A DNA stretch of 64,000 nucleotides from Clostridia bacterium (GTDB lineage: Bacteria; Bacillota; DULZ01), in assembly GCA_012840125.1 (NCBI GenBank), contig DULZ01000061.1, forward strand, positions 1-64,000, given 5' to 3'. The position numbers and the translations under genes are program-made. A model generated the notes under the pieces. That model saw only the letters and a program-made list of their open reading frames with translations. It made no database searches and was not told where the DNA came from. Every line of letters begins with the position of its first letter. The first letter of the stretch is position 1. This document shows positions 1 to 64,000 of this stretch, piece after piece.

Positions 1-350
1 AAGGTAACTTCAATGTCATCTTTTGCGAGCGGGGCATACGTACTTTCGAGACCTATACCCGTAACACCTTGGATTTAAGCAGCGTCCCTGTGATTAAGCA
101 GTTGACCCATTTGCCCATCGTGGTAGATCCAAGCCACGGTACCGGCAAGTGGCAGCTGGTGAAACCGATGGCTTTAGCAGCAGTCGCCGCCGGAGCCGAC
201 GGGCTGATGATCGAAGTACATCCAAACCCCAGCGAAGCCCTGTCCGACGGCCCTCAATCCCTTACCCCTGAAAACTTTAAGGCTTTAATGACAGAGCTGC
301 AATCAGTGGTGCAAGCAATTCAAAGGACATTGGAGCGATGCGATGATTAA
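1..350 (+). CDS. aroF: 3-deoxy-7-phosphoheptulonate synthase, C-terminal part
   Basis: This is the C-terminal 115 residues of DAHP synthase, which condenses phosphoenolpyruvate with erythrose 4-phosphate in the first step of the shikimate pathway. Reading in frame from base 3 gives [18 protein letters not shown] and then [11 protein letters not shown], both characteristic of the type I-beta (AroF/AroG) family. The start lies upstream of the window, so an N-terminal regulatory or chorismate mutase domain cannot be judged. The stop codon overlaps the ATG of pheA by 8 bases, and aroA follows, so an aromatic amino acid operon is likely. Confidence 0.93.
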
Positions 351-1194
351 AATAGGCTATCTAGGACCCGAGGGAACTTTTTCAGAAAAAGCCGCCCGTA
401 TGTGGCTACAATGTGTTTCAACACCCCACCGCCTGGAAGCAAAAGAAAACCTGCCGCAGCTTTTTCGCGACCTGGAAAACGGGCAGCTGGCCCAGATCAT
501 CGTGCCGGTGGAAAACTCGATTGAAGGAGCTGTAACGGTCACCCAGGATTACTTGATCAGCTTACCAGGCATCAAGGTGCTAGGAGAGATTAGCCTTGCC
601 GTGGAACACTACCTGGTGGCTAAAACCCTGCTCCCGTTAGCCGACATCACCGCCGTTTACTCTCATCCCCAGGCCCTGGCCCAGTGCCACCGGTTCCTGG
701 AACGTCACCTTGGAAAGGCGAAATTAGTGCAAACTACCAGCACGGCGGAAGCAGCTCGCCTGGTCAGCGAAGCGGCAGAACCCATCGCCGCCGTCACGTC
801 GGCAGACGCGGCGGCCAAATACCACTTGGCGGTCCTGGCAGAAAGAATTCAAGATTTTCACGGCAACAAAACCCGTTTCTGGGCTGTGGGTTTACCGGAA
901 ACATGTACCATTAACATAAGTAAAGAACATTGTGACTTCAAGACTTCTATCGTGGTGGCTTTACCTTACAATCGTCCCGGGGGCCTGCACATGATCTTGA
1001 CGGAATTCGCCGCCGCTTCCCTGGACCTAACACGGATCGAATCCAGGCCCACTAAGAAAGAATTAGGAGAGTATCTCTTCATCATTGATTTTCTTGGCCA
1101 TGTCCATGAGGAAACCGTGGCTAAGACATTTAACAAACTGCAGTCTAAGGACGTGATGATCAAAGTGCTGGGTTCTTTTCCGGTGCTTACCTAA
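343..1194 (+). CDS. pheA: Prephenate dehydratase
   Basis: PheA decarboxylates and dehydrates prephenate to phenylpyruvate for phenylalanine synthesis. The 283-residue protein opens with [14 protein letters not shown], has the catalytic-region motif TRFW at residues 177-180, and ends in an ACT regulatory domain containing ESRP (233-236), the phenylalanine-binding signature. It is a stand-alone dehydratase with no chorismate mutase domain, as usual in Gram-positives. Its ATG lies inside the end of aroF, which suggests translational coupling, and aroA follows after 26 bases. Feedback inhibition by phenylalanine through the ACT domain is expected from the family. Confidence 0.96.
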
Positions 1195-1220
1195 AACCTG
1201 CGAAACAAGGAGGAAACGGC

Positions 1221-2504
1221 TTGAATATAGAAGTTGCCCGCACAGGTCCATTAACCGGTGAACTGGAAGTACCCGGTGACAAATCCATCTCCCACCGGGC
1301 AGCCATCCTGGGAGCCATCGCCGAGGGCAAGACTCGCATTAAAGGCTTTTTGGAAGGTCAGGACTGCCTTCATACCCTTCAATGTTTGTCATCCCTAGGG
1401 ATTCATGTGGAGCAGTTGCAACCGGGTGATTACATTATTCACGGGAAAGGTCTGCATGGATTGAGCGAACCGGATAACGTGCTGGACGTGGGTAATTCCG
1501 GGACTACCATTCGTTTGCTGGCGGGTTTACTGGCCAGCCGGCCTTTCACCAGCATCTTGACCGGCGATGCATCCATTAGATCTCGCCCCATGGATAGGGT
1601 CATTGTGCCTTTAACCCAAATGGGTGCTACCATTTACGGCAGGGAGAATAATAAGCTGGCTCCGTTATTTATCAAGGGCGGTACTCTTCGCGGCATTAAC
1701 TACCGTCTTCCTGTGGCCAGCGCCCAGGTCAAAAGCGCCATCCTGTTGGCCGCTCTGGGAGGCAGCGATACAACTTGCATAGAGGAACCATTGCGTTCCC
1801 GGGATCATACCGAGCGTATGCTGGCCGCCTTCGGTGCCGGCATTACGGTGCAGGACCTGAGCATCCAAATCACACCGCAAGACACCTTGACGCCCCAGGA
1901 AATCCTGGTCCCAGGTGACATCTCCTCGGCTGCTTTTTTCATGGTGGCTGCCAGCATTGTCCCCGGCTCAGATATCATCATTAGAAACGTAGGAGTGAAC
2001 CCTACGCGAACCGGAGTGATTACGGCTTTACAAGCTATGGGAGCCGGCGTAGAAGTGATGAATTACAGGGAACAAACGGGGGAACCTGTAGCTGATGTCC
2101 GGGTGAGATATGCTCCCCTGAAAGGTATTTCCTTTGAACCGGCCTGGATCCCTACTTTAATCGATGAGATCCCCGCCCTTTGCATCGCGGCAGCTTTCGC
2201 CGAAGGGATAACCGTCATCCGTCATGCCCGGGAATTGAGGGTCAAAGAAACCGACCGGATCCGGATTATGACTCAGGAATTGACCAGGTTTGGAGCTAAA
2301 GTACAGGAGCTGCCTGACGGTATGATCATTGAAGGTTGTACAGAACTGAAAGGTACCACCTGTTATTCCCATGGAGACCACCGCATCGCCATGGCGCTGT
2401 CCGTCTTAGGTTTACGTGCCACAGGCACCACCACCATTGTCCAAGCGGAAGCGGTCAATGTATCGTACCCAGATTTCTTCGTTACATTACAGTCATTAAA
2501 ATGA
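1221..2504 (+). CDS. aroA: 3-phosphoshikimate 1-carboxyvinyltransferase (EPSP synthase)
   Basis: AroA transfers the enolpyruvyl group of PEP to shikimate 3-phosphate, the sixth shikimate-pathway step. The 427-residue length is normal. Visible signatures are GDKSISHRAAILGA near the N-terminus (the Lys-Ser substrate-binding motif), LDVGNSGTTIRL, LRVKETDRI and a C-terminal GDHRIAMA. I chose the TTG at 1221 because it sits 7 bases after AAGGAGG (1207-1213) and gives the expected N-terminus. The gene is 26 bases after pheA and 9 bases before cmk, an order common in Firmicutes. Confidence 0.97.
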   Translation: MNIEVARTGPLTGELEVPGDKSISHRAAILGAIAEGKTRIKGFLEGQDCLHTLQCLSSLGIHVEQLQPGDYIIHGKGLHGLSEPDNVLDVGNSGTTIRLLAGLLASRPFTSILTGDASIRSRPMDRVIVPLTQMGATIYGRENNKLAPLFIKGGTLRGINYRLPVASAQVKSAILLAALGGSDTTCIEEPLRSRDHTERMLAAFGAGITVQDLSIQITPQDTLTPQEILVPGDISSAAFFMVAASIVPGSDIIIRNVGVNPTRTGVITALQAMGAGVEVMNYREQTGEPVADVRVRYAPLKGISFEPAWIPTLIDEIPALCIAAAFAEGITVIRHARELRVKETDRIRIMTQELTRFGAKVQELPDGMIIEGCTELKGTTCYSHGDHRIAMALSVLGLRATGTTTIVQAEAVNVSYPDFFVTLQSLK

Positions 2505-2513
2505 GGTGTTGCC

Positions 2514-3188
2514 ATGCTTCCTAATATCGCCATCGACGGGCCTGCCGGCGCGGGAAAAAGTACCGTCGCCCGCTTGGTAGCAAAAAGGCTGGGGCTCACC
2601 TATCTCGACACCGGTGCCATGTACCGGGCTTTGACCTGGAAAGCCCTACAGAACAGCGTTCCCTTGACCCAAGAGGGCCTGGCAGAATTGGTTCGCAACA
2701 CGGAAATCACTTTTGTACAGGACCCAAACCATGATACGCCTAGGGTTTTTTGTGATAACATTGACGTAACAGAACATATCCGGTCACCGGAAGTTTCCAA
2801 CCATGTTTCCCTGGTTTCTTCTTTTGCCGAGGTGCGTCAAGGGTTAACCCAATTGCAGCGAAAGTATGCGGCAGAGGGCGGTATCGTAATGGACGGCCGG
2901 GATATTGGCACGGTCGTGATGCCCAATGCATCTTTTAAGTTCTTTCTGACGGCTTCCTTGGAGGAGAGAAGCCGCAGGCGGTATGAAGAAATGAAAAAAA
3001 AGGGCATAGACGTGGACCCGACCACGGTCTACCGAGAAATTGCGGCCCGGGATGAGGCGGACCGGAACCGGCCCGTCGCTCCGTTAACCGCGGCTGAAGA
3101 CGCTGTTATTGTTGATACAACCAATTTGTCCATCGAACAAGTAGTGGATCTGATCGTTGCCCAATGTCAAGGGGGTGAGTCAAAATGA
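2514..3188 (+). CDS. cmk: Cytidylate kinase
   Basis: Cmk phosphorylates CMP and dCMP with ATP in pyrimidine nucleotide metabolism. The 224-residue protein begins with the P-loop GPAGAGKST (residues 9-17), followed by YLDTGAMYRA, and later has MDGRDIGTVV and the lid region RSRRRYEEM, all typical of bacterial CMP kinases. It starts at an ATG preceded by GAGGTG. Its stop overlaps the plsC start in an ATGA tetranucleotide. The arrangement aroA-cmk-plsC-ispH/S1 is a familiar Clostridial cluster. Confidence 0.97.
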   Translation: MLPNIAIDGPAGAGKSTVARLVAKRLGLTYLDTGAMYRALTWKALQNSVPLTQEGLAELVRNTEITFVQDPNHDTPRVFCDNIDVTEHIRSPEVSNHVSLVSSFAEVRQGLTQLQRKYAAEGGIVMDGRDIGTVVMPNASFKFFLTASLEERSRRRYEEMKKKGIDVDPTTVYREIAARDEADRNRPVAPLTAAEDAVIVDTTNLSIEQVVDLIVAQCQGGESK

Positions 3189-3784
3189 CCTTGTACAGGA
3201 TACTGAGACCTATCGCCTGGCTCATCCTGAAGCTCTGGAACCGGTTAGAGGTCCATGGCCTGGAAAACCTCCCGCCGCAAGGAAAATTAATCGTCGTGGC
3301 TAATCATGTGAGCGTGTTAGACCCGATCGTCTTAGGAGTCGGTTTACCCCGACCCATTCGTTTCATGGCCAAAAAGGAATTGTTCGATATACCCGTCTTA
3401 GGGGGACTCATTTCCCTGTTAGGCTCTTTTCCCGTAGACAGGAATAAGACAGATTTTCAGGCTGTCAAGCAATCTTTAAGGATACTGGCAAGTCAAGAGG
3501 TGTTAGGTATCTTCCCGGAAGGGGGCACGCGCAAGAATGCCACCAGAATTGTTTTTAGTACCGGTGCAGCGGCCATCGCCCTCAAGAGCAAAAGTCCTGT
3601 CTTACCGGTAGCCATTATCGGTACCGCTTCCATTCCCAAGGCCATCCTTTTCGGCAAGCTTAAGGTCAACATTGGCCCGGTTATCACCTGGCCGCAGCAG
3701 TATGAAGGCAAGCTGCAAGACGATGACGTAGAACGGCTGACCAGGGAAATGGAAAAGGCCGTACAAGGACTGAAATCCGCCTAA
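3185..3784 (+). CDS. plsC: 1-acyl-sn-glycerol-3-phosphate acyltransferase
   Basis: PlsC acylates lysophosphatidic acid to phosphatidic acid at the membrane. The 199-residue protein carries the HX4D catalytic motif (H41-D46, in NHVSVLDP) and the substrate-binding FPEGGTR (about 110-116), which define the family. A hydrophobic N-terminal stretch (about residues 7-18) fits membrane association. It overlaps cmk by 4 bases, so translational coupling is likely. No clear terminator was found in the 131 bases before the next gene. Confidence 0.94.
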   Translation: MTLYRILRPIAWLILKLWNRLEVHGLENLPPQGKLIVVANHVSVLDPIVLGVGLPRPIRFMAKKELFDIPVLGGLISLLGSFPVDRNKTDFQAVKQSLRILASQEVLGIFPEGGTRKNATRIVFSTGAAAIALKSKSPVLPVAIIGTASIPKAILFGKLKVNIGPVITWPQQYEGKLQDDDVERLTREMEKAVQGLKSA

Positions 3785-3856
3785 GTTTGCGGAAAACTGC
3801 TAAACCTTTCTGGCTTTTGCAGGATTCTATCACTTTTTCACGAAAGATAATAATGA

Positions 3857-3884
3857 TTGACTTCACGTGCAAAATAAATATAGA
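3857..3884 (+). promoter_or_regulatory. Possible sigma-A promoter for the ispH-S1 gene
   Basis: TTGACT (3857-3862) and TATAGA (3879-3884) are separated by 16 bases, upstream of the ispH-S1 start at 3916. The -10 box is imperfect, so this is a moderate call. Confidence 0.4.
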
Positions 3885-3915
3885 GCAGCATTTTACGACC
3901 TGAAGGTGAATTCTC

Positions 3916-5997
3916 TTGGAGATTTTGGTGGCTCCCAGAGCCGGTTTTTGTTTTGGTGTCAAAAGAGCCCTAGATATTGCACTGAATAGCCTACAAGCAG
4001 GTAATAACGTCTATACATACGGCTCCCTGATTCACAACCAGCAGGTAGTAGACAAGTTAGCAAAACTAGGTCTTAAGACTGTCGAGGATCCCCGGGAAAT
4101 CGCAGCAGGAAAAGTCATCATTCGCTCCCATGGTGTTGGCCCTGAGACGCTGGAGGCAATTCAGGCAAAGGGCCACAAAGTGATCGATGCTACCTGTCCT
4201 TTTGTGAAAAAGGCACAACGGATTGCACACCGGTTGGACAATGATGGCTTTCAAGTGGTCGTGGTAGGTGACAAAGAGCATCCGGAAGTCAAGGGTATTG
4301 TAGAGTGGACCCAGAACCGTGCTATCGTCATCAAAGATCCTCAAGAAGTACAATTACTACCTTTTTTCCCCAAGATTGGTGTATTGGCACAAACCACATT
4401 GGATTTTTCCACCTTTGAAGAGGTAACGAGGCTCCTACGAGGCAAAACCCAGCAACTGCAAATCCATAACACCATTTGCAGTGCAACAAAAATCAGGCAG
4501 GAGGAAGCCTTTAAGCTGGCCCAAGCGGTAGACGTGATGATCGTCATAGGCGGGAAGCACAGTGCCAATACAAGGAAACTTGCGAGCATTTGCCAGAGGG
4601 CGGGTACGCTGACCTTTCAAATTGAACAGGCTGGCGAACTTGAACCCCATTGGTTTACAAATGCTAAGCGAGTGGGGGTCACAGCTGGTGCCTCTACTCC
4701 AGATTGGATTATTGAGGAGGTTGTTGAAAGAATGACAGAGCTGAATGAAGAAAAAAACTTGACAACGGAGGAGGTCCAAGAAGCTGGGAACCCCGAAATG
4801 GGGAATCAAGCAGCGGCCCAAGGGGGATCCAACCAAAGAAGTGAAGAAGTAGACTTGGATTTAGCCAGCAATCCCATGGAACTACACCGGGGGGATATCA
4901 TTTCCGGGACTGTAGTTCAGGTTAATGATAATGAAGTGATGGTGGATGTAGGCGGCAAATCCGAAGGTATTATCCCATTAAACGAATTGGCCAATCGTCC
5001 CATTACTAACCCCCATGAAGTTGTTGCCGTAGGCGATGAAGTTAAAGTCTTTGTCCTGCGGGTGGAAAATGAGGAAGGTCACCCGGTACTGTCCAAGAGA
5101 AGAGCAGACCGCGTTATTGCCTGGGAAGTTTTAGAAAAGGCTTTGGAGACCGGTGAAGAATTGAGAGCACCCGTCATCGAAGTGGTGAAAGGAGGTCTGC
5201 TTGTTGACGTAGGTGTACGCGGTTTTGTCCCTGCTTCCCTGGTGGAAAGAGGCTATGTGGAGGACCTGCAGCAGTATGTGGGGAAAGAACTTCGCTTGCG
5301 GGTCATCGAGCTGGACCGCGGCAAGAACAAAGTGGTCCTGTCGCAAAAGGCCATTCTGGACGAAGAATACGAAAAACTGCGGGAAGCTACCTGGGCTAGT
5401 TTACAAGAAGGGCAAGTCATCAAAGGTATTGTTAGGCGTTTGACTGATTTCGGCGCATTTGTCGATATCGGCGGCATTGACGGTTTGCTCCACGTTTCCG
5501 AACTCTCTTGGGGTAGAATAGACCATCCCAAAGACGTGTTATCGGAAGGCCAGGAAATAGAAGTCAAAGTCCTAGCTGTCGATCGGGCCGCGGAAAAAGT
5601 CTCTTTAGGCTTGAAACAATTACTGCCAAATCCCTGGGATACTGCCGAAGAACGGTACCCGGTAGGCTCCGTTGTCCAAGGAAAAGTACTGCGGATAGCC
5701 TCTTTTGGCGCCTTTGTGGAGGTAGAACCCGGCATTGAGGGATTAGTGCATATTTCTCAATTAGCCAATCATCACGTGGAAAAAACCGAGGATGTAGTTT
5801 CCGTGGGAGATATTATCCCGGTCAAGGTACTGAGCGTGGATCAGGCTGCCCACCGGATGAGTCTCAGTCTGAAAGAAGCCCGCAAGGCAGAACGCCCTCA
5901 ACCTCCGAAACAAGAAACGGTTAAAGAAGAAGAGAATTCAGGTGTTAAGTTGGGGGATCTCTTTGGTGAACTATTCGAAGAAAACACGAACGCCTAA
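3916..5997 (+). CDS. ispH: IspH (HMB-PP reductase) fused to ribosomal protein S1-like domains
   Basis: The N-terminal 280 or so residues are 4-hydroxy-3-methylbut-2-enyl diphosphate reductase, the last enzyme of the MEP isoprenoid pathway. The three [4Fe-4S] ligands are at Cys12 (GFCFGVKRA), Cys94 (DATCPFV) and Cys188 (NTICSAT). After a linker rich in Glu and Asn, four S1 RNA-binding repeats follow from about residue 325; each has the DVGG or VDIGG-type strand followed by EGLVHIS or similar. The total of 693 residues fits the known IspH-RpsA fusion of Clostridia. The start is the TTG after GAAGGTGA. Why an iron-sulfur enzyme is joined to an RNA-binding module is not clear. Confidence 0.95.
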   Translation: MEILVAPRAGFCFGVKRALDIALNSLQAGNNVYTYGSLIHNQQVVDKLAKLGLKTVEDPREIAAGKVIIRSHGVGPETLEAIQAKGHKVIDATCPFVKKAQRIAHRLDNDGFQVVVVGDKEHPEVKGIVEWTQNRAIVIKDPQEVQLLPFFPKIGVLAQTTLDFSTFEEVTRLLRGKTQQLQIHNTICSATKIRQEEAFKLAQAVDVMIVIGGKHSANTRKLASICQRAGTLTFQIEQAGELEPHWFTNAKRVGVTAGASTPDWIIEEVVERMTELNEEKNLTTEEVQEAGNPEMGNQAAAQGGSNQRSEEVDLDLASNPMELHRGDIISGTVVQVNDNEVMVDVGGKSEGIIPLNELANRPITNPHEVVAVGDEVKVFVLRVENEEGHPVLSKRRADRVIAWEVLEKALETGEELRAPVIEVVKGGLLVDVGVRGFVPASLVERGYVEDLQQYVGKELRLRVIELDRGKNKVVLSQKAILDEEYEKLREATWASLQEGQVIKGIVRRLTDFGAFVDIGGIDGLLHVSELSWGRIDHPKDVLSEGQEIEVKVLAVDRAAEKVSLGLKQLLPNPWDTAEERYPVGSVVQGKVLRIASFGAFVEVEPGIEGLVHISQLANHHVEKTEDVVSVGDIIPVKVLSVDQAAHRMSLSLKEARKAERPQPPKQETVKEEENSGVKLGDLFGELFEENTNA

Positions 5998-7066
5998 CCG
6001 GCAGTCCCTGCAGTTGAGCCGGAAGCTGGATCACCTGCAGTTGACCAAAGAACTGGACGACGGCCCATTATCAACCGGTTTTGAAGATGTTCACTTGATT
6101 CATCAGGCGGTCAGCCCCCTCCAACTTGATGAAGTCGACAGCGGGGTCACATTTTGCAACAAGAAGCTTTCAGTGCCTTTCATCATCAATGCCATGACCG
6201 GAGGACCGGAGATATCCTCGCACATCAATGCCTGCCTGGCCAGGGTGGCAGCGGAGCTCCACATGGGTATGGCAGTGGGTTCGCAAGCACTGGCCCTTAA
6301 CGACCCCAATGCGGCGTTAACCTATACAATTGCCCGTCAGGAGAATCCTCACGGGCTCATTTTGGCCAATTTGAGTGCTTTGGCGTCTCCTGACGAAGCT
6401 TTACGAGCTATCGAAATGCTGTCAGCTGATGGATTGCAGCTGCACTTAAATGCGGCCCATGAACTGGCCATGGCTGAAGGGGACCGGGATTTCAGGCGTG
6501 CGCTGGATAACATCGCCGCCATCGTAGAAAAAGTACCCGTTCCCGTCATTATGAAAGAAGTTGGCTTTGGGCTTTCCGTTGAAACAGCCAGGCAGCTTTT
6601 CGCCCATGGCGTCGCCCATTTTGATGTGGGGGGACAAGGTGGCACTAATTTCGGCACCATTGAACGGGTGCGGCAAAAACAGGCCGGGCCGTCGGTCTTT
6701 GAGCTGTGGGGCATTCCCACCGCTGTTTCCGTGGCTGAAGTCAGCAGTCAAGGGTTACCCGTGACCATCATTGCGTCCGGAGGGATACGTTCGGCCCTGG
6801 ACGGAGTCAAAGCAATGGCTCTAGGCGCTGACTTAATCGGCATTGCCGGACCCGTAGTCAAACTCCTGCTGGACCACACGGAAGCGGAAGTACTTAATTA
6901 TTTCCACCGGCTGATCTATGATTTTCGGGCGTTGATGCTGCTGGCCGGCGCTCGTTCACTAGAAGATTTAAAGAAAGTGCCGGTGGTGATAACCGGCAGA
7001 ACCAAAGACTGGCTGGAACAAAGAGGAATACTGGACCATTACCGCCAGCGTACACGCATTCATTAA
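5966..7066 (+). CDS. fni: Isopentenyl-diphosphate delta-isomerase, type II (FMN-dependent)
   Basis: This enzyme interconverts isopentenyl and dimethylallyl diphosphate using reduced FMN. Signatures of the type II family include INAMTGG, AVGSQALAL, LHLNAAHE, MKEVGFGLS, DVGGQGGTNF and GIAGPVVK, spread over a TIM barrel. I prefer the GTG at 5966, which follows GGGGG (5952-5956) by 9 bases. In-frame starts at 5942 (GTG) and 5963 (TTG) are possible. The gene overlaps the ispH-S1 fusion, so consecutive isoprenoid steps are probably co-translated. Confidence 0.93.
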   Translation: MNYSKKTRTPNRQSLQLSRKLDHLQLTKELDDGPLSTGFEDVHLIHQAVSPLQLDEVDSGVTFCNKKLSVPFIINAMTGGPEISSHINACLARVAAELHMGMAVGSQALALNDPNAALTYTIARQENPHGLILANLSALASPDEALRAIEMLSADGLQLHLNAAHELAMAEGDRDFRRALDNIAAIVEKVPVPVIMKEVGFGLSVETARQLFAHGVAHFDVGGQGGTNFGTIERVRQKQAGPSVFELWGIPTAVSVAEVSSQGLPVTIIASGGIRSALDGVKAMALGADLIGIAGPVVKLLLDHTEAEVLNYFHRLIYDFRALMLLAGARSLEDLKKVPVVITGRTKDWLEQRGILDHYRQRTRIH

Positions 7067-7087
7067 CCGCCACACGGCGGTTTTTTT
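7067..7087 (+). terminator. Rho-independent terminator after fni
   Basis: A 5-bp GC stem, CCGCC (7067-7071) with GGCGG (7076-7080), is followed by seven T residues. It starts directly at the fni stop codon and closes the aro-cmk-isoprenoid block. Confidence 0.85.
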
Positions 7088-7149
7088 GTATATTTGCCAG
7101 GGAGCAGGGGAATCCTATTAGCATAAACTGCACTACAAGGGGTGGCAGT

Positions 7150-7905
7150 ATGAGTGGATATCCGCTGGGAATAATCCTGCTCATTGTCGTTACCATTTTA
7201 ATCTATTTCGGCTTGGCACATCGCGTGCTGGACAGGCTGCGCATTAATGACCGGACTGCTTTGCTATTACTTGGAGCTATCATCGCCGGCAGTTTCATCA
7301 ATATTCCCATCACCGACGGCCCTCCGGCGGTCACCGTAAATGTTGGCGGTGCCTTGATTCCTTTTGGGCTGGCAGTTTATCTGCTGGCCAAGGCGGGCAC
7401 AAGGGCGGAATGGATTAGAGCCATAGTAGCTACCGCCATCACCGTGGTTGTTATCACCCTGGTGAACCGGTATCTCTTTGCCGATGATCCCTGGCGCGGC
7501 AGAATTGATTTCATAGATCCTTTGCTGGCTTATCCTATTGTCGCTGCAGTCGTGGCGTACCTAGCAGGCCGTTCCAGGCGATCCGCATTTGTGGCAGCCA
7601 CCTTGGGCGTCTTGAGCTTAGACGTCATGAACTATATCCAGTTGGTAAACAACAAGATTCCCGGTCGCGTAGCTTTTGGAGGCGGCGGGGCTTTTGATGC
7701 AGTGATCATGGCCGGCATCGGTGCGGTTATCCTGGCAGAAATCATTGGTGAAAGCCGAGAACGGCTCCAAGGAGGGCCGGAAAAAGAAGGAAGACCTCCG
7801 GAGCTGCTTGAAAGCCTTGACAAGGCTGTACCTCAACCGGCACAAAAACCACTGGCAAAGGAGCCACAGGAAAGGAAAGATCATGATGCAAAGACCGACG
7901 AATAG
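7150..7905 (+). CDS. DUF1614 family membrane protein
   Basis: This 251-residue integral membrane protein belongs, by pattern, to the DUF1614 family of unknown function. It has about seven hydrophobic segments, beginning with a strong N-terminal helix (residues 5-22), and conserved-looking stretches FINIPI (about 54-59), GGALIPF and LLAYPIV. The C-terminal 45 residues are charged and probably cytoplasmic. It starts after AAGGGGTGGC and its 3' end overlaps the spoIIP start by 23 bases, which suggests co-expression with a sporulation gene. Its role there is inference only. Confidence 0.75.
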   Translation: MSGYPLGIILLIVVTILIYFGLAHRVLDRLRINDRTALLLLGAIIAGSFINIPITDGPPAVTVNVGGALIPFGLAVYLLAKAGTRAEWIRAIVATAITVVVITLVNRYLFADDPWRGRIDFIDPLLAYPIVAAVVAYLAGRSRRSAFVAATLGVLSLDVMNYIQLVNNKIPGRVAFGGGGAFDAVIMAGIGAVILAEIIGESRERLQGGPEKEGRPPELLESLDKAVPQPAQKPLAKEPQERKDHDAKTDE

Positions 7906-9073
7906 ATGGATCACGCTGGGGATTGTCGCTCTTTTGGCAGGGATCATCATACTGGGCTATCAAACCAGTAAACCGGCTGAACAAGCAGCAGCAGAGTTTG
8001 AACTCGACCTACCGGATTTAGGGGTATGGGAGCAAGAGAGGGATGACGGGGGCTACTATACCATAGTAGATGAAGAAGGCAACATCCTGGACAAGACTAT
8101 CCGGCAGGTGCACCCGGAAGACGAGTTCATTGCCGCGAACAACCGCCACTACCGGGTGGAAAGAGTGGAAGGCGACAAGGCGTATGCCAAACTCCTCACG
8201 GAAAATGCCCTCGCCGGCCTAGACCTCATTATTGCCCAGCAGGTCGCGGCGCAAGGTAAAGAATCTAACAATAAAATTGCCATGTATCATACTCATACCG
8301 ACGAATCCTATGTTCCCACCGACGGTACTGAAAGCATACCCGGCAACGGGGGCATCTATAAAGTAGGGGAGAGCATGGGAGAGAAGTTCCGGGAAAAAGG
8401 AGTAGAAGTTCTCTATGACAAGACCCCTCACGAACCTCACGATGCCGATGCCTACCGGCGCTCCAGGAGAACAGCCATCGAACTGATGAAAAAGACCCCC
8501 GCTGCCATTATTGATGTGCACCGGGACGGGGTACCGGACCCGGATTTCTACTACGCCAATGTGGCCGGTATGGATGTAACCAAGGTTCGCCTGGTAGTAG
8601 GGCGGCAGAACCAAAACATGCAAGCCAATTTGGATTTTGCGAAACAGATCAAAGCTCAATTGGACAAGTACTACCCCGGACTGGTACATGGGATTTTCAT
8701 GGCTAAAGGCAATTACAACCAGGACCTTTCTCCCCGTTCCATTTTGGTGGAGGTGGGAACCCACACCAATGAACGACAATTGGCGGAACAAGGCGCCATG
8801 TTATTTGCCGACGCTCTGCCTGACATTCTGGGAATAAGCACCCCGGAAACCCCCAGGGCCCCAACGGATACTAGTACCCCGGGAGACAGGAGATCCCTCT
8901 GGTGGATCGTCACCATTGCCGTACTCGGTGCCGCTGCCTTCTTGCTTCTCAGTACCGGCAGCTTTGCGGGAGCCATGCGTAAACTGAAACAGTTTTCCTC
9001 AGATGAGTGGGCCAACTTCTTGGGAAGCCCCCACCGAAAAAAACGTAAAACCGGTCAAGATCCGGAAGAATAA
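7883..9073 (+). CDS. spoIIP: Stage II sporulation protein P (peptidoglycan amidase/hydrolase)
   Basis: SpoIIP degrades septal peptidoglycan with SpoIID and SpoIIM during engulfment of the forespore. After an N-terminal membrane anchor (residues 8-24) the catalytic region shows YHTHTDESYVPTDG, IIDVHRDGVPD, RLVVGRQNQNM and ILVEVGTHTNE, matching the family, with metal-binding His and Glu in HTH and VEVG. I chose ATG 7883 (behind AGGAAAGGA); the open frame extends upstream but only over DUF1614 codons. An unusual feature is a second membrane helix near the C-terminus (about residues 334-352, WWIVTIAVLGAAAF) followed by a basic tail. Confidence 0.85.
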   Translation: MMQRPTNRWITLGIVALLAGIIILGYQTSKPAEQAAAEFELDLPDLGVWEQERDDGGYYTIVDEEGNILDKTIRQVHPEDEFIAANNRHYRVERVEGDKAYAKLLTENALAGLDLIIAQQVAAQGKESNNKIAMYHTHTDESYVPTDGTESIPGNGGIYKVGESMGEKFREKGVEVLYDKTPHEPHDADAYRRSRRTAIELMKKTPAAIIDVHRDGVPDPDFYYANVAGMDVTKVRLVVGRQNQNMQANLDFAKQIKAQLDKYYPGLVHGIFMAKGNYNQDLSPRSILVEVGTHTNERQLAEQGAMLFADALPDILGISTPETPRAPTDTSTPGDRRSLWWIVTIAVLGAAAFLLLSTGSFAGAMRKLKQFSSDEWANFLGSPHRKKRKTGQDPEE

Positions 9074-9144
9074 CATGACGGGCAGCCGGGCGGCTAAAAA
9101 CACACACCGTCCCCGGCTGTCCGGTCCAAGCTGTTGGAGGTGTC

Positions 9145-9615
9145 ATGTATATCATTTATCATTGTTTCGGCGGTGCTCACTCATCCATTACCGCCGCCTG
9201 CATCCATTTAGGTCTGATTGCGGAAAACAGCCTTCCCACTCCTGAAGAATTACTGGCCCTTCCTTTTTATGACCAAACTACCGACGACGACCACGGCTAC
9301 TTGCGATATTTGGGAGACGACACGGCGGGCAACCGGGTTTTTGTCATCGGTCGCAGAGGTCTCAAAGATTGCTTTGTCACCCTGGTACAATCCCTCGCTT
9401 CCCTGTTAAATGTCTCAAGGGAAGAGTTTTTAATTGTAGATACGGTGCCATATGTTAACTGGATGATGATGGTTGGCGGCTTTACCTCCCGCCGCTTGGG
9501 TTGGATTAGGATCGGGCGTCCCCTGGTCATCAAAGGCACTCAAAAAGCATTTAAGAATTTGGTCAGGTTGGTACAAACCGTAAAGTCACAGGCATCAGGA
9601 GGGAATGCCCGTTGA
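9145..9615 (+). CDS. DUF3189 family protein (first of tandem pair)
   Basis: This 156-residue protein resembles the DUF3189 family found in spore-forming Clostridia, whose function is not known. It begins MYIIYHCFGGAHSS, with a short hydrophobic strand followed by His-Cys and a Gly/Ser-rich turn resembling a nucleotide- or phosphate-binding loop, then CIHLGLI. It starts at an ATG after GGAGGTGTC. The next gene encodes a diverged paralogue and overlaps by 4 bases. The pair sits between spoIIP and a DUF512 protein. Confidence 0.7.
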   Translation: MYIIYHCFGGAHSSITAACIHLGLIAENSLPTPEELLALPFYDQTTDDDHGYLRYLGDDTAGNRVFVIGRRGLKDCFVTLVQSLASLLNVSREEFLIVDTVPYVNWMMMVGGFTSRRLGWIRIGRPLVIKGTQKAFKNLVRLVQTVKSQASGGNAR

Positions 9616-10052
9616 AAAGCATAGTGTTTTTTTGTCATGCCTACGGTCGTGGAGCTCTTTATAGAGCTCTCATGCATCTGGGGGCCGTTGTGCCGGGAGA
9701 GCTGACAGCCCTCCAATGGTGTCAACTAACCTGGTGGAAACGCATTGACCGGCTGGCCCCGGGTCAGCTCCTGGAGGTGGGCCGCGACGCTGGGGGAAAT
9801 CGTATTTATATCATGTGGGTAAAAAAAGACAAAGAGCTGGTCCCACGTCTGGCCCACACCCTAGCCGCCATTGCCGGCCGCCAGGGTCAAATCATCCTGG
9901 TAGATGCCCTCATCCATGACAACTGGAGAACCAACCTGGCTCGCTGCCTTAGGAGATTCTTCGGCAACAATTACCTGTCCCATTACTTATTCCTTACCGG
10001 GATCCGTCAATCACACCACGGACAATACCCTATCCCCAATCCCACTGTTTGA
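9612..10052 (+). CDS. DUF3189 family protein (second of tandem pair)
   Basis: This 146-residue protein is a paralogue of the preceding gene. Its N-terminus IVFFCHAYGRGALYRALMHLG aligns with IYHCFGGAHSSITAACIHLG of the first copy, keeping the strand, the Cys/His turn and the following helix. The TTG start overlaps the upstream stop (TTGA), so the two products are likely made together, perhaps as a heteromer. No catalytic motif is recognisable. Function is unknown. Confidence 0.65.
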   Translation: MKSIVFFCHAYGRGALYRALMHLGAVVPGELTALQWCQLTWWKRIDRLAPGQLLEVGRDAGGNRIYIMWVKKDKELVPRLAHTLAAIAGRQGQIILVDALIHDNWRTNLARCLRRFFGNNYLSHYLFLTGIRQSHHGQYPIPNPTV

Positions 10053-10108
10053 ACCGGCCGGCTAGCTTGACGTTAGACAAATTATGTTGGATAATGAGGA
10101 GGATAGGG

Positions 10109-11455
10109 GTGACTAAACAATTGAAGAATGAAAAGTGCACCGGTTTAACAATCCAGAGCATATCGCCGCATAGTATCGGGGCCCGGTTAAACTGGAAACC
10201 CGGCGACCGGATCATCTCCATCAACGGCAGGAATATTAACGATATCCTGGATTACCGGTTCCAAGTAGCCGAGGACACGCTGGAAATATGTATCAGTACT
10301 TTAGAAGGCAACGTTACTTTATACCGAATTGAAAAAAATTTTGATGATGATCTGGGTGTATCCTTTACCGAAATAACCAATGACGGGATCAGACAATGCC
10401 GCAACCGTTGTCTTTTTTGTTTTGTGGATCAAATGCCCCCATCCCTGAGAAAATCCCTGTACGTGAAAGACGATGATTATAGGTATTCTTTCTTACAGGG
10501 GACTTTCGTGACTTTAACGAACGTAGATGAGGAAGACCTGAAGAAAATTGCTTCCATGCGTTTAAGTCCCCTCTATGTCTCAGTCCATACTACCAATCCG
10601 GAATTAAGAGCCCAAATGATGAGAAATAAGAAGGCTTCCCGGATTATGGAACAATTAGAGTTTTTGAGCCAACACGGCATTGAGATACACGCGCAAATAG
10701 TACTGTGTGAAGGTATTAACGACGGGGCAGAGCTGGCACGGAGCATCCGGGAATTGGCCCGGCTGTGGCCCGCAGTGCAATCCCTGGCGGTAGTCCCGGT
10801 GGGCTTAACCAAATTCCGCCGGGATCTGCCTTTGGTGCACGGCATCAGCCCGGGCAACGCTTTAGAAATCGTGGAATCTGTTTCCCGGTACCAGCAAGAG
10901 TATTTAGAAAAGATGGGGACAAGATTTGTCTTCCTGGCCGACGAGTTTTACTTGCAGACCGGTAAAGAGATTCCCACCCAAGAGGAGTATGAAGATTTTC
11001 CTCAACTGGAAAATGGGGTGGGGATTGTGCGCTTGTTCTTGGATGATTTTGCGGCAAGACTGGAGGATTTAAGAGAACCGCTGCCGGTTCAGGAACGCTG
11101 TCTCATCGTAACGGGCCGCGCCGCAACTCCCATCCTGGCTAAGGCTGTCGCTGAGCTGAACCGCCGTATTGCCGGCTATCCACTGGAGCTGGTGACGGTG
11201 GAGAACCACTTCTTGGGGAGCTCCGTGACGGTAACCGGCCTCTTATCCGGGGCTGACATAATCGAAACCCTGCAGGATCGGCTCCTGAAGGACAGTGATG
11301 CTACGGTATTGCTGCCGGATATCATACTAAATGATGACATGCTGACCATCGACAGTTATCACGCCAGCCAATTTGAGGCAATATTAGGCAATAAGGTCGT
11401 ATTCTTGCCGACCAATGGTTCTAGCTTAATTGATTACCTGGTCAATCCCAGTTAG
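10109..11455 (+). CDS. PDZ and DUF512 domain protein with radical-SAM-like cysteine motif
   Basis: This protein (448 residues from the chosen start) combines an N-terminal PDZ-like domain (GDRIISINGRNI), a CRNRCLFCFVDQMPP segment with the CX3CX2C spacing of radical SAM enzymes, and a C-terminal DUF512 domain. The family (Fe-S oxidoreductase related to NifB/MoaA) is widespread in Clostridia next to der, but its reaction is not established to my knowledge. GTG 10109 is favoured because AGGAGG lies at 10097-10102; the in-frame ATG at 10094 would contain that site within its codons. It ends 13 bases before der. Confidence 0.85.
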   Translation: MTKQLKNEKCTGLTIQSISPHSIGARLNWKPGDRIISINGRNINDILDYRFQVAEDTLEICISTLEGNVTLYRIEKNFDDDLGVSFTEITNDGIRQCRNRCLFCFVDQMPPSLRKSLYVKDDDYRYSFLQGTFVTLTNVDEEDLKKIASMRLSPLYVSVHTTNPELRAQMMRNKKASRIMEQLEFLSQHGIEIHAQIVLCEGINDGAELARSIRELARLWPAVQSLAVVPVGLTKFRRDLPLVHGISPGNALEIVESVSRYQQEYLEKMGTRFVFLADEFYLQTGKEIPTQEEYEDFPQLENGVGIVRLFLDDFAARLEDLREPLPVQERCLIVTGRAATPILAKAVAELNRRIAGYPLELVTVENHFLGSSVTVTGLLSGADIIETLQDRLLKDSDATVLLPDIILNDDMLTIDSYHASQFEAILGNKVVFLPTNGSSLIDYLVNPS

Positions 11456-11468
11456 CGGAGGTCGAGCT

Positions 11469-12788
11469 ATGTCTCAACAACCAATTGTTGCGATTGTAGG
11501 TCGCCCCAATGTAGGCAAATCAACTCTCTTTAACCGGATTGTCGGTAACCGGGTTGCTATTGTAGATGATACCCCGGGGGTGACGCGAGACCGCATTTAC
11601 CAGCAAGCCGAATGGTTAGGACGCACTTTCACCCTGGTCGATACCGGCGGGATCACGGATCTTGCCGCCGGAGACTTCATTGAAAAACAAATGAGATATC
11701 AAGCCCAAGTGGCCATTGCCGAAGCTGATTTAATAGTTTTTGTGGTGGATTCTCGCACAGGCTTGACGCCTGATGACTGGTTGGTGGCTGATATTCTGAG
11801 AAAGACTGCCAAACCGGTCATTTTGGCAGTTAACAAAGTAGAGAATTTTGCGGATACTCACTTTTTATCGGAATTTTATGCTCTGGGCCTGGGGGACCCG
11901 GTTCCTGTCTCCGCCGCCCACGGCATGAATGTGGGTGACTTGCTCGATTTAGTAATCGCTAAATTGCCTGCAGTCACGGAGACAACCGATGATGAAGATG
12001 CCATTAAAGTAGCCGTGATCGGGAGGCCCAATGTGGGTAAGTCCTCACTGGTCAATTATATCTTAGGTGAACAACGTTCCATTGTCAGCAACATTCCCGG
12101 TACCACCAGGGATGCCATTGACAGTGAAGTTTGGATTGACGGGCGGAAATACATTCTGATCGATACTGCCGGCATTCGCCGTCGTTCCCGTATTAACGAA
12201 GCTGCGGAAAAGTACAGCGTCATGCGGGCCATCAGGGCAGTGGAACGGTGCCATGTTGCCCTGGTCATGATTGACGCTCAGGAAGGTGTTACCGAACAAG
12301 ACAAGCGCATTGCCGGCTTACCCCACGAGGCCGGAAAAGCGAGCATTTTAGTGGTCAATAAATGGGATTTGGTAAAGAAAGACAGCAAGACCATGCATAA
12401 ATTCGATCAAACGCTGCGGGAACAATTAAACTTCATCGCCTACGCGCCTTCCGTATACGTTTCCGCATTAAACGGGCAACGAGTTTCTAAACTGGTGGAA
12501 CTCATCAATTTTGTAGATGAACAAGCAGTGAAACGCATTCCCACCAGGGTGCTCAACCAGTACTTAGAGGAGGTGACCACCCTAAATCCACCTCCTTCCG
12601 ACAAAGGCCAAAGCCTGAAGTTCTTTTACATAACTCAATCAGGTGTACGCCCCCCCACCTTTGTGATCTTTACCAACCGCCCGGAACAGGTGCACTTTTC
12701 CTACAAGCGGTATCTGGAGAACAAATTTAGAGAAGCTTTTGGCTTTGAAGGCAGCCCCATTAATTTTATTGTCAAAGTTAGAACGTAA
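11469..12788 (+). CDS. der: Ribosome biogenesis GTPase Der (EngA)
   Basis: Der is a double GTPase required for 50S subunit maturation. Two G domains are visible: GRPNVGKSTLFN at the N-terminus with DTGG and NKVE, and a second GRPNVGKSSLVN with DTAGIRR and NKWD, followed by the KH-like C-terminal domain. The ATG at 11469 follows GGAGG and gives 439 residues, the usual length. The frame is open further upstream but there it overlaps the DUF512 gene. plsY and gpsA follow closely, a gene order common in Firmicutes. Confidence 0.97.
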   Translation: MSQQPIVAIVGRPNVGKSTLFNRIVGNRVAIVDDTPGVTRDRIYQQAEWLGRTFTLVDTGGITDLAAGDFIEKQMRYQAQVAIAEADLIVFVVDSRTGLTPDDWLVADILRKTAKPVILAVNKVENFADTHFLSEFYALGLGDPVPVSAAHGMNVGDLLDLVIAKLPAVTETTDDEDAIKVAVIGRPNVGKSSLVNYILGEQRSIVSNIPGTTRDAIDSEVWIDGRKYILIDTAGIRRRSRINEAAEKYSVMRAIRAVERCHVALVMIDAQEGVTEQDKRIAGLPHEAGKASILVVNKWDLVKKDSKTMHKFDQTLREQLNFIAYAPSVYVSALNGQRVSKLVELINFVDEQAVKRIPTRVLNQYLEEVTTLNPPPSDKGQSLKFFYITQSGVRPPTFVIFTNRPEQVHFSYKRYLENKFREAFGFEGSPINFIVKVRT

Positions 12789-12800
12789 GGGGGATGGCAA

Positions 12801-13403
12801 ATGGCATTGGTGTGGTCAGCCATCATCGGTTATTTCATCGGCTCCATTCCCATTGGCTATCTCGTGGTACGCAAGCTGTACAATATTGACATTCGTCGTT
12901 ACGGCAGCGGCAACATCGGCTTTACCAATGTTTTTAGAACGGCAGGTTGGGGCCCGGGTATTATTGTTTTGGTCGGCGACATTTTAAAAGGCGTCATTGC
13001 AGTTCTCGTGGGCCGTTGGCTAGGCGGGGAGACAGCCGGTATGTTAGGGGGCTTGGCAGCCATCGCAGGGCATAACTGGTCTTTATTCTTAAAGTTCAGC
13101 GGCGGGCGCGGCGTGGCTACCGGCGCGGGGGTCTTTCTGGCCCTGGCTCCGAAAGTCATCGGCATTGCTGCTCTTATCTGGCTCATTACCATTGCCTTGA
13201 CCCGCTATGTGTCTTTAGGCTCAATATTGGGTGCCGTTTCTGTACCTATTTTAATATTAATATTTCATGAATCCTGGTTATTGTTTATTTTTGGACTCTT
13301 AGCCGCAGTCTTCGTTATTTACCGGCATCGTCCTAATATCAAGAGACTCCTGAACGGAACCGAGTACAAATTTGGAGAAAAGGTCCAGCGTAAGGAGAGA
13401 TAA
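12801..13403 (+). CDS. plsY: Acyl-phosphate:glycerol-3-phosphate acyltransferase
   Basis: PlsY is the membrane enzyme that moves the acyl group from acyl phosphate to glycerol 3-phosphate. The 200-residue protein has about five transmembrane helices and the three family motifs: GSIPIGYLV near residue 14, GSGNIGFTNVFR (about 35-46) and FKFSGGRGVATGAG in the middle. It sits 12 bases after der and 2 bases before gpsA, whose product supplies its glycerol 3-phosphate substrate. Confidence 0.97.
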   Translation: MALVWSAIIGYFIGSIPIGYLVVRKLYNIDIRRYGSGNIGFTNVFRTAGWGPGIIVLVGDILKGVIAVLVGRWLGGETAGMLGGLAAIAGHNWSLFLKFSGGRGVATGAGVFLALAPKVIGIAALIWLITIALTRYVSLGSILGAVSVPILILIFHESWLLFIFGLLAAVFVIYRHRPNIKRLLNGTEYKFGEKVQRKER

Positions 13404-13405
13404 AC

Positions 13406-14449
13406 ATGGACTGTAAAACAGCCGTACTTGGAGCAGGCAGTTGGGGCACTGCTCTGGCATGCCATCTGGTCAGCAAGGGGATTCCAGTAACCTTATGGGC
13501 TCGCTCACCGGAAACCGTAGATAGACTAATAGCCGACGGGGAAAACAGGCAATACCTGCCCGGCATTGCCTTACCCCGGGAGCTTAAGATCACGGCACAG
13601 CTTGAGGAAGCCTTGCGTGAAACCCATTTCGTCGTCCTGGCTGTACCGTCTCAAGCCATCAGGCACATAGCCGTGCAGATTCGCCCTTTGTTAAAGGGAG
13701 ATGCTTTCATCATCAGCACAGCCAAAGGTTTGGAACAGAATACCTATTATCGCATGTCCGAAGTACTGTCGGAAGAACTGCCTCATTGGAAGCATCAAAT
13801 CGCCGTTTTGTCCGGCCCCAGCCATGCGGAAGAAGTAGCCCGGCAGCTTCCCACCGCCGTAGTGGTATCGTCTTTCAGCAGGCGCACGGCGGAACTGGTA
13901 CAGGATTTATTCATGAATGCCGCCTTCCGGGTCTATACCAATCCGGACATAATCGGGGTGGAGTTAGGGGGTGCCCTGAAAAACATCATCGCCCTGGCCA
14001 CGGGCATTGCCGACGGGTTAGGGTTTGGTGACAATACCCGGGCAGCCTTAATGACCAGGGGAGCCGTCGAGATTGCCCGGTTAGGCACCAAAATGGGGGC
14101 GGAGATCCTCACTTTTGCCGGCTTAGCCGGGATTGGGGATTTGATTGTTACCTGCAGCAGTATGCACAGCCGCAATCGCCGGGCTGGGATCGCCTTGGGC
14201 AAAGGAGTACCCCTGGCGGAAGTGCTGGCATCCATGGGCATGGTGGTGGAAGGAGTTACCATTACCAAAACCGTTTATCAACTGGCCCAGAAGCTCCAAG
14301 TACCGATGCCCATCGCGACAGAAATGTACCACATTTTGTTTGAAGGCAAAGACGCCTTGCAAAGTGTAGACAGCTTAATGAGACGAAGCAAAACCCATGA
14401 ATTGGAAGAAATAGCCATGGCTTTTGACCAGAGCTGGCAGTTTGAATAA
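13406..14449 (+). CDS. gpsA: Glycerol-3-phosphate dehydrogenase [NAD(P)+]
   Basis: GpsA reduces dihydroxyacetone phosphate to glycerol 3-phosphate for phospholipid synthesis. The 347-residue protein has the Rossmann motif GAGSWGTALA (residues 8-17), SGPSHAEEVA, LGGALKNIIALATGI with the catalytic lysine, and GLAGIGDLIVTC. It starts at an ATG after AAGGAGAG, 2 bases after plsY, so the pair is tightly coupled. A terminator follows at once. Confidence 0.97.
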   Translation: MDCKTAVLGAGSWGTALACHLVSKGIPVTLWARSPETVDRLIADGENRQYLPGIALPRELKITAQLEEALRETHFVVLAVPSQAIRHIAVQIRPLLKGDAFIISTAKGLEQNTYYRMSEVLSEELPHWKHQIAVLSGPSHAEEVARQLPTAVVVSSFSRRTAELVQDLFMNAAFRVYTNPDIIGVELGGALKNIIALATGIADGLGFGDNTRAALMTRGAVEIARLGTKMGAEILTFAGLAGIGDLIVTCSSMHSRNRRAGIALGKGVPLAEVLASMGMVVEGVTITKTVYQLAQKLQVPMPIATEMYHILFEGKDALQSVDSLMRRSKTHELEEIAMAFDQSWQFE

Positions 14450-14475
14450 AAGTGCTTTTCTTCAGCACTTTTTTT
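14448..14475 (+). terminator. Rho-independent terminator after gpsA
   Basis: AAAGTGCT (14449-14456) pairs with AGCACTTT (14464-14471) and is followed by further T residues, overlapping the gpsA stop codon. Confidence 0.85.
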
Positions 14476-14650
14476 ATTTTAGGGTAATATTCCCATGGTC
14501 AAGTCATATAGATATAGTGTGTACGGCTGTCAAAATAACGTAGGTTATGACCACTCATAAACGCCTAAGGGATATCACTCTCTGGTTAAGGAGGGATGGG
14601 GTAGCTATTCACCTAAGATGCAGGATGACCTATTCAAAGGAGGGAAAAAC

Positions 14651-16129
14651 ATGGAAAAACCCGACATTTTAATGGACATTGCTGAACGAACGGGCGGAGA
14701 CATCTACTTGGGATTTCCCGGCCCGGTAAGGACCGGTAAATCCACCTTAATAAAACGTATGATGGAACTCTTGGTTTTGCCAAACATCAAGAATCCAAAT
14801 GAGCGGGACCGGACCCGGGACGAGTTACCCCAGAGTGGAGCAGGCAGAACCATTATGACCACGGAGATTAAATTCATTCCTAAAGAAGCGGTGGAAGTAA
14901 CCATTAAGCAAGGATTGAACGTGAGAGTCAGGATGATGGACTGCGTAGGTTATTATGTCGAAGGAGCCGTTGGTTATGAAGACAGCGGCCAGCCGCGCAT
15001 GGTGCGGACTCCTTGGTTCGAAGAGGCCATACCTTTTCAGGAAGCCGCGGAAATCGGCACCAGAAAAGTCATTGCGGAACACTCCACCATTGGCATCGCC
15101 GTCTTCACCGACGGCAGTATTTCCGACATACCCCGGGAGAACTACATGGATGCAGAAGAAAGGGTCATTTATGAATTAAAAGAAAGCAAGAAACCTTTTA
15201 TCGTAGTGCTGAACTCCCTGCACCCCGACCGGGAAGATACTGTGGCCTTGGCTCATTCCTTGGAGGAACAATATGATGTTCCAGTGCTGCCCTTGAATGT
15301 TGCTACCTTAACCCACGAAGACGTCATTCATATCCTGGAGGAGGCATTATATGAATTCCCGGTTACGGAAGTCACAGTGAATTTGCCAAGATGGGTGGAA
15401 GAATTGGAAACAGATTACTGGCTGCGGGCTGAACTGGAAGGAGCGGTCAGGGAAGCGGTTAATAAAGTGACCAGGCTCCGGGACATTGACCGGGTAATTG
15501 AAGAACTGGCGCACAACAATAGGGTGGATAAAGTAACCCTGCAACAGGTAGACTTGGGCAGCGGCAGCACCACTATTGAGATGAACACCAGGGAAGACCT
15601 CTTCTATCAAGTGCTGCGCGAGCTCACCGGTTATGAGTTGTCCGGCAGCCATCATATCCTGAAACATCTGGTTGAATTGAGCAAAATAAAACAAGAATTT
15701 GATAAGGTTGCGGCAGGGCTGCAAGAGGTACGAAACACCGGCTACGGCATCGTATCCCCGACTGTCGGTGATATGGAACTGGAGGAGCCCCAGTTAATCA
15801 AACAGGGGGGCCGCTACGGCGTACGCCTGCGAGCTACCGCCCCGTCCATCCATATGATCAGGGCTAATATTACTACCGAGCTAACTCCCCTCATCGGTAC
15901 CCAGCAGCAGTGCCAGGACTTAATTGACTACATCATGGAAGAGTTCGCGAAAGACCCGCAGAAAATCTGGGAAACCAATGTATTCGGTAAGACATTAAGC
16001 GATCTGGTGCGGGAGGGCATCCAAGGCAAGCTCTACCACATGCCGGAAAACGCCCAAATCAAGTTGCAAGAAACTCTGGAACGCATCGCCAATGAAGGAA
16101 GTGGTGGTCTAATCTGTATCATCATCTAA
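14651..16129 (+). CDS. spoIVA: Stage IV sporulation protein A (spore coat basement ATPase)
   Basis: SpoIVA is an ATPase that polymerises on the forespore surface to form the basement layer of the coat. From ATG 14651 (after AAAGGAGGG) the protein has 492 residues, the same as in Bacillus subtilis, and begins MEKPDILMDIAERTGGDIYL followed by the Walker A loop GFPGPVRTGKST (21-32). The C-terminal end GLICIII is also typical. The frame is open a further 11 codons upstream but family alignment from memory favours this ATG. Expression should depend on sigma-E; I could not identify a convincing sigma-E promoter in the 200 bases upstream. Confidence 0.96.
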   Translation: MEKPDILMDIAERTGGDIYLGFPGPVRTGKSTLIKRMMELLVLPNIKNPNERDRTRDELPQSGAGRTIMTTEIKFIPKEAVEVTIKQGLNVRVRMMDCVGYYVEGAVGYEDSGQPRMVRTPWFEEAIPFQEAAEIGTRKVIAEHSTIGIAVFTDGSISDIPRENYMDAEERVIYELKESKKPFIVVLNSLHPDREDTVALAHSLEEQYDVPVLPLNVATLTHEDVIHILEEALYEFPVTEVTVNLPRWVEELETDYWLRAELEGAVREAVNKVTRLRDIDRVIEELAHNNRVDKVTLQQVDLGSGSTTIEMNTREDLFYQVLRELTGYELSGSHHILKHLVELSKIKQEFDKVAAGLQEVRNTGYGIVSPTVGDMELEEPQLIKQGGRYGVRLRATAPSIHMIRANITTELTPLIGTQQQCQDLIDYIMEEFAKDPQKIWETNVFGKTLSDLVREGIQGKLYHMPENAQIKLQETLERIANEGSGGLICIII

Positions 16130-16154
16130 GTCGGCTAGCCCGGCTTTCTTTTTT
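16128..16154 (+). terminator. Rho-independent terminator after spoIVA
   Basis: AAGTCGG (16128-16134) pairs with CCGGCTT (16140-16146), with one G-U pair, and is followed by TCTTTTTT. Confidence 0.75.
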
Positions 16155-16168
16155 GTTATAAAATGTTG

Positions 16169-16197
16169 TTGACAAGAATCAGTCCAGTTGATATGCT
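16169..16197 (+). promoter_or_regulatory. Sigma-A promoter for the SAM-I riboswitch/metY transcript
   Basis: TTGACA (16169-16174) and TATGCT (16192-16197) are 17 bases apart, placing the transcription start just before the riboswitch. Confidence 0.7.
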
Positions 16198-16222
16198 ATG
16201 ATTAAAATTTCATAGGCGTGAA

Positions 16223-16381
16223 CTCTTATCAAGAGAGGTGGAGGGACTGGCCCAATGAAACCCGGCAACCATCCCTGATGGGAAAGGTGCCAATTCCTGC
16301 AGGTGTAACCTGAGAGATGAGAGGAAGATCCATGCTGTGCATGGCTAATGATCCTCTTCATGTCGAAGAGGATTTTTTTTT
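16223..16381 (+). ncRNA. SAM-I (S-box) riboswitch with intrinsic terminator
   Basis: The leader contains the S-box core: P1 from CTCTTATC (16223-16230) with GATGAGAG (16316-16323), AAGAGAGGTGGAGGGACTGG, GAAACCCGGCAACC and the downstream GGTGCCAATTCC. The expression platform is a 9-bp terminator, ATCCTCTTC (16351-16359) with GAAGAGGAT (16365-16373), plus a T run to 16381. GAGAGG in the 3' strand of P1 can instead pair with CCTCTT of the terminator, giving an antiterminator. By the known mechanism, SAM binding should switch off metY-metX. Confidence 0.97.
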
Positions 16382-16412
16382 AAATCTTGCAGAAAAGAAA
16401 GGAAGATGACAC

Positions 16413-17687
16413 ATGGAAAAACACTGGAGCTTTCACACCTTGGCGGTGCGAGGCGGTCATTCACCTGATCCGGCGACGGGTGCGCTGGCTGTACCGGTCT
16501 TCCAGACAGTAGCCTACCAGTTTCAGGACGCTGACCACGCTGCCCGGTTATTTGCCTTGGAAGAAGGAGGCAACATCTATTCCCGGATCATGAACCCCAC
16601 TGTCGATGCTTTGGAAAAAAGGCTGGCTATTCTGGAGGGAGGCGTGGGAGCCCTCGCCACTTCCAGCGGCCAAGCAGCCATCACCCTGGCCATCTATAAC
16701 ATTGCCCAACAGGGCGATAATATTGTTGCAGCTAACAACCTTTACGGCGGCACCATCAACCTCTTTGCCAATACCCTGCCAAAATGGGGCATTGAGTTCA
16801 AACTGGTGCCCAACGACCCGCAGGCTTTCGCCGCCGCCGCTGATGAGAGAACTAAAGCTTTCTTTGTGGAAACCATCGGCAACCCCGGCTTGGATATTGC
16901 CGATTTAGAAGAATATGCGAAGGTGGCTCATTCCCTGGGTATTCCGTTGATCGTGGATAATACCTTCGCCACCCCGTACTTGTGCCGGCCCATTGAGTGG
17001 GGGGCGGATATTGTCGTCCACTCCACCACCAAGTACATCAACGGCCACGGCAACAGCATCGGCGGCATTATTGTGGACAGCGGCAGGTTTCCCTGGCACG
17101 ACAGCAAGTTTCCGGAATTAGTTAACCCGGATCCCAGTTATCACGGCGTATCGTACACAAAGGCTTTCGGTCCGATGGCGTACATTGTGAAGGCGAGGGT
17201 GCAGTTAATGAGAGACCTGGGCGCCTGCCAAAGCCCCTTTAACGCCTTTCTCACCCTGCAAGGGATAGAAACCCTTCCTTTGAGGATGCAGCAGCACTGC
17301 AACAATGCTCTGTCCATCGCTGAGTATCTGGAGCAGCATCCTAAAGTAAGCTGGGTCAACTATCCCGGTCTTGCTTCCCACCGGGACCACGAAAAGGCCA
17401 AGAAGTACTTGCGGCATGGTTTCGGCGCCATCCTCTCCTTCGGCATCAAAGGTGGGCTGGCAGCCGGCAAGAAGTTCATTAACAGTGTCAAACTGTTCAA
17501 TTTGGTTGCCAACGTCGGGGACACCCGTTCCTTGATTATCCATCCCGCCAGCACCACTCATCAACAGCTGTCAGCGGAACAAATGGAAGCCGGCGGCATT
17601 TCGCCGGACATGATTAGGCTTTCCATAGGCATTGAAGGAACAGAGGACTTAATAGCGGACCTGGAGCAAGCATTCAACAACATCTAG
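16413..17687 (+). CDS. metY: O-acetylhomoserine sulfhydrylase (aminocarboxypropyltransferase)
   Basis: MetY makes homocysteine (or methionine) from O-acetylhomoserine and sulfide (or methanethiol), bypassing cystathionine. The 424-residue PLP enzyme belongs to the Cys/Met metabolism family: [15 protein letters not shown] near residue 56, ATSSGQAAI, and the cofactor lysine K207 in [13 protein letters not shown]. The long length and the YGGTINLF segment fit OAH sulfhydrylase rather than cystathionine gamma-synthase. It lies directly under the SAM riboswitch and 23 bases upstream of metX, which makes its substrate. Confidence 0.95.
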
Positions 17688-17710
17688 TATGGCAAACGGA
17701 AGGAGTCAAC

Positions 17711-18832
17711 ATGGGCAATATCGGCATTGTGAGAACAGCATATTATTCCCCTGACCGAAAGCCTTGGGTTTTGGAAAGCGGGAAGACACTTCCGGAGCTC
17801 ACCATCGCTTACGAGACTTACGGCACTCTAAACGCAGCCGGCGACAATGGGGTTTTGGTCTGCCATGCCCTGACCGGGGACGCCCATGCCGCCGGCTGGC
17901 ATTCCCCCCAAGACCGAGTGCCGGGTTGGTGGGACCCTTTAATCGGCCCTGGGAGAGCTTTGGACACCGACAAGTACTTTGTCATTTGCTCAAACGTGCT
18001 GGGTGGTTGCAGCGGGACCACCGGCCCCAGTTCCATCAACCCTGTAACCGGCAAACCCTATGGCATGTCTTTTCCCGTGTTCACCATCAGGGACATGGTG
18101 CATGTCCAAAAAGCGTTGCTGGATTATTTAGGAGTCAAGCAGCTGGTCACGGTCATTGGCGGGTCCATGGGCGGGATGCAGGTATTGGAATGGGCGATTC
18201 ATTACCCAGACATGCTGCGTTCGGCCATCCCCATTGCCACCGCCGGCCGCTTGGCTGCCCAGACCATAGCTTATAACCAAACACAGCGGGAAGCAATTTA
18301 CTTGGACCCCAATTGGAAGGAAGGCAATTACTATGAGGGGGAACCCCCGAGACGAGGTTTGGCTTTGGCCCGCATGATTGGAACGATTACCTATAAAAGT
18401 ATTCAAGCCTGGGATAACAAGTTTGCCAGGGCCTTTTCCGGAATGCGTCCGGAAGATTATTACGAATTGCACCAGCGCTTTGAAGTGGAAAACTACTTGT
18501 TGTATCAAGGGGAAAAACTAGTCAAGAGATTTGACGCCAACTGCTATCTGTACCTGACGAAAGCCATGGATCTCCACGACATAGGACACCCGTTTAACAG
18601 TTATGAAGAGGCTTTTAAGCGCATCCGAGTACCTGTATTATCCATTGGGGTATCCAGCGACTTCCTCTATCCCACCTACCAGCAAAAAGAAATCGTCTCG
18701 ATGATTCTCAAAACCGGAGGGCAGGCCTATTACGAGGAGATCCATTCACCCTACGGCCATGACGGCTTCTTGATTGAATTTGGACAGCAAGAGCGCATAA
18801 TCAGCCGCTTCTTAGCACAAATCACAGGTTAA
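17711..18832 (+). CDS. metX: Homoserine O-acetyltransferase
   Basis: MetX acetylates homoserine with acetyl-CoA in the committed step of methionine synthesis. It is an alpha/beta-hydrolase of 373 residues: CHALTGDAHAAGW forms the oxyanion region, the nucleophile is S152 in GGSMGGMQ, and the catalytic Asp and His are seen in SSDFLYP and YGHDGFLIE. It follows metY after an AAGGAG site, so both should respond to the SAM-I riboswitch. The family contains succinyltransferases too; acetyl specificity is inferred from pairing with metY. Confidence 0.93.
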   Translation: MGNIGIVRTAYYSPDRKPWVLESGKTLPELTIAYETYGTLNAAGDNGVLVCHALTGDAHAAGWHSPQDRVPGWWDPLIGPGRALDTDKYFVICSNVLGGCSGTTGPSSINPVTGKPYGMSFPVFTIRDMVHVQKALLDYLGVKQLVTVIGGSMGGMQVLEWAIHYPDMLRSAIPIATAGRLAAQTIAYNQTQREAIYLDPNWKEGNYYEGEPPRRGLALARMIGTITYKSIQAWDNKFARAFSGMRPEDYYELHQRFEVENYLLYQGEKLVKRFDANCYLYLTKAMDLHDIGHPFNSYEEAFKRIRVPVLSIGVSSDFLYPTYQQKEIVSMILKTGGQAYYEEIHSPYGHDGFLIEFGQQERIISRFLAQITG

Positions 18833-18840
18833 AATTCCTG

Positions 18841-18870
18841 TTGCCGTGAGTCTCTCAATGATGCTATAAT
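18841..18870 (+). promoter_or_regulatory. Probable promoter for the ACT protein-hom-thrB-lysC block
   Basis: TTGCCG (18841-18846) and a perfect TATAAT (18865-18870) are 18 bases apart, 53 bases upstream of the next start codon. Confidence 0.6.
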
Positions 18871-18922
18871 GTCTACTGTGTGTAAGCATATGTTTCTCTC
18901 TACTGAACATAGGTGATGCGGT

Positions 18923-19354
18923 ATGACTGACCAATTGTTCTTAGTAAAATCCTCAGCACTGCCCGAGGCCTTGTTAAGAACGGCTCAAGCCAAAGAACTC
19001 CTGGCCCAAGGCAAAGCCCGGACCGTTAACGAAGCCGTCCGGCTTGTGGGCATTAGCCGCAGCGCTTTTTACAAATACAAGGACGGGATTTATCCTTATA
19101 CACCGCCGGCCGAGAGAAAGCTGGTCGGTTTATCCCTACTGTTAAACCACCAAACCGGGGTGTTATCTCGTGTCATCAGTACCATTACTGAACTCGGAGG
19201 CAACATTGTCACGATTAACCAGAATATTCCCGTAAGAGGTGTAGCCAACGTTTCAATTACTACCGAAATTGATCACAACGTCACTTCACCGGACCACCTG
19301 GTGTCTTGTTTAGCCTCCGTTAAGGGGGTTTCCAAGGTAGAAATTGTCAGCTGA
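18923..19354 (+). CDS. ACT domain protein of the UPF0735/PheB family
   Basis: This 143-residue protein combines an N-terminal helix-turn-helix-like stretch (ELLAQGKARTVNEAVRLVG, then SRSAFYKYKDGIYPY) with a C-terminal ACT domain (residues about 68-143, including GVLSRVISTITELGGNIVTI). It matches the PheB/UPF0735 family, whose members are thought to be amino-acid-responsive regulators; the old chorismate mutase label is unsupported by the sequence. It is placed first in a block with hom, thrB and lysC, so sensing an aspartate-family amino acid is a reasonable inference. Confidence 0.85.
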   Translation: MTDQLFLVKSSALPEALLRTAQAKELLAQGKARTVNEAVRLVGISRSAFYKYKDGIYPYTPPAERKLVGLSLLLNHQTGVLSRVISTITELGGNIVTINQNIPVRGVANVSITTEIDHNVTSPDHLVSCLASVKGVSKVEIVS

Positions 19355-19379
19355 TATATGGTAGGAGGGAACGATAAAA

Positions 19380-20672
19380 TTGGATACAATCAGAATTGGG
19401 CTGCTGGGCTGCGGGGTTGTCGGCTCGGGCGTTGTGAAACAGTTAATGTCCAATCAAGACAACATTGCCTTGAAGACAGGCTGTCAACTGGAAATAAAAA
19501 AGATCCTGGTGCGGGACCTGACCAAGCAACGTCCACATGAAATACCTGCGGAGCTGTTCACTGCCGATGTCAACGACATATTGGAAGACCCCGAGATTCA
19601 AATCGTCATTGAATTGATCGGCGGTATTGAACCGGCCAAAAGCTATGTTGTCACTGCCCTCCAGAAAGGAAAAAACATCGTAACGGCTAACAAAGACCTT
19701 CTGGCTGCCCATGGCAAGGAACTATTTGATGCGGCAGCGGAAAACGGAAAGGATTTGCGTTTTGAAGCCAGTGTCGCGGGGGGCATCCCCATTATTCAAC
19801 CATTGAAAGAATCCCTGGCGGGTAACCGGATTCACCGGGTAATGGGGATTATTAACGGGACCACCAATTATATACTGACTAAAATGACCGCGGCAGGAAA
19901 GGAATTTGCTGAAGCATTACAAGAAGCACAAGCATTGGGATATGCGGAAGCGGATCCTTCGGCCGATATCGACGGCCTGGATGCAGCCAGGAAAATTGCC
20001 ATCTTAGCTTCCATTGCTTTCCAAACGAGAGTCTCCGTCAACGAAGTCTATGTGGAAGGTATTAGGTCCATTTCCCAACTAGATATTGCGTACGCCAGGG
20101 AATTGGGCTACAGCATCAAGCTCTTGGGATTGGCCCAGGAAGTAGACGGTGAGATAGAGGTCCGGGTGCATCCTGTGATGATTCCCGCCTCCCATCCCCT
20201 GGCAGCAGTGAACGATGTATATAATGCTGTGTTCGTGGAAGGAGATGCGGTAGGGCAAACCATGTTTTTCGGCCCAGGAGCCGGGCAAATGCCCACGGCC
20301 AGCTCCGTGGTAGGGGACGTCATGGCCATTGCCAAGAACATTAAGCTGGGTGTTACCGGGCAGCTAACCGGCTGTACTTGTTTCTATCAAAAGAGAATCC
20401 GGCCTATCGGCCAGGTGCGGTCTTCGTATTATTTGCGGTTACTGGTTCGCGATCAACCCGGGGTGCTGGCCAACATAGCCGGAGTTTTGGCGGAAAACCA
20501 GGTGAGCATTGCGTCGGTTCTGCAAAAGCGCACCATAGGGAATTCTGCTGAGATTGTAATTATTACCCATCAAGTCATGGAAGCAGGTTTCAACAATGCC
20601 ATGAGCATGATTAAGAACATCCCTACCGTCGAACAAGTCAACAGTATCATCCGCGTAGAAACCGGTACCTAA
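19380..20672 (+). CDS. hom: Homoserine dehydrogenase
   Basis: Hom reduces aspartate semialdehyde to homoserine, the branch point to threonine and methionine. The 430-residue protein has the NAD(P) loop GLLGCGVVGSGVV (7-19), TANKDLLAAHG, the catalytic region ASVAGGIPII, GIINGTTNYIL and AEADPSADIDGLDAARK, then a C-terminal ACT domain (about 350-425) for feedback control. I accept the TTG at 19380 preceded by GGAGGG. It links the upstream met genes and the downstream thrB-lysC genes functionally. Confidence 0.96.
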   Translation: MDTIRIGLLGCGVVGSGVVKQLMSNQDNIALKTGCQLEIKKILVRDLTKQRPHEIPAELFTADVNDILEDPEIQIVIELIGGIEPAKSYVVTALQKGKNIVTANKDLLAAHGKELFDAAAENGKDLRFEASVAGGIPIIQPLKESLAGNRIHRVMGIINGTTNYILTKMTAAGKEFAEALQEAQALGYAEADPSADIDGLDAARKIAILASIAFQTRVSVNEVYVEGIRSISQLDIAYARELGYSIKLLGLAQEVDGEIEVRVHPVMIPASHPLAAVNDVYNAVFVEGDAVGQTMFFGPGAGQMPTASSVVGDVMAIAKNIKLGVTGQLTGCTCFYQKRIRPIGQVRSSYYLRLLVRDQPGVLANIAGVLAENQVSIASVLQKRTIGNSAEIVIITHQVMEAGFNNAMSMIKNIPTVEQVNSIIRVETGT

Positions 20673-20747
20673 AACCGCTCACCCTTCGCAAACACTGAGT
20701 GTATAATAGTTGTGGTTGGTACATGTAATAATATGGAGGAAATACTA

Positions 20748-21656
20748 ATGGTTTTAGTTAGCGTTCCAGCAACAACCGCTAATCTCGGCCCCGGGTTTGA
20801 TGTGCTTGGATTAGCTTTAAACCTGTACAATTTCGTGGAAATGCGCTTATCTTCCCGAGGTTTAACCATTGAAGTGGAAGGGGAGGGGAAAGCCAGCATT
20901 CCCACCGATGACCGCAATATTGTGTTCCAAGCCGCCCGAAAAGTTTGGAACAAATGCGGTTTTGCCTATCCCGGATTGCACATCAAACTGTCAAATAATA
21001 TTCCTTTGGCTCGTGGTCTTGGTTCCAGTGCCGCTGCCATCACCGGCGGCATTGTAGCCGCCAACGCCTTGGCCGGCTACCCGCTGTCTACCACGGAGCT
21101 GCTGAAATTGGCTTCAGAATTCGAAGGACATCCCGACAATGTAGCTCCCGCCTTACTGGGAGGTCTGGTGATGAGCATTGTGGACGGTGCTCACATTTAT
21201 GCCCATAAGATTGAAATCAGGCCGGACATCAGGATCGGCGCTGTCATCCCGCATTTCCCTCTATCCACCAAGAAGGGGCGCCAGCTGCTGCCGAAACAAG
21301 TGCCTTTAGAGGATGCGGTATATAATATCAGCCGCACGGCTTTTCTCATTACGGCTTTCCTTCAAGACCGGCTTGATTTGTTGACCTATGGGATGCAAGA
21401 CAAACTCCACCAGCCGTACCGTTCTTCCGTGATCCCGGGCATGGAACAGGCGCTGCAAAGAGCCAGAGCGGCCGGAGCTCAGGGAGTGGCCTTGAGCGGT
21501 TCCGGGCCTACCCTGGTAGCCTTTTGTGGGGAGCATAATATTGATGAGGTATGTCATGCCATGGAAACCGCTTTTCAGGAACAAGGGATTGAGGTATCGA
21601 TCATGAAACTATTACCCGACAATCAAGGGGCGCGGGTAATCAATGGGGGTTATTGA
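20748..21656 (+). CDS. thrB: Homoserine kinase
   Basis: ThrB phosphorylates homoserine for threonine synthesis. It is a GHMP kinase of 302 residues from ATG 20748: the N-terminus VSVPATTANLGPGFDVLGLA, the ATP-binding GLGSSAAAITGG and the C-terminal GVALSGSGPTLVAF are all present. The ATG follows TGGAGGAAA; the longer open frame from 20712 lacks a good ribosome site. A TATAAT box at 20702-20707 may add a weak internal promoter, but no matching -35 is clear. Threonine synthase (thrC) is not adjacent. Confidence 0.95.
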   Translation: MVLVSVPATTANLGPGFDVLGLALNLYNFVEMRLSSRGLTIEVEGEGKASIPTDDRNIVFQAARKVWNKCGFAYPGLHIKLSNNIPLARGLGSSAAAITGGIVAANALAGYPLSTTELLKLASEFEGHPDNVAPALLGGLVMSIVDGAHIYAHKIEIRPDIRIGAVIPHFPLSTKKGRQLLPKQVPLEDAVYNISRTAFLITAFLQDRLDLLTYGMQDKLHQPYRSSVIPGMEQALQRARAAGAQGVALSGSGPTLVAFCGEHNIDEVCHAMETAFQEQGIEVSIMKLLPDNQGARVINGGY

Positions 21657-21661
21657 ACAAG

Positions 21662-22897
21662 ATGAGTTTAGTGGTACAGAAATTTGGTGGTTCCTCAGTA
21701 GCAAATGCTGAAAGAATTAAGAATGTAGCGAAAAGAGTCATTGAGTATAAGAGTCAAGGCCATCAAGTGATCACCGTGGTTTCGGCCATGGGAGATTCTA
21801 CTGACGAACTGATTGAACTGGCCAGGCAGATCAATGCAGACCCTTCGCCGCGGGAGATGGATATGCTCCTCGCCACCGGTGAACAGGTTTCCATCGCTTT
21901 GCTGGCCATGGCCATTGAAGCCGAGGGTTACAAGGTGATTTCTTTGACGGGTCCTCAAGCCGGGATCAAGACCGACGCCACCCACGGAAAGGCCAAAATC
22001 CTGGATGTGGACACGAAAAGATTGGAAGCCGAGTTGTCCCGCGGTAATATCATTATCGTAGCAGGTTTTCAAGGAATATCTGAGGACAATGATATTACCA
22101 CTCTGGGCCGCGGCGGTTCCGATACCACAGCCGTAGCGTTGGCCGCTGCTCTTAACGCTGACGTTTGCGAGATATACACGGATGTTGACGGTGTTTACAC
22201 TTCAGATCCCAGAGTGGTCCCTAACGCCGCCAAGCTACCTTACGTGTCTTACGATGAGATGTTGGAGTTGGCCAGCCTGGGAGCGGTAGTGCTGCAACCT
22301 CGTGCGGTAGAATTTGCCAAGTTGACCAACGTTAAACTTCACGTCCGGAGCAGTTTCAATCACACCGAAGGCACCATTGTTCAGGAGGTTGATGAGAATA
22401 TGGAAAGAGCGATGGTTGTAACCGGGGTTGCCTGTGACAAGAACGTAACGAAGATTGCCGTTTTCGGCGTACCAGACAGGCCCGGTATCGCGTACCAATT
22501 GTTCAATGCCCTGGCTGGGGAAAATATTAATGTGGACATGATCATCCAAAGCCATGAAAAAGACGAAAGGAACGACATTTCCTTTACGGTAACCCGCGAT
22601 GACAAGAAACATGCGGTAGCGATTGCCAAGAAAGTGGCGGACGAGATCGGCGCCGAGGGTGTGTCCTTTGATGACACCGTGGCGAAGGTCAGTATTGTAG
22701 GAGCCGGAATGACGACGAATCCGGGTGTCGCCGCTAAGATGTTTGAGGTGTTATATAAGCAAAACATCAACATCCAGATGATTTCCACCTCGGAGATTAA
22801 GATTTCCTGTGTCATTGACGAACAACAAGCAGACAGTGCCGTGGTGGCATTGCACGAAGCTTTTGGATTGGACCAACTTAATTTCATAAAGCCTTGA
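21662..22897 (+). CDS. lysC: Aspartate kinase
   Basis: LysC phosphorylates aspartate, the entry to the lysine, threonine and methionine pathways. The 411-residue protein begins MSLVVQKFGGSSVANAERI, has GRGGSDTTAVALAAAL for substrate binding, and ends in two ACT domains (about residues 265-405) for feedback inhibition. I chose ATG 21662 by family N-terminus; a TTG at 21653 overlaps the thrB stop (TTGA) and is possible. Internal in-frame starts that would give a separate beta subunit were not resolved. Confidence 0.95.
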   Translation: MSLVVQKFGGSSVANAERIKNVAKRVIEYKSQGHQVITVVSAMGDSTDELIELARQINADPSPREMDMLLATGEQVSIALLAMAIEAEGYKVISLTGPQAGIKTDATHGKAKILDVDTKRLEAELSRGNIIIVAGFQGISEDNDITTLGRGGSDTTAVALAAALNADVCEIYTDVDGVYTSDPRVVPNAAKLPYVSYDEMLELASLGAVVLQPRAVEFAKLTNVKLHVRSSFNHTEGTIVQEVDENMERAMVVTGVACDKNVTKIAVFGVPDRPGIAYQLFNALAGENINVDMIIQSHEKDERNDISFTVTRDDKKHAVAIAKKVADEIGAEGVSFDDTVAKVSIVGAGMTTNPGVAAKMFEVLYKQNINIQMISTSEIKISCVIDEQQADSAVVALHEAFGLDQLNFIKP

Positions 22898-22922
22898 CAT
22901 AAGCCGCAAAACAGTGTATTAT
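22894..22922 (+). promoter_or_regulatory. Strong sigma-A promoter for tRNA-Pro
   Basis: TTGACA (22894-22899) and TATTAT (22917-22922) with a 17-base spacer, overlapping the lysC stop codon and ending 9 bases before the tRNA. Confidence 0.85.
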
Positions 22923-22931
22923 ACTGGTTGT

Positions 22932-23008
22932 CGGGGCGTGGCTCAGCTTGGTAGAGCGCTACCTTGGGGTGGTAGAGGTCGCTGGTTCAAATCCAGTCGC
23001 TCCGACCA
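22932..23008 (+). tRNA. tRNA-Pro (anticodon GGG)
   Basis: A 77-base cloverleaf: acceptor CGGGGCG with CGCTCCG (one G-U pair), anticodon arm CTACC-TTGGGGT-GGTAG giving GGG, T arm GGTTCAAATCC, and an encoded CCA end. It has its own promoter directly after lysC. Confidence 0.95.
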
Positions 23009-23092
23009 TTTCTTTAATGAGACCTAATGGGTTTTTGGCAAAGTCCAAAAGCCCTTTTTCATTGGTTGCGTAAGGCGAAATGAGCATGCAAG

Positions 23093-23134
23093 AAGGTCGC
23101 TGTCCCCTAAACGTTGGGGGGCAGCGGCCTTTTT
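23093..23134 (+). terminator. Strong intrinsic terminator after tRNA-Pro
   Basis: GGTCGCTGTCCCC (23095-23107) pairs with GGGGGGCAGCGGCC (about 23116-23129) with two G-U pairs, followed by five T residues. The 85 bases between the tRNA and this hairpin hold no gene that I can see. Confidence 0.8.
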
Positions 23135-23244
23135 GCTTGTTTCGTTTATATTTGCGCCCCGGGCGACCACATGAAACATCGGCGTGTTTTTTTCGTTTCT
23201 TAGGGGATGATATATACTAGCTGGCAAAATAAGGAGAGACCTAT

Positions 23245-24402
23245 ATGGCACCTGTCAAAGTAGCGATCCTTACCCGCCCCGTGCAGGGCGGTATGCAAAA
23301 ACATGTCTTGCAATTACTGCGGCATCTTGATCGTGACCGGTTTGACATCCATTGCATCGGTCCCTCTGGGTTGGCCCAAGCCGTTCATGGCTTTGCCATA
23401 CCTCATTTGCATCTTGATATAAATGAGAGATTGCATCCCGTGGGCAAGGCGCAAGAAATTGGCAGGTTGGTTTCCTACCTGCAGGAACATCAAATTCAAA
23501 TCCTTCATTGCCATGGAGTACAGGCCAGTCTGGTGGGCCGGCTGGCGGCCAGGTTGTCTCGCACGCCGGTAGTCATCTGCACCTATCACAATCTTATTTA
23601 TGACCGTCCCTACCCAGCCTGGCAAAAACACTTGATAGCCATGAGCAATCGCCTGTTAAATTCCAACACCTACCAATTCATCGCGGTCTCCCAAGCCCTA
23701 AAACGGCAGTTAGTCGAACAGGAACGCATCTCACCGGATCAGATTGAAGTAATATACAACGGATTGGAGACAGAAGCCTTTCTGGATGAGAGACTCTTAA
23801 ATCGATCCCTGTCTACGACCGGAAAACAGGTCATTGGTATGATGGGCCGCCTGGTAGAGGAAAAAGGTGCTGATTTATTCCTTCAATGCGCTTGCTTCAT
23901 CAAAGAAAGTAAACCGGAAGCCGAGTTCTGGGTGGCCGGGGACGGACCCGAGCGGGGTAGGCTGGAGCAAAGAGCGGCGGAACTAGGTCTGCTGCCCAAC
24001 ATGAAGTTTTTCGGCATGCATGAGCGTCCAGTCCAACTCCTTGATGCTCTGGATGTGATAGTGGTCCCTTCCCGTACCGAAGGTTTTTCTATAGTCACGT
24101 TGGAAGCCATGGCCAGAGCAAAACCGGTGGTGGCTTTCCGAGTAGGGGCACTGCCGGAACTCATCATTCCCGGTCACACAGGCATACTGATTCCTCCATA
24201 CGACACTTATCGCTTGTCACAAGCAGTGATACGCTTGCTTGATGAGCCTGCCTATGCTGCATATTTAGGATTCAATGGCTACTTGAGAGCCAAACAAAAC
24301 TTTACCGTCCAAAACATGATTGCGCAAACGGAAGCTGTTTACCAAAAGGCACTGGCAAACTTGGAGAAGGGGAGGACGGATTCCCTTGCGGCTACAACTT
24401 AA
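23245..24402 (+). CDS. Glycosyltransferase, GT4 family
   Basis: This is a 385-residue GT-B glycosyltransferase. The N-terminal domain has TRPVQGGMQKHVLQLLRHL (acceptor side, with the Gly-rich loop), and the C-terminal domain has IGMMGRLVEEKGAD, VAGDGPERGRLE and the donor-binding EX7E-type motif in PSRTEGFSIVTLEAMA. The donor and acceptor cannot be told. It overlaps by 17 bases a gene for a large membrane protein with a phosphatase-like domain, so the two probably act on the same cell-surface glycan or lipid. Confidence 0.88.
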   Translation: MAPVKVAILTRPVQGGMQKHVLQLLRHLDRDRFDIHCIGPSGLAQAVHGFAIPHLHLDINERLHPVGKAQEIGRLVSYLQEHQIQILHCHGVQASLVGRLAARLSRTPVVICTYHNLIYDRPYPAWQKHLIAMSNRLLNSNTYQFIAVSQALKRQLVEQERISPDQIEVIYNGLETEAFLDERLLNRSLSTTGKQVIGMMGRLVEEKGADLFLQCACFIKESKPEAEFWVAGDGPERGRLEQRAAELGLLPNMKFFGMHERPVQLLDALDVIVVPSRTEGFSIVTLEAMARAKPVVAFRVGALPELIIPGHTGILIPPYDTYRLSQAVIRLLDEPAYAAYLGFNGYLRAKQNFTVQNMIAQTEAVYQKALANLEKGRTDSLAATT

Positions 24403-26593
24403 GAGAGCATTAGCCCTGGCTATGGTTGCTTGCAGTCTTGTTTGGCATGCTTTCCCGGAGGCGGCCCAAGGCAAACCAGACAAACAAGTGATTTTTGTGA
24501 TGGCTGATTATTTAACTTTAAATGACTTGTTGTCAGAAGAGGCCGTATTCCTGCAGGAAGCAGCTCTCAAGAGTACCGTTGGCCTCATGAATACCAATAC
24601 AGCCCATAGTACCCGCACCCATCCCCACACCCATGCCACGATCAGCGCCGGCAGGCCGGCGGTGGGGGGACCCGGTTATGTGCTGGCTTACCCGGCCCGG
24701 GAAAGGATGGATGGAGAAACAGCAGGATCCCTTTATACCAGATATACGGGTAATACACCTAAAGAAACTGATGTGCTGGTGCTCAATTGGCCCCAGATCC
24801 AGCGCGCCAACGGAAACCTGCGCCCGCCTGCACCATTACCCGGCTTATTGGGGGAGAAACTGAAGGATGCCGGTCTATCCGTAGCGATTTTGGGCAACTC
24901 TGACACTCCGGCTGCGGTCCATCGCCCGGCAGGACTGATTGCCAGCGATCTCGAGGGCATTATACCATCCGGTCAAGTCGGCGGAGACATTACCCGTCCT
25001 GCGAAGGGCTTTCTCCCTTTTCGTACCGACTACCAAGCGCTGTTGGAGCAAACACTGGCGACTTTGGAAACCGCCAGCTTGGTAGTCATCGACACCGGAG
25101 ACCTGTTCCGGCTTGAAAGCACCCGGCATTACGGTTCTGAAGACGTGGTGCTGCGAGACCGGAAGACTATTATCAAAGATATCAATGACTTTTACCATGA
25201 GCTATACCAGAGGGTGAATCCGGAGAACACCCTTTTGATCCTGGCTTCAACCACGCCATCCCCGGCCCAGTTACAGCAAAAGGACTTTCTAGTGCCAATA
25301 ATCATCTCAAACAGCCGGTTAGCACCTGGGCTCGTATACAGCAATACCACCCGCAGGCCCGGCTTGATCACTAATACAGACTTAACAGCCAGTATTCTGG
25401 CCTTTTTGGGCATTGAGCCCACGCCGCAGGTAACCGGCCAACCAGTCTCAGGTGTGTCTTTTGACCGGGGAAACCCCTGGCGTTATCTTGCGGAGATGCA
25501 CGAAGAAATGCTGTTCACTTACCAAAATCGTCCCAACATCATTAAGCCTTATATAGGTCTCCAGATCATAACCATCTTTGGTGCTATTCCCATGTTCTTT
25601 AAGCCACATAAAGCTATTCCTTATTACCGGTACCTGCTGGTTCTCATGGCAGCCGGCCCGGCGGCTCTTTTACTGGTAGAACTGTTCACCCATGAAAACC
25701 TTGTTGTATATAGTATAATATTAGCATTATTGGCTGCCTTACTGGCTTTATTGTGCAACGGCCTGTTTCCCGATAGAAGTATTCGCCCGTTTGTCCTGTT
25801 AAGCATGCTCACGGCAGGGTTAATCATTGCCGATCTTGCTGCCGGTTCGTTCTTGATGAAACAGTCTTTATTGGGCTACGATCCCATTGCCGGGGCACGT
25901 TATTACGGTATTGGCAATGAATACATGGGAGTGTTAGTAGGTTCCTCTTTTATGGGATTTGGTGTATATTTCCATGAACGGAAAGCACCCATCAGTATAC
26001 TCCTTAGCATAGTCTATTTTAGCTTGCTAATCTGGCTTATGTTCGCCGCAGATTTCGGCACCAACCTAGGAGGTACCATCACTTTACTGGTGGCCTGCGG
26101 CTGTTGGTTTTGGCGCTGGCAAAAAGACAATATAAAACAACACTTCGGCTATTCATGTCTTCTGTGCCTGGTCATCTTAGGTTTCGTCATCACTGTCGGT
26201 TTGGGATTCCAGCATGACCGGCCTTCTCACATCGGGAGAACGGTACAATTGGTGCAGCAAGAAGGGCTTCAGGAGCTCTGGTACATCATGCTGCGAAAAC
26301 TGGAAATGAATTTAAAGTTGATTCGCTATACACCTTGGACGAAAGTCTTCCTGGCAGCTTTACTGGCTGTGGGAATCTTGTTGTACAAACCGGCCGGTTT
26401 CATGAAACGATTATTTGACAAACGCCGACCCATCTATGAAGCCTCCATCGCCATACTATTAGGAAGTATGACCGCTTTGGTATGGAACGATTCAGGCATT
26501 GTAGCCGCAGCGACCGCCATGATTTTCTGCGTTTACCCTTTGTTGAGTCTAGCCTTAAGTGACATTGACGGGCAGCGGAGAAAGATAAGCTAA
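24386..26593 (+). CDS. Membrane protein with N-terminal alkaline-phosphatase-like ectodomain; family not recognised
   Basis: I do not recognise this protein. From TTG 24386 (11 bases after GGGGAGG) it has 735 residues. A signal-like helix (about 6-27) is followed by about 350 extracytoplasmic residues with an alkaline phosphatase-like pattern: VIFVMADYLTLNDL, a His/Thr-rich THPHTHATISAGRPA, VVIDTGDLF, LLILASTTPSP and TDLTASILAFLGIEP. From about residue 388 there are about ten hydrophobic helices; conserved-looking loops are ARYYGIGNEYMG, DFGTNLGGT and WNDSGIVAAAT. The order (enzyme domain first, membrane domain last) is the reverse of LtaS- or EptA-type phosphotransferases. It overlaps the GT4 gene. 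A role in surface polymer synthesis or transfer is inference. Confidence 0.7.
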   Translation: MRLQLKRALALAMVACSLVWHAFPEAAQGKPDKQVIFVMADYLTLNDLLSEEAVFLQEAALKSTVGLMNTNTAHSTRTHPHTHATISAGRPAVGGPGYVLAYPARERMDGETAGSLYTRYTGNTPKETDVLVLNWPQIQRANGNLRPPAPLPGLLGEKLKDAGLSVAILGNSDTPAAVHRPAGLIASDLEGIIPSGQVGGDITRPAKGFLPFRTDYQALLEQTLATLETASLVVIDTGDLFRLESTRHYGSEDVVLRDRKTIIKDINDFYHELYQRVNPENTLLILASTTPSPAQLQQKDFLVPIIISNSRLAPGLVYSNTTRRPGLITNTDLTASILAFLGIEPTPQVTGQPVSGVSFDRGNPWRYLAEMHEEMLFTYQNRPNIIKPYIGLQIITIFGAIPMFFKPHKAIPYYRYLLVLMAAGPAALLLVELFTHENLVVYSIILALLAALLALLCNGLFPDRSIRPFVLLSMLTAGLIIADLAAGSFLMKQSLLGYDPIAGARYYGIGNEYMGVLVGSSFMGFGVYFHERKAPISILLSIVYFSLLIWLMFAADFGTNLGGTITLLVACGCWFWRWQKDNIKQHFGYSCLLCLVILGFVITVGLGFQHDRPSHIGRTVQLVQQEGLQELWYIMLRKLEMNLKLIRYTPWTKVFLAALLAVGILLYKPAGFMKRLFDKRRPIYEASIAILLGSMTALVWNDSGIVAAATAMIFCVYPLLSLALSDIDGQRRKIS

Positions 26594-26604
26594 GTAGAAT
26601 TTTG

Positions 26605-26633
26605 TTGACAAACATTATCGAGGTGATTACAAT
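26605..26633 (+). promoter_or_regulatory. Sigma-A promoter for speH
   Basis: TTGACA (26605-26610) and TACAAT (26628-26633) with a 17-base spacer, 35 bases before speH. Confidence 0.8.
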
Positions 26634-26667
26634 TGAATTTGATTGATATAAAAAGGAGGAATGATAA

Positions 26668-27045
26668 TTGAACGCATTGGGCCGCCACATCTTAGCTGAA
26701 ATCTACGGGTGCGATTTCAGTATTCTAAACGACATCAAGAAAGTAGAAGAGATTATGGTCAATGCCGCTTTGGAAGCCGGTGCCGAGGTACGTGAGTTCG
26801 TCTTCCACAAGTTCAGCCCGCAGGGTGTCAGTGGCGTAGTTGTGATTTCCGAATCCCATTTGGCCATCCACACTTGGCCTGAGTTGGGTTACGCGGCTGT
26901 TGATGTGTTTACTTGCGGCGAACGGGTTAATCCGTGGGATGCCTGCAGATTTCTCACTGAACAATTTAAAGCTCAACATGTTGACGCAAGGGAAGTAGAA
27001 CGCGGTGTCATCATACCTCCTCACCGGCAAGCGGTAAATCAATAG
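26668..27045 (+). CDS. speH: S-adenosylmethionine decarboxylase proenzyme
   Basis: SpeH decarboxylates S-adenosylmethionine to supply aminopropyl groups for spermidine. The 125-residue proenzyme self-cleaves to form a pyruvoyl group; the family residues are in place: S63 (cleavage site in [12 protein letters not shown]), H68 and C83 (VFTCGE). I accept the TTG at 26668, 7 bases after AAAGGAGG. Spermidine synthase is not adjacent. The gene has its own promoter and is followed by a long hairpin. Confidence 0.96.
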
Positions 27046-27088
27046 GAGGGATATTTATTTTATTCAATTTAAAAAACAAGCTTTAACG

Positions 27089-27127
27089 TAAGCCTTGCAG
27101 TACTACGGGAGAGTATTGTAAGGCTTA
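27089..27127 (+). repeat. Long inverted repeat between speH and the HepS-like gene
   Basis: TAAGCCTTGCAGTACT (27089-27104) can pair with AGTATTGTAAGGCTTA (27112-27127) over 16 positions, two of them G-U in RNA, with a 7-base loop. It is followed by TATTTATTC rather than a T run, so it is not a typical terminator. It may be an RNA 3'-end or processing structure. Confidence 0.7.
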
Positions 27128-27229
27128 TATTTATTCTCGCATTCCCACACTGCTTAACAGAAGGAATTTAACAGTGAGTCGAGAATAGATCAAAATACTG
27201 CTTGTTAAAGTCAGGAAGGAGCGCTATCC

Positions 27230-27973
27230 TTGGAAACCGTGTTTCCTAAGATTCTGTTACCTTTAAAGAAGGACTTAGAGCAAGTGGAACAAAGGATGCA
27301 CCAAGAAATGAAACTTAAAGCGGGACATATCTCCCAGTTTATTAACCTGCAGCTGCACTGGTGGGACAGGTACCTGCACCCGGCGGTATTGATCCTGTCC
27401 GGTCGCATGTTTGGCTATACCCATCCGAAAATGCTTTACCTGGCCTGTGTGGTACAGTTTATTCACATTGCCACCGGTATCCATTACAGGGAATATGACC
27501 AGCGACCGGGATTACCGGTCTTAATTGGTGACTATTTTTATGCCAAGTTTTTTAGTTACCTCTGTAATGTCGAGGCCCTGGAATGGCTGCCGGAGCTAGC
27601 TCAAGTCATCAACGACGTTCACGATGCCGGGATAAGAGAAACGGAAAACCAAGAATCCCTATCATCAAATGTGGACAGCTATATTAGTTTACTCAAGAAA
27701 CAATCAAGTCTCTTAGGTACATGCAGTACTTTTGGTGTTAAAGCGACGGGAAGCAATACTATCTACGAAACCCCGCTCAAAACTTTTGGGCTTAATCTTG
27801 GTGCAGCTCTAAAACTGGTCAAGCAAAAGCAACACCTGCCTCATGCCAGGCAGCTCTTGTCCGATGCGGAAAAAGAACTTAGCAAACTGCCGGACAAGAC
27901 TGAAAAAACTATTTTATGGGGATTGTTGGACGCTTGTCAAGAGGAATTACACCAGGTTTGTTTAGCGGGTTAG
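27230..27973 (+). CDS. HepS-like subunit of heptaprenyl diphosphate synthase (degenerate polyprenyl synthetase fold)
   Basis: This 247-residue, mostly helical protein resembles component 1 of heptaprenyl diphosphate synthase. The segment QFIHIATGIHYREYDQRPG occupies the place of the first DDXXD region of polyprenyl synthases but lacks the aspartates, and LIGDYFYAKFFSYL matches the GDYF region of HepS. Without metal-binding motifs it should be a non-catalytic partner of HepT, which is encoded 6.5 kb downstream. menG follows after 16 bases, as in the hepS-menG-hepT operon of Bacillus. The start is TTG after AAGGAG. Confidence 0.7.
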   Translation: METVFPKILLPLKKDLEQVEQRMHQEMKLKAGHISQFINLQLHWWDRYLHPAVLILSGRMFGYTHPKMLYLACVVQFIHIATGIHYREYDQRPGLPVLIGDYFYAKFFSYLCNVEALEWLPELAQVINDVHDAGIRETENQESLSSNVDSYISLLKKQSSLLGTCSTFGVKATGSNTIYETPLKTFGLNLGAALKLVKQKQHLPHARQLLSDAEKELSKLPDKTEKTILWGLLDACQEELHQVCLAG

Positions 27974-27989
27974 GAAAAGGAGTTTGTGC

Positions 27990-28721
27990 ATGAAATTACC
28001 AGGTGTATATCAGAGCAAGAACAAGGAAGAATACGTTCACCAGATCTTTTCATCCATTGCTTCAAAATATGACTGGATGAACACCGTCATGACATTCAAC
28101 CGGGACAAGTACTGGCGACGGTTTACCGTAGAACAAGCCAACCTCTCCGAAGGCAGCACGGCCCTCGATGTTTGCTGCGGCACGGGTAAACTGTGTTTAG
28201 AACTGGCGAAAAAAGTCGGGAAGACAGGTAAAGTCATAGGATTGGATTTCTGTGAAAATATGCTGCGGGTGGCGGACAAAAACTTAAGCAAGCACCCGCT
28301 GGGTTCCCAAATCGAACTGGTACACGGAAACGCAATGGATTTGCCTTTTCCCGACAATACCTTTGATTGCGCTACCATCGGTTTTGCCCTCAGGAATGTG
28401 CCAGATATCACTCAGACTTTGCAAGAAATGATGCGGGTAGTAAAGCCGGGCGGGAAAGTGATTTCCCTGGAACTGGCCAAGCCGTCAGCCCCCGTATTTA
28501 AACAGCTATTCTGGCTTTATTTTGAAAAATTCGTGCCCCTCTTGGGCAGGTTTAGGGTTGGCGTTGACGGGCCCTATAGTTATTTGCCTTATTCCGTCAA
28601 GATTTTCCCTCATCAAAAGGAAATCAAGGACCTCTTTACCAACATCGGGTTGAAAGACGCTGCCTATTATGAATTAACAGGGGGCATCGTGGCCGTTCAT
28701 GTAGGCACAAAACCCCAGTAA
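27990..28721 (+). CDS. menG: Demethylmenaquinone methyltransferase (UbiE/MenG family)
   Basis: This SAM-dependent methyltransferase carries out the last step of menaquinone synthesis. Its 243 residues include the family opening IFSSIASKYDWMNTVMTFN, the SAM-binding LDVCCGTGKLCLELA, GNAMDLPFPDNTFDC and GFALRNVPD. I chose ATG 27990, 7 bases after AAAAGGAG. Together with the HepS-like gene, hepT and sdhCAB it points to a respiratory quinone in this organism. Related UbiE enzymes act on other quinones, so the exact substrate is inferred. Confidence 0.9.
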   Translation: MKLPGVYQSKNKEEYVHQIFSSIASKYDWMNTVMTFNRDKYWRRFTVEQANLSEGSTALDVCCGTGKLCLELAKKVGKTGKVIGLDFCENMLRVADKNLSKHPLGSQIELVHGNAMDLPFPDNTFDCATIGFALRNVPDITQTLQEMMRVVKPGGKVISLELAKPSAPVFKQLFWLYFEKFVPLLGRFRVGVDGPYSYLPYSVKIFPHQKEIKDLFTNIGLKDAAYYELTGGIVAVHVGTKPQ

Positions 28722-28755
28722 GTTTAAGAGGAATATAGCGCTGGAGGCTGTTTAG

Positions 28756-29634
28756 ATGAAGATAAAGAAAGCAATCATCCCGGCGGCCGGTTTAGGGACG
28801 CGTTTTTTACCTGCTACTAAGGCACAACCGAAGGAAATGCTGCCCGTGGTGGACAAGCCCGCCATTCAATTCATTATTGAGGAAGCCGTGGCTTCAGGTA
28901 TTGAAGACATTTTGATCATTACCGGCCGGAATAAAAGAGCCATCGAAGACCATTTTGATCACTCGGTGGAACTGGAGCTAATCTTGGAACAAAAAGGCGA
29001 CACTAAGCATTTAGAAGAGATCCGTCGAATTTCGGCACTGGCGGACATTCATTATGTCAGGCAGAAAGAAGCAAAGGGCCTGGGACACGCCATCTATTGC
29101 GGCAGGAAATTTATCGGCAATGAACCTTTCGCCGTCCTGCTGGGAGATGATATCGTCGTCAATCCCGAACCATGTTTAAAGCAGCTGATCCATACTTACC
29201 AGCAAGTGGGTGGAAATGTCATAGGGATTAGGCCGGTCCCCAAAGAACAAGTCAGTAGTTATGGGATAGTAGCATCGAAGGTCATTGCCCCGTCCATGCA
29301 CCAAATAACAGACTTAGTGGAAAAACCGGCCCTTAATCAGGCTCCTTCTAATCTCGCCATCATGGGCCGCTACATATTGCAGCCGGAGATATTTGACATC
29401 CTGGCAGCAATTCCGCCGGGTCGCAATGGAGAAATCCAGCTTACCGATGCCTTGAAAGAACTGCTCCAGCACCAATCCATTACCGGATATGAGTTTCAAG
29501 GCAAAAGATACGATGTAGGCGACAAATTGGGCTTTTTGATTGCCACGGTAGAAATAGCGTTAACCCGAGAAGAAGTGGCGGAAGGATTTCGCAGCTATTT
29601 AAAACAAGCAGCTGCCCGGCTGTTCACCGAGTAA
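28756..29634 (+). CDS. galU: UTP--glucose-1-phosphate uridylyltransferase
   Basis: GalU makes UDP-glucose from UTP and glucose 1-phosphate for surface polysaccharides and glycolipids. The 292-residue protein begins KAIIPAAGLGTRFLPATKA (nucleotidyltransferase signature with the catalytic Arg), then PKEMLPVVDKPAIQ, GLGHAIYCGR, VLLGDDIV and the acidic DVGDKLGF. It starts after GGAGG. Its last 36 bases overlap the convergent Nudix gene on the other strand. Confidence 0.96.
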   Translation: MKIKKAIIPAAGLGTRFLPATKAQPKEMLPVVDKPAIQFIIEEAVASGIEDILIITGRNKRAIEDHFDHSVELELILEQKGDTKHLEEIRRISALADIHYVRQKEAKGLGHAIYCGRKFIGNEPFAVLLGDDIVVNPEPCLKQLIHTYQQVGGNVIGIRPVPKEQVSSYGIVASKVIAPSMHQITDLVEKPALNQAPSNLAIMGRYILQPEIFDILAAIPPGRNGEIQLTDALKELLQHQSITGYEFQGKRYDVGDKLGFLIATVEIALTREEVAEGFRSYLKQAAARLFTE

Positions 29635-30183
29635 TTGGGCCACGGCATCCGTTAGGAATACCCGGTAATGAAACAACTTCGCCGGGCTTTTGCTTAAGTT
29701 GTCTCTGATTGGACCCTGCAATTCTTTCCAGCTAACCCATTTCACTTCTTTTATTTCCTTCGTATCAATGGGTTTCATCAGAGTCGTCAGGGGAGCGGCT
29801 GTAAAAATGTGACTCACCCAGGGTACGGCTATCCGGTCGCACTTAAATGTCACATTAATTCTCAAAATATATTGCTTGATATCAATTCTGATCCCTGTTT
29901 CTTCAAAAGCTTCTCGATACATGCCTTGCAGCACATCTTCCCCTGGATTGACACCACCGCTGGGAGCTCTGTAAAATCCGGGTGGATGGCTGTGTTTGCT
30001 GATCACTGCTACCCGGTTGTCACGATCAATAATAAAAAAGGTAAAGTCATGAGCCCGCCCGTGTTTTTGACTGGCTCTGAGCATGGTCATTTCCGGAGAT
30101 GTAATGAAGTGGTCCATGGTTATTTCTTTGGGGGTTCCGAATTGGAGTTCTAAATCTTTGATAGCTCCCGCCGGAATATACAT
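29599..30183 (-). CDS. Nudix hydrolase
   Basis: This Nudix hydrolase has a complete Nudix box, GX5EX7REUXEEXGU, beginning GGVNPGEDV and ending REAFEETGI, which binds the metal and cleaves a nucleoside diphosphate-type bond. The substrate cannot be read from sequence. From ATG 30183 it has 194 residues; CCTCC on the plus strand at 30196-30200 is its Shine-Dalgarno site at a rather long spacing of 12. A GTG at 30216 is an alternative. It is convergent with galU (36-base overlap) and divergent from the MBL gene. Confidence 0.85.
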   Translation of the reverse strand: MYIPAGAIKDLELQFGTPKEITMDHFITSPEMTMLRASQKHGRAHDFTFFIIDRDNRVAVISKHSHPPGFYRAPSGGVNPGEDVLQGMYREAFEETGIRIDIKQYILRINVTFKCDRIAVPWVSHIFTAAPLTTLMKPIDTKEIKEVKWVSWKELQGPIRDNLSKSPAKLFHYRVFLTDAVAQLLGEQPGSCLF

Positions 30184-30269
30184 TGATTTATAAAACCTCC
30201 TGTTCTGCCTGATCACCAGTCTTATTCTAACAGAATTATCAACGAGGAAAAACCGGTATTGTTGCCAGG

Positions 30270-30298
30270 TTGGACTAGTTCATTGTAAACTATATTAT
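30270..30298 (+). promoter_or_regulatory. Probable promoter for the MBL hydrolase gene
   Basis: TTGGAC (30270-30275) and TATTAT (30293-30298) with a 17-base spacer. Confidence 0.6.
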
Positions 30299-30322
30299 GA
30301 TTATGAAAAGGAGGTGGAGGAA

Positions 30323-31009
30323 GTGGTTTCTGTTCATTTTTTCGGTCATTCCTGCTTTGCTTTGGAAACATCCCGGCACAAATTGGTGATCGATCCGTGG
30401 TTTACTGATAATCCACTTACCGATGTAAAGCCGGAGGAAGTGGAATGTGATTACTTGCTGGTGACCCATGGACATTTTGATCATCTGGGTGATGCCGTCG
30501 CCATTGCCAAGAGAACCGGAGCAACCATCATCGGTGTCGCCGAACTGGCCACCTATTGCGCCAACCAGGGAGCCAAGGCCCATGGGATGCACATCGGCGG
30601 AAGCTACCGGTTTCCCTTTGGCCGCCTCCAGTTGACACCCGCTTGGCACGGATCTTCGATCCTGGGAGACAACATTTACTTGGGCTGCCCCTGCGGTTTC
30701 ATCGTAGAATTGGAGGGTAAATACATATATCACGGAGGTGATACCGGTCTTTTCGGCGACATGGAGCTTATCGGCCAAAAATATCCCATTGATGTAGCCT
30801 TGCTGCCCATTGGAGATAATTATGTCATGGGCCCGGAAGATGCGGCGAGAGCCGTTAAACTGATCCGGCCCAAGACAGTCGTTCCCATGCACTACAACAC
30901 ATTTGACATTATCAAACAAGATCCTGAACTATTTAAACAGCAGGTAGAAGCAACCACCAACAGCCGCTGTCTCATCCTCCGGCCGGGAGAAACCTTTCAT
31001 CTTGAGTAA
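30323..31009 (+). CDS. Metal-dependent hydrolase, UPF0173 (metallo-beta-lactamase fold)
   Basis: This 228-residue protein is a metallo-beta-lactamase-fold hydrolase of the UPF0173 (YtkL) type. It shows GHSCFAL near the N-terminus, LVIDPWFTDNP, the metal motif HXHXDH in VTHGHFDHLGD, YHGGDTGLF and a C-terminal VVPMHYNTFD. The substrate is unknown. I prefer GTG 30323 because the consensus site AAGGAGGTG occupies 30309-30316, where a GTG at 30314 would otherwise fall. Confidence 0.85.
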   Translation: MVSVHFFGHSCFALETSRHKLVIDPWFTDNPLTDVKPEEVECDYLLVTHGHFDHLGDAVAIAKRTGATIIGVAELATYCANQGAKAHGMHIGGSYRFPFGRLQLTPAWHGSSILGDNIYLGCPCGFIVELEGKYIYHGGDTGLFGDMELIGQKYPIDVALLPIGDNYVMGPEDAARAVKLIRPKTVVPMHYNTFDIIKQDPELFKQQVEATTNSRCLILRPGETFHLE

Positions 31010-31022
31010 TTGGCGTCCTTGA

Positions 31023-31048
31023 CCCCTATTTTCCCATAGGGGTTTTTT
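31023..31048 (+). terminator. Rho-independent terminator after the UPF0173 gene
   Basis: CCCCTAT (31023-31029) pairs with ATAGGGG (31036-31042), followed by six T residues. Confidence 0.88.
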
Positions 31049-31111
31049 CTTTCATTTTTGTTCATAAAGGTCAAGGAAAGTAGCTTGCACCACAGGAGGA
31101 GTTTCCAGCCG

Positions 31112-31139
31112 TTTAGAGAATATTTATGAGTGTTATAAT
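31112..31139 (+). promoter_or_regulatory. Probable promoter for sdhCAB
   Basis: TATAAT (31134-31139) lies 41 bases before sdhC. TTTAGA (31112-31117) at 16 bases is a weak -35 candidate. Confidence 0.5.
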
Positions 31140-31180
31140 ATTCTGTCATATTTGAAAAACTTGCGAAAGGAGTTGTATTC

Positions 31181-31795
31181 ATGGATTTGGAGAAGCATCA
31201 TTATTTTATCCGTAAGCTGCATTCTTTGTCCGGCATTCTACCCGTCGGTATTTTCCTACTGGAACACCTGACCATTAACAGCTTAAGCATGTTGGGTTCC
31301 GACACCTACAACAAAGCCATCGCTATCTTGCACAGCATTCCGTTTCTACCGGTAGTGGAAATCCTGTTGATCGCCGTTCCCATTGCCTTCCATGCCCTGT
31401 ATGGTTTGTGGATCGTTTACCTGGCAAAAAATAACGCACTCACTTACACATATTACCGTAACTGGCTGTTCTATCTACAAAGAGTGACTGCCGTCATCAC
31501 ATTCATTTACGTCCTTTATCATACTTACACCCTCAGCATCAGCAGGGTCTTGTTTGGTCTGGAAATCAGCTTTAACACCATGACCACGGTCTTATCCAAT
31601 CCCTGGGTGCTGGCATTTTACATTATAGGCCTGGTGGCTGCCGTTTACCATTTTGCCAACGGGCTGGCAACATTTCTCATTACCTGGGGTGTCACTGTAG
31701 GCCCGTTTTCCCAAAAGGTCGCTACGATTATCTCAGGCATCATGTTTGTCGTTCTCTCGTTAATGGGTATCCAATCTCTGTTTGCCTTTATCTAG
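31181..31795 (+). CDS. sdhC: Succinate dehydrogenase/fumarate reductase cytochrome b558 subunit
   Basis: SdhC anchors the complex in the membrane and carries haem b. The 204-residue protein has about five transmembrane helices and histidines in positions expected for haem ligands (for example in LLEHLTINSLS, AFHALYG, LYHTYTLS and VYHFANGL). This single-anchor, five-helix type is the Bacillus-like cytochrome b558 family that reacts with menaquinone. It is 20 bases upstream of sdhA, and the sdhC-A-B order is standard. Confidence 0.93.
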   Translation: MDLEKHHYFIRKLHSLSGILPVGIFLLEHLTINSLSMLGSDTYNKAIAILHSIPFLPVVEILLIAVPIAFHALYGLWIVYLAKNNALTYTYYRNWLFYLQRVTAVITFIYVLYHTYTLSISRVLFGLEISFNTMTTVLSNPWVLAFYIIGLVAAVYHFANGLATFLITWGVTVGPFSQKVATIISGIMFVVLSLMGIQSLFAFI

Positions 31796-31815
31796 AAAGA
31801 CAGGAGGAATAAGTT

Positions 31816-33570
31816 ATGGCACCACAAAAGGTAATTGTAGTGGGCGGGGGACTGGCCGGATTAATGGCTACCCTGCGCATTGCCGAAAAAGGTTATCATG
31901 TGGATTTGTTTTCCCTGGTTCCCGTGAAACGTTCTCACTCCCTATGTGCCCAAGGGGGCATCAACGCGGCCCTGAATACTAAAGGAGAAGGGGACTCCAC
32001 CTGGGAACATTTTTACGATACCATTTACGGCGGTGATTTCCTGGCCGACCAGCCGCCGGTCAAAGCCATGTGCGAAGCCGCGCCCGGCATCATTCATCTG
32101 TATGACCGTATGGGCGTAGTGTTCAGCCGGACTCCGGAAGGTCTGTTAGACCTGCGCTTGTTTGGCGGCGTCAAAAAGAGGCGGACTGTTTTCGCCGGCG
32201 GAACTACCGGCCAACAGCTCTTATACGGTTTGGATTCCCAAGTACGCCGGTTCGAAGACAAAGGCCTCGTCACCAAGTATGAAGGCTGGGAATTCTTATC
32301 TGCCGTCATCGACAGTCAGGGCATTTGCCGGGGCATTGTCGCCCAAGACTTGACGACCATGGAGATTCAGGCATTTGCCGCTGACGCGGTTCTGCTGGCC
32401 ACAGGCGGCGCGGGTATGATTTACGGACGGAGTACCAATTCCGTCATCTGTACCGGAGCCGCAGCGGGCAGGGTTTACCTCCAAGGTGTGGAATTTGCCA
32501 ACGGGGAGTTCGTCCAATTCCATCCTACAGGCATGTTGGGCGATGACAAGACCAGGCTCATGTCAGAAGCCTCCCGCGGGGAGGGTGGCCGGGTTTGGAC
32601 TTATAAAGACGGGAAACCGTGGTACTTCCTGGAAGAATGGTATCCGGCTTACGGCAATCTAGTACCGCGGGATATTGCTTCCCGGGCCATTTATAAAGTG
32701 TGCGTGGAAATGGGACTGGGTATAGATGGGAAAAACCAGGTTTACCTGGACCTGACCCATTTGGACCCGGAATTCTTGGAAAACCGCCTCGGCGGCATTC
32801 TGGAGATCTATGAACAATTCACAGGGGAAGACCCCCGCAAGGTACCCATGAAGATTTTCCCGGCACCCCATTACTTTATGGGCGGCATCTATGTAGATTG
32901 GAATCACATGACAGGCATACCCGGTTTGTTTGCCGCCGGTGAGTGCGATTACATGTATCACGGCGCCAATCGTTTGGGAGCCAATTCATTGCTTTCCGCC
33001 AGTTACAGCGGATATGTGGTGGGGCCAAAAATAGTTGAATACGTTAAGAACCTGAACCGCAGTGCCGGCGATGTGCCTCAGTCCATTTTTGAACAAGAAA
33101 AGCAGCGGCAAATTGAATTAGATGAAGCCGTTTATAAGATGGACGGATATGAGGATCCTTACAAGCTCCATGAGGAACTCGGCGACAACATGATGACCAA
33201 TGTCGGTGTTATCCGATATAACAATAATTTGATGAAAGCTGATGAGAAAATCTTAGAACTCATGGATCGTTACAAGCGCATCAAGTTATCCGACACCGGC
33301 CGGTGGGCCAACCAGACGGTCATGTTTATTAAACAATTATGGCCTATGCTGGAATTGGCCAGAGTAATTGCGCTGGGAGCTTTGCAACGAAATGAAAGCC
33401 GGGGAGCTCATTATAAACCTGAATATCCGGAACGGAACGACGAGGAATGGCTGAAAACCACCCGGGCCCGGTGGACACCGGACGGGCCGGAGTTCAGTTA
33501 TTCCGATGTAGATGTGTCTTTGATTACGCCGGTGAAAAGACGGTACGACGTAGCCAGAGGTGAAAAGTAA
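31816..33570 (+). CDS. sdhA: Succinate dehydrogenase/fumarate reductase flavoprotein subunit
   Basis: SdhA carries FAD and the succinate/fumarate active site. The 584-residue protein begins with the dinucleotide fold VVGGGLAGLMATLRIAEKG, then HSLCAQGGINAAL for the covalent-FAD region, QFHPTGMLG with the active-site His, EGGRVW and GECDYMYHGANRLGANSLL. It overlaps sdhB by one base. Whether the complex works as succinate dehydrogenase or fumarate reductase cannot be decided from sequence. Confidence 0.96.
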   Translation: MAPQKVIVVGGGLAGLMATLRIAEKGYHVDLFSLVPVKRSHSLCAQGGINAALNTKGEGDSTWEHFYDTIYGGDFLADQPPVKAMCEAAPGIIHLYDRMGVVFSRTPEGLLDLRLFGGVKKRRTVFAGGTTGQQLLYGLDSQVRRFEDKGLVTKYEGWEFLSAVIDSQGICRGIVAQDLTTMEIQAFAADAVLLATGGAGMIYGRSTNSVICTGAAAGRVYLQGVEFANGEFVQFHPTGMLGDDKTRLMSEASRGEGGRVWTYKDGKPWYFLEEWYPAYGNLVPRDIASRAIYKVCVEMGLGIDGKNQVYLDLTHLDPEFLENRLGGILEIYEQFTGEDPRKVPMKIFPAPHYFMGGIYVDWNHMTGIPGLFAAGECDYMYHGANRLGANSLLSASYSGYVVGPKIVEYVKNLNRSAGDVPQSIFEQEKQRQIELDEAVYKMDGYEDPYKLHEELGDNMMTNVGVIRYNNNLMKADEKILELMDRYKRIKLSDTGRWANQTVMFIKQLWPMLELARVIALGALQRNESRGAHYKPEYPERNDEEWLKTTRARWTPDGPEFSYSDVDVSLITPVKRRYDVARGEK

Positions 33571-34316
33571 TGTCCAAATATATTCATTTGAAAATCAAAC
33601 GACAAGACGGCCCCAACGAGCCGCCTCGCTGGGAAGAGTTTAAGATTCCTTATAAACCAAACATGAATGTGGTGTCAGTGCTAATGGAACTGCGCAAAGA
33701 CCCGGTCAATGCTTTCGGGCAAAAAACAACGCCGGTGGTATGGGACTGCGCTTGTTTAGAAGAGGTTTGCGGTGCCTGCACCATGTTGATTAACGGCAAA
33801 CCCCGCCAAGCTTGTTCAGCATTAATAGACCAGTTACCGCAGCCGATTATCCTGGCGCCTTTGACCAAGTTTCCCGTCATTCGAGACCTTAAAGTGGACC
33901 GGCAAATCATGTTCGAACACCTGAAAAAGGTAAAAGCCTGGGTCAATATTGACGGTTCCTTCGACTTGGGGAGAGGACCGCGCCAGTCGGAACACCAGCG
34001 GAAAATCGCTTATCAATTATCCCGGTGCATGACCTGCGGCTGCTGTATGGAGGCCTGCCCCAATGTAAACAGCAAATCAGAGTTTATGGGCGCGGCCCCC
34101 TTCGGTCAAGTACGGCTGTTCAACATGCATCCCCTGGGTCAAATGGACAAACACGAACGGTTAGAAGCCATTATGGGGAAAGGCGGCATCGTTGATTGCG
34201 GCAATTCGCAAAACTGCGTGCAAGTTTGCCCGAAAAATGTGCCTTTGACCACCTCCATTGCCGAATTGAACCGGGAAACCACCATCTACAGCTTCTCTAA
34301 ATGGTTTAGCAAATAA
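33570..34316 (+). CDS. sdhB: Succinate dehydrogenase/fumarate reductase iron-sulfur subunit
   Basis: SdhB passes electrons from FAD to the quinone site through three iron-sulfur clusters. The 248-residue protein has the N-terminal [2Fe-2S] cysteines in CACLEEVCGAC with a fourth in RQAC, the [4Fe-4S] motif CMTCGCCMEACPN, and a third set in CGNSQNCVQVCPKNVP. The ATG overlaps the sdhA stop (TAATG). A terminator follows. Confidence 0.96.
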   Translation: MSKYIHLKIKRQDGPNEPPRWEEFKIPYKPNMNVVSVLMELRKDPVNAFGQKTTPVVWDCACLEEVCGACTMLINGKPRQACSALIDQLPQPIILAPLTKFPVIRDLKVDRQIMFEHLKKVKAWVNIDGSFDLGRGPRQSEHQRKIAYQLSRCMTCGCCMEACPNVNSKSEFMGAAPFGQVRLFNMHPLGQMDKHERLEAIMGKGGIVDCGNSQNCVQVCPKNVPLTTSIAELNRETTIYSFSKWFSK

Positions 34317-34330
34317 ATAACTGTCATATT

Positions 34331-34351
34331 GCCCGCACAAGCGGGCTTTTT
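34331..34351 (+). terminator. Rho-independent terminator after sdhB
   Basis: GCCCGC (34331-34336) pairs with GCGGGC (34341-34346) around an ACAA loop, followed by five T residues. Confidence 0.9.
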
Positions 34352-34437
34352 ATTTCAAATCTATTGCAGGATTCAAGATGTTGAGGCAGAATAGACTCTA
34401 AACGAACTGAAACACGCATTATGGGAGCGGAGGTACC

Positions 34438-35406
34438 ATGCTCGACATTGAGTTCCTCAATGGCATAAAATCTGATCTAAAAATTGTAGAAAGCCGGCTC
34501 GCGGAATACGTCCAGTCCTCATCACCGCTTTTGACAAAGGCTTCCTTGCATCTCTTTAAAGCAGGTGGGAAAAGATTAAGACCTGCTTTTGCTTTGTTAG
34601 CAGGCAAGTGTTGTGGTGGAAGCCTGGAACGTTTATTACCTTTAGCGGTGGCCCTGGAACTGATTCATATGGCGTCTCTGGTACACGATGATGTTATTGA
34701 TAACTCTCTGACCCGTCGCGGTATTCCCACGGTAAAGGCACAATGGGGGGATAAGGTATCGCTGCATACCGGGGATTACCTTTTTGCCAAGTCTCTTTTG
34801 TTGATCGCCCAGTATAAGAACTTCCGTATCGCTAAAATCCTGGCTGATGTAAGCGTCGAAATGTGCTTGGGAGAAATCCAACAGATCGTTACCGCTTTTG
34901 ACCTGAACCAGTCCCTACGAGACTATTTTTATCGCATCAAGAGAAAAACGGCGATGCTGATTTCCGCCAGCTGCCAGCTTGGTGCAGTAGCCAGCAACGC
35001 TGACCCTGTATTGGAACGTTCCCTTACCAAATATGGGCATTATTTAGGCATGGCATTTCAGATCACCGATGATATTTTAGATATTGTTGCCGATGAAGAT
35101 GAGTTGGGCAAGCCCGTAGGCAGTGACCTGCGCCAGGGCATTATCACGCTGCCCACTATCTATGCCCTCAAACATTCCAAGGATGCGGAGCAACTGGCGG
35201 CCATTATTTCCAATCGACAAAAAACGAACCGTGATATTGAAACGGCCATCGCCATCATCAAGGAATGCGGTGCCATTGAATACTCATTTAATATTGCGCA
35301 AGCCTATATCAAAAAGGCTAAGACTGAACTGAAAAACATTCCTTCGCCTGACCATCGAGAAACTCTTACTCGCCTGGCCGATTTCGTCCAGGTCCGCAAA
35401 TTTTAA
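34438..35406 (+). CDS. hepT: Polyprenyl diphosphate synthase, probable heptaprenyl diphosphate synthase component 2
   Basis: This trans-polyprenyl synthase makes the long isoprenoid side chain of the quinone. The 322-residue protein has both aspartate-rich motifs, DDVID (about residues 83-87, in LVHDDVID) and DDILD (in QITDDILDIV), plus GGKRLRPAFALLAG and GDYLFAKSL. Chain length is not readable, but the HepS-like partner at 27.2 kb supports a two-component heptaprenyl-type enzyme. It is transcribed with hemB and hemL, an unusual neighbourhood that could couple quinone and haem supply. Confidence 0.88.
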   Translation: MLDIEFLNGIKSDLKIVESRLAEYVQSSSPLLTKASLHLFKAGGKRLRPAFALLAGKCCGGSLERLLPLAVALELIHMASLVHDDVIDNSLTRRGIPTVKAQWGDKVSLHTGDYLFAKSLLLIAQYKNFRIAKILADVSVEMCLGEIQQIVTAFDLNQSLRDYFYRIKRKTAMLISASCQLGAVASNADPVLERSLTKYGHYLGMAFQITDDILDIVADEDELGKPVGSDLRQGIITLPTIYALKHSKDAEQLAAIISNRQKTNRDIETAIAIIKECGAIEYSFNIAQAYIKKAKTELKNIPSPDHRETLTRLADFVQVRKF

Positions 35407-35423
35407 GGTAAGGAGGTCTAAAG

Positions 35424-36404
35424 ATGGCATTTCCTGTACATCGCATGCGTCGCCTTAGAAAATCTCCGGCTTTAAGAGAAATGGTGAGAGAAACCCAGCT
35501 GGCCAAATCAGATCTAATGTATCCCATGTTCGTTATCGACGGCAAAAAGGTCAGGAATGAAGTGCCGTCTCTACCCGGTGTTTACCAGTTGTCGGTAGAT
35601 GAACTGTTGCGGGAAGTAGAGTTAGTCGTAGAAAAAGGAATCAAGTCAATTCTGCTCTTCGGTATTCCGGCTAATAAAGATGAAGTTGGCAGTGAAGCAT
35701 ATCATGAAGAGGGGATCGTGCAGCGGGCCGTCAGGGCTATGAAAAAGAACTTTCCCGATCTTCTGGTCGCCACCGACGTGTGTCTCTGTGAATACTCCAG
35801 CCATGGTCATTGTGGCCTAATCAAAGACGGATACGTGGTCAACGATCTGACCTTGGAGCTGCTGGCCAATGTTGCCCTTTCCCATGCGGAAGCCGGAGCC
35901 GATATCGTCGCTCCTTCAGACATGATGGACGGCAGGGTTGGCGCAATCCGCTGCAATTTGGATGAAAACGGTTTTCACGAGATACCTATCATGGCTTACT
36001 CCGCCAAATACGCATCCGCCTTCTACGGTCCTTTCCGGGATGCGGCAGATTCAGCACCTAAATTCGGTGACCGGACTACTTACCAAATGGACCCGGCCAA
36101 TACCAACGAAGCCATGCGAGAAATTGCCCTGGACATTGAAGAAGGGGCTGACATCATTATGGTCAAACCCGGCCTTTCTTATTTGGATGTGGTACGGCGG
36201 GCAAGACAAGAGTTCAATGTCCCCCTGGCGGTCTACAATGTCAGCGGCGAATACGCCATGGTCAAGGCGGCGGCGCGAAACGGCTGGATCGATGAAGCTC
36301 GCATTGTCATGGAAATACTATTGAGTATGAAGCGGGCCGGGGCGGACATCATCATTACTTATCATGCTTTAGAGGCAGCCAAATGGTTGGAGGAAAGGAG
36401 TTAA
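35424..36404 (+). CDS. hemB: Porphobilinogen synthase
   Basis: HemB condenses two 5-aminolevulinate molecules to porphobilinogen, the second common step to haem, sirohaem and cobamides. The 326-residue protein contains the zinc-type cysteines in [14 protein letters not shown] and the Schiff-base lysine in [11 protein letters not shown]; a second active-site lysine lies in [15 protein letters not shown]. It lies between hepT and hemL with short spacers. Corrinoids for the acs methyl branch also depend on this step. Confidence 0.97.
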
Positions 36405-36408
36405 GATC

Positions 36409-37701
36409 ATGGCAACCTTGGTCAAATCCCTAAGCCTATTTCAAGAAGCACAACAGTATATTCCCGGTGGCGTCAACAGCCCGGTAAGGGCTTTTAAATC
36501 CGTGGGACTAAACCCTCCCTTTATTGCAAAAGGCGAAGGCTCCAGAATTTATGACGTTGACGGCAACTGTTACATCGACTATGTGGGTTCTTGGGGACCG
36601 TTAATTCTGGGGCACCGGCATCCCCAAGTCGTCGAGGCGTTGACCAAATGCCTGGAAATCGGGACAAGCTTTGGCGCCCCCACGGAAATTGAAACCGAAT
36701 TAGCCAAATTACTGGTGGAAAGCCTGCCATCTGTGGAAATGGTACGCATGGTCAATTCCGGTACGGAAGCCACCATGAGCGCGCTACGGCTGGCCCGCGC
36801 TTATACCAAAAGAGACAAGATCGTCAAGTTCGAAGGTTGTTATCATGGTCATGCGGATCACCTCCTCATCAAAGCCGGTTCCGGCGCCCTAACTCTTGGT
36901 GTGCCAACGAGTCCAGGCGTTCCGGCCAGTATCGGTGCCAACACCATCGTAGCTCCATATAATGACCTGGACACTTTAGAAAAAATCTTCCGGCAAGAAG
37001 GAGAAAATATTGCCGCCGTCATACTGGAACCCATTGCCGGCAACATGGGATGCGTTCCCCCTGTGGCCGGGTTCCTCCAAGGCCTGCGGCAGCTGACCAG
37101 AGCATATGGTGCTTTATTGATCTTTGACGAGGTAATGACGGGTTTTAGAGTTGCTTTTGGCGGGGCGCAAAACCTTTACAACGTAGAACCGGATTTGACT
37201 ACCCTAGGGAAGATTATCGGCGGCGGATTGCCGGTAGGCGCCTATGGGGGCAAACGGGAAATCATGGAAATGGTAGCTCCACAAGGACCCGTTTATCAGG
37301 CAGGCACTTTATCAGGCAATCCCCTAGCCATGACGGCGGGATTAACCACATTGCGCATCCTGCAGGAACCCGGTGTTTATGAAGAATTAGAGAGAAAATC
37401 ACAGCAGCTGGAAAACGGCCTCAAAGAAGCCGCCCGTGCCGCCGGCATAACAACCACTTTCAACCGGGTCGGTTCCATGTTTACCACTTTCTTTACCAAT
37501 CAACCGGTCGTTGATTTAACCACTGCTACTACTTCAGATACCAAAGCCTTTGCCCAGTTCTTTAAATCAATGCTGGAGCAGGGGATTTACCTCGCCCCGT
37601 CCCAATTTGAAGCAGCCTTTGTCTCCTTAGCCCATTCCGATGAAGACATCGATCGGACCATCGAGGCAGCAGCAAATGCTTTCCGGCAGGTGCGCCGCTA
37701 G
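36409..37701 (+). CDS. hemL: Glutamate-1-semialdehyde 2,1-aminomutase
   Basis: HemL converts glutamate 1-semialdehyde to 5-aminolevulinate with PLP/PMP, so this organism uses the C5 route. The 430-residue protein shows [37 protein letters not shown] and the PLP lysine in [18 protein letters not shown]. It is 4 bases downstream of hemB. The other C5 gene, hemA, is not in this window. Confidence 0.97.
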
Positions 37702-37712
37702 AAAAACAAAGG

Positions 37713-37740
37713 AAGGAGTGTCGCTGAGACACTCCTCTGT
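37713..37740. terminator. Hairpin terminator between convergent hemL and azlD
   Basis: GGAGTGTC (37715-37722) pairs with GACACTCC (37728-37735). On the minus strand the downstream sequence CTTCCTTTGTTTTTC is T-rich, and on the plus strand TCTGTTT follows, so it may serve both directions. Confidence 0.65.
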
Positions 37741-38061
37741 TTATATCCATAGTTGCACCAGAGCAAAGCACCCCATGCCGCCAACCAGAGCCCAGATCAT
37801 GCTCTTGGTTTTCACCGCAATCAGCAGGGTAGGTATGGCGGACAGCAGGTAAGGATTGCGGTATGTTAACAGCAATTCTCCATCATGCAAAAACAAGTCC
37901 GGCGTCAATAGTGCCGCCAGAACGGCCGCCGGGATAAAACTCAACCATTTCACCAACCAGGGAGGGAACTCCATGTTACTGAACAGCAGCAGAGGTAAAG
38001 CTCTGGGAAGATAAGAAACAATTGCCATACCCAAAATCATGAGCAGGACTTGCCCTTCCAT
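37741..38061 (-). CDS. azlD: Branched-chain amino acid export protein AzlD
   Basis: AzlD is the small partner of the AzlC permease, thought to export branched-chain amino acids. The 106-residue protein has about four hydrophobic segments and the family-like YLPRALPLLLF and FIPAAVLAALLTPDLF stretches. It overlaps the azlC 3' end by 25 bases, as is usual for the pair. No regulator of the azlB type is adjacent. Confidence 0.88.
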   Translation of the reverse strand: MEGQVLLMILGMAIVSYLPRALPLLLFSNMEFPPWLVKWLSFIPAAVLAALLTPDLFLHDGELLLTYRNPYLLSAIPTLLIAVKTKSMIWALVGGMGCFALVQLWI

Positions 38062-38729
38062 TGATCAATCACCACCCCTAAAGTTGCCCCGACCACGGTG
38101 GCCAGCATGACATGCCAATTACCTGGAATCAGCATTTTGGCCAGCAAGGAAGTGAGACCCGCACCACAGGCTGCCATAAAGACGATCTTGTTTTTTACCT
38201 GCCCGACCAACAAAGCAATAAACATAGCGGGCAGGGCGAAATTGAGACCGAACCGGGATGGTTCATGAATCAAATTGCCAAGGGCCGCCCCTAATCCGGA
38301 ACTGCAAACCCAGGCAAAATGGCTCGTCATATTCAGCCCTAAATGAAAAGGCCAGGACGGCTCATGCTCTTCATAATGATTGCTGGCCATAACGAAAGTC
38401 TCATCCGTGATTTCGGCGGCAATGACGGCCAGCTTGTGCTTTGACCAACCTTTTAACTTAGGCTGCAATGCCATACCCATCAGCAACATGCGCAAATTAA
38501 CCAAGAATGTAGTGGCAATTATGGCAATCATGTCCACACCGGCTTTAAACAAACTAATGGCAATGTACTGCCCTGCCCCTGCAAAAACCAAAAAAGACAT
38601 AGCCACAGCTTCAACTACATTCAAACCTGCATCCCTTGCCAGAACACCAAAAGCCAGTCCCAGAGGGAAATACCCCAAGACGATGGGCAAAGCAGCTCTA
38701 CTACCTAAAGCAAATCCTTGCCAAAACAC
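38037..38729 (-). CDS. azlC: AzlC family branched-chain amino acid permease
   Basis: AzlC is the large subunit of the AzlCD transporter. From GTG 38729 it has 230 residues with about six hydrophobic segments and the family sequence ALPIVLGYFPLGLAFGVLA near the N-terminus and SFLVFAGAGQYIA. The frame stays open to 39020, but that part overlaps the divergent FtsA-like gene and the promoter region. GTG 38729 has AGGTGAT just upstream; a GTG at 38750 lacks a ribosome site but is possible. Confidence 0.85.
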   Translation of the reverse strand: MFWQGFALGSRAALPIVLGYFPLGLAFGVLARDAGLNVVEAVAMSFLVFAGAGQYIAISLFKAGVDMIAIIATTFLVNLRMLLMGMALQPKLKGWSKHKLAVIAAEITDETFVMASNHYEEHEPSWPFHLGLNMTSHFAWVCSSGLGAALGNLIHEPSRFGLNFALPAMFIALLVGQVKNKIVFMAACGAGLTSLLAKMLIPGNWHVMLATVVGATLGVVIDQWKGKSCS

Positions 38730-38775
38730 ATGATCACCTGCTAGAATCACATTGATGTCAATATGTACTAATTCT

Positions 38776-38800
38776 ATCAAAGGATAGAAAAGTATGTCAA
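38776..38800 (-). promoter_or_regulatory. Promoter for azlCD
   Basis: On the minus strand TTGACA (plus-strand 38795-38800) is followed after 18 bases by TAGAAT, upstream of the azlC start. Confidence 0.6.
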
Positions 38801-38870
38801 CGGAAGAAAGGTTTTCTCGCCGGGCAGTCGAACATATGATTAGATGGACAAGTCGGGGGAGGAGGTTTCT

Positions 38871-40874
38871 TTGGAGGAAGGCAAAGTTTTTGCTTTGGAC
38901 ATAGGTACGAAAACGGTGGTAGGACTGGTGGCTCAACCCGAAGATGACGGTACCATTAAAGTGCTTGATATCGAAGTAAGGGAACATCCTGAAAGAGCTA
39001 TGCTCGGCGGCCAAATCCATGACATCCCGAAGGTGGCCAGGACCATCAGCGACATCAAAACTGCCCTGGAAACGCGCTTAGGCACTAAACTGCACGGCGC
39101 GGCCGTGGCAGCGGCAGGTCGCTCCCTTTTATCCACTTGCAGCAAAGCCGAACTGTCCTACACTTTTCCCCAGGAAGTAACAGAAGAAATACTGCTGACC
39201 CTGCAGTTGGAAGCGGTTAAACAGGCCCAGCAGCAGATCAAAAGTACAGATCAGGGCAACGAATATCATTGTGTAGGTTTCAGTTTGCTCCACCAATACC
39301 TGGACGATGTGGCCATCAAGAACTTGTTAGGCCAAATTGGCAAAAAAATCGCCGTCGAGATCATTGCCACTTTCTTGCCGAGGGTGGTGGTAGATTCCCT
39401 GCATACAGCCATCAACAAAGCCGGGCTGGAAATGAAGTATATTACTTTGGAGCCAATTGCGGCTATCAACCTGGCCGTGCCTGACAGTATGAGACAATTA
39501 AACATCGCCATGATTGATATCGGCGCCGGCACATCAGACATCGCCGTAGTAGACAAGAACACCATTCGGGGCTACGGCATGATTCCCATGGCCGGCGACC
39601 AAGTCACCGAGGCCCTGTGCGAAGCCTTCCTGCTGGACTTTCATACGGGAGAAGAAGTAAAACGGCAGTTGTCCAGCCACCATGAAACCGTTACTTTTTA
39701 CGACATTACCAGGCACCAGCAGTCTGTTGCCCGGGTACAAGTATTAACGGCCATTCAAGATACCGTAACCTTCTTAGTACGACAGATCGCCGATAAAGTG
39801 TTGGAAATCAACGGTCGTCCCCCGCAGGCTGTGCTGCTGGTAGGTGGCGGCAGCCTTACACCCACCCTGCCGCAAGAACTGGCCAAAGCATTAAACCTGC
39901 CGGAAAACAGGGTGGCTGTGATCGGTGATGACATCACGGCACCGATAAAACAACTAACTGGTGCTTTAGCATCTCCTCAAGGGGTGACCCCGCTGGCAAT
40001 TGCAGCGGATGCCCTATTTCACCGGTCCCTGGACATTATGACCGTTTCCGTCAATCATAGACCGGTCCGCTTATTTGCGGCAAACAAACTCACTGTCGGG
40101 GATGCCTTAGTGGCTGCAGGGATATCTCCCAGCCAGTATTTAGGCCGCATGGGTCCCGCCATTTCTCTGGAAGTCAATAATGAAATAGTTTTCGTCAAGG
40201 GACAACCCGGACAGACCGGCCAGATCAGAGTAAACGATCAGGATGGGGAGCTTACCACGGAGATAACCGAAGGGGACCGCATCACATTTACCCCTGGCAC
40301 TACCGGCGCCGCCGGCAAAGGGACTATTATGGATGTATTGCCGCAAGACCTCATCGGTAAAGAAATCTACGTCAACAGCAAAAGAGTCCCCATGCTTTCC
40401 CAGATTAAACTGGACAATCATTACGTCAATAGTCTGCATCTTCCTTTGAGGGACGGCTGCAAAGTAGAATTCACTGCCCTAACCTCAGTGGCCCGGGTAA
40501 TTAGGGTATTAGGGTATGATCCCGCCGAATCACTCCGGGTGATCATTAACGGTCAAGAATGCTTTAACTACGAAACACCGGTTTCCCCGGGCGACGTATT
40601 AGAAATATTGCCTGACCAAGCAGCCATAAAAAAAAATGAACCACCAGTTGAGCCAGCTAACTATGTAGAGATTAAGGTCAACGAACAACCGGTTCGATTA
40701 ACGGTGGCCGACGGAGAACAAGCCATCCTGACTGACATCTTCAAAGTTATTGACTTTGATACAAGAGCTGGCCATGGCCGAAAACTATTGCTCGAGGTAA
40801 ACGGCCAGCCGGCAAGCTTTGTTACCCCCATCAACAGCGGTGATGTTGTTCGCATCAGCTGGGTCGAAAAATAG
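38871..40874 (+). CDS. FtsA-like ATPase with long C-terminal extension
   Basis: This 667-residue protein has an actin/FtsA-type ATPase core in its first 390 or so residues: ALDIGTKTVVGLVA (phosphate 1), VAAAGRSLLST, EPIAAINLAVP, MIDIGAGTSDIAVVD (phosphate 2) and VLLVGGGSLTPTLP (adenosine). The remaining 280 residues hold several segments of the form hydrophobic strand-VNGQ...-PGDVLEI, which I read as beta-grasp-like repeats. TTG 38871 follows GGGGGAGGAGG by 5 bases and is favoured over ATG 38844. It is much longer than divisome FtsA (about 420 residues), and no ftsZ is nearby, so a role in division is uncertain. Confidence 0.75.
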   Translation: MEEGKVFALDIGTKTVVGLVAQPEDDGTIKVLDIEVREHPERAMLGGQIHDIPKVARTISDIKTALETRLGTKLHGAAVAAAGRSLLSTCSKAELSYTFPQEVTEEILLTLQLEAVKQAQQQIKSTDQGNEYHCVGFSLLHQYLDDVAIKNLLGQIGKKIAVEIIATFLPRVVVDSLHTAINKAGLEMKYITLEPIAAINLAVPDSMRQLNIAMIDIGAGTSDIAVVDKNTIRGYGMIPMAGDQVTEALCEAFLLDFHTGEEVKRQLSSHHETVTFYDITRHQQSVARVQVLTAIQDTVTFLVRQIADKVLEINGRPPQAVLLVGGGSLTPTLPQELAKALNLPENRVAVIGDDITAPIKQLTGALASPQGVTPLAIAADALFHRSLDIMTVSVNHRPVRLFAANKLTVGDALVAAGISPSQYLGRMGPAISLEVNNEIVFVKGQPGQTGQIRVNDQDGELTTEITEGDRITFTPGTTGAAGKGTIMDVLPQDLIGKEIYVNSKRVPMLSQIKLDNHYVNSLHLPLRDGCKVEFTALTSVARVIRVLGYDPAESLRVIINGQECFNYETPVSPGDVLEILPDQAAIKKNEPPVEPANYVEIKVNEQPVRLTVADGEQAILTDIFKVIDFDTRAGHGRKLLLEVNGQPASFVTPINSGDVVRISWVEK

Positions 40875-40876
40875 TG

Positions 40877-40905
40877 TTGACGAGCAGCATCAAAGCTGTT
40901 ATAAT
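40877..40905 (+). promoter_or_regulatory. Strong sigma-A promoter for tRNA-Leu
   Basis: TTGACG (40877-40882) and TATAAT (40900-40905) with a 17-base spacer, directly after the FtsA-like stop codon. Confidence 0.85.
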
Positions 40906-40924
40906 ATACTCGTGTCACGAACAT

Positions 40925-41012
40925 GCGGCAGTGGCGGAATTGGCAGACGCGCTAGATTCAGGTTCTAGTCCTGATTAGCAGGGTGGGGGTTCAAGTCCCT
41001 TCTGCCGCACCA
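40925..41012 (+). tRNA. tRNA-Leu (anticodon CAG)
   Basis: An 88-base class II tRNA: acceptor GCGGCAG with CTGCCGC, anticodon loop TTCAGGT giving CAG, a long variable arm, T arm GGGTTCAAGTCCC and encoded CCA. Confidence 0.95.
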
Positions 41013-41016
41013 TTTA

Positions 41017-41046
41017 AAAAAGCTCTGTTTTGGAGCTTTTTATTTT
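41017..41046 (+). terminator. Intrinsic terminator after tRNA-Leu
   Basis: AAAAAGCTC (41017-41025) pairs with GAGCTTTTT (41033-41041), followed by more T residues. Confidence 0.8.
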
Positions 41047-41064
41047 TGTCTTTTTATACGAAGG

Positions 41065-41108
41065 AAGGGAGCAGCAGTATTCACATGAATACCGGCTGCT
41101 CCCTTTTT
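41065..41108 (+). terminator. Second, GC-rich intrinsic terminator
   Basis: GGAAGGGAGCAGC and GTATTC pair with GAATAC and GGCTGCTCCC around an ACAT loop, followed by five T residues. No gene lies between this and the previous terminator, so it is a back-up or relic. Confidence 0.75.
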
Positions 41109-41190
41109 GAATACCCGGCGGCTCCATGAAGCTGCTCACAAGGAAATCAGGATAGTAACGAAACTGTGAAACAAAAAGGAAGGGATACAA

Positions 41191-41226
41191 AAAAAGTTCC
41201 CTTGATAAAATTCAAGGGAACTTTTT
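41191..41226. terminator. Symmetric terminator closing the minus-strand tRNA operon
   Basis: AAAAAGTTCCCTTGA (41191-41205) pairs perfectly with TCAAGGGAACTTTTT (41212-41226). The A and T runs on both sides make it able to stop transcription from either strand; it lies 4 bases beyond tRNA-Gln. Confidence 0.88.
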
Positions 41227-41230
41227 CAAC

Positions 41231-41305
41231 TGGCTGGGGCGGCTGGATTCGAACCAACGCATGGCGGATCCAAAGTCCGCAGCCTTACCGCTTGGCTACG
41301 CCCCA
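41231..41305 (-). tRNA. tRNA-Gln (anticodon TTG)
   Basis: On the minus strand: acceptor TGGGGCG with CGCCCCA, anticodon arm GCGGA-CTTTGGA-TCCGC giving TTG, encoded CCA, 75 bases. Last gene of the six-tRNA operon. Confidence 0.95.
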
Positions 41306-41312
41306 ACGAAAA

Positions 41313-41398
41313 TGGTGGAGAGGACAGGATTCGAACCTGTGAAGGCAGTGCCAGCAGATTTACAGTCTGCCCCCTTTGGCCAACTCGGGAACCTCTCC
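41313..41398 (-). tRNA. tRNA-Tyr (anticodon GTA)
   Basis: On the minus strand: acceptor GGAGAGG with CCTCTCC, anticodon loop CTGTAAA giving GTA, a class II long variable arm, encoded CCA, 86 bases. Confidence 0.95.
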
Positions 41399-41403
41399 AA
41401 AAA

Positions 41404-41479
41404 TGGAGCCGACGATGGGACTCGAACCCGCAACCTGCTGATTACAAGTCAGCTGCTCTACCAATTGAGCTACGTCGGC
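41404..41479 (-). tRNA. tRNA-Thr (anticodon TGT)
   Basis: On the minus strand: acceptor GCCGACG with CGTCGGC, anticodon arm GCTGA-CTTGTAA-TCAGC giving TGT, encoded CCA, 76 bases. Confidence 0.95.
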
Positions 41480-41482
41480 ATG

Positions 41483-41559
41483 TGGCGGAGCTGACGGGAA
41501 TCGAACCCGCGATCTTCGGCGTGACAGGCCGACATGTTAGACCGCTACACTACAGCTCC
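41483..41559 (-). tRNA. tRNA-Asp (anticodon GTC)
   Basis: On the minus strand: acceptor GGAGCTG with CAGCTCC, anticodon arm TCGGC-CTGTCAC-GCCGA giving GTC, discriminator G, encoded CCA, 77 bases. Confidence 0.95.
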
Positions 41560-41564
41560 GCAAG

Positions 41565-41639
41565 TGGTGACCCGTAGGGGATTCGAACCCCTGATCCCGG
41601 ATTGAAAGCCCGGTGTCTTAACCACTTGACTAACGGGCC
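41565..41639 (-). tRNA. tRNA-Glu (anticodon TTC)
   Basis: On the minus strand: acceptor GGCCCGT with ACGGGTC (one G-U pair), anticodon loop CTTTCAA giving TTC, encoded CCA, 75 bases. Charged tRNA-Glu is also the precursor for the C5 haem pathway that hemL and hemB serve. Confidence 0.95.
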
Positions 41640-41658
41640 ATGATTATATTTCTTATCC

Positions 41659-41735
41659 TGGTCGGGGCGGAGGGATTTGAACCCCCGGCCCCTTGGTCCC
41701 AAACCAAGTGCGCTACCAAGCTGCGCCACGCCCCG
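41659..41735 (-). tRNA. tRNA-Pro (anticodon TGG)
   Basis: On the minus strand: acceptor CGGGGCG with CGCCCCG, anticodon arm CTTGG-TTTGGGA-CCAAG giving TGG, encoded CCA, 77 bases. First gene after the promoter. Confidence 0.95.
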
Positions 41736-41750
41736 AAACGTGCATATTGA

Positions 41751-41779
41751 ATTATAGCTAATCTCGCGTCATTAGTCAA
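41751..41779 (-). promoter_or_regulatory. Strong sigma-A promoter of the tRNA operon
   Basis: On the minus strand TTGACT (plus 41774-41779) and TATAAT (plus 41751-41756) are 17 bases apart, 15 bases upstream of tRNA-Pro. Confidence 0.88.
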
Positions 41780-42074
41780 GATATCGTGAGCAAATTTTAT
41801 GCCCAGTTAAATTTTCCGGTTTCCATATAGTGTGATTAATGTGAGAGCTTGTAACTGAATTACCATTCACCCTTAGTACAAATCCATAGACGGGCCGTAT
41901 ATAACCGCTGGAGTTAAAAATAAAAATTAATTTTGTACAAACCCAGCAGGAAAATACCTTTTTATGTTGAACTACTCTCCTGGATGTTAGGCTTATAAAT
42001 AATTATTGTTACTAATAAATGAGATATTCTCTATTCTCGGAACCGTTTCTAACTCAACAAAGAAGGTGACGCCG
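41780..42074. other. AT-rich gene-free region upstream of the acs operon
   Basis: About 295 bases between the tRNA promoter and cooC. I see no gene, no riboswitch core and no perfect promoter. Two similar short elements, TAGTACAAATCCA (near 41875) and TTGTACAAACCCA (near 41933), are about 58 bases apart and could be regulator sites. The acs operon promoter must lie here if the operon starts at cooC. Confidence 0.5.
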
Positions 42075-42836
42075 TTGAAGATTGCCGTATCCGGAAAGGG
42101 CGGGGTAGGAAAAACAACCATTGCCGCAGGATTAATCAAGTATTTTGAGCAGAGGGGCTATCAAGTTATTGCGGTTGACGCCGATCCCGATCTAAGCCTG
42201 GGCACGGTGCTTGGACTACCCGATGAGCAAATTGAGCACATAAAACCTATCGTTGATATGCGCGATCTAATTGTAGAAAGAACAGGCGACGGAGCTTTTT
42301 TTACCCTTAACCCCGAAGTAGATGACATTATCGATGAGTTTTCCATTCCCATAGGAAATATTCGCTTCCTTAAAATGGGGGCGCTGAAACAGGGAGGTTC
42401 CTCGTGTTATTGTCGTGAGAACACAGTATTACATGCCCTAGTGGCGTCCCTGTTGCTGAGAAGGGATCAAGTGGTGGTTTTAGATATGGGAGCAGGTATT
42501 GAACACCTGACCCGCGGCACCGCTCAAGGCGTAGATATGATGCTCATCGTCACCGAACCGTCACGGACCAGTATCCACACTGCCAAAACAGTGCATGGAT
42601 TGGCCAGCGATTTAGGCATTCAACATATTAAATACATTGGCAACAAGATTCGCAGGCAGGAAGAAGCTGAGTATTTGAAGAAGAATCTGGGAGCTCATAA
42701 TTTTTTGGGCCTTCTCCAATTTCAGGAAAGTATAAATATTCTGTCAATGAACCCAGATTCAGGAAACCTCCAAAAGTTAGCCAGTTCATTGAGCGAGATG
42801 GGGGAGAGGCTGCTAAAGGAGGTCGGTACTCGTTAA
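42075..42836 (+). CDS. cooC: CODH nickel-insertion ATPase CooC
   Basis: CooC is a MinD-type ATPase that helps load nickel into the CODH C-cluster. The 253-residue protein has the deviant Walker A GKGGVGKTT (7-15), VDADPDLSLG, and the CYC pair (C111 and C113) that matches the metal-binding CXC of CooC proteins; VLDMGAGIEH forms Walker B. I chose TTG 42075, 5 bases after AGAAGGTGA. It starts the acs block, 50 bases upstream of acsA, and a second CooC-like gene lies within the operon. Confidence 0.93.
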   Translation: MKIAVSGKGGVGKTTIAAGLIKYFEQRGYQVIAVDADPDLSLGTVLGLPDEQIEHIKPIVDMRDLIVERTGDGAFFTLNPEVDDIIDEFSIPIGNIRFLKMGALKQGGSSCYCRENTVLHALVASLLLRRDQVVVLDMGAGIEHLTRGTAQGVDMMLIVTEPSRTSIHTAKTVHGLASDLGIQHIKYIGNKIRRQEEAEYLKKNLGAHNFLGLLQFQESINILSMNPDSGNLQKLASSLSEMGERLLKEVGTR

Positions 42837-42886
42837 CTAGCCTATCCAAATCCATTTGCTAAATATTTTTAAGGGGGTATCTTCAA

Positions 42887-44905
42887 GTGCCAAGATTTAG
42901 AGATCCTGAACACAATTCACGGCCTTCCCAAGCACCAAGGGTCCTGGAAAGAAAAAAAAGAGAAAGAACCATTGACCCTGCTGCTTTGGAAATGCTGGAA
43001 AAGGCCAAGCAAGACAATGTCGAAACTGCATTTGACCGGTTTTTGGCGCAACAGCCGCAATGTCAATTCGGCTACCAGGGAATCTGCTGCCGTTTCTGCC
43101 TGATGGGACCTTGCCGCATTAGATTCGACGAAGGACCTGCCAGTCGGGGTATATGCGGTGCTTCGCCATGGACCATCGTGGCCAGAAGCGTTGGTACCCT
43201 GATCTTGACAGGTGCCGCTTCTCACTGTGAACACTCCAGGCATATTGCCGAAACCCTGTTAGCATGCGCTGAAGGGAGAGCCAAGGACTATCAAATCACA
43301 GACAAAGAAAAACTGATGGCCGTCGCTAAAAAGCTGAATGTGGAAACCGACGGGAAAACGCCGGAGGAAATTGCCCGCGAAGTAGCCATTATTGCTCTTA
43401 AGGACTTTGAACGGTTGCCTGGTGAAGGCGACGCTGTCTGGACCAAAGCGTCCATCATTGAACAGCGCTACCAGAAATTCGACCAGTGCAATGTGATGCC
43501 TTCCGGCATTCACGGCACCATTTCGGACCTTTTGGCCCAAGCCCATACCGGCAACGACAACGATGCCGTTAACTTGACTTTTAGCGCGATTCGCACTGCT
43601 TTAACGGACTTTACAGGCATGGCTATCGCCACCGATTTGTCTGACATTTTCTTTGGTACGCCGGAACCTGTTGTCACCGAAGCCAACATGGCGACTTTGA
43701 AAGAAAACAAGGTTAATATTGCACTTCATGGACATAACCCGCTCCTCAGTGAAATGGTTTACCTGGCCGCCAGTCAACTGGAAGATGAAGCGAAAGCTGC
43801 CGGGGCGGAAGGAATTAACCTGGTAGGTATCTGCTGTACCGGTAACGAAATTCTCATGCGGAAAGGTGTGCCGTTAGTTACTTCTTTTGCCTCCGCTGAA
43901 TTAGCTATTGCCACCGGGGCTGTTGATGCCATGGTAGTTGACGTACAATGCATTATGCCCGGACTCAGGCAAGCAGCGGAATGCTATCATACCAGATTGA
44001 TCACCACATCACCCATTGCCAAGATTCCTGGTTCGTATCACATTGACTTTAACACAGAACGAGCATTAGAAGATGCCAAGACAGTTGTCAGACTGGCTAT
44101 TGAGGCCTTCAGGGAGAGAAACAGCGGTCGCGTCAATATTCCGAAGGTTAAGAATACTGTCGTAGCCGGTTTTGCTTACGAAAGATTGTTGGAACTGTTT
44201 GCCACGGTTAACCCCGAGCGGCCGGTAAGTGTCTTAACAGACGCCATTCTGGCGGGAGAACTCAAAGGTGTAGTTAACCTTTGCGGCTGCAATAACCTCA
44301 AGACATTCCAGGACAACAGCCACATTGAAATTGTTAAGGAATTGTTGAAGAACGATGTCTTCGTGGTCTGCACCGGGTGTTCTGCTCAAGCCATGGCCAA
44401 GTATGGATTGCTGTCACCGGAAGCTACCGAACAGTACGCCGGGGAGGGATTAAAAGCGTTCTTGAAGAGAATCTCGGAGAAAGCTAACCTTGCCACTCCG
44501 TTACCACCGGCTTTCCATTTCGGTTCTTGTGTTGACAATTCCCGGGCCGCTGCTCTGTTCATGGATATGGCTAGAGAGCTGGGCGTGGATACACCTAAGG
44601 TACCTTTTGTGGCCTCCGCTCCGGAAGCCATGAGCGGAAAAGCAACCGCCATCGGTACCTGGTTTGTAGCTATGGGAGCTCCTACTCACGTGGGAACCAT
44701 GCCTCCTGTGGAAGGCAGCGACATGTTCTACAGTATCCTCACCCAGATTGCCTCAGACGTATACGGCGGGTACTTCATCTTTGAGATGGATCCTGCGGTA
44801 GCCGCCAAGAAGATCCTCAGTGCCCTGGAATACCGGACTTGGAAACTGGGTGTCCACAAGGATGTAGCGGCAAGATACGAAACAGCTCTGTGCCAGAATT
44901 ATTAA
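42887..44905 (+). CDS. acsA: Anaerobic carbon monoxide dehydrogenase catalytic subunit
   Basis: AcsA (CooS type) interconverts CO and CO2 at a nickel-iron-sulfur C-cluster and feeds CO to acetyl-CoA synthase through a tunnel. The 672-residue protein has the B- and D-cluster cysteines C59, C67, C68, C71 and C76 (in CQFGYQGICCRFCLMGPC), HGHNPLLSE with a C-cluster His ligand, GICCTGNE, NLCGCNN and GSCVDNSRAA. It starts with GTG after AAGGGGG. It is directly upstream of acsB, as expected for the bifunctional CODH/ACS complex. Confidence 0.98.
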   Translation: MPRFRDPEHNSRPSQAPRVLERKKRERTIDPAALEMLEKAKQDNVETAFDRFLAQQPQCQFGYQGICCRFCLMGPCRIRFDEGPASRGICGASPWTIVARSVGTLILTGAASHCEHSRHIAETLLACAEGRAKDYQITDKEKLMAVAKKLNVETDGKTPEEIAREVAIIALKDFERLPGEGDAVWTKASIIEQRYQKFDQCNVMPSGIHGTISDLLAQAHTGNDNDAVNLTFSAIRTALTDFTGMAIATDLSDIFFGTPEPVVTEANMATLKENKVNIALHGHNPLLSEMVYLAASQLEDEAKAAGAEGINLVGICCTGNEILMRKGVPLVTSFASAELAIATGAVDAMVVDVQCIMPGLRQAAECYHTRLITTSPIAKIPGSYHIDFNTERALEDAKTVVRLAIEAFRERNSGRVNIPKVKNTVVAGFAYERLLELFATVNPERPVSVLTDAILAGELKGVVNLCGCNNLKTFQDNSHIEIVKELLKNDVFVVCTGCSAQAMAKYGLLSPEATEQYAGEGLKAFLKRISEKANLATPLPPAFHFGSCVDNSRAAALFMDMARELGVDTPKVPFVASAPEAMSGKATAIGTWFVAMGAPTHVGTMPPVEGSDMFYSILTQIASDVYGGYFIFEMDPAVAAKKILSALEYRTWKLGVHKDVAARYETALCQNY

Positions 44906-44941
44906 TGACATGAGCATTGCCATAGAGAAGGGGGAGACATA

Positions 44942-47128
44942 ATGGCCTTGGATTTCGATAAGATTTATGAAGGCGCTGTTCAAGAAGGTAAAGAGCCCAA
45001 AAAGTTGTTTAGGCAAGCAGTAGAAGGGAGTCTCATTGCTCTCAGCTATGCTGAAATTCTATTAAATCAAGCCATTAGAAAATACGGTCCTGATAAACCG
45101 GTAGCATATCCCGATACTGCTTACGGTTTGCCCGTCATCCGCTGTTTGAGCGGTGAAGAAGTGACTTGTTTGCAGGACCTGGTTCCCATTCTCAACCGCA
45201 TGCGTAACCAGGTGAAAACTTACGAATATACCTTCGAAAATGCTCGCCTGGCCGGAGAGTCTACGCTGTATGCTGCCGAGATCATTGAAGCCCTCCGTTA
45301 CGTCAGGGGAGAAGTCGAGAATGTGGAACCCTGGACCAACTTCATCGGCGACCCCGTGGTCCGGCGCTTTGGTATCAAAATGGTTGACTGGACCATCCCG
45401 GGCGAAGCCGTCATTCTCGGCCGGGCGAAGGACAGCAAGAAGCTGGCTAAAATTGTCCAAGACTTGATGGGCAAAGGTTTCATGCTGTTCCTAGCTGATG
45501 AAGTAATCGAACAACTTTTAGAAGAAAACGTCAAGCTGGGCATTGATTATATTGCTTTCCCGCTGGGCAACTTCACTCAAGTGGTACATGCCGTAAACTA
45601 TGCTTTACGGGCCGGTATGATGTTTGGAGGCATTGCGCCAGGCTTAAGAGAGGAACACAGGGACTACCAGCGGCGCCGTATCCGTGCCTTCGTCCTGCAT
45701 TTGGGAGAGCGGGATTACGTCAAGACGGCCGCCGAACTGGGTGCTATTTTCCTAGGTTTCCCGGTGATCACCGATCAACCCTTAGCTGAAGATGAGCAGA
45801 TTCCCGACTGGTACATCTCGGTACCCGATTATGACAAGATTGTGCAAACAGCCCTCGAAGTAAGGGGAATTAAGCTCACCAATATCCAACTGGATATCCC
45901 CATTAACTTCGGTCCTGCTTTCGAAGGGGAAACCATTCGCAAAGGCGATATGTATGTTGAAATGGGTGGCGGCCGCACCATGTCCTTTGAATTGGTGCGC
46001 AGCGTATCCGAAAACGAAATCGAAGACGGTAAAGTCACCGTCATCGGTAGAGAGCTTGACGAAATTGCCGAAGGCGAAAAGATCCCGTTCGGCATCATGG
46101 TTGATATTTATGGACGCAAGATGCAGGAAGACTTTGAAGGCGTGTTAGAAAGACGGATTCACGACTTCATCAACTACGGCGAAGGTTTATGGCATACCGC
46201 CCAACGGGACATCAACTGGCTGCGCATCAGTAAAGACGCCGTCGCCAAGGGCGTCAAGTTCCGGCATATGGGTGAAATTCTCGTCGCCAAGATGAAACAA
46301 GAATTCCCTGCCATCGTGGACAGGGTACAAGTAACCATCCTGACGGACCAGCAGGCAGTGGAAGAGAACATTAAACTGGCCCGGGAACGGTATCGCAAGA
46401 GAGACGACCGCATGAGAGGATTAACTGATGATGCCGTGGATACTTTCTACTCCTGCGTCCTGTGCCAGTCATTTGCTCCCAACCATGTCTGTATCGTGAC
46501 TCCTGAGCGGGTAGGGTTGTGCGGTGCCGTCACCTGGTTGGATGCAAGAGCCTCTTACGAGATTGACAATACGGGTCCGAACCAGCCGATCCCGAAAGGA
46601 GAAGCCATTGATGAAGTAAAAGGGATGTGGCAGTCCGTTAACGACTATTTATATACCGCTTCCAACCGCAACCTGGAAGAGGTCTGTCTTTACACTTTGA
46701 TGGAAAATCCCATGACTTCCTGTGGGTGCTTTGAAGCCATTCTGGCCATTGTGCCGGAAGCCAACGGCATCATGATCACCACCCGGGAGCACGGCGGTTT
46801 AACGCCTTGCGGTATGACCTTCTCCACTCTGGCCGGCATGGTGGGTGGCGGTGTTCAGACTCCCGGTTTCATGGGTGTAGGACGCAGTTATATTGTCAGC
46901 CGCAAGTTTATCACCGCCGACGGCGGTATCAAGAGAATCGTGTGGATGCCGAAAGAATTGAAAGAATTCTTGCGGGAAGATTTCGTGAAACGCAGCATTG
47001 AGGAAGGACTGCCCGAAGACTTTATCGACATGATTGCTGACGAAACAGTCGGTACCACTGTTGAAGAAATTCTTCCTTTCTTAGAAGAAAAGGGTCATCC
47101 AGCTCTGACCATGGATCCCCTCATGTAA
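44942..47128 (+). CDS. acsB: Acetyl-CoA synthase subunit (CO-methylating)
   Basis: AcsB joins CO, a methyl group from the corrinoid protein and CoA to acetyl-CoA at the A-cluster. The protein has 728 residues, about the Moorella length. A-cluster ligands are in place: C505, C508, C517 and C527 for the [4Fe-4S] part (SCVLCQSFAPNHVC, VGLC) and the C594-G595-C596 motif for the distal nickel (TSCGCFEA). The N-terminal third is the CODH-interacting domain. It sits 36 bases after acsA. Confidence 0.98.
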   Translation: MALDFDKIYEGAVQEGKEPKKLFRQAVEGSLIALSYAEILLNQAIRKYGPDKPVAYPDTAYGLPVIRCLSGEEVTCLQDLVPILNRMRNQVKTYEYTFENARLAGESTLYAAEIIEALRYVRGEVENVEPWTNFIGDPVVRRFGIKMVDWTIPGEAVILGRAKDSKKLAKIVQDLMGKGFMLFLADEVIEQLLEENVKLGIDYIAFPLGNFTQVVHAVNYALRAGMMFGGIAPGLREEHRDYQRRRIRAFVLHLGERDYVKTAAELGAIFLGFPVITDQPLAEDEQIPDWYISVPDYDKIVQTALEVRGIKLTNIQLDIPINFGPAFEGETIRKGDMYVEMGGGRTMSFELVRSVSENEIEDGKVTVIGRELDEIAEGEKIPFGIMVDIYGRKMQEDFEGVLERRIHDFINYGEGLWHTAQRDINWLRISKDAVAKGVKFRHMGEILVAKMKQEFPAIVDRVQVTILTDQQAVEENIKLARERYRKRDDRMRGLTDDAVDTFYSCVLCQSFAPNHVCIVTPERVGLCGAVTWLDARASYEIDNTGPNQPIPKGEAIDEVKGMWQSVNDYLYTASNRNLEEVCLYTLMENPMTSCGCFEAILAIVPEANGIMITTREHGGLTPCGMTFSTLAGMVGGGVQTPGFMGVGRSYIVSRKFITADGGIKRIVWMPKELKEFLREDFVKRSIEEGLPEDFIDMIADETVGTTVEEILPFLEEKGHPALTMDPLM

Positions 47129-47164
47129 AATTAAACGTTTAATTTGCAGAAAGGAGTAAGGAAG

Positions 47165-48502
47165 ATGGCTTTAACTGGGTTGGAAATTTACAAACAACTG
47201 CCGAAAAAAAACTGTGGAGAATGCGGTCCCCCAACTTGCTTGGCCTTTGCCATGGCTTTGGCCGGAGGTAAAGCTTCTTTAGACAGTTGTCCTTACGTGT
47301 CTGATGAGGCAAGAGCTGCCCTGGAATCCGCAGCGGCACCGCCTATTGCCAAAGTCATCTTCGGTGCCGGAGAAAGACAAGTCGTCATGGGTGATGAAAC
47401 GGAACTCTTCCGGCATGATAAGAAATTCTATCATGAAACCGCCATTGCTTTTAGAATCGAAGATACCTTGAGTGAAAGCGACATCGTGGCCAGGACCGAG
47501 CAAATCAACGATCTTGTCTTTGTCCGCGTCGGCCTGGAATACCGCGTACAAGGCATCGCTGTGGAAAATGCTTCCGGCGATGCGGATAAATTCGCCGCAG
47601 CGGTAGCAACGGTAGCGAAAAACACCAAGCTGCCCCTGGTTCTCATCTCAGAAAACGTTGATGCCATGACGAAAGCCCTGGCAGCCGACGGGTTGGTCAA
47701 ACCTTTAATTTACGCTGCCAATCAGGACAACTACGAAGCCATGACCAAACTGGCCATTGAGAAAAACTGCCCCTTGGCCGTTAAGGCTGACAATTTAGAA
47801 AGCCTGGCCGCTTTGGTAGAAAAGGTAACGGCCCTGGGCAAGAAGGATCTGGTCCTGGATCCCGGTGCCAGGAACGTATCAATAGCTATCGCTGATTTCA
47901 CTCAAATCCGGCGGCAAGCCATCAAGAAGAGATTCCGCCCGTTTGGGTTCCCAATTATCGCTTTCACCACGGAAGCGGATCCCCTCGACGAAGTGGCCGA
48001 AGCAACCGCTTACGTCAGCAAGTATGCCAGCTTGATCGTCATGAATACAGTGGATAAAGCGCATATCTTGCCGTTGCTGAGCTGGAGACAGAACCTCTAC
48101 ACAGACCCGCAGGTTCCCATTAGGGTAGAGGAAAAACTCCATGAAGTAGGCAACGTCACACCGGATTCGCCGGTATACATTACCACCAACTTCTCCTTGA
48201 CATATTATTCAGTGGAAGGCGAGGTAGAGGCCAGCAAGATCCCGAGCTATATCTTGGCCGTGGATACCGACGGGTTATCAGTACTCACCGCCTATGCTGA
48301 CGGTAAATTTGAGGCGGATAAGATCGCCAATGTGATGAAGAAAGTCGGCTTGGAAGAAAAAGTCAATCATCGCAACATCGTTATCCCGGGCCTAGTGGCA
48401 GTCTTAAGCGGCAAGCTTGAAGAGGCCTCTGGCTGGAAGGTCATCGTAGGCCCGCGGGAAGCTTCCGGTATTCCCGCTTTTGCCAAGAGCCATTTTGCAT
48501 AG
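47165..48502 (+). CDS. acsC: Corrinoid iron-sulfur protein large subunit
   Basis: AcsC carries the [4Fe-4S] cluster and cobamide-binding domain of the protein that ferries the methyl group to AcsB. From ATG 47165 (AAGGAG 8 bases upstream) it has 445 residues. The cluster cysteines C17, C20, C25 and C42 (NCGECGPPTC, then LDSC) match the family spacing. A TIM barrel and a C-terminal B12-binding domain follow. It forms a heterodimer with AcsD, encoded three genes later. Confidence 0.97.
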   Translation: MALTGLEIYKQLPKKNCGECGPPTCLAFAMALAGGKASLDSCPYVSDEARAALESAAAPPIAKVIFGAGERQVVMGDETELFRHDKKFYHETAIAFRIEDTLSESDIVARTEQINDLVFVRVGLEYRVQGIAVENASGDADKFAAAVATVAKNTKLPLVLISENVDAMTKALAADGLVKPLIYAANQDNYEAMTKLAIEKNCPLAVKADNLESLAALVEKVTALGKKDLVLDPGARNVSIAIADFTQIRRQAIKKRFRPFGFPIIAFTTEADPLDEVAEATAYVSKYASLIVMNTVDKAHILPLLSWRQNLYTDPQVPIRVEEKLHEVGNVTPDSPVYITTNFSLTYYSVEGEVEASKIPSYILAVDTDGLSVLTAYADGKFEADKIANVMKKVGLEEKVNHRNIVIPGLVAVLSGKLEEASGWKVIVGPREASGIPAFAKSHFA

Positions 48503-48512
48503 GAGTGATTGA

Positions 48513-50411
48513 ATGTCAAAGTGTCTAGTTACCTTTTTACCCGAAAATGTCTCCATTGAGGTCGAAAAAGGGACATCCATTAAACAAGCAGCGGCCGCTT
48601 TAGGCATCGAGCTCAAAAGTACTTGCGGGGAAGAAGGTACGTGTGGTAGATGTGCGGTTAAGGTTCTCGGAGGCGAAGTGAATAACCTGGGAGGAAATCT
48701 TTCCTCCCGCCTCCGTAATACCGGTCACGTGCTTGCTTGCCGTACTTTTGTAGAAGGGGACGTTGTCGTCGAGATACCAAAGGAATCCAGATTGGATGAA
48801 CACCAGGTACTAGTTGGCGGGACACAGGAGAAAGGAATACTGGTCGAAAAAGAGTTAGATCTCTTAGCAGGTTATGAATTTGATCCCATTTGCCGCACCG
48901 TTTATTTAGAATTGTCGCCGCCCACCATCACGGAAAACGCCAGCGATTTAACCAGGTTAACAGGAGAACTGAAAAAGCATCTTGACTGCCGGGACGTCCG
49001 CATACCGTTATCCATCCTGCGGAAATTGGCAGAAACGCTGCGGGGAGCCGATTGGAAGGTTTCGGTTTCGGTGATATGTTTCGAAGGCGATGCCCATATT
49101 GTCAACATCCAACCCGGGAACACCGCTTCCACTTCCTTCGGTTTGGCCGTTGATATAGGTACCACTACGGTGGTAGCCTACCTGGTCAACCTGGCTACGG
49201 GTCAGGTACTGGGAAAGGCCGGTACCTATAACAAGCAAGCACGCTACGGTGATGATGTAATTTCTCGTATGATCTATGCCAATGAGCCCAACGGCTTGGA
49301 AAGGCTTCACGATGCCGTTATCGGTACGGTCAACGAATTAATTGACAAGCTTTGCACCGAGCATCAAATTGATAAGGCCAACATCAATGTGGTGATGTCC
49401 GCCGGCAACTCAACCATGGCACACCTATTCCTGGGGTTGACACCGAAATACATCCGTTTGGATCCCTATATTCCAACGGCGTCGGATCTGCCTCCAGTTA
49501 CAGCTAAGGATTTAGGGCTGGCTATTAACCCGGAAGCCTGGGTCTTTAGCTTCTCGGCCTTAGCCAGCTATGTTGGCGGCGACATCGTATCCGGTGTTCT
49601 TTGCACCAGGATCAGCCAGTCCGATGAAATGACCTTGTTCATTGATATCGGCACCAACGGGGAAATGGTTCTCGGCAATCGAGAATTCCTGATGACTTGT
49701 GCTTGTTCAGCAGGTCCTGCTTTTGAAGGTGGCGGTATCACTTTCGGGATGCGGGCTATGAAAGGAGCCATCGAGCGGATCGACATTGACACTGCTACCT
49801 ATGAGGTTGCGGTACAAACCATTGGCAACGGCAAACCGATAGGCATTTGCGGTTCAGGGTTAATCGATTGCATTGCCAAGCTGCGGGACGCCGGCATTAT
49901 CGACAGGACGGGTAAATTCCAACAGGTCCCTTCCAACCGGTTCCGCATGAATGACGAAAGCCCGGAATTCGTGTTGGTATGGGCCGAAAATTCCGGTATC
50001 AACAAGGATATCGTGATTACCGAAGCAGATGTGAAAAACCTGATTCGGTCCAAAGGCGCTGTCTATGCCGGGATCAGGACCCTGCTGCAAATGGTGGCAA
50101 TGGACTTGGATGTAATTGACAAGATCTTAATTGCCGGGGGCTTCGGTAACTATCTCAATTTGGCAGATGCTATCAAAATTGGTTTGCTGCCTGACGTCCC
50201 ACTGGAAAAATATGAATTCGTGGGGAACACCTCGGTCAAAGGTGCCCATCTAAGCTTGTTATCCCGGCAAGCTTACCAGGATGCCGTTGAAATAGGACGA
50301 AAAATGACCTATATCGAGCTTTCAGTGGGAAATACCTTCATGGACGAGTTCGTTTCCGCGCTCTTCCTGCCACATACCGATTTGAGCTTGTTTCCCTCGG
50401 TAGCAGGTTAG
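48513..50411 (+). CDS. acsV: Reductive activator of corrinoid protein (RACo-like, ASKHA/DUF4445)
   Basis: This protein is expected to reactivate the oxidised corrinoid iron-sulfur protein by ATP-dependent reduction. The 632-residue sequence starts with a plant-type ferredoxin domain whose [2Fe-2S] cysteines are C38, C44, C47 and C76 (STCGEEGTCGRC, LACRTF), then linker and middle domains, and an actin-like ATPase core with AVDIGTTTVVAYLV, FIDIGTNGEMVLG and LIAGGFGNYLN. It lies 10 bases after its presumed substrate gene acsC. Known RACo proteins have this domain order. Confidence 0.93.
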   Translation: MSKCLVTFLPENVSIEVEKGTSIKQAAAALGIELKSTCGEEGTCGRCAVKVLGGEVNNLGGNLSSRLRNTGHVLACRTFVEGDVVVEIPKESRLDEHQVLVGGTQEKGILVEKELDLLAGYEFDPICRTVYLELSPPTITENASDLTRLTGELKKHLDCRDVRIPLSILRKLAETLRGADWKVSVSVICFEGDAHIVNIQPGNTASTSFGLAVDIGTTTVVAYLVNLATGQVLGKAGTYNKQARYGDDVISRMIYANEPNGLERLHDAVIGTVNELIDKLCTEHQIDKANINVVMSAGNSTMAHLFLGLTPKYIRLDPYIPTASDLPPVTAKDLGLAINPEAWVFSFSALASYVGGDIVSGVLCTRISQSDEMTLFIDIGTNGEMVLGNREFLMTCACSAGPAFEGGGITFGMRAMKGAIERIDIDTATYEVAVQTIGNGKPIGICGSGLIDCIAKLRDAGIIDRTGKFQQVPSNRFRMNDESPEFVLVWAENSGINKDIVITEADVKNLIRSKGAVYAGIRTLLQMVAMDLDVIDKILIAGGFGNYLNLADAIKIGLLPDVPLEKYEFVGNTSVKGAHLSLLSRQAYQDAVEIGRKMTYIELSVGNTFMDEFVSALFLPHTDLSLFPSVAG

Positions 50412-50434
50412 CTTGAGGAAAGGAAGGGATTTAA

Positions 50435-51187
50435 TTGGCAATACACATTTCCGTAGCAGGAAAGGGAGGAACGGGAAAAACCACTTTTGTAGCTCTGCTA
50501 ATCCGTTACCTTATTGAACACAACAAGCGAAGTATTCTCGCTGTCGACGCGGATCCTAACGCTAACCTTAATGAAGCGTTAGGATTGGAAGTCACACAGT
50601 TTATATCTGACATCCTTACAGAGACCAAAGATCCTAAAGCCATTCCCCCTGGCATGAGTAAAGATCTCTTCATTGATTACCGCCTGTCCCAGGCGCTGGT
50701 GGAACATGAATTGGTTGACCTATTGGTCATGGGCGGCCCGCAAGGACCTGGGTGCTATTGCTACCCCAGCGATTTGCTGCGGAAGCAGATTGAAAACTTA
50801 ACAGGAAACTATGAATACCTGGTCGTCGATAATGAAGCAGGATTGGAACATATCAGCAGAGGTATCTTACCTCAGGTACAGCACCTGTTCGTTATCAGCG
50901 ATGCTTCGGCCCGGGGCATTCGTTCGGCGGGACGCGTACACCAATTGGTTCAATCCCTGGGCAGCAAAGTCGAGAATCTTTATTTGGTGGTTTCCAAAGT
51001 CGGTGAAGAGGGCATAGAGCCTTTATCCGAGGAAATCCGGAACACGGGATTGAATTTGATTGGCACGATTCCTTTAGATCCATTAGTCGTGCAATTCGAT
51101 ACGGAAGGAAAACCACTGTTCCGATTGCCTCCGGACTCTAAGGCCGTTCAGGCAGTAGAGGCTATTTTACAAAAAATTGATCTTTAG
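50435..51187 (+). CDS. acsF: Second CooC/AcsF-type ATPase
   Basis: This 250-residue MinD-type ATPase is a paralogue of the first cooC of the operon. It has the deviant Walker A GKGGTGKTT (8-16), VDADPNANLNEALG, a CYC pair in GPGCYCYPS and VVDNEAGLEH. By family it should deliver nickel to CODH and/or ACS; AcsF of Moorella has been linked to ACS maturation. Start is TTG after GAAAGGAAGGG. Its place between acsV and acsD is the order I recall in Moorella-type clusters. Confidence 0.88.
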   Translation: MAIHISVAGKGGTGKTTFVALLIRYLIEHNKRSILAVDADPNANLNEALGLEVTQFISDILTETKDPKAIPPGMSKDLFIDYRLSQALVEHELVDLLVMGGPQGPGCYCYPSDLLRKQIENLTGNYEYLVVDNEAGLEHISRGILPQVQHLFVISDASARGIRSAGRVHQLVQSLGSKVENLYLVVSKVGEEGIEPLSEEIRNTGLNLIGTIPLDPLVVQFDTEGKPLFRLPPDSKAVQAVEAILQKIDL

Positions 51188-51221
51188 TTAGTATTCGAAG
51201 CTAGGAAAGGAGAAATGGCGA

Positions 51222-52193
51222 ATGGCTGTAGAAATTCTTAGGGAAAAGAGTAGGGCTAGCGTGCTGGAAGTGACCCTCGGTGCCACTCCGGAACAAGGCG
51301 GCACCAGAACCCACACTATCACCGTGGGAGGAGATTCCGCTCTCCCGTTCCATCACTTTGAGGGAGAAACTAAACACCGGCCGGTCATCGCTTTGGAAGT
51401 ACAGGACATCGTGCCCAATTGGCCCGAAAACCTGGCCAAGTACTATCGCGATGTGTGGAACGATCCCGGGCAATGGGCCAAAAAGTGCGTGGAAGAATAC
51501 GGCGCAGATTTGATCTACTTGAAACTAAACGGGGCACACCCTGATAATGGCAACAAATCCGTTGATGAGTGTGTCGCAGCACTGAAAGAAGTTCTGAAGG
51601 CCGTAGGAGTTCCGTTGATTGTTGTCGGCTGCGAAGACGAAGAAAAGGATCACGACTTAATGGTCGCGGTAGCCGAAGCGGCTGCTGGGGAAAACCTGCT
51701 TTTAGGCAATGCTGAACAAGACAACTATAAATCTCTTACAGCCGCATGTATGGTGCACAAGCATAATATCATTGCCAGGTCTCCTCTAGACATTAACATT
51801 TGCAAGCAATTAAACATCTTAATTAGCGAAATGAACCTGCCCTTGTCCAAGATTGTCATTGACCCGACTATCGGTGGATTGGGTTACGGTATCGAGTATG
51901 CCTATTCCATTTTGGAAAGGGCTCGCCTCGGAGCTCTCCAAGGTGATAAAATGCTGTCAATGCCTGTCATCGCTACCGTAGGATACGAATCCTGGCGGAC
52001 CAAGGAAGCTAACTTGAGCCAGGCTGAGAATCCCGGTTGGGGCGCCGAAGAAGACCGGGGCATCCTGTGGGAAGCCACTTGCGCAACAGCGTTGTTGCAG
52101 TCCGGTGTCCACATCCTGCTGATGCGTCATCCCAAGTCCGCCGCCATTGTGAAAAAGCACATTGACCAACTGATGATGTCCAACGAGTATTAA
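51222..52193 (+). CDS. acsD: Corrinoid iron-sulfur protein small subunit
   Basis: AcsD pairs with AcsC and positions the cobamide for methyl transfer. The 323-residue TIM-barrel protein contains [48 protein letters not shown] and [17 protein letters not shown], all typical of the CdhD/AcsD family. It begins after AAAGGAG and is 31 bases upstream of acsE. Confidence 0.96.
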
Positions 52194-52209
52194 GCGTGAA
52201 ACCGCTTAA

Positions 52210-53013
<804 letters not shown>

Positions 53014-53021
53014 CCCGGAAT

Positions 53022-53057
53022 AGCGGCATAGACCCTTAAGTCTATGCCGCTTTTTTT
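53022..53057 (+). terminator. Strong terminator of the acs operon
   Basis: AGCGGCATAGAC (53022-53033) pairs perfectly with GTCTATGCCGCT (53040-53051), followed by a run of T residues. Confidence 0.95.
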
Positions 53058-53128
53058 GGCCGCAGTCTCCTCCGAGGGTTCCGGCAATCCCGTAATTCTT
53101 ATCATAAAACCCTTGTGCCGTGCATATT

Positions 53129-53153
53129 TTTCTACAGAAGGACTCTGTAGAAA
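53129..53153 (+). repeat. Perfect inverted repeat before the post-acs gene
   Basis: TTTCTACAGA (53129-53138) and TCTGTAGAAA (53144-53153) are perfect 10-base arms around AGGAC. The right arm abuts the Shine-Dalgarno site AGAGGTGA at about 53153-53160. It could be an operator or an RNA hairpin limiting translation. Confidence 0.7.
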
Positions 53154-53166
53154 GAGGTGAGCCCGT

Positions 53167-54207
53167 TTGTCACACGAAAGAGAACAACAGGAATTGGAAC
53201 GAGAAATACTAGCGCTTACCGACCGTTTAATCGAGAATACCATCGAAATCAGTATGTTATCGGGAGAGGAACTGGAACGAAAACAAGCAGAAGGAGTCAA
53301 TATTGTTGTCCAGCTGGCGGCTGTACTGGAGGCATATTTAGGCGGGTCCCCGGAACACTTTGCCCAGGTGATAAAGGAACTGGCCAGGCAGAAGCTGCCG
53401 GATGAAAACATTTTAGCCAGTTTCGGCGAGTTCAGCACTTACTTGGAAGAAGCCATTCATCATGGTCTCAGGCTCTACCATGAAAACCGGCCAATGCCCG
53501 AAGACATTACCGGTGCTGCACCAACAGAACCGGAAGAAGCCAATGACGCGGGTGCTGTCGAGGAGGCATCTCCTGTCCCTTCCGGCGCAGGAGGAACAGG
53601 GGAAGAATGCACCGTTACTTGTGATGAACCAGCTGAAACAGTCACGACCCCAGCCCATCATAGCACAAATACTGGAGCAGAAGAGGAAACGGTTAAGACA
53701 GACAACCATGTTGAGCCTGCTGCCGGTCTTATGCCTTCTTCATGGGATCATGAAGTTGACGTGTCAAGTCCCCCAGAACCTGCACCTGCCTCAGAACAGG
53801 CAAGCAGCAGCTTGACACCTGAAACCGGCAGCGCCACCGGTCCCCCGGCAGATGGTGAGAACTGCCTGTCCGCTGCAGACACCAGTGAAAACCAGGCAAG
53901 CATCCCAGTTAACGACACGGACCAGGACCACTGGCAAGCGGCCTTGAAGCTGGTTTTCCCCGAGGCCACGATCATCAAGAACCATACCGTGAAAGGGTTG
54001 GCATTTTCTTACTACATCCCGGAATACGCCATCGCCATTGACCTCAATCCCACGGACAAAAAAGAAACCATTTGGAAAGAATACTACTGCCGGCAAGAAA
54101 ACATTAGACTCCTGTCCATCGCCATGCAAGAAAACTCACGCATCCGTCACATAGTCAGAAGCTTAAGGTTGTCATTAGCCCAAAACATCAGCCAAAATAT
54201 TTCGTAA
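53167..54207 (+). CDS. Hypothetical protein with disordered middle and folded ends
   Basis: I do not recognise this 346-residue protein. Residues 1-95 are helical and charged (EREQQELEREILALTDRLIE), 100-255 are low-complexity and rich in Glu, Pro, Thr, Ser and Ala, and 256-346 look folded. The last part, LAFSYYIPEYAIAIDLNPT followed by KEYYCRQENIRLLSI, resembles in outline the core of VSR/DUF559-type PD-(D/E)XK nucleases, but the second acidic residue and the Lys are not evident. The TTG start follows AGAGGTGA. It is transcribed alone between the acs terminator and a T-box leader. Confidence 0.6.
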   Translation: MSHEREQQELEREILALTDRLIENTIEISMLSGEELERKQAEGVNIVVQLAAVLEAYLGGSPEHFAQVIKELARQKLPDENILASFGEFSTYLEEAIHHGLRLYHENRPMPEDITGAAPTEPEEANDAGAVEEASPVPSGAGGTGEECTVTCDEPAETVTTPAHHSTNTGAEEETVKTDNHVEPAAGLMPSSWDHEVDVSSPPEPAPASEQASSSLTPETGSATGPPADGENCLSAADTSENQASIPVNDTDQDHWQAALKLVFPEATIIKNHTVKGLAFSYYIPEYAIAIDLNPTDKKETIWKEYYCRQENIRLLSIAMQENSRIRHIVRSLRLSLAQNISQNIS

Positions 54208-54213
54208 AAACGT

Positions 54214-54242
54214 TTGACAGAGTCATCAGAACCTGCTATACT
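54214..54242 (+). promoter_or_regulatory. Sigma-A promoter for the T-box transcript
   Basis: TTGACA (54214-54219) and TATACT (54237-54242) with a 17-base spacer, just after the upstream stop codon. Confidence 0.85.
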
Positions 54243-54248
54243 GATAGT

Positions 54249-54527
54249 AAAATTTTATCCGAGTTAAAGGCAATGCAGGGGAAGAGTAACTGGTTCCCAC
54301 ATCCAGAGAGCTGACGGTTGGTGCAAGTCAGTATGATGGCGCCAGTGAAGGCCGCCCCTAAGTCGCCGGCTGAAATTGTAGTAAGCCGGGCCGGGTAGTT
54401 CCGTTATCAATGTCTGGGAGTGCATATATTTGATTTGAGTGCACTTTCAGGGTGAGTTTGGGTTTTTGCCAATAAGGGTGGTACCGCGGGTATACCTCTC
54501 GTCCCTTCCGGATGAGAGGTTTTTTTA
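54249..54527 (+). ncRNA. T-box leader upstream of an aminotransferase gene
   Basis: The leader has a classic Stem I (GGGGAAGAGTAACTGG, then CCAGAGAGCTGAC with GTCAG-TATGATGG, and CCAGTGAAGGCCGCCCC), the T-box sequence AAGGGTGGTACCGCGG (54474-54489) and a terminator CCTCTCGTCC/GGATGAGAGG (54495-54504 and 54510-54519) with a T run. The specifier follows the GAA of the loop E motif: read as GGC it would be glycine, one base later as GCC it would be alanine. GCC is followed by the usual purine; I cannot settle it by eye. Uncharged tRNA should promote antitermination. Confidence 0.95.
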
Positions 54528-54570
54528 TTTGCCTAACCATCTTTTGACTACTGTATGGCAGGTGTTGCAT

Positions 54571-55761
54571 ATGGCTCTCAATCTGGAAAGTATGATTTCT
54601 CCGGTTGTAAAATCTTTACCTCCTTCAGGGATTAGAAAGTTTTTTGATTTGATCGCCGGTGCTCCTGACGTCATATCTTTAGGTGTCGGAGAACCCGACT
54701 TCAGTACGCCCCTGTCTATCCGCAAGGCTAGCATTGAAGCTTTGTATAGAGGCGAAACCAGTTATACCTCTAATAAAGGCACTCCTGAGCTTCGACAAGC
54801 TCTATCTGACTACTTGTGCAAACAACACCAGGTAAGCTATGACCCGGAAAACGAGATTTTGGTAACCATCGGCGCCAGCGAAGCTGTCGACTTAGCATTG
54901 CGTGCTGTAGTCTGTCCCGGAGATGAAGTAATAATTGTTGAACCTGCATACGTCTCTTACATGCCTTGTACCTTGCTGGCCGGCGGTGTTCCTGTTTTCG
55001 TTAAGACGAAGGCCGAAAATGATTTTAAGTTAATGCCGGAAGAGCTGGAAGCAGCTATTACACCCAGAACCAAGCTGGTCATCATAGCGTACCCCAATAA
55101 CCCTACCGGTGCCGTGATGACTAAAGAAGATCTTAAACCTATTGCCGATATTATCTTAAAGCATAACATCCTGGTGCTGTCAGACGAGATTTATGCCGAG
55201 CTTACCTATGAAAACAAGCATACCAGCATCATTGAATTTCCGGGCATGAAGGAAAGAACCATCCTGGTATCCGGCTTTTCTAAATCCTTTGCCATGACCG
55301 GGTGGCGTATCGGTTTTGCCGCCGCACCGGCCCAGATTTTAAATGCCATGGCCAAGATTCACCAGTATACCATTTTATGTGCGCCGATCATGGCCCAGCA
55401 AGCAGCTTTGGAAGGTCTGCGCCACGGCGCTGCGGAAGTCAAGCACATGGTAGAACATTATGATTTCCGGCGTAAACTGGTGTACTCCAGGCTTGTAGCC
55501 ATGGGTTTGGAATGTTTTGAACCGAAAGGGGCCTTTTATATCTTTCCTTCCATAGCGAGCACAGGTTTTACATCAGAAGAGTTTGCGCAACGACTTCTAG
55601 AAGAAGAAAAAGTAGCGGTAGTGCCCGGTGAAGCCTTTGGCACCTCCGGAACGGGACATATTCGCATTTCCTATGCCAATTCAGTCGCCAATTTGGAAGA
55701 AGCCATGAACCGCATCCAACGATTTATCAAAAGACACCAGTTAAAACTGGTGGCCAATTAG
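54571..55761 (+). CDS. PLP-dependent aminotransferase, class I (aspartate/alanine type)
   Basis: This 396-residue fold-type I aminotransferase has VISLGVGEPDFSTP, SYTSNKGTPELRQAL, YPNNPTGAVM, LSDEIYAEL and the cofactor lysine in SGFSKSFAMTGWRIGF. The amino donor and acceptor are not certain; aspartate-, alanine- and aromatic-type enzymes look alike here. I chose ATG 54571 (AGGTG at 54560-54564); the frame is open into the T-box leader. Control by a T-box for glycine or alanine suggests a role in making that amino acid. Confidence 0.88.
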   Translation: MALNLESMISPVVKSLPPSGIRKFFDLIAGAPDVISLGVGEPDFSTPLSIRKASIEALYRGETSYTSNKGTPELRQALSDYLCKQHQVSYDPENEILVTIGASEAVDLALRAVVCPGDEVIIVEPAYVSYMPCTLLAGGVPVFVKTKAENDFKLMPEELEAAITPRTKLVIIAYPNNPTGAVMTKEDLKPIADIILKHNILVLSDEIYAELTYENKHTSIIEFPGMKERTILVSGFSKSFAMTGWRIGFAAAPAQILNAMAKIHQYTILCAPIMAQQAALEGLRHGAAEVKHMVEHYDFRRKLVYSRLVAMGLECFEPKGAFYIFPSIASTGFTSEEFAQRLLEEEKVAVVPGEAFGTSGTGHIRISYANSVANLEEAMNRIQRFIKRHQLKLVAN

Positions 55762-55821
55762 AGGAAAACCGGTGCGCATCCAGAAATCATTAAGCAGTAT
55801 GTCTCTTCAGGGGGTGCTGCT

Positions 55822-57408
55822 TTGAGAATTCAGTTCTTTGGCGCTGCCGAAACAGTCACCGGTTCTTGCTATATGGTGGACACCGGCATCTACAAGTTCT
55901 TAGTAGATTGCGGCTTATTTCAAGGTGGAAAAAACATTAAAGAGAGGAACTACAGCGATTTCCCTTTCGATCCGTCAGAAGTTGACTTTTTGCTGCTCAC
56001 TCATGCGCACATCGATCATTGCGGTCTGATCCCCAAACTATATAAACACGGCTTTAAAGGACCCGTCATCGCTACGGCCCCGACGGTGGAACTGTGTACC
56101 GCCGTCCTGCCGGACAGCGGTTTTATTCAGGAGATGGAGGTGGAACGCAAGAACAGGAAATACCAGCGCTCCGGCCTCCCCCTTTTAGAGCCTATTTATA
56201 CCGCAGCTGAAGCGCAGCATTGTTTGCAATATTTCCAAGGCGTCAACTATGATGAATTTTGGCAAATCAAACCCGGCATCACCGTTCGTTTTAAAGATGC
56301 CGGGCATATTTTGGGTTCCGCCATCGTGGAGATTTGGCTTGAATCCGGAACCGGCACGTGCAAATTAGTTTTTACCGGAGATCTAGGCAATTTCGACAGG
56401 TCAATGACTAACGACCCATCTCCCATCGATCATGCCAACTATTTGATTATCGAATCTACTTATGGGGATCGCCGGCACAAGGAGATAGGAAACCGCCGGG
56501 AGATCCTCGCCGAGATCATTCATGACACCTTTAAACGTGGAGGCAATGTCATTATACCTGCCTTTGCCATCGAAAGAACCCAAGACTTGTTATACAACTT
56601 GCACCTTCTCATCGAGGAAAACAAAATTCAAGGAAAAGACATTTACATTGACAGCCCTTTGGCTATCACAGCCACGGAGATTTTCTGCCGGCACCAGCAC
56701 CTGTTTGATGAAGAATTTGCCGAACTGAGGCGGGCTAAGCAAGGCCACTGCCCCCTGTATCTCCCCGGACTTCGTTTCAGCCGGACGGCGGAAGAATCCA
56801 TGGCCCTTAACCGGATTAAAAGCGGGGCCATTATCATCTCAGCCAGCGGCATGGCCGATGCAGGTAGGATCAAACATCATCTAAAGCATAATTTGTGGAG
56901 GCCGGAGTCAACTGTAGTTTTTATTGGTTACCAAGCACCCGGTACCCTCGGAAGACGTCTCATCGACGGCGAAAAGCAGGTTAGGATCCACGGGGAAGAA
57001 ATCAAAGTGCAAGCTCAAATTGTCAACTTGGAGGGCTTTTCCGCCCACGCAGACCAGCAAGGCATCTTGCGGTGGATGAACAACTTCAAGAAGCCGCCGC
57101 AAAGAATATTTGTCACCCACGGGGAACCCCAATCCGCGATTGCATTGGCCGAACTTTTAAGGGAACAGCTCAAGACAGAAGTAGTTATCCCCAAATACCT
57201 GGCACAATATGACCTAGTTCCCGAAGAATGGGCGGAACCGGCTGCTGAAACCGCTGTTACCAGAGAAACCCTTTATGATATGGCCCAAAGTATTTACCAC
57301 CGGCTGACCGGCATTATCGACCGGCACACCGGCAAGAAAGACACTTACCGGCTGTACAACCTGCTGAACCGCTTGGCGAGCTTAATCGACGAAGGCCCGC
57401 AACCATAA
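55822..57408 (+). CDS. MBL-fold RNA-processing type hydrolase (beta-CASP family)
   Basis: This 528-residue protein is a metallo-beta-lactamase with a beta-CASP insert and an RNA-specificity (RMMBL) domain. It shows GAAETVTGSCYMV, the metal motif THAHIDHCGLIPKL, FTGDLGN, ESTYGDRRH, SPLAITATEIF, ISASGMADAGRIKHHL, YQAPGTLGRRL and EGFSAHADQQG with THGEP. Homologues are related to CPSF-73/Ysh1 and act as RNA nucleases; the substrate here is unknown. It starts at TTG after AGGGGG, 60 bases after the aminotransferase. Confidence 0.92.
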   Translation: MRIQFFGAAETVTGSCYMVDTGIYKFLVDCGLFQGGKNIKERNYSDFPFDPSEVDFLLLTHAHIDHCGLIPKLYKHGFKGPVIATAPTVELCTAVLPDSGFIQEMEVERKNRKYQRSGLPLLEPIYTAAEAQHCLQYFQGVNYDEFWQIKPGITVRFKDAGHILGSAIVEIWLESGTGTCKLVFTGDLGNFDRSMTNDPSPIDHANYLIIESTYGDRRHKEIGNRREILAEIIHDTFKRGGNVIIPAFAIERTQDLLYNLHLLIEENKIQGKDIYIDSPLAITATEIFCRHQHLFDEEFAELRRAKQGHCPLYLPGLRFSRTAEESMALNRIKSGAIIISASGMADAGRIKHHLKHNLWRPESTVVFIGYQAPGTLGRRLIDGEKQVRIHGEEIKVQAQIVNLEGFSAHADQQGILRWMNNFKKPPQRIFVTHGEPQSAIALAELLREQLKTEVVIPKYLAQYDLVPEEWAEPAAETAVTRETLYDMAQSIYHRLTGIIDRHTGKKDTYRLYNLLNRLASLIDEGPQP

Positions 57409-57426
57409 GCCACCTGGCACATGTTT

Positions 57427-57453
57427 GACCTATGCATGGGCATAGGTCTTTTT
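57427..57453 (+). terminator. Terminator after the beta-CASP gene
   Basis: GACCTATGC (57427-57435) pairs with GCATAGGTC (57440-57448), followed by five T residues. It overlaps the stop codon of the convergent minus-strand gene. Confidence 0.82.
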
Positions 57454-58284
57454 CATGTCCTCAGGCAGCACCAGTTTTCGTACATAAATATTCACTTGAA
57501 CCACGTGCAAGGCCGTCATATGCTCCAGCACCTGTTTGACTCGTTCCTGCACGGCATCCAGAAGAGGCGGAAAAGGTTTGCCGTAACGAACCGTCAAATC
57601 CATATTAACAATGGTACCTTGGGGCACTTCTTCCAAAACAATATTCTGTACTTTGACTACGTCACTGCTAAGCTGGGCCGCCCCTTTTATGATCTGTTCC
57701 AACGCCGCGTTGTCAATATAAAACCTCCCAAAATAATTAAAGGTAGGGCGTACCACCGTTTGATTCACCCAGAGTTGGCTTTTGCTACCGGTTTTCTGCC
57801 TTTTGGAGAATCGAACATATAAAGGATCAGTCAGCACCCCGGACAGTTTAGGTTTCACGGCTACCGATGGAGCCGGGATCACATGCTTGCCAAAATGCTG
57901 CCTGATCTTCTTGGCTTTGGTGATTTCACTCGGGGAAGCTATATCTTCAATATCCAGGTACAATTCCGGTAGGGGAAGCTCTAACCGGGCGGCGATCTTA
58001 TTCACCATATCTTTGGAGGTTCCCAGGATCAAAACACAGCGCGGCTTCAGAACCTTAAGCTCCTCTTTCACCCCTTGAGCATGATCCGGATCAGTGAATA
58101 AAGCCGTTTTGATAGCACCAATGGCTGTGGCTTGTTTCTTGGCTGAGACACCGGCGACAATTTGGTGCCCTTTGATCAAAAGGCCGTCATCGATAATCAC
58201 TTCCGCCCCATGCTCATGAGCTACCAGAAGGGCCCGATGACTTTTTCCTGTCCCACTGGGACCGACTAGCGCAATCACCTTCAT
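57430..58284 (-). CDS. P-loop NTPase fused to an Asp23/Gls24 domain
   Basis: This 284-residue protein begins with a Walker A loop (ALVGPSGTGKSHRA, residues 5-18) and a short nucleotide-binding domain that includes VIIDDGLLIKGHQIVAG, GAIKTALF and CVLILGTSKDM. The C-terminal 110 residues resemble the Asp23/Gls24 envelope-stress domain (IDNAALEQIIKGAAQLSSDV, TIVNMDLTVRYG, VNIYVRKL). ATG 58284 follows AGCAGGTG on the minus strand. I know of similar proteins in Clostridia but no defined function. No walK-type or alkaline shock genes are nearby. Confidence 0.75.
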   Translation of the reverse strand: MKVIALVGPSGTGKSHRALLVAHEHGAEVIIDDGLLIKGHQIVAGVSAKKQATAIGAIKTALFTDPDHAQGVKEELKVLKPRCVLILGTSKDMVNKIAARLELPLPELYLDIEDIASPSEITKAKKIRQHFGKHVIPAPSVAVKPKLSGVLTDPLYVRFSKRQKTGSKSQLWVNQTVVRPTFNYFGRFYIDNAALEQIIKGAAQLSSDVVKVQNIVLEEVPQGTIVNMDLTVRYGKPFPPLLDAVQERVKQVLEHMTALHVVQVNIYVRKLVLPEDMKKTYAHA

Positions 58285-58326
58285 AAAAACACCTGCTGTT
58301 TTTGCAATTATTTCCTTGACTACTAT

Positions 58327-58356
58327 ATTATACCCTTGAAGGGGGACCTTTGACAA
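58327..58356 (-). promoter_or_regulatory. Probable promoter for the P-loop/Asp23 gene
   Basis: On the minus strand TTGTCA (plus 58351-58356) and TATAAT (plus 58327-58332) are 18 bases apart. Confidence 0.6.
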
Positions 58357-58477
58357 ATAAAAAGATCATTCCGTCCCTGGGTGGCCCGGTCTTTCTGGCC
58401 CCGGTTTAGAAAGAAGATGCCAAGCATGATAAATAATGCTACAATATACATTAAGGAACAGCCACGGGGTGGTCTGC

Positions 58478-59242
58478 ATGTCTGAACAAAGCCTATTCTT
58501 AAAATTTACTTCCGAACTGTTTGTGGACGGTACGGTTAATGTGCCTTTTCTTTTATTGAAAAGCTATAAGAAAATAGGGATGAACGAAACGGAACTGGTG
58601 CTGCTGCTGCACCTGTGGTCTTGGCACCAGTCGGGTAATCAAGAATACCCTACGCCTCAGGAACTGTCATCTGTAATGACCGTCGAAAGTTCACAAATTC
58701 AAACCTTACTGGCAGGAATGGTCGAAAAAAAGATCATTTCCATTGAACACCTGTACGATCCTGCCCAGAAGAAATGGATAGACCGCTTTTCTTTTGCCGG
58801 CTTGTTTGATAAATTGATGGAGAACTGGGCTCTCATGAAAGCGCAGCAGTTGGAAAACGAAGCCCGCAAGGGAGAGCAACTTTCCCCCGAGGTGGCACAA
58901 GAATTATTCCGCGCTTTTGAAGAAGAATTTGGTCGCTTGCTCTCACCCTTTGAAAGCAATCAAATTTTAGAATGGTGCCATGAGGACAGATACTCACCGG
59001 AATTGGTTATAGAGGCCTTGCGCAAGGCCAGCCTGAGGGGAATAAAAAACCTGAAATATATCGATTCGATCCTTAAAGACTGGCAAAGGAACAATATCCG
59101 CACGGTGAAACAAGTGGAAGAATATGAAAAGCATTTCCAGACCAGGCAACAACTGAAGAAAAAAGAAACGAAAACCTACCAAATTAAAAGTGATGAAATC
59201 AAACGCAAAATTGAAAAATACAAGGATGTCTATATGAGCTAA
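58478..59242 (+). CDS. dnaD: DnaD-family replication protein
   Basis: DnaD proteins help load the replicative helicase at origins and restart sites. From ATG 58478 the 254-residue protein has an N-terminal winged-helix DDBH1-like region (NETELVLLLHLWSWHQ, PTPQELSSVM) and a DDBH2-like C-terminal domain (FGRLLSPFESNQILEWC, then ALRKASLRGIKNLKYIDSIL and the closing tryptophan in DWQRNNI, close to YIxxILxxW). It is followed after 14 bases by a DnaI-like loader, a common Firmicutes pair. Confidence 0.9.
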   Translation: MSEQSLFLKFTSELFVDGTVNVPFLLLKSYKKIGMNETELVLLLHLWSWHQSGNQEYPTPQELSSVMTVESSQIQTLLAGMVEKKIISIEHLYDPAQKKWIDRFSFAGLFDKLMENWALMKAQQLENEARKGEQLSPEVAQELFRAFEEEFGRLLSPFESNQILEWCHEDRYSPELVIEALRKASLRGIKNLKYIDSILKDWQRNNIRTVKQVEEYEKHFQTRQQLKKKETKTYQIKSDEIKRKIEKYKDVYMS

Positions 59243-59256
59243 AGGGTGTCGTACCG

Positions 59257-60021
59257 ATGATTAATCACGATCGTCATCATGGAACTGAATACCAGTGTCC
59301 CAGGTGCCAGAACCGCGGTTTTATCATCAAGGATGAAGTTGCTTACCGCTGTCCCTGCATGAAGCAGCGGACCATCGAGCAGTTGTTCCGCCATTCAGGC
59401 CTTGGCACGTTACAACATCAATGCACCTTTGCAAATTTTTCCTTTGCTTACTACCCGGATGTGTATGATGAACAGTTGGGGTTCACTTACTATCAAAATG
59501 CCAAAATCGCTCTCAAGGCTGCGGAAGAGTTCGCCGCGGCTTTTGTAAAAGGCAATTATCACGGGCCCGGGATAGTCTTTACGGGCCCGGTGGGAAGCGG
59601 CAAGACTTTCTTGGCCAGCAGCATTGCCAATTATGTACTGTCTAAAGGAAAACAGGTCTTGTTTACGGTGGTACCTGATTTATTGGACCAGCTTAAAGCT
59701 ACTTACGACCGCTCTGCTCTGGTGGAAACTGATGAGCTAACCATTTTGGAGGGAGCCAGAAACGTTGAACTTCTAATCATGGATGATTTAGGGGCCCATA
59801 ATTACACGCCGTGGACGGTAAATAAGATTTATTCCATTTTGAACTACCGGGTTAATCACCAACTGCCAGTAGTCATCACCACCAACTTGAGTCTGGATGA
59901 ACTGGACACGTATCTGGGCGAAAGAACAACCTCCCGTATCTTACAGCTGTGCCGGGTGTACCGTATCGCCAGCGTGCAGGACATTCGATGCCTGAAATCT
60001 AAAGAACACCTTCACCAGTAA
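59257..60021 (+). CDS. dnaI: DnaI/DnaC-like helicase loader ATPase
   Basis: This 254-residue AAA+ ATPase should load the DnaB-type helicase. The N-terminus has zinc-type cysteines CPRCQNRG and CPCMKQR; the AAA+ core has Walker A GPVGSGKTFLAS, Walker B LLIMDDLGAH, sensor 1 PVVITTNLSLDEL and the arginine-finger region GERTTSRI. It follows dnaD with a 14-base gap and starts at an ATG after AAGGGTG. Sequence alone does not separate DnaI from other DnaC-like loaders. Confidence 0.88.
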   Translation: MINHDRHHGTEYQCPRCQNRGFIIKDEVAYRCPCMKQRTIEQLFRHSGLGTLQHQCTFANFSFAYYPDVYDEQLGFTYYQNAKIALKAAEEFAAAFVKGNYHGPGIVFTGPVGSGKTFLASSIANYVLSKGKQVLFTVVPDLLDQLKATYDRSALVETDELTILEGARNVELLIMDDLGAHNYTPWTVNKIYSILNYRVNHQLPVVITTNLSLDELDTYLGERTTSRILQLCRVYRIASVQDIRCLKSKEHLHQ

Positions 60022-60071
60022 AAAATCCATGGTATTGCAAAACTTTAATTACGATTTAGCAACAATTACGG

Positions 60072-60100
60072 TTGCGTCTGTCAGTCAATGGTTGTATAAT
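60072..60100 (+). promoter_or_regulatory. Sigma-A promoter for pduL
   Basis: TTGCGT (60072-60077) and TATAAT (60095-60100) with a 17-base spacer, 77 bases before the pduL start. Confidence 0.75.
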
Positions 60101-60176
60101 AACAGTGAACGGAATAATTTTCAGGGTAAACGGTAATTTGGTGCGGCCCAGCAGTCTGTGAGAGGGGGAAATCTAG

Positions 60177-60779
60177 ATGGAAATGTTAAGAATACCAATT
60201 GGGGTTTCCAATCGCCACGTTCATTTGTCCCAAGAGCATCTGGAGCAGCTCTTTGGTCCGGGGTACGAATTAACATTTTGGAAGGAGTTAGGACAACCCG
60301 GCCAATATGCCTGCAAAGAGGTAGTCTCCGTAGTAGGCACCAAGGGAATTATTGAAAACGTCAGAATCATAGGCCCCGTAAGGAAACAAACTCAGGTGGA
60401 AATTTCCAGAACCGATGCTTTTAAACTGGGAATTAAAGCTCCTATCCGGGAATCCGGTGATTTAGAAGGCACGCCCGGCTGTGTCCTGGTAGGACCTAAG
60501 GGCATGGTCTCCCTGGATTCAGGAGTTATTATAGCAGCAAGACATATCCACATGACACCTCCTATCGCCAGCCAATACGGCCTGCGCGATAAGGACGTGG
60601 TCAGTGTATTAGTGGAGGGCGAAAGAGGCGTAGTATTCAACAATGTCATCGTGAGAGTCAGTAAGAACTCGGCCCTGGAATTTCACGTTGATATCGATGA
60701 AGCCAATGCCGCTCTGTTGAACACCGGAGAAACGGTCACGATGCTTGATAAAAACCAAGCCCTCTGCTTGGTAGGATAA
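60177..60779 (+). CDS. pduL: Phosphate propanoyltransferase/phosphotransacetylase PduL
   Basis: PduL exchanges CoA and phosphate on short acyl groups; in acetogens it can convert acetyl-CoA to acetyl phosphate. The 200-residue protein has both beta-barrel zinc motifs: GVSNRHVHLSQEHL near the N-terminus and IIAARHIHMTP later, plus GPVRKQTQVEISRTDA and RESGDLEGTPGCVLVG. No N-terminal microcompartment targeting peptide is evident and no shell genes lie in the window, so a cytosolic energy-conserving role is more likely. It has its own promoter and terminator. Confidence 0.94.
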   Translation: MEMLRIPIGVSNRHVHLSQEHLEQLFGPGYELTFWKELGQPGQYACKEVVSVVGTKGIIENVRIIGPVRKQTQVEISRTDAFKLGIKAPIRESGDLEGTPGCVLVGPKGMVSLDSGVIIAARHIHMTPPIASQYGLRDKDVVSVLVEGERGVVFNNVIVRVSKNSALEFHVDIDEANAALLNTGETVTMLDKNQALCLVG

Positions 60780-60786
60780 TATTATG

Positions 60787-60812
60787 CCCCGACAATCCGT
60801 CGGGGTTTTTTT
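60787..60812 (+). terminator. Rho-independent terminator after pduL
   Basis: CCCCGAC (60787-60793) pairs with GTCGGGG (60799-60805), followed by seven T residues. Confidence 0.92.
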
Positions 60813-60813
60813 A

Positions 60814-60844
60814 TTTACACACATGCCAGCCTGTGTTATATAAT
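60814..60844 (+). promoter_or_regulatory. Possible promoter for the small zinc protein
   Basis: TATAAT (60839-60844) with TTTACA (60814-60819) at 19 bases; the long spacer makes it a moderate call. Confidence 0.5.
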
Positions 60845-60880
60845 GAAGATAGGTATAACTTGAAGCGCAGGAGGTTTCCC

Positions 60881-61078
60881 ATGAAAATCCCCATTTGTGA
60901 CACGTGTAAGGCAAAGAATGTTGAGGGTGTCATTTGCCGCCACTGTGACAATTATTATTGCTACGATTGCCTGGACCTCCATAAATCCAACTTAAGACCA
61001 TGTCCTACCTGTGGGGAATTCATTTGTAATGAGTGCTACGACGGCATGATCGAGTGCGACAATGTCAGAAAAAAATAA
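60881..61078 (+). CDS. Small cysteine-rich zinc-binding protein
   Basis: This 65-residue protein has twelve cysteines arranged mainly as CX2C pairs (CDTCKAKN, CRHCDNYYCYDC, CPTCGEFICNEC, then a final Cys), plus two histidines, resembling B-box or treble-clef zinc fingers that bind two or more zinc ions. The ATG at 60881 follows CAGGAGG; an open frame exists further upstream without support. It stands alone with its own likely promoter and a terminator, so it is probably a real monocistronic gene. The function and partner are unknown. Confidence 0.75.
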   Translation: MKIPICDTCKAKNVEGVICRHCDNYYCYDCLDLHKSNLRPCPTCGEFICNECYDGMIECDNVRKK

Positions 61079-61107
61079 GGCGAAGGATGTTGCTCCTTCG
61101 CCTTTAA
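61077..61107. terminator. Bidirectional hairpin between the small zinc protein and tRNA-Arg
   Basis: AAGGCGAAGGA (61077-61087) pairs with TCCTTCGCCTT (61094-61104). Flanking A and T runs (AAAAAAT before, TAAT after) let it end transcription from both sides, including tRNA-Arg on the minus strand. Confidence 0.8.
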
Positions 61108-61116
61108 TCTTCTAGT

Positions 61117-61193
61117 TGGCGCGCCCGACAGGATTCGAACCTGTGACCTCCGGACTCGGATTCCGTTACTCTATCCTACTGAGCTACGGGCGC
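61117..61193 (-). tRNA. tRNA-Arg (anticodon CCG)
   Basis: On the minus strand: acceptor GCGCCCG with CGGGCGC, anticodon loop ATCCGAG giving CCG, T arm ACAGG-TTCGAAT-CCTGT, encoded CCA, 77 bases. The first anticodon-stem pair (27-43) is A-G. Confidence 0.93.
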
Positions 61194-61206
61194 AACTGCA
61201 TATCTA

Positions 61207-61235
61207 ATTATAGCTTATAACGCTGCTCATGTCAA
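61207..61235 (-). promoter_or_regulatory. Strong sigma-A promoter for tRNA-Arg
   Basis: On the minus strand a perfect TTGACA (plus 61230-61235) and perfect TATAAT (plus 61207-61212) are 17 bases apart. Confidence 0.92.
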
Positions 61236-61339
61236 AAATCTTTTCAAAAAAAACCTGTATCTTGTAATTTTCCCGGGTTGGTTATAATATTGTGTTAGGA
61301 ACACTGTATACAATATGCCTGCTGGGGGAGGCGGCTTTC

Positions 61340-61474
61340 GTGAACTACCTGGTCACCTGGAGCAGCGGTGAAGAAGTGCATTACTTGTTCTTGCCTCACG
61401 GCGCCAATTTGGAGGAGTATTTGGAAGCAGACAAGAATTATATCGTCACTTGTCTGGAGTTGCCAGAAGCTTAG
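61340..61474 (+). CDS. Small hypothetical protein (44 residues)
   Basis: A 44-residue reading frame starts at GTG 61340, 9 bases after GGGGGAGG, and ends in a terminator. The product begins NYLVTWSSGEEVHYLFLPHG and is acidic, with no membrane segment or known motif. A TATAAT box at 61283-61288 lies upstream. The good ribosome site, separate promoter-like box and terminator support a real gene, but coding status is not proven. Function unknown. Confidence 0.5.
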   Translation: MNYLVTWSSGEEVHYLFLPHGANLEEYLEADKNYIVTCLELPEA

Positions 61475-61497
61475 CAGCGACCTGCTAAGCTTTTTCT
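61467..61497 (+). terminator. Terminator overlapping the stop of the 44-residue gene
   Basis: AAGCTTAGCAG (61467-61477) pairs with CTGCTAAGCTT (61482-61492), followed by T residues; the TAG stop lies in the left arm. Confidence 0.88.
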
Positions 61498-61501
61498 TTA
61501 G

Positions 61502-61530
61502 TTGCTAAAATTCCCTTCTTGCGATATTAT
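61502..61530 (+). promoter_or_regulatory. Probable promoter for the DUF3786 gene
   Basis: TTGCTA (61502-61507) and TATTAT (61525-61530) with a 17-base spacer. Confidence 0.6.
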
Positions 61531-61568
61531 CTTAATAGTACATGATCATTTGCTCTGGTGGTGGTAGT

Positions 61569-62171
61569 GTGTCACAAACTCCCTGGAAAGATGCTTTTGC
61601 TAAAGCCAGAACAAGACTACAGAAAGCTAATCCTGCAATCCTCTCGCTGCATACGGGCATGAACTGGAACGAAACAAACCAGCAATTTTCCTTTTTCTCT
61701 CTCGGAAAAAAATATACAATCTCCTTTCCCGACGGAGATGTTCTGACGGAAGCCGGTCAAACGGCTTCTCCTGCATTTGCTTTGCTTACCCTTCACTACC
61801 TGCTTTCAGAACCTACATTGCCCCAGGGAAATTGGATATCCTTTAAAGAAATCCCCGGCGGTCCCATTTATCAAGCCCCCTTTGAAGCCAGGACAATTGG
61901 GAGGCTTTTTAGAAAAGTCAGTCAGCTTTCCACCTTAGCTCGGGCTTGTGAAAAATTAGACGGGAAAAAGATGGACAGTGGGGACCTGGCCTATTGCTTT
62001 GACCTTTTTCCCCGTGTGCCCGTAGGTCTGGTATGCTGGGAAGGAGACGATGAATTTCCTCCCTCGGGCAATATCCTGTTCGATGCCAACGCAAGACACT
62101 TTTTGACGACGGAAGACTACGCGGTCATAGGCGAGTATCTTGTTGGGCAGTTACTAAAAGAACTGACTTAA
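61569..62171 (+). CDS. DUF3786 domain protein
   Basis: This 200-residue protein matches the DUF3786 family by pattern: SLGKKYTISFPDGDV, ALLTLHYLLSE, a Gly/Pro-rich segment WISFKEIPGG and the closing FPRVPVGLVCWEGDDEFPPSG with FDANARHFL. In acetogens and other anaerobes such domains occur next to corrinoid-dependent methyl transfer genes, but no activity is established that I know of. GTG 61569 follows GGTGGTGG; ATG 61542 would lie almost at the predicted transcription start. The NERD gene follows after 21 bases. Confidence 0.78.
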   Translation: MSQTPWKDAFAKARTRLQKANPAILSLHTGMNWNETNQQFSFFSLGKKYTISFPDGDVLTEAGQTASPAFALLTLHYLLSEPTLPQGNWISFKEIPGGPIYQAPFEARTIGRLFRKVSQLSTLARACEKLDGKKMDSGDLAYCFDLFPRVPVGLVCWEGDDEFPPSGNILFDANARHFLTTEDYAVIGEYLVGQLLKELT

Positions 62172-62192
62172 TATATAAAAGGAGTAGACGGC

Positions 62193-63038
62193 ATGCAGAA
62201 ATTGCCGGAAGAACCTTTAGCAAGTATCAATGCAAAAATTGAATACTACCAGCAGGAATTAGAGGAACTCAAGAATCAAAAGGAGTTTCCTTATCTGTAT
62301 ATCATCGTGGCCCTACCCGTCACTGCAGTTTTCCTGCTCCTTGCCGTTATTTCCGACGGTTTAATCGACTTCACCGCAGCCATCACAGGAGCCCTCTTTT
62401 TTTCATTATTAATAACGTGTGCATATTTGGTGCTGTATCAACCGAACAGGGAAGAACTGGAGAACCAAATTCAAAAGCAATTAGCCACCCTATATAGAGA
62501 AAAAAACAAACTGGAAGCAGGACTCAAAGGAGAAAAGGAAGTGGCCTACATCCTCAGTTGGCTGCCGAAAGAATACATTACTATTAATAACGTTTACCTG
62601 TCAGCAGGGGATATGGACGTGCAGCAATTTGACCATATCGTAGTCGGCCCTCCGGGTGTGATTCACCTTGAAACTAAAACCATTAACGGCGCCGTCCTCA
62701 TCGATCCTAAGGGCAACTGGACAGTGCTGAAAGCCTCCCAGCACAAGATCATGCGGGAAGGGATGGACAGCCCTCTACCGCAACTGCAGCGCCATGAGAT
62801 GATCCTGCAGGGTTTTCTCAAGCAGGAGTTTCCTGATGAAACCATTCCTATTCACGGCATTGTGGTTATGGCCAACAGCCGCACCATTATTGAAGGTGAA
62901 GATCCGCATCTTACCGTCCTGAAAAAAGACAAGCTGAATGAATACATAAAGAACCTTCCGGTATCCACTCCGTTGCGCCAGGATTTAATTGGCAAGATTG
63001 CTTTAAGTTTGGTCGAACATCACCAGGACCTTTCTTGA
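62193..63038 (+). CDS. Membrane-anchored NERD domain protein
   Basis: This 281-residue protein has an N-terminal coiled-coil-like segment, two membrane helices (about residues 33-52 and 62-87), a second charged coiled coil, and a nuclease-related (NERD) domain from about residue 110: GLKGEKEVAYILSWLP, DMDVQQFDHIVVGPPGVIHLETKT and NWTV. The Asp and the Glu-X-Lys in FDHIVVGPPG/HLETKT match the PD-(D/E)XK core, so nuclease activity is possible. It starts after AAAGGAG. Function and substrate are unknown. Confidence 0.85.
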   Translation: MQKLPEEPLASINAKIEYYQQELEELKNQKEFPYLYIIVALPVTAVFLLLAVISDGLIDFTAAITGALFFSLLITCAYLVLYQPNREELENQIQKQLATLYREKNKLEAGLKGEKEVAYILSWLPKEYITINNVYLSAGDMDVQQFDHIVVGPPGVIHLETKTINGAVLIDPKGNWTVLKASQHKIMREGMDSPLPQLQRHEMILQGFLKQEFPDETIPIHGIVVMANSRTIIEGEDPHLTVLKKDKLNEYIKNLPVSTPLRQDLIGKIALSLVEHHQDLS

Positions 63039-63141
63039 TAATGTTTTGCTGGGGGGCAGGATTTTTTTCTTATGGCTAGAATTTTTTTTATTTGAAACTA
63101 ATATTTTCAATAATCAGAATGTTCTCAAGGAGGAGTGATTG

Positions 63142-64000
63142 GTGAAGCTTTACGAATACATGGGTAAAGAACTTTTCCGGGAATACGGCATACCGGTCCC
63201 CAGAGGAAAAGTTCTCCGCGACCCGCAAGAGGCAGCACTTATGGCAGAAGAACTCGGGGAAGTTGTGATCAAGACCCAAATATTGTCTGGCAAGCGGGGC
63301 AAAGCGGGGGGCATTAGATTTGCCAGCCATCCCAAGGAAGCTGAAGAACATGCCGCCTTTGTCCTTCAGCAAGAGTTTCACGGCCATAGAGCTCAAGAAA
63401 TACTGGTAGAAGAAAAGCTTTTCATTGAACAAGAACTATATTTAGCCATTATCATGGAAGGCTCTTTGAAAGGTCCGTTATTGCTGGCGTCACGCTACGG
63501 TGGCATGGATATCGAGGAAGTACCCGATCAAGACTTAGTGAAACTGCCCATCGACCTGCACTTGGGCATTCAACCGTATTTCTGCCGCGAAGTAGCTAAA
63601 CGGCTCGGCCTGACGGGCGGCCCGGCAAAGCAATTCAATGAACTGCTGCCCAGGTTATACCAGCTTTTCCGCGAGAAAGACTGTGAATTGGTCGAAATCA
63701 ATCCCCTGGTTGTTTCGCAAGATAGGTTAATCGCAGCCGACGCTAAAATAACCATCGATGATGAAGCCTTATACCGTCACCCTGAGTTACCAAGGGTGGA
63801 AGAACGAAACGAAGCAGAACAGAAAGCACATGCCATCGGCCTATCCTTCGTTCAATTGGACGGCGACATTGCCATCATGGCTAACGGAGCGGGTATCACC
63901 ATGGCTACCTTGGATGCAATCCAGTATTACGGAGGAGCACCGGCCAACTTCTTGGATGCAGGAGGAGGGGCCAACGTGGAGCAAACCGCCCAGGCCTTGG
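63142..64000 (+). CDS. sucC: Succinyl-CoA synthetase beta-type subunit, 5' part (cut by window end)
   Basis: The visible 286 residues resemble the beta subunit of ADP-forming succinate-CoA ligase: KLYEYMGKELFREYGIPVP, the ATP-grasp segment GKRGKAGGIRFASHP, LVEINPLVV, MANGAGITMATLDAI and the CoA-site FLDAGGGANVE. The ATP-grasp region is shorter than in Escherichia coli SucC, so another acyl-CoA substrate is possible. The GTG at 63142 follows AAGGAGGAG. The end is outside the window; an alpha subunit would be expected next. With sdhCAB it may belong to a partial TCA route. Confidence 0.85.
   Translation, partial: MKLYEYMGKELFREYGIPVPRGKVLRDPQEAALMAEELGEVVIKTQILSGKRGKAGGIRFASHPKEAEEHAAFVLQQEFHGHRAQEILVEEKLFIEQELYLAIIMEGSLKGPLLLASRYGGMDIEEVPDQDLVKLPIDLHLGIQPYFCREVAKRLGLTGGPAKQFNELLPRLYQLFREKDCELVEINPLVVSQDRLIAADAKITIDDEALYRHPELPRVEERNEAEQKAHAIGLSFVQLDGDIAIMANGAGITMATLDAIQYYGGAPANFLDAGGGANVEQTAQAL

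Follow-up and report, generated by a model that had tools for sequence, protein, structure and literature searches.

The window analysed here, a stretch of 64,000 nucleotides from a Clostridia bacterium, carries two overlapping genes, one for a GT4-type glycosyltransferase and one for a membrane protein of 735 residues that is encoded in a single open reading frame starting with TTG. The main features are:

23245 to 24402, + strand: partner gene, GT4-type glycosyltransferase of 385 residues (Pfam Glyco_trans_1_4, 5.5e-35; Glyco_transf_4, 3e-24)
24369 to 24375, + strand: ribosome-binding site GGGGAGG, read from the sequence, 10 bases before the TTG and inside the end of the GT4 gene
24386 to 26593, + strand: 735-residue protein with a helix, a putative pseudo-phosphatase ectodomain and a polytopic membrane domain (open reading frame, relatives, AlphaFold)
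24389 to 24451, + strand: N-terminal signal or anchor helix, residues 2 to 22 (AlphaFold/DSSP)
24476 to 25462, + strand: ectodomain of predicted alkaline phosphatase fold, residues about 31 to 359 (Foldseek probability 1.00; HHalign 96.4% to iPGM)
25475 to 26590, + strand: C-terminal membrane domain, residues 364 to 735, with about 11 crossing helices (AlphaFold of the membrane half alone)

The protein family and its GT4 partner

The reading frame at 24386-26593 is a genuine gene and not a chance frame because relatives, mostly full length, are encoded in 27 of 41 related genomes. The gene is single-copy in its own genome, and a search of GTDB genomes turned up at least 569 candidate stretches coding for relatives; among 200 sampled genomes of the phylum, 145 match the protein at E<=1e-3 and about 129 at E<1e-30, i.e. 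with weak matches set aside. The protein gave no match above cut-off to the Pfam and NCBIfam models searched, in agreement with the sequence-only reading, which had placed it outside the described families, and 22 aligned relatives compared with Pfam gave only faint matches to phosphatase-superfamily models and a few chance matches. A literature search for the family and for the locus tag of its Clostridioides difficile member found nothing relevant. This C. difficile relative (725 residues, L254:9001-11178, 24% identical, annotated 'hypothetical protein') retains nearly all invariant residues of the family and lies beside disA, following radA-disA-PIN/TRAM, with no adjacent GT4 gene; its record is a circular one of 99.5 kb labelled as a plasmid, and the neighbours ctsR, clpC, radA and disA look chromosomal. 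Two records (L015 of genome G017, and genome G134) hold two tandem copies of the family in a single open frame of ~1490 residues, possibly a fused duplication.

The partner carries Glycos_transf_1 and a GT4 N-terminal domain, both above the Pfam cut-off, and the last 17 bases of its gene are shared with the start of the 735-residue frame, an overlap that would allow translational coupling. Of 80 related loci, 50 have a GT4 gene on the same strand no more than 400 bases away (37 upstream, 13 downstream), in line with the conserved pairing for which the sequence-only reading had proposed to look; the remaining 30 have no GT4 gene within this distance, some of them being truncated at contig ends. 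In a tree with other GT4 proteins of the same genomes the partners group together, and the label upstream or downstream switches about three times, not all branches being well supported and the rows L225 and L227 being probably long-branch artefacts of the picking of open reading frames. That the pairing persists through independent changes in gene order argues for a functional link between the two proteins rather than mere synteny. Moreover, at E<=1e-3 the genome that carries the window shows no Wzy_C match, and at E<=1e-15 it has a single GT4 relative, so the pair may be the sole such route in this organism.

Downstream of the gene (26668-28721) follow SpeD, a prenyl-synthase-like gene and MenG/UbiE, and downstream genes of relatives also include UbiD, UbiA and futalosine-pathway-like genes, making a recurrent menaquinone-type neighbourhood. 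The gene between SpeD and MenG (27230-27973), a frequent downstream neighbour of the family, encodes a protein of 247 residues with a polyprenyl synthetase match below cut-off (PF00348, 1.5e-05), possibly a degenerate or accessory, HepS-like prenyl-synthase subunit. A link of the family to menaquinone was considered and rejected: quinone-type neighbours are frequent, but the Thermoanaerobacter and C. difficile relatives sit elsewhere, so that the neighbourhood looks like local synteny. Four loci of Thermoanaerobacter/Thermoanaerobacterium (L081, L086, L091, L071) form a second locus type with no GT4 gene nearby, a TauE-like permease on one side and, on the other, what we take from its sequence to be a gene resembling arginine deiminase.

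Invariant residues and fold of the membrane half

AlphaFold, run on the full protein with an alignment of 77 sequences (pLDDT 92.4, pTM 0.90), predicts an N-terminal helix, an ectodomain of ~330 residues and about 11 membrane helices behind it; a separate prediction of the membrane half gave a pLDDT of 92.4 and a pTM of 0.92. The model thus has the order proposed in the sequence-only reading, ectodomain first and membrane part after, and the many helices that it had put behind the ectodomain, at about 11 crossings instead of about ten. Crossings were counted from helix limits and loop charge by the positive-inside rule. The topology of the membrane half is that of the model only, because two loops (486-510 and 609-650, the latter of ~40 residues and near the C-terminus) carry a positive charge and yet lie outside in it, and the C-terminal tail has almost no net charge.

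Over an alignment of 77 relatives, the most invariant residues of the whole protein are located in the membrane half, at its outer face. In the model topology the invariant polar residues R505, Y507, N511, E512, H615, R637, K638, W651, N701 and D702 face outwards, a placement that is supported by the model and, for most loops, by positive-inside charge. The motifs that contain them are listed here together with DFGTNLGGT:

25892 to 25930, + strand: extracytoplasmic motif GARYYGIGNEYMG (503-515), R505, Y507, G508, G510, N511 and E512 invariant, aligned to the Wzy NPN region
26051 to 26077, + strand: extracytoplasmic motif DFGTNLGGT (556-564), aligned to Wzy SRGG
26225 to 26239, + strand: SHIGR (614-618), H615 being the sole invariant His of the whole protein
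26294 to 26338, + strand: RKLEMNLKLIRYTPW (637-651), R637, K638 and W651 invariant
26486 to 26503, + strand: NDSGIV (701-706), N701, D702 and G704 invariant

Fold searches with the membrane half gave little to name it by: Foldseek against the PDB reached a probability of 0.25 at best, with WaaL, RodA and FtsW absent among the 50 matches listed, a viral fold library gave no match, and the membrane profile met only spurious NDP-kinase matches among the sequences of solved structures. Against Wzy_C proteins HHalign gave a score of 33.8 (probability 14-18%), pairing GARYYGIGN with the Wzy NPN loop and GxNxGG with SRGG; 60 block shuffles reached 24.9 at most, and the unrelated polytopic families SecY, Nuo, UbiA, MurJ and PMT_2 scored 13-19. 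With a larger family alignment the Wzy_C probability went down to 5-8% and the match was not raised. GT-C_A (PMT_2) and MurJ, at control level, were rejected as relatives; the FtsW/RodA score of 27.5 was not counted, as it came from pairing the C-terminal loop with the first FtsW helices, i.e. non-equivalent regions.

The anatomy of the membrane half fits the published description of lipid-diphosphate glycosyltransferases (PMC10920833). In these enzymes conserved residues line the outer face and an outer loop is found close to the C-terminus, O-antigen ligase has an Arg pair together with a His, and in the GT-C1/GT-C2 clans the loop close to the C-terminus is long, extracellular and bears conserved residues (PMC10920833). 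In the model, R505, E512, H615, R637 and K638 are invariant at the outer face, as befits GT-C_B, and an outer loop lies near the C-terminus. Outward invariant Arg, His and acidic residues and such a loop are common to Wzy/WaaL/SEDS and the 735-residue protein, as is the order of motifs, from NPN-like to SRGG-like to a His loop; in contrast, profile and fold matches to Wzy/WaaL/SEDS are not significant, and the large N-terminal ectodomain is a feature of the 735-residue protein. As HHalign probabilities lie at 5-18%, with no Pfam match to Wzy_C (PF04932) or FTSW in 22 members and no Foldseek match among those listed, the resemblance to Wzy/WaaL weakly suggests a relationship and is to be taken as a lead, not as membership.

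DUF5693 (PF18949) is likewise an ectodomain-first membrane protein with a large ectodomain, encoded next to a glycan gene (csaB) in 27 of 41 related genomes; with HHalign probabilities of 1.5% and 8% it was rejected as a homologue. In the own genome (L115, G000:C20) a polysaccharide pyruvyl transferase-like (CsaB) gene comes directly after the DUF5693 gene, and a MurJ-type flippase gene lies ~4 kb beyond.

Alternatively, the protein could be a regulator, flippase or adaptor, whose membrane half would move or sense a lipid, be it the product of GT4 or a different one, while the pseudo-phosphatase head would report on it, a role comparable to that proposed for YejM/LapC with lipopolysaccharide. 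YejM is among the Foldseek matches of the whole model, metal ligands are lost in the family (see below) and the membrane half has no recognised glycosyltransferase fold, all of which would suit such a role. However, the membrane half has its invariant residues in a charged cluster that includes a single invariant His and looks catalytic. Moreover, YejM (PbgA/LapC) resembles the 735-residue protein as a membrane protein with a divergent alkaline-phosphatase-like ectodomain, but its membrane part comes first and has 5 helices, unlike the 735-residue protein in number and arrangement, and it retains catalytic Thr302 and a reported Mg-dependent phosphatase activity (PMC7576196). We consider a regulator, flippase or adaptor rather unlikely, and prefer a transferase function of the membrane half.

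Fold and catalytic positions of the ectodomain

Foldseek returned 26 PDB matches for the ectodomain at E<=0.001, all of probability 1.00 and all from the alkaline phosphatase superfamily, with 2zkt at the top and LtaS (B. subtilis), LtaP, NPP, YejM and sulfatases among them, and HHalign aligned it to phosphoglycerate mutases from related genomes with a probability of 96.4%. On the predicted structure, the ectodomain thus has the alkaline phosphatase superfamily fold that the sequence-only reading had recognised, and the motifs of that reading lie where it had placed them (D41; THPHTHATISAG, 78-89; TDLTASILAFLGIEP, 331-345; ARYYGIGNEYMG, 504-515; DFGTNLGGT, 556-564). A residue map onto iPGM, which rests on the profile alignment and whose iPGM numbers are those of the Bacillus enzyme, equates Asp12 with D41, the nucleophile Ser62 with H79 and Asp444-His445 with T289-T290, and puts His462 near Q298; D403 and H407 fall outside the aligned stretch, and their counterparts D239 and L243 were chosen from the position of the motif. 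The positions concerned are:

24506 to 24508, + strand: D41, remnant of the first metal ligand, Asp in 62 of 77 relatives (iPGM profile map)
24617 to 24652, + strand: THPHTHATISAG loop (78-89), counterpart of iPGM NSEVGHLNIGAG, with the nucleophile position H79, variable in the family
25097 to 25111, + strand: GDxxR motif (238-242), D239 and R242 invariant, L243 in place of the canonical His at D+4
25250 to 25264, + strand: TTPSP (289-293), expected place of the catalytic Asp-His pair (HHalign, family alignment)
25346 to 25363, + strand: TTRRPG (321-326), T322 invariant, R324 87% (family alignment)
25376 to 25399, + strand: TDLTASIL (331-338), counterpart of iPGM DVAPTVL, D332 invariant (HHalign, family alignment)

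Active metalloenzymes of the superfamily are marked by an Asp-His pair and further His ligands of a two-metal site and by a Ser, Thr or Cys nucleophile, and the family lacks this set. The Asp-His motif was found in 0 of 77 aligned relatives, and His makes up at most 31% of any ectodomain column. The nucleophile position holds Pro, Ser, Arg or Glu in relatives, and Ser, Thr or Cys occurs at this position +/-1 in just 48 of the 77. Because the metal site is dismantled and the nucleophile unconserved, the head is probably not a phosphotransferase, the chemistry that the sequence-only reading had implied, and the motifs which it had called alkaline-phosphatase-like are better read as remnants of the fold. 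By contrast, D239, R242, T322 and D332 are frozen in 77/77 relatives and N171, D173 and R180 are kept in 94-96%, and because most of these residues (N171, D173, R180, D239, R242, T322 and R324) lie in the model at core strand ends, the usual place of the active site, the pocket seems to have been re-used and not lost. From these alignments we conclude that the head would be a pseudoenzyme or have a novel chemistry, rather than act as a classical phosphotransferase.

Known proteins parallel parts of this design. iPGM/ApgM (PF01676, alkaline phosphatase superfamily) share the fold, the NSEVGHLNIGAG-type loop and the C-terminal DxAPTxL...MxG block, but are cytoplasmic and catalytic, whereas the head described here is secreted, fused to a membrane domain and devoid of nucleophile, Asp-His pair and metal-binding His. 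LtaS/LtaP and EptA likewise carry an extracytoplasmic domain of this fold on a membrane domain; in these, N-terminal membrane helices precede the catalytic ectodomain and a metal/Thr site is present, whereas the 735-residue protein has the reverse order, with ~11 C-terminal helices and no metal site. Its domain order is paralleled by PIGN-type GPI ethanolamine-phosphate transferases, which have an N-terminal helix, an alkaline-phosphatase-like domain and many C-terminal helices. The active site of these transferases is homologous to that of alkaline phosphatases and they are suggested to be zinc enzymes (PMC9168625); the PIG-N Pfam model matched none of 22 family members, and an intact metal site is lacking in the family.

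The clustering of the invariant and near-invariant residues at the strand ends, together with Asp at position 41 in most relatives, would also be expected if the head had kept an enzymatic function through a remodelled Arg/Asp chemistry, metal-poor or metal-free, on phosphate or sulfate esters. Position 41 is, however, Asn in 12 of 77 relatives and in C. difficile, a conserved His and a conserved nucleophile are both missing, and we know of no member of the superfamily that uses such chemistry; we regard rebuilt catalysis as improbable and favor a binding function of the pocket. A classical metal-dependent phosphotransferase of the LtaS/EptA kind with swapped domain order has the fold in its favor, but in view of the missing Asp-His pair, the lack of a conserved His and the variable nucleophile position it is close to refuted.

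A candidate pathway for a surface glycoconjugate

Because the gene usually adjoins that of a sugar-transferring enzyme, the 735-residue protein probably assembles a sugar polymer of the cell surface or attaches it; the proposal of the sequence-only reading that the pair makes or decorates a surface glycolipid remains plausible. Combining both halves, we tentatively propose, at somewhat short of even confidence, a two-gene system in which the GT4 protein makes a glycolipid, the membrane half ligates or polymerises it outside and the head binds the acceptor: (i) on the cytoplasmic side GT4 would attach a sugar to a lipid carrier, as its family suggests, (ii) another protein would flip the lipid-linked glycan, (iii) the outward cluster R505, N511, E512, H615, R637, K638, N701 and D702 may bind this glycan, (iv) the membrane half would transfer it to an acceptor in the manner of a WaaL/Wzy-like lipid-diphosphate glycosyltransferase, and (v) the remodelled pocket of the head, with its invariant Asp and Arg residues, could hold an anionic acceptor or the growing polymer beside the membrane site.

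The fold of the head and the GT4 partner are recognisable, but no description was found of the combination of parts, of a site dismantled in this way or of the membrane fold, which lacks a match. A more far-reaching reading, which we rate as doubtful, is that the protein and its relatives form a new class of integral-membrane enzymes, glycosyltransferases or ligases, whose fold is outside the solved structures and which have a retired phosphatase as acceptor-binding head and, with a dedicated GT4, make an undescribed surface glycoconjugate across much of the anaerobic Bacillota including C. difficile.

Hundreds of bacterial species retain this protein of ~735 residues, in a family that has no name in the models searched and no function found in the literature, and the outward residues of its membrane half are almost frozen even at 24% identity. 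Here a phosphatase fold has lost its chemistry and is joined to an apparent extracytoplasmic transferase; the family may be a sign of a so far unrecognised surface polymer in anaerobic Bacillota and in C. difficile.
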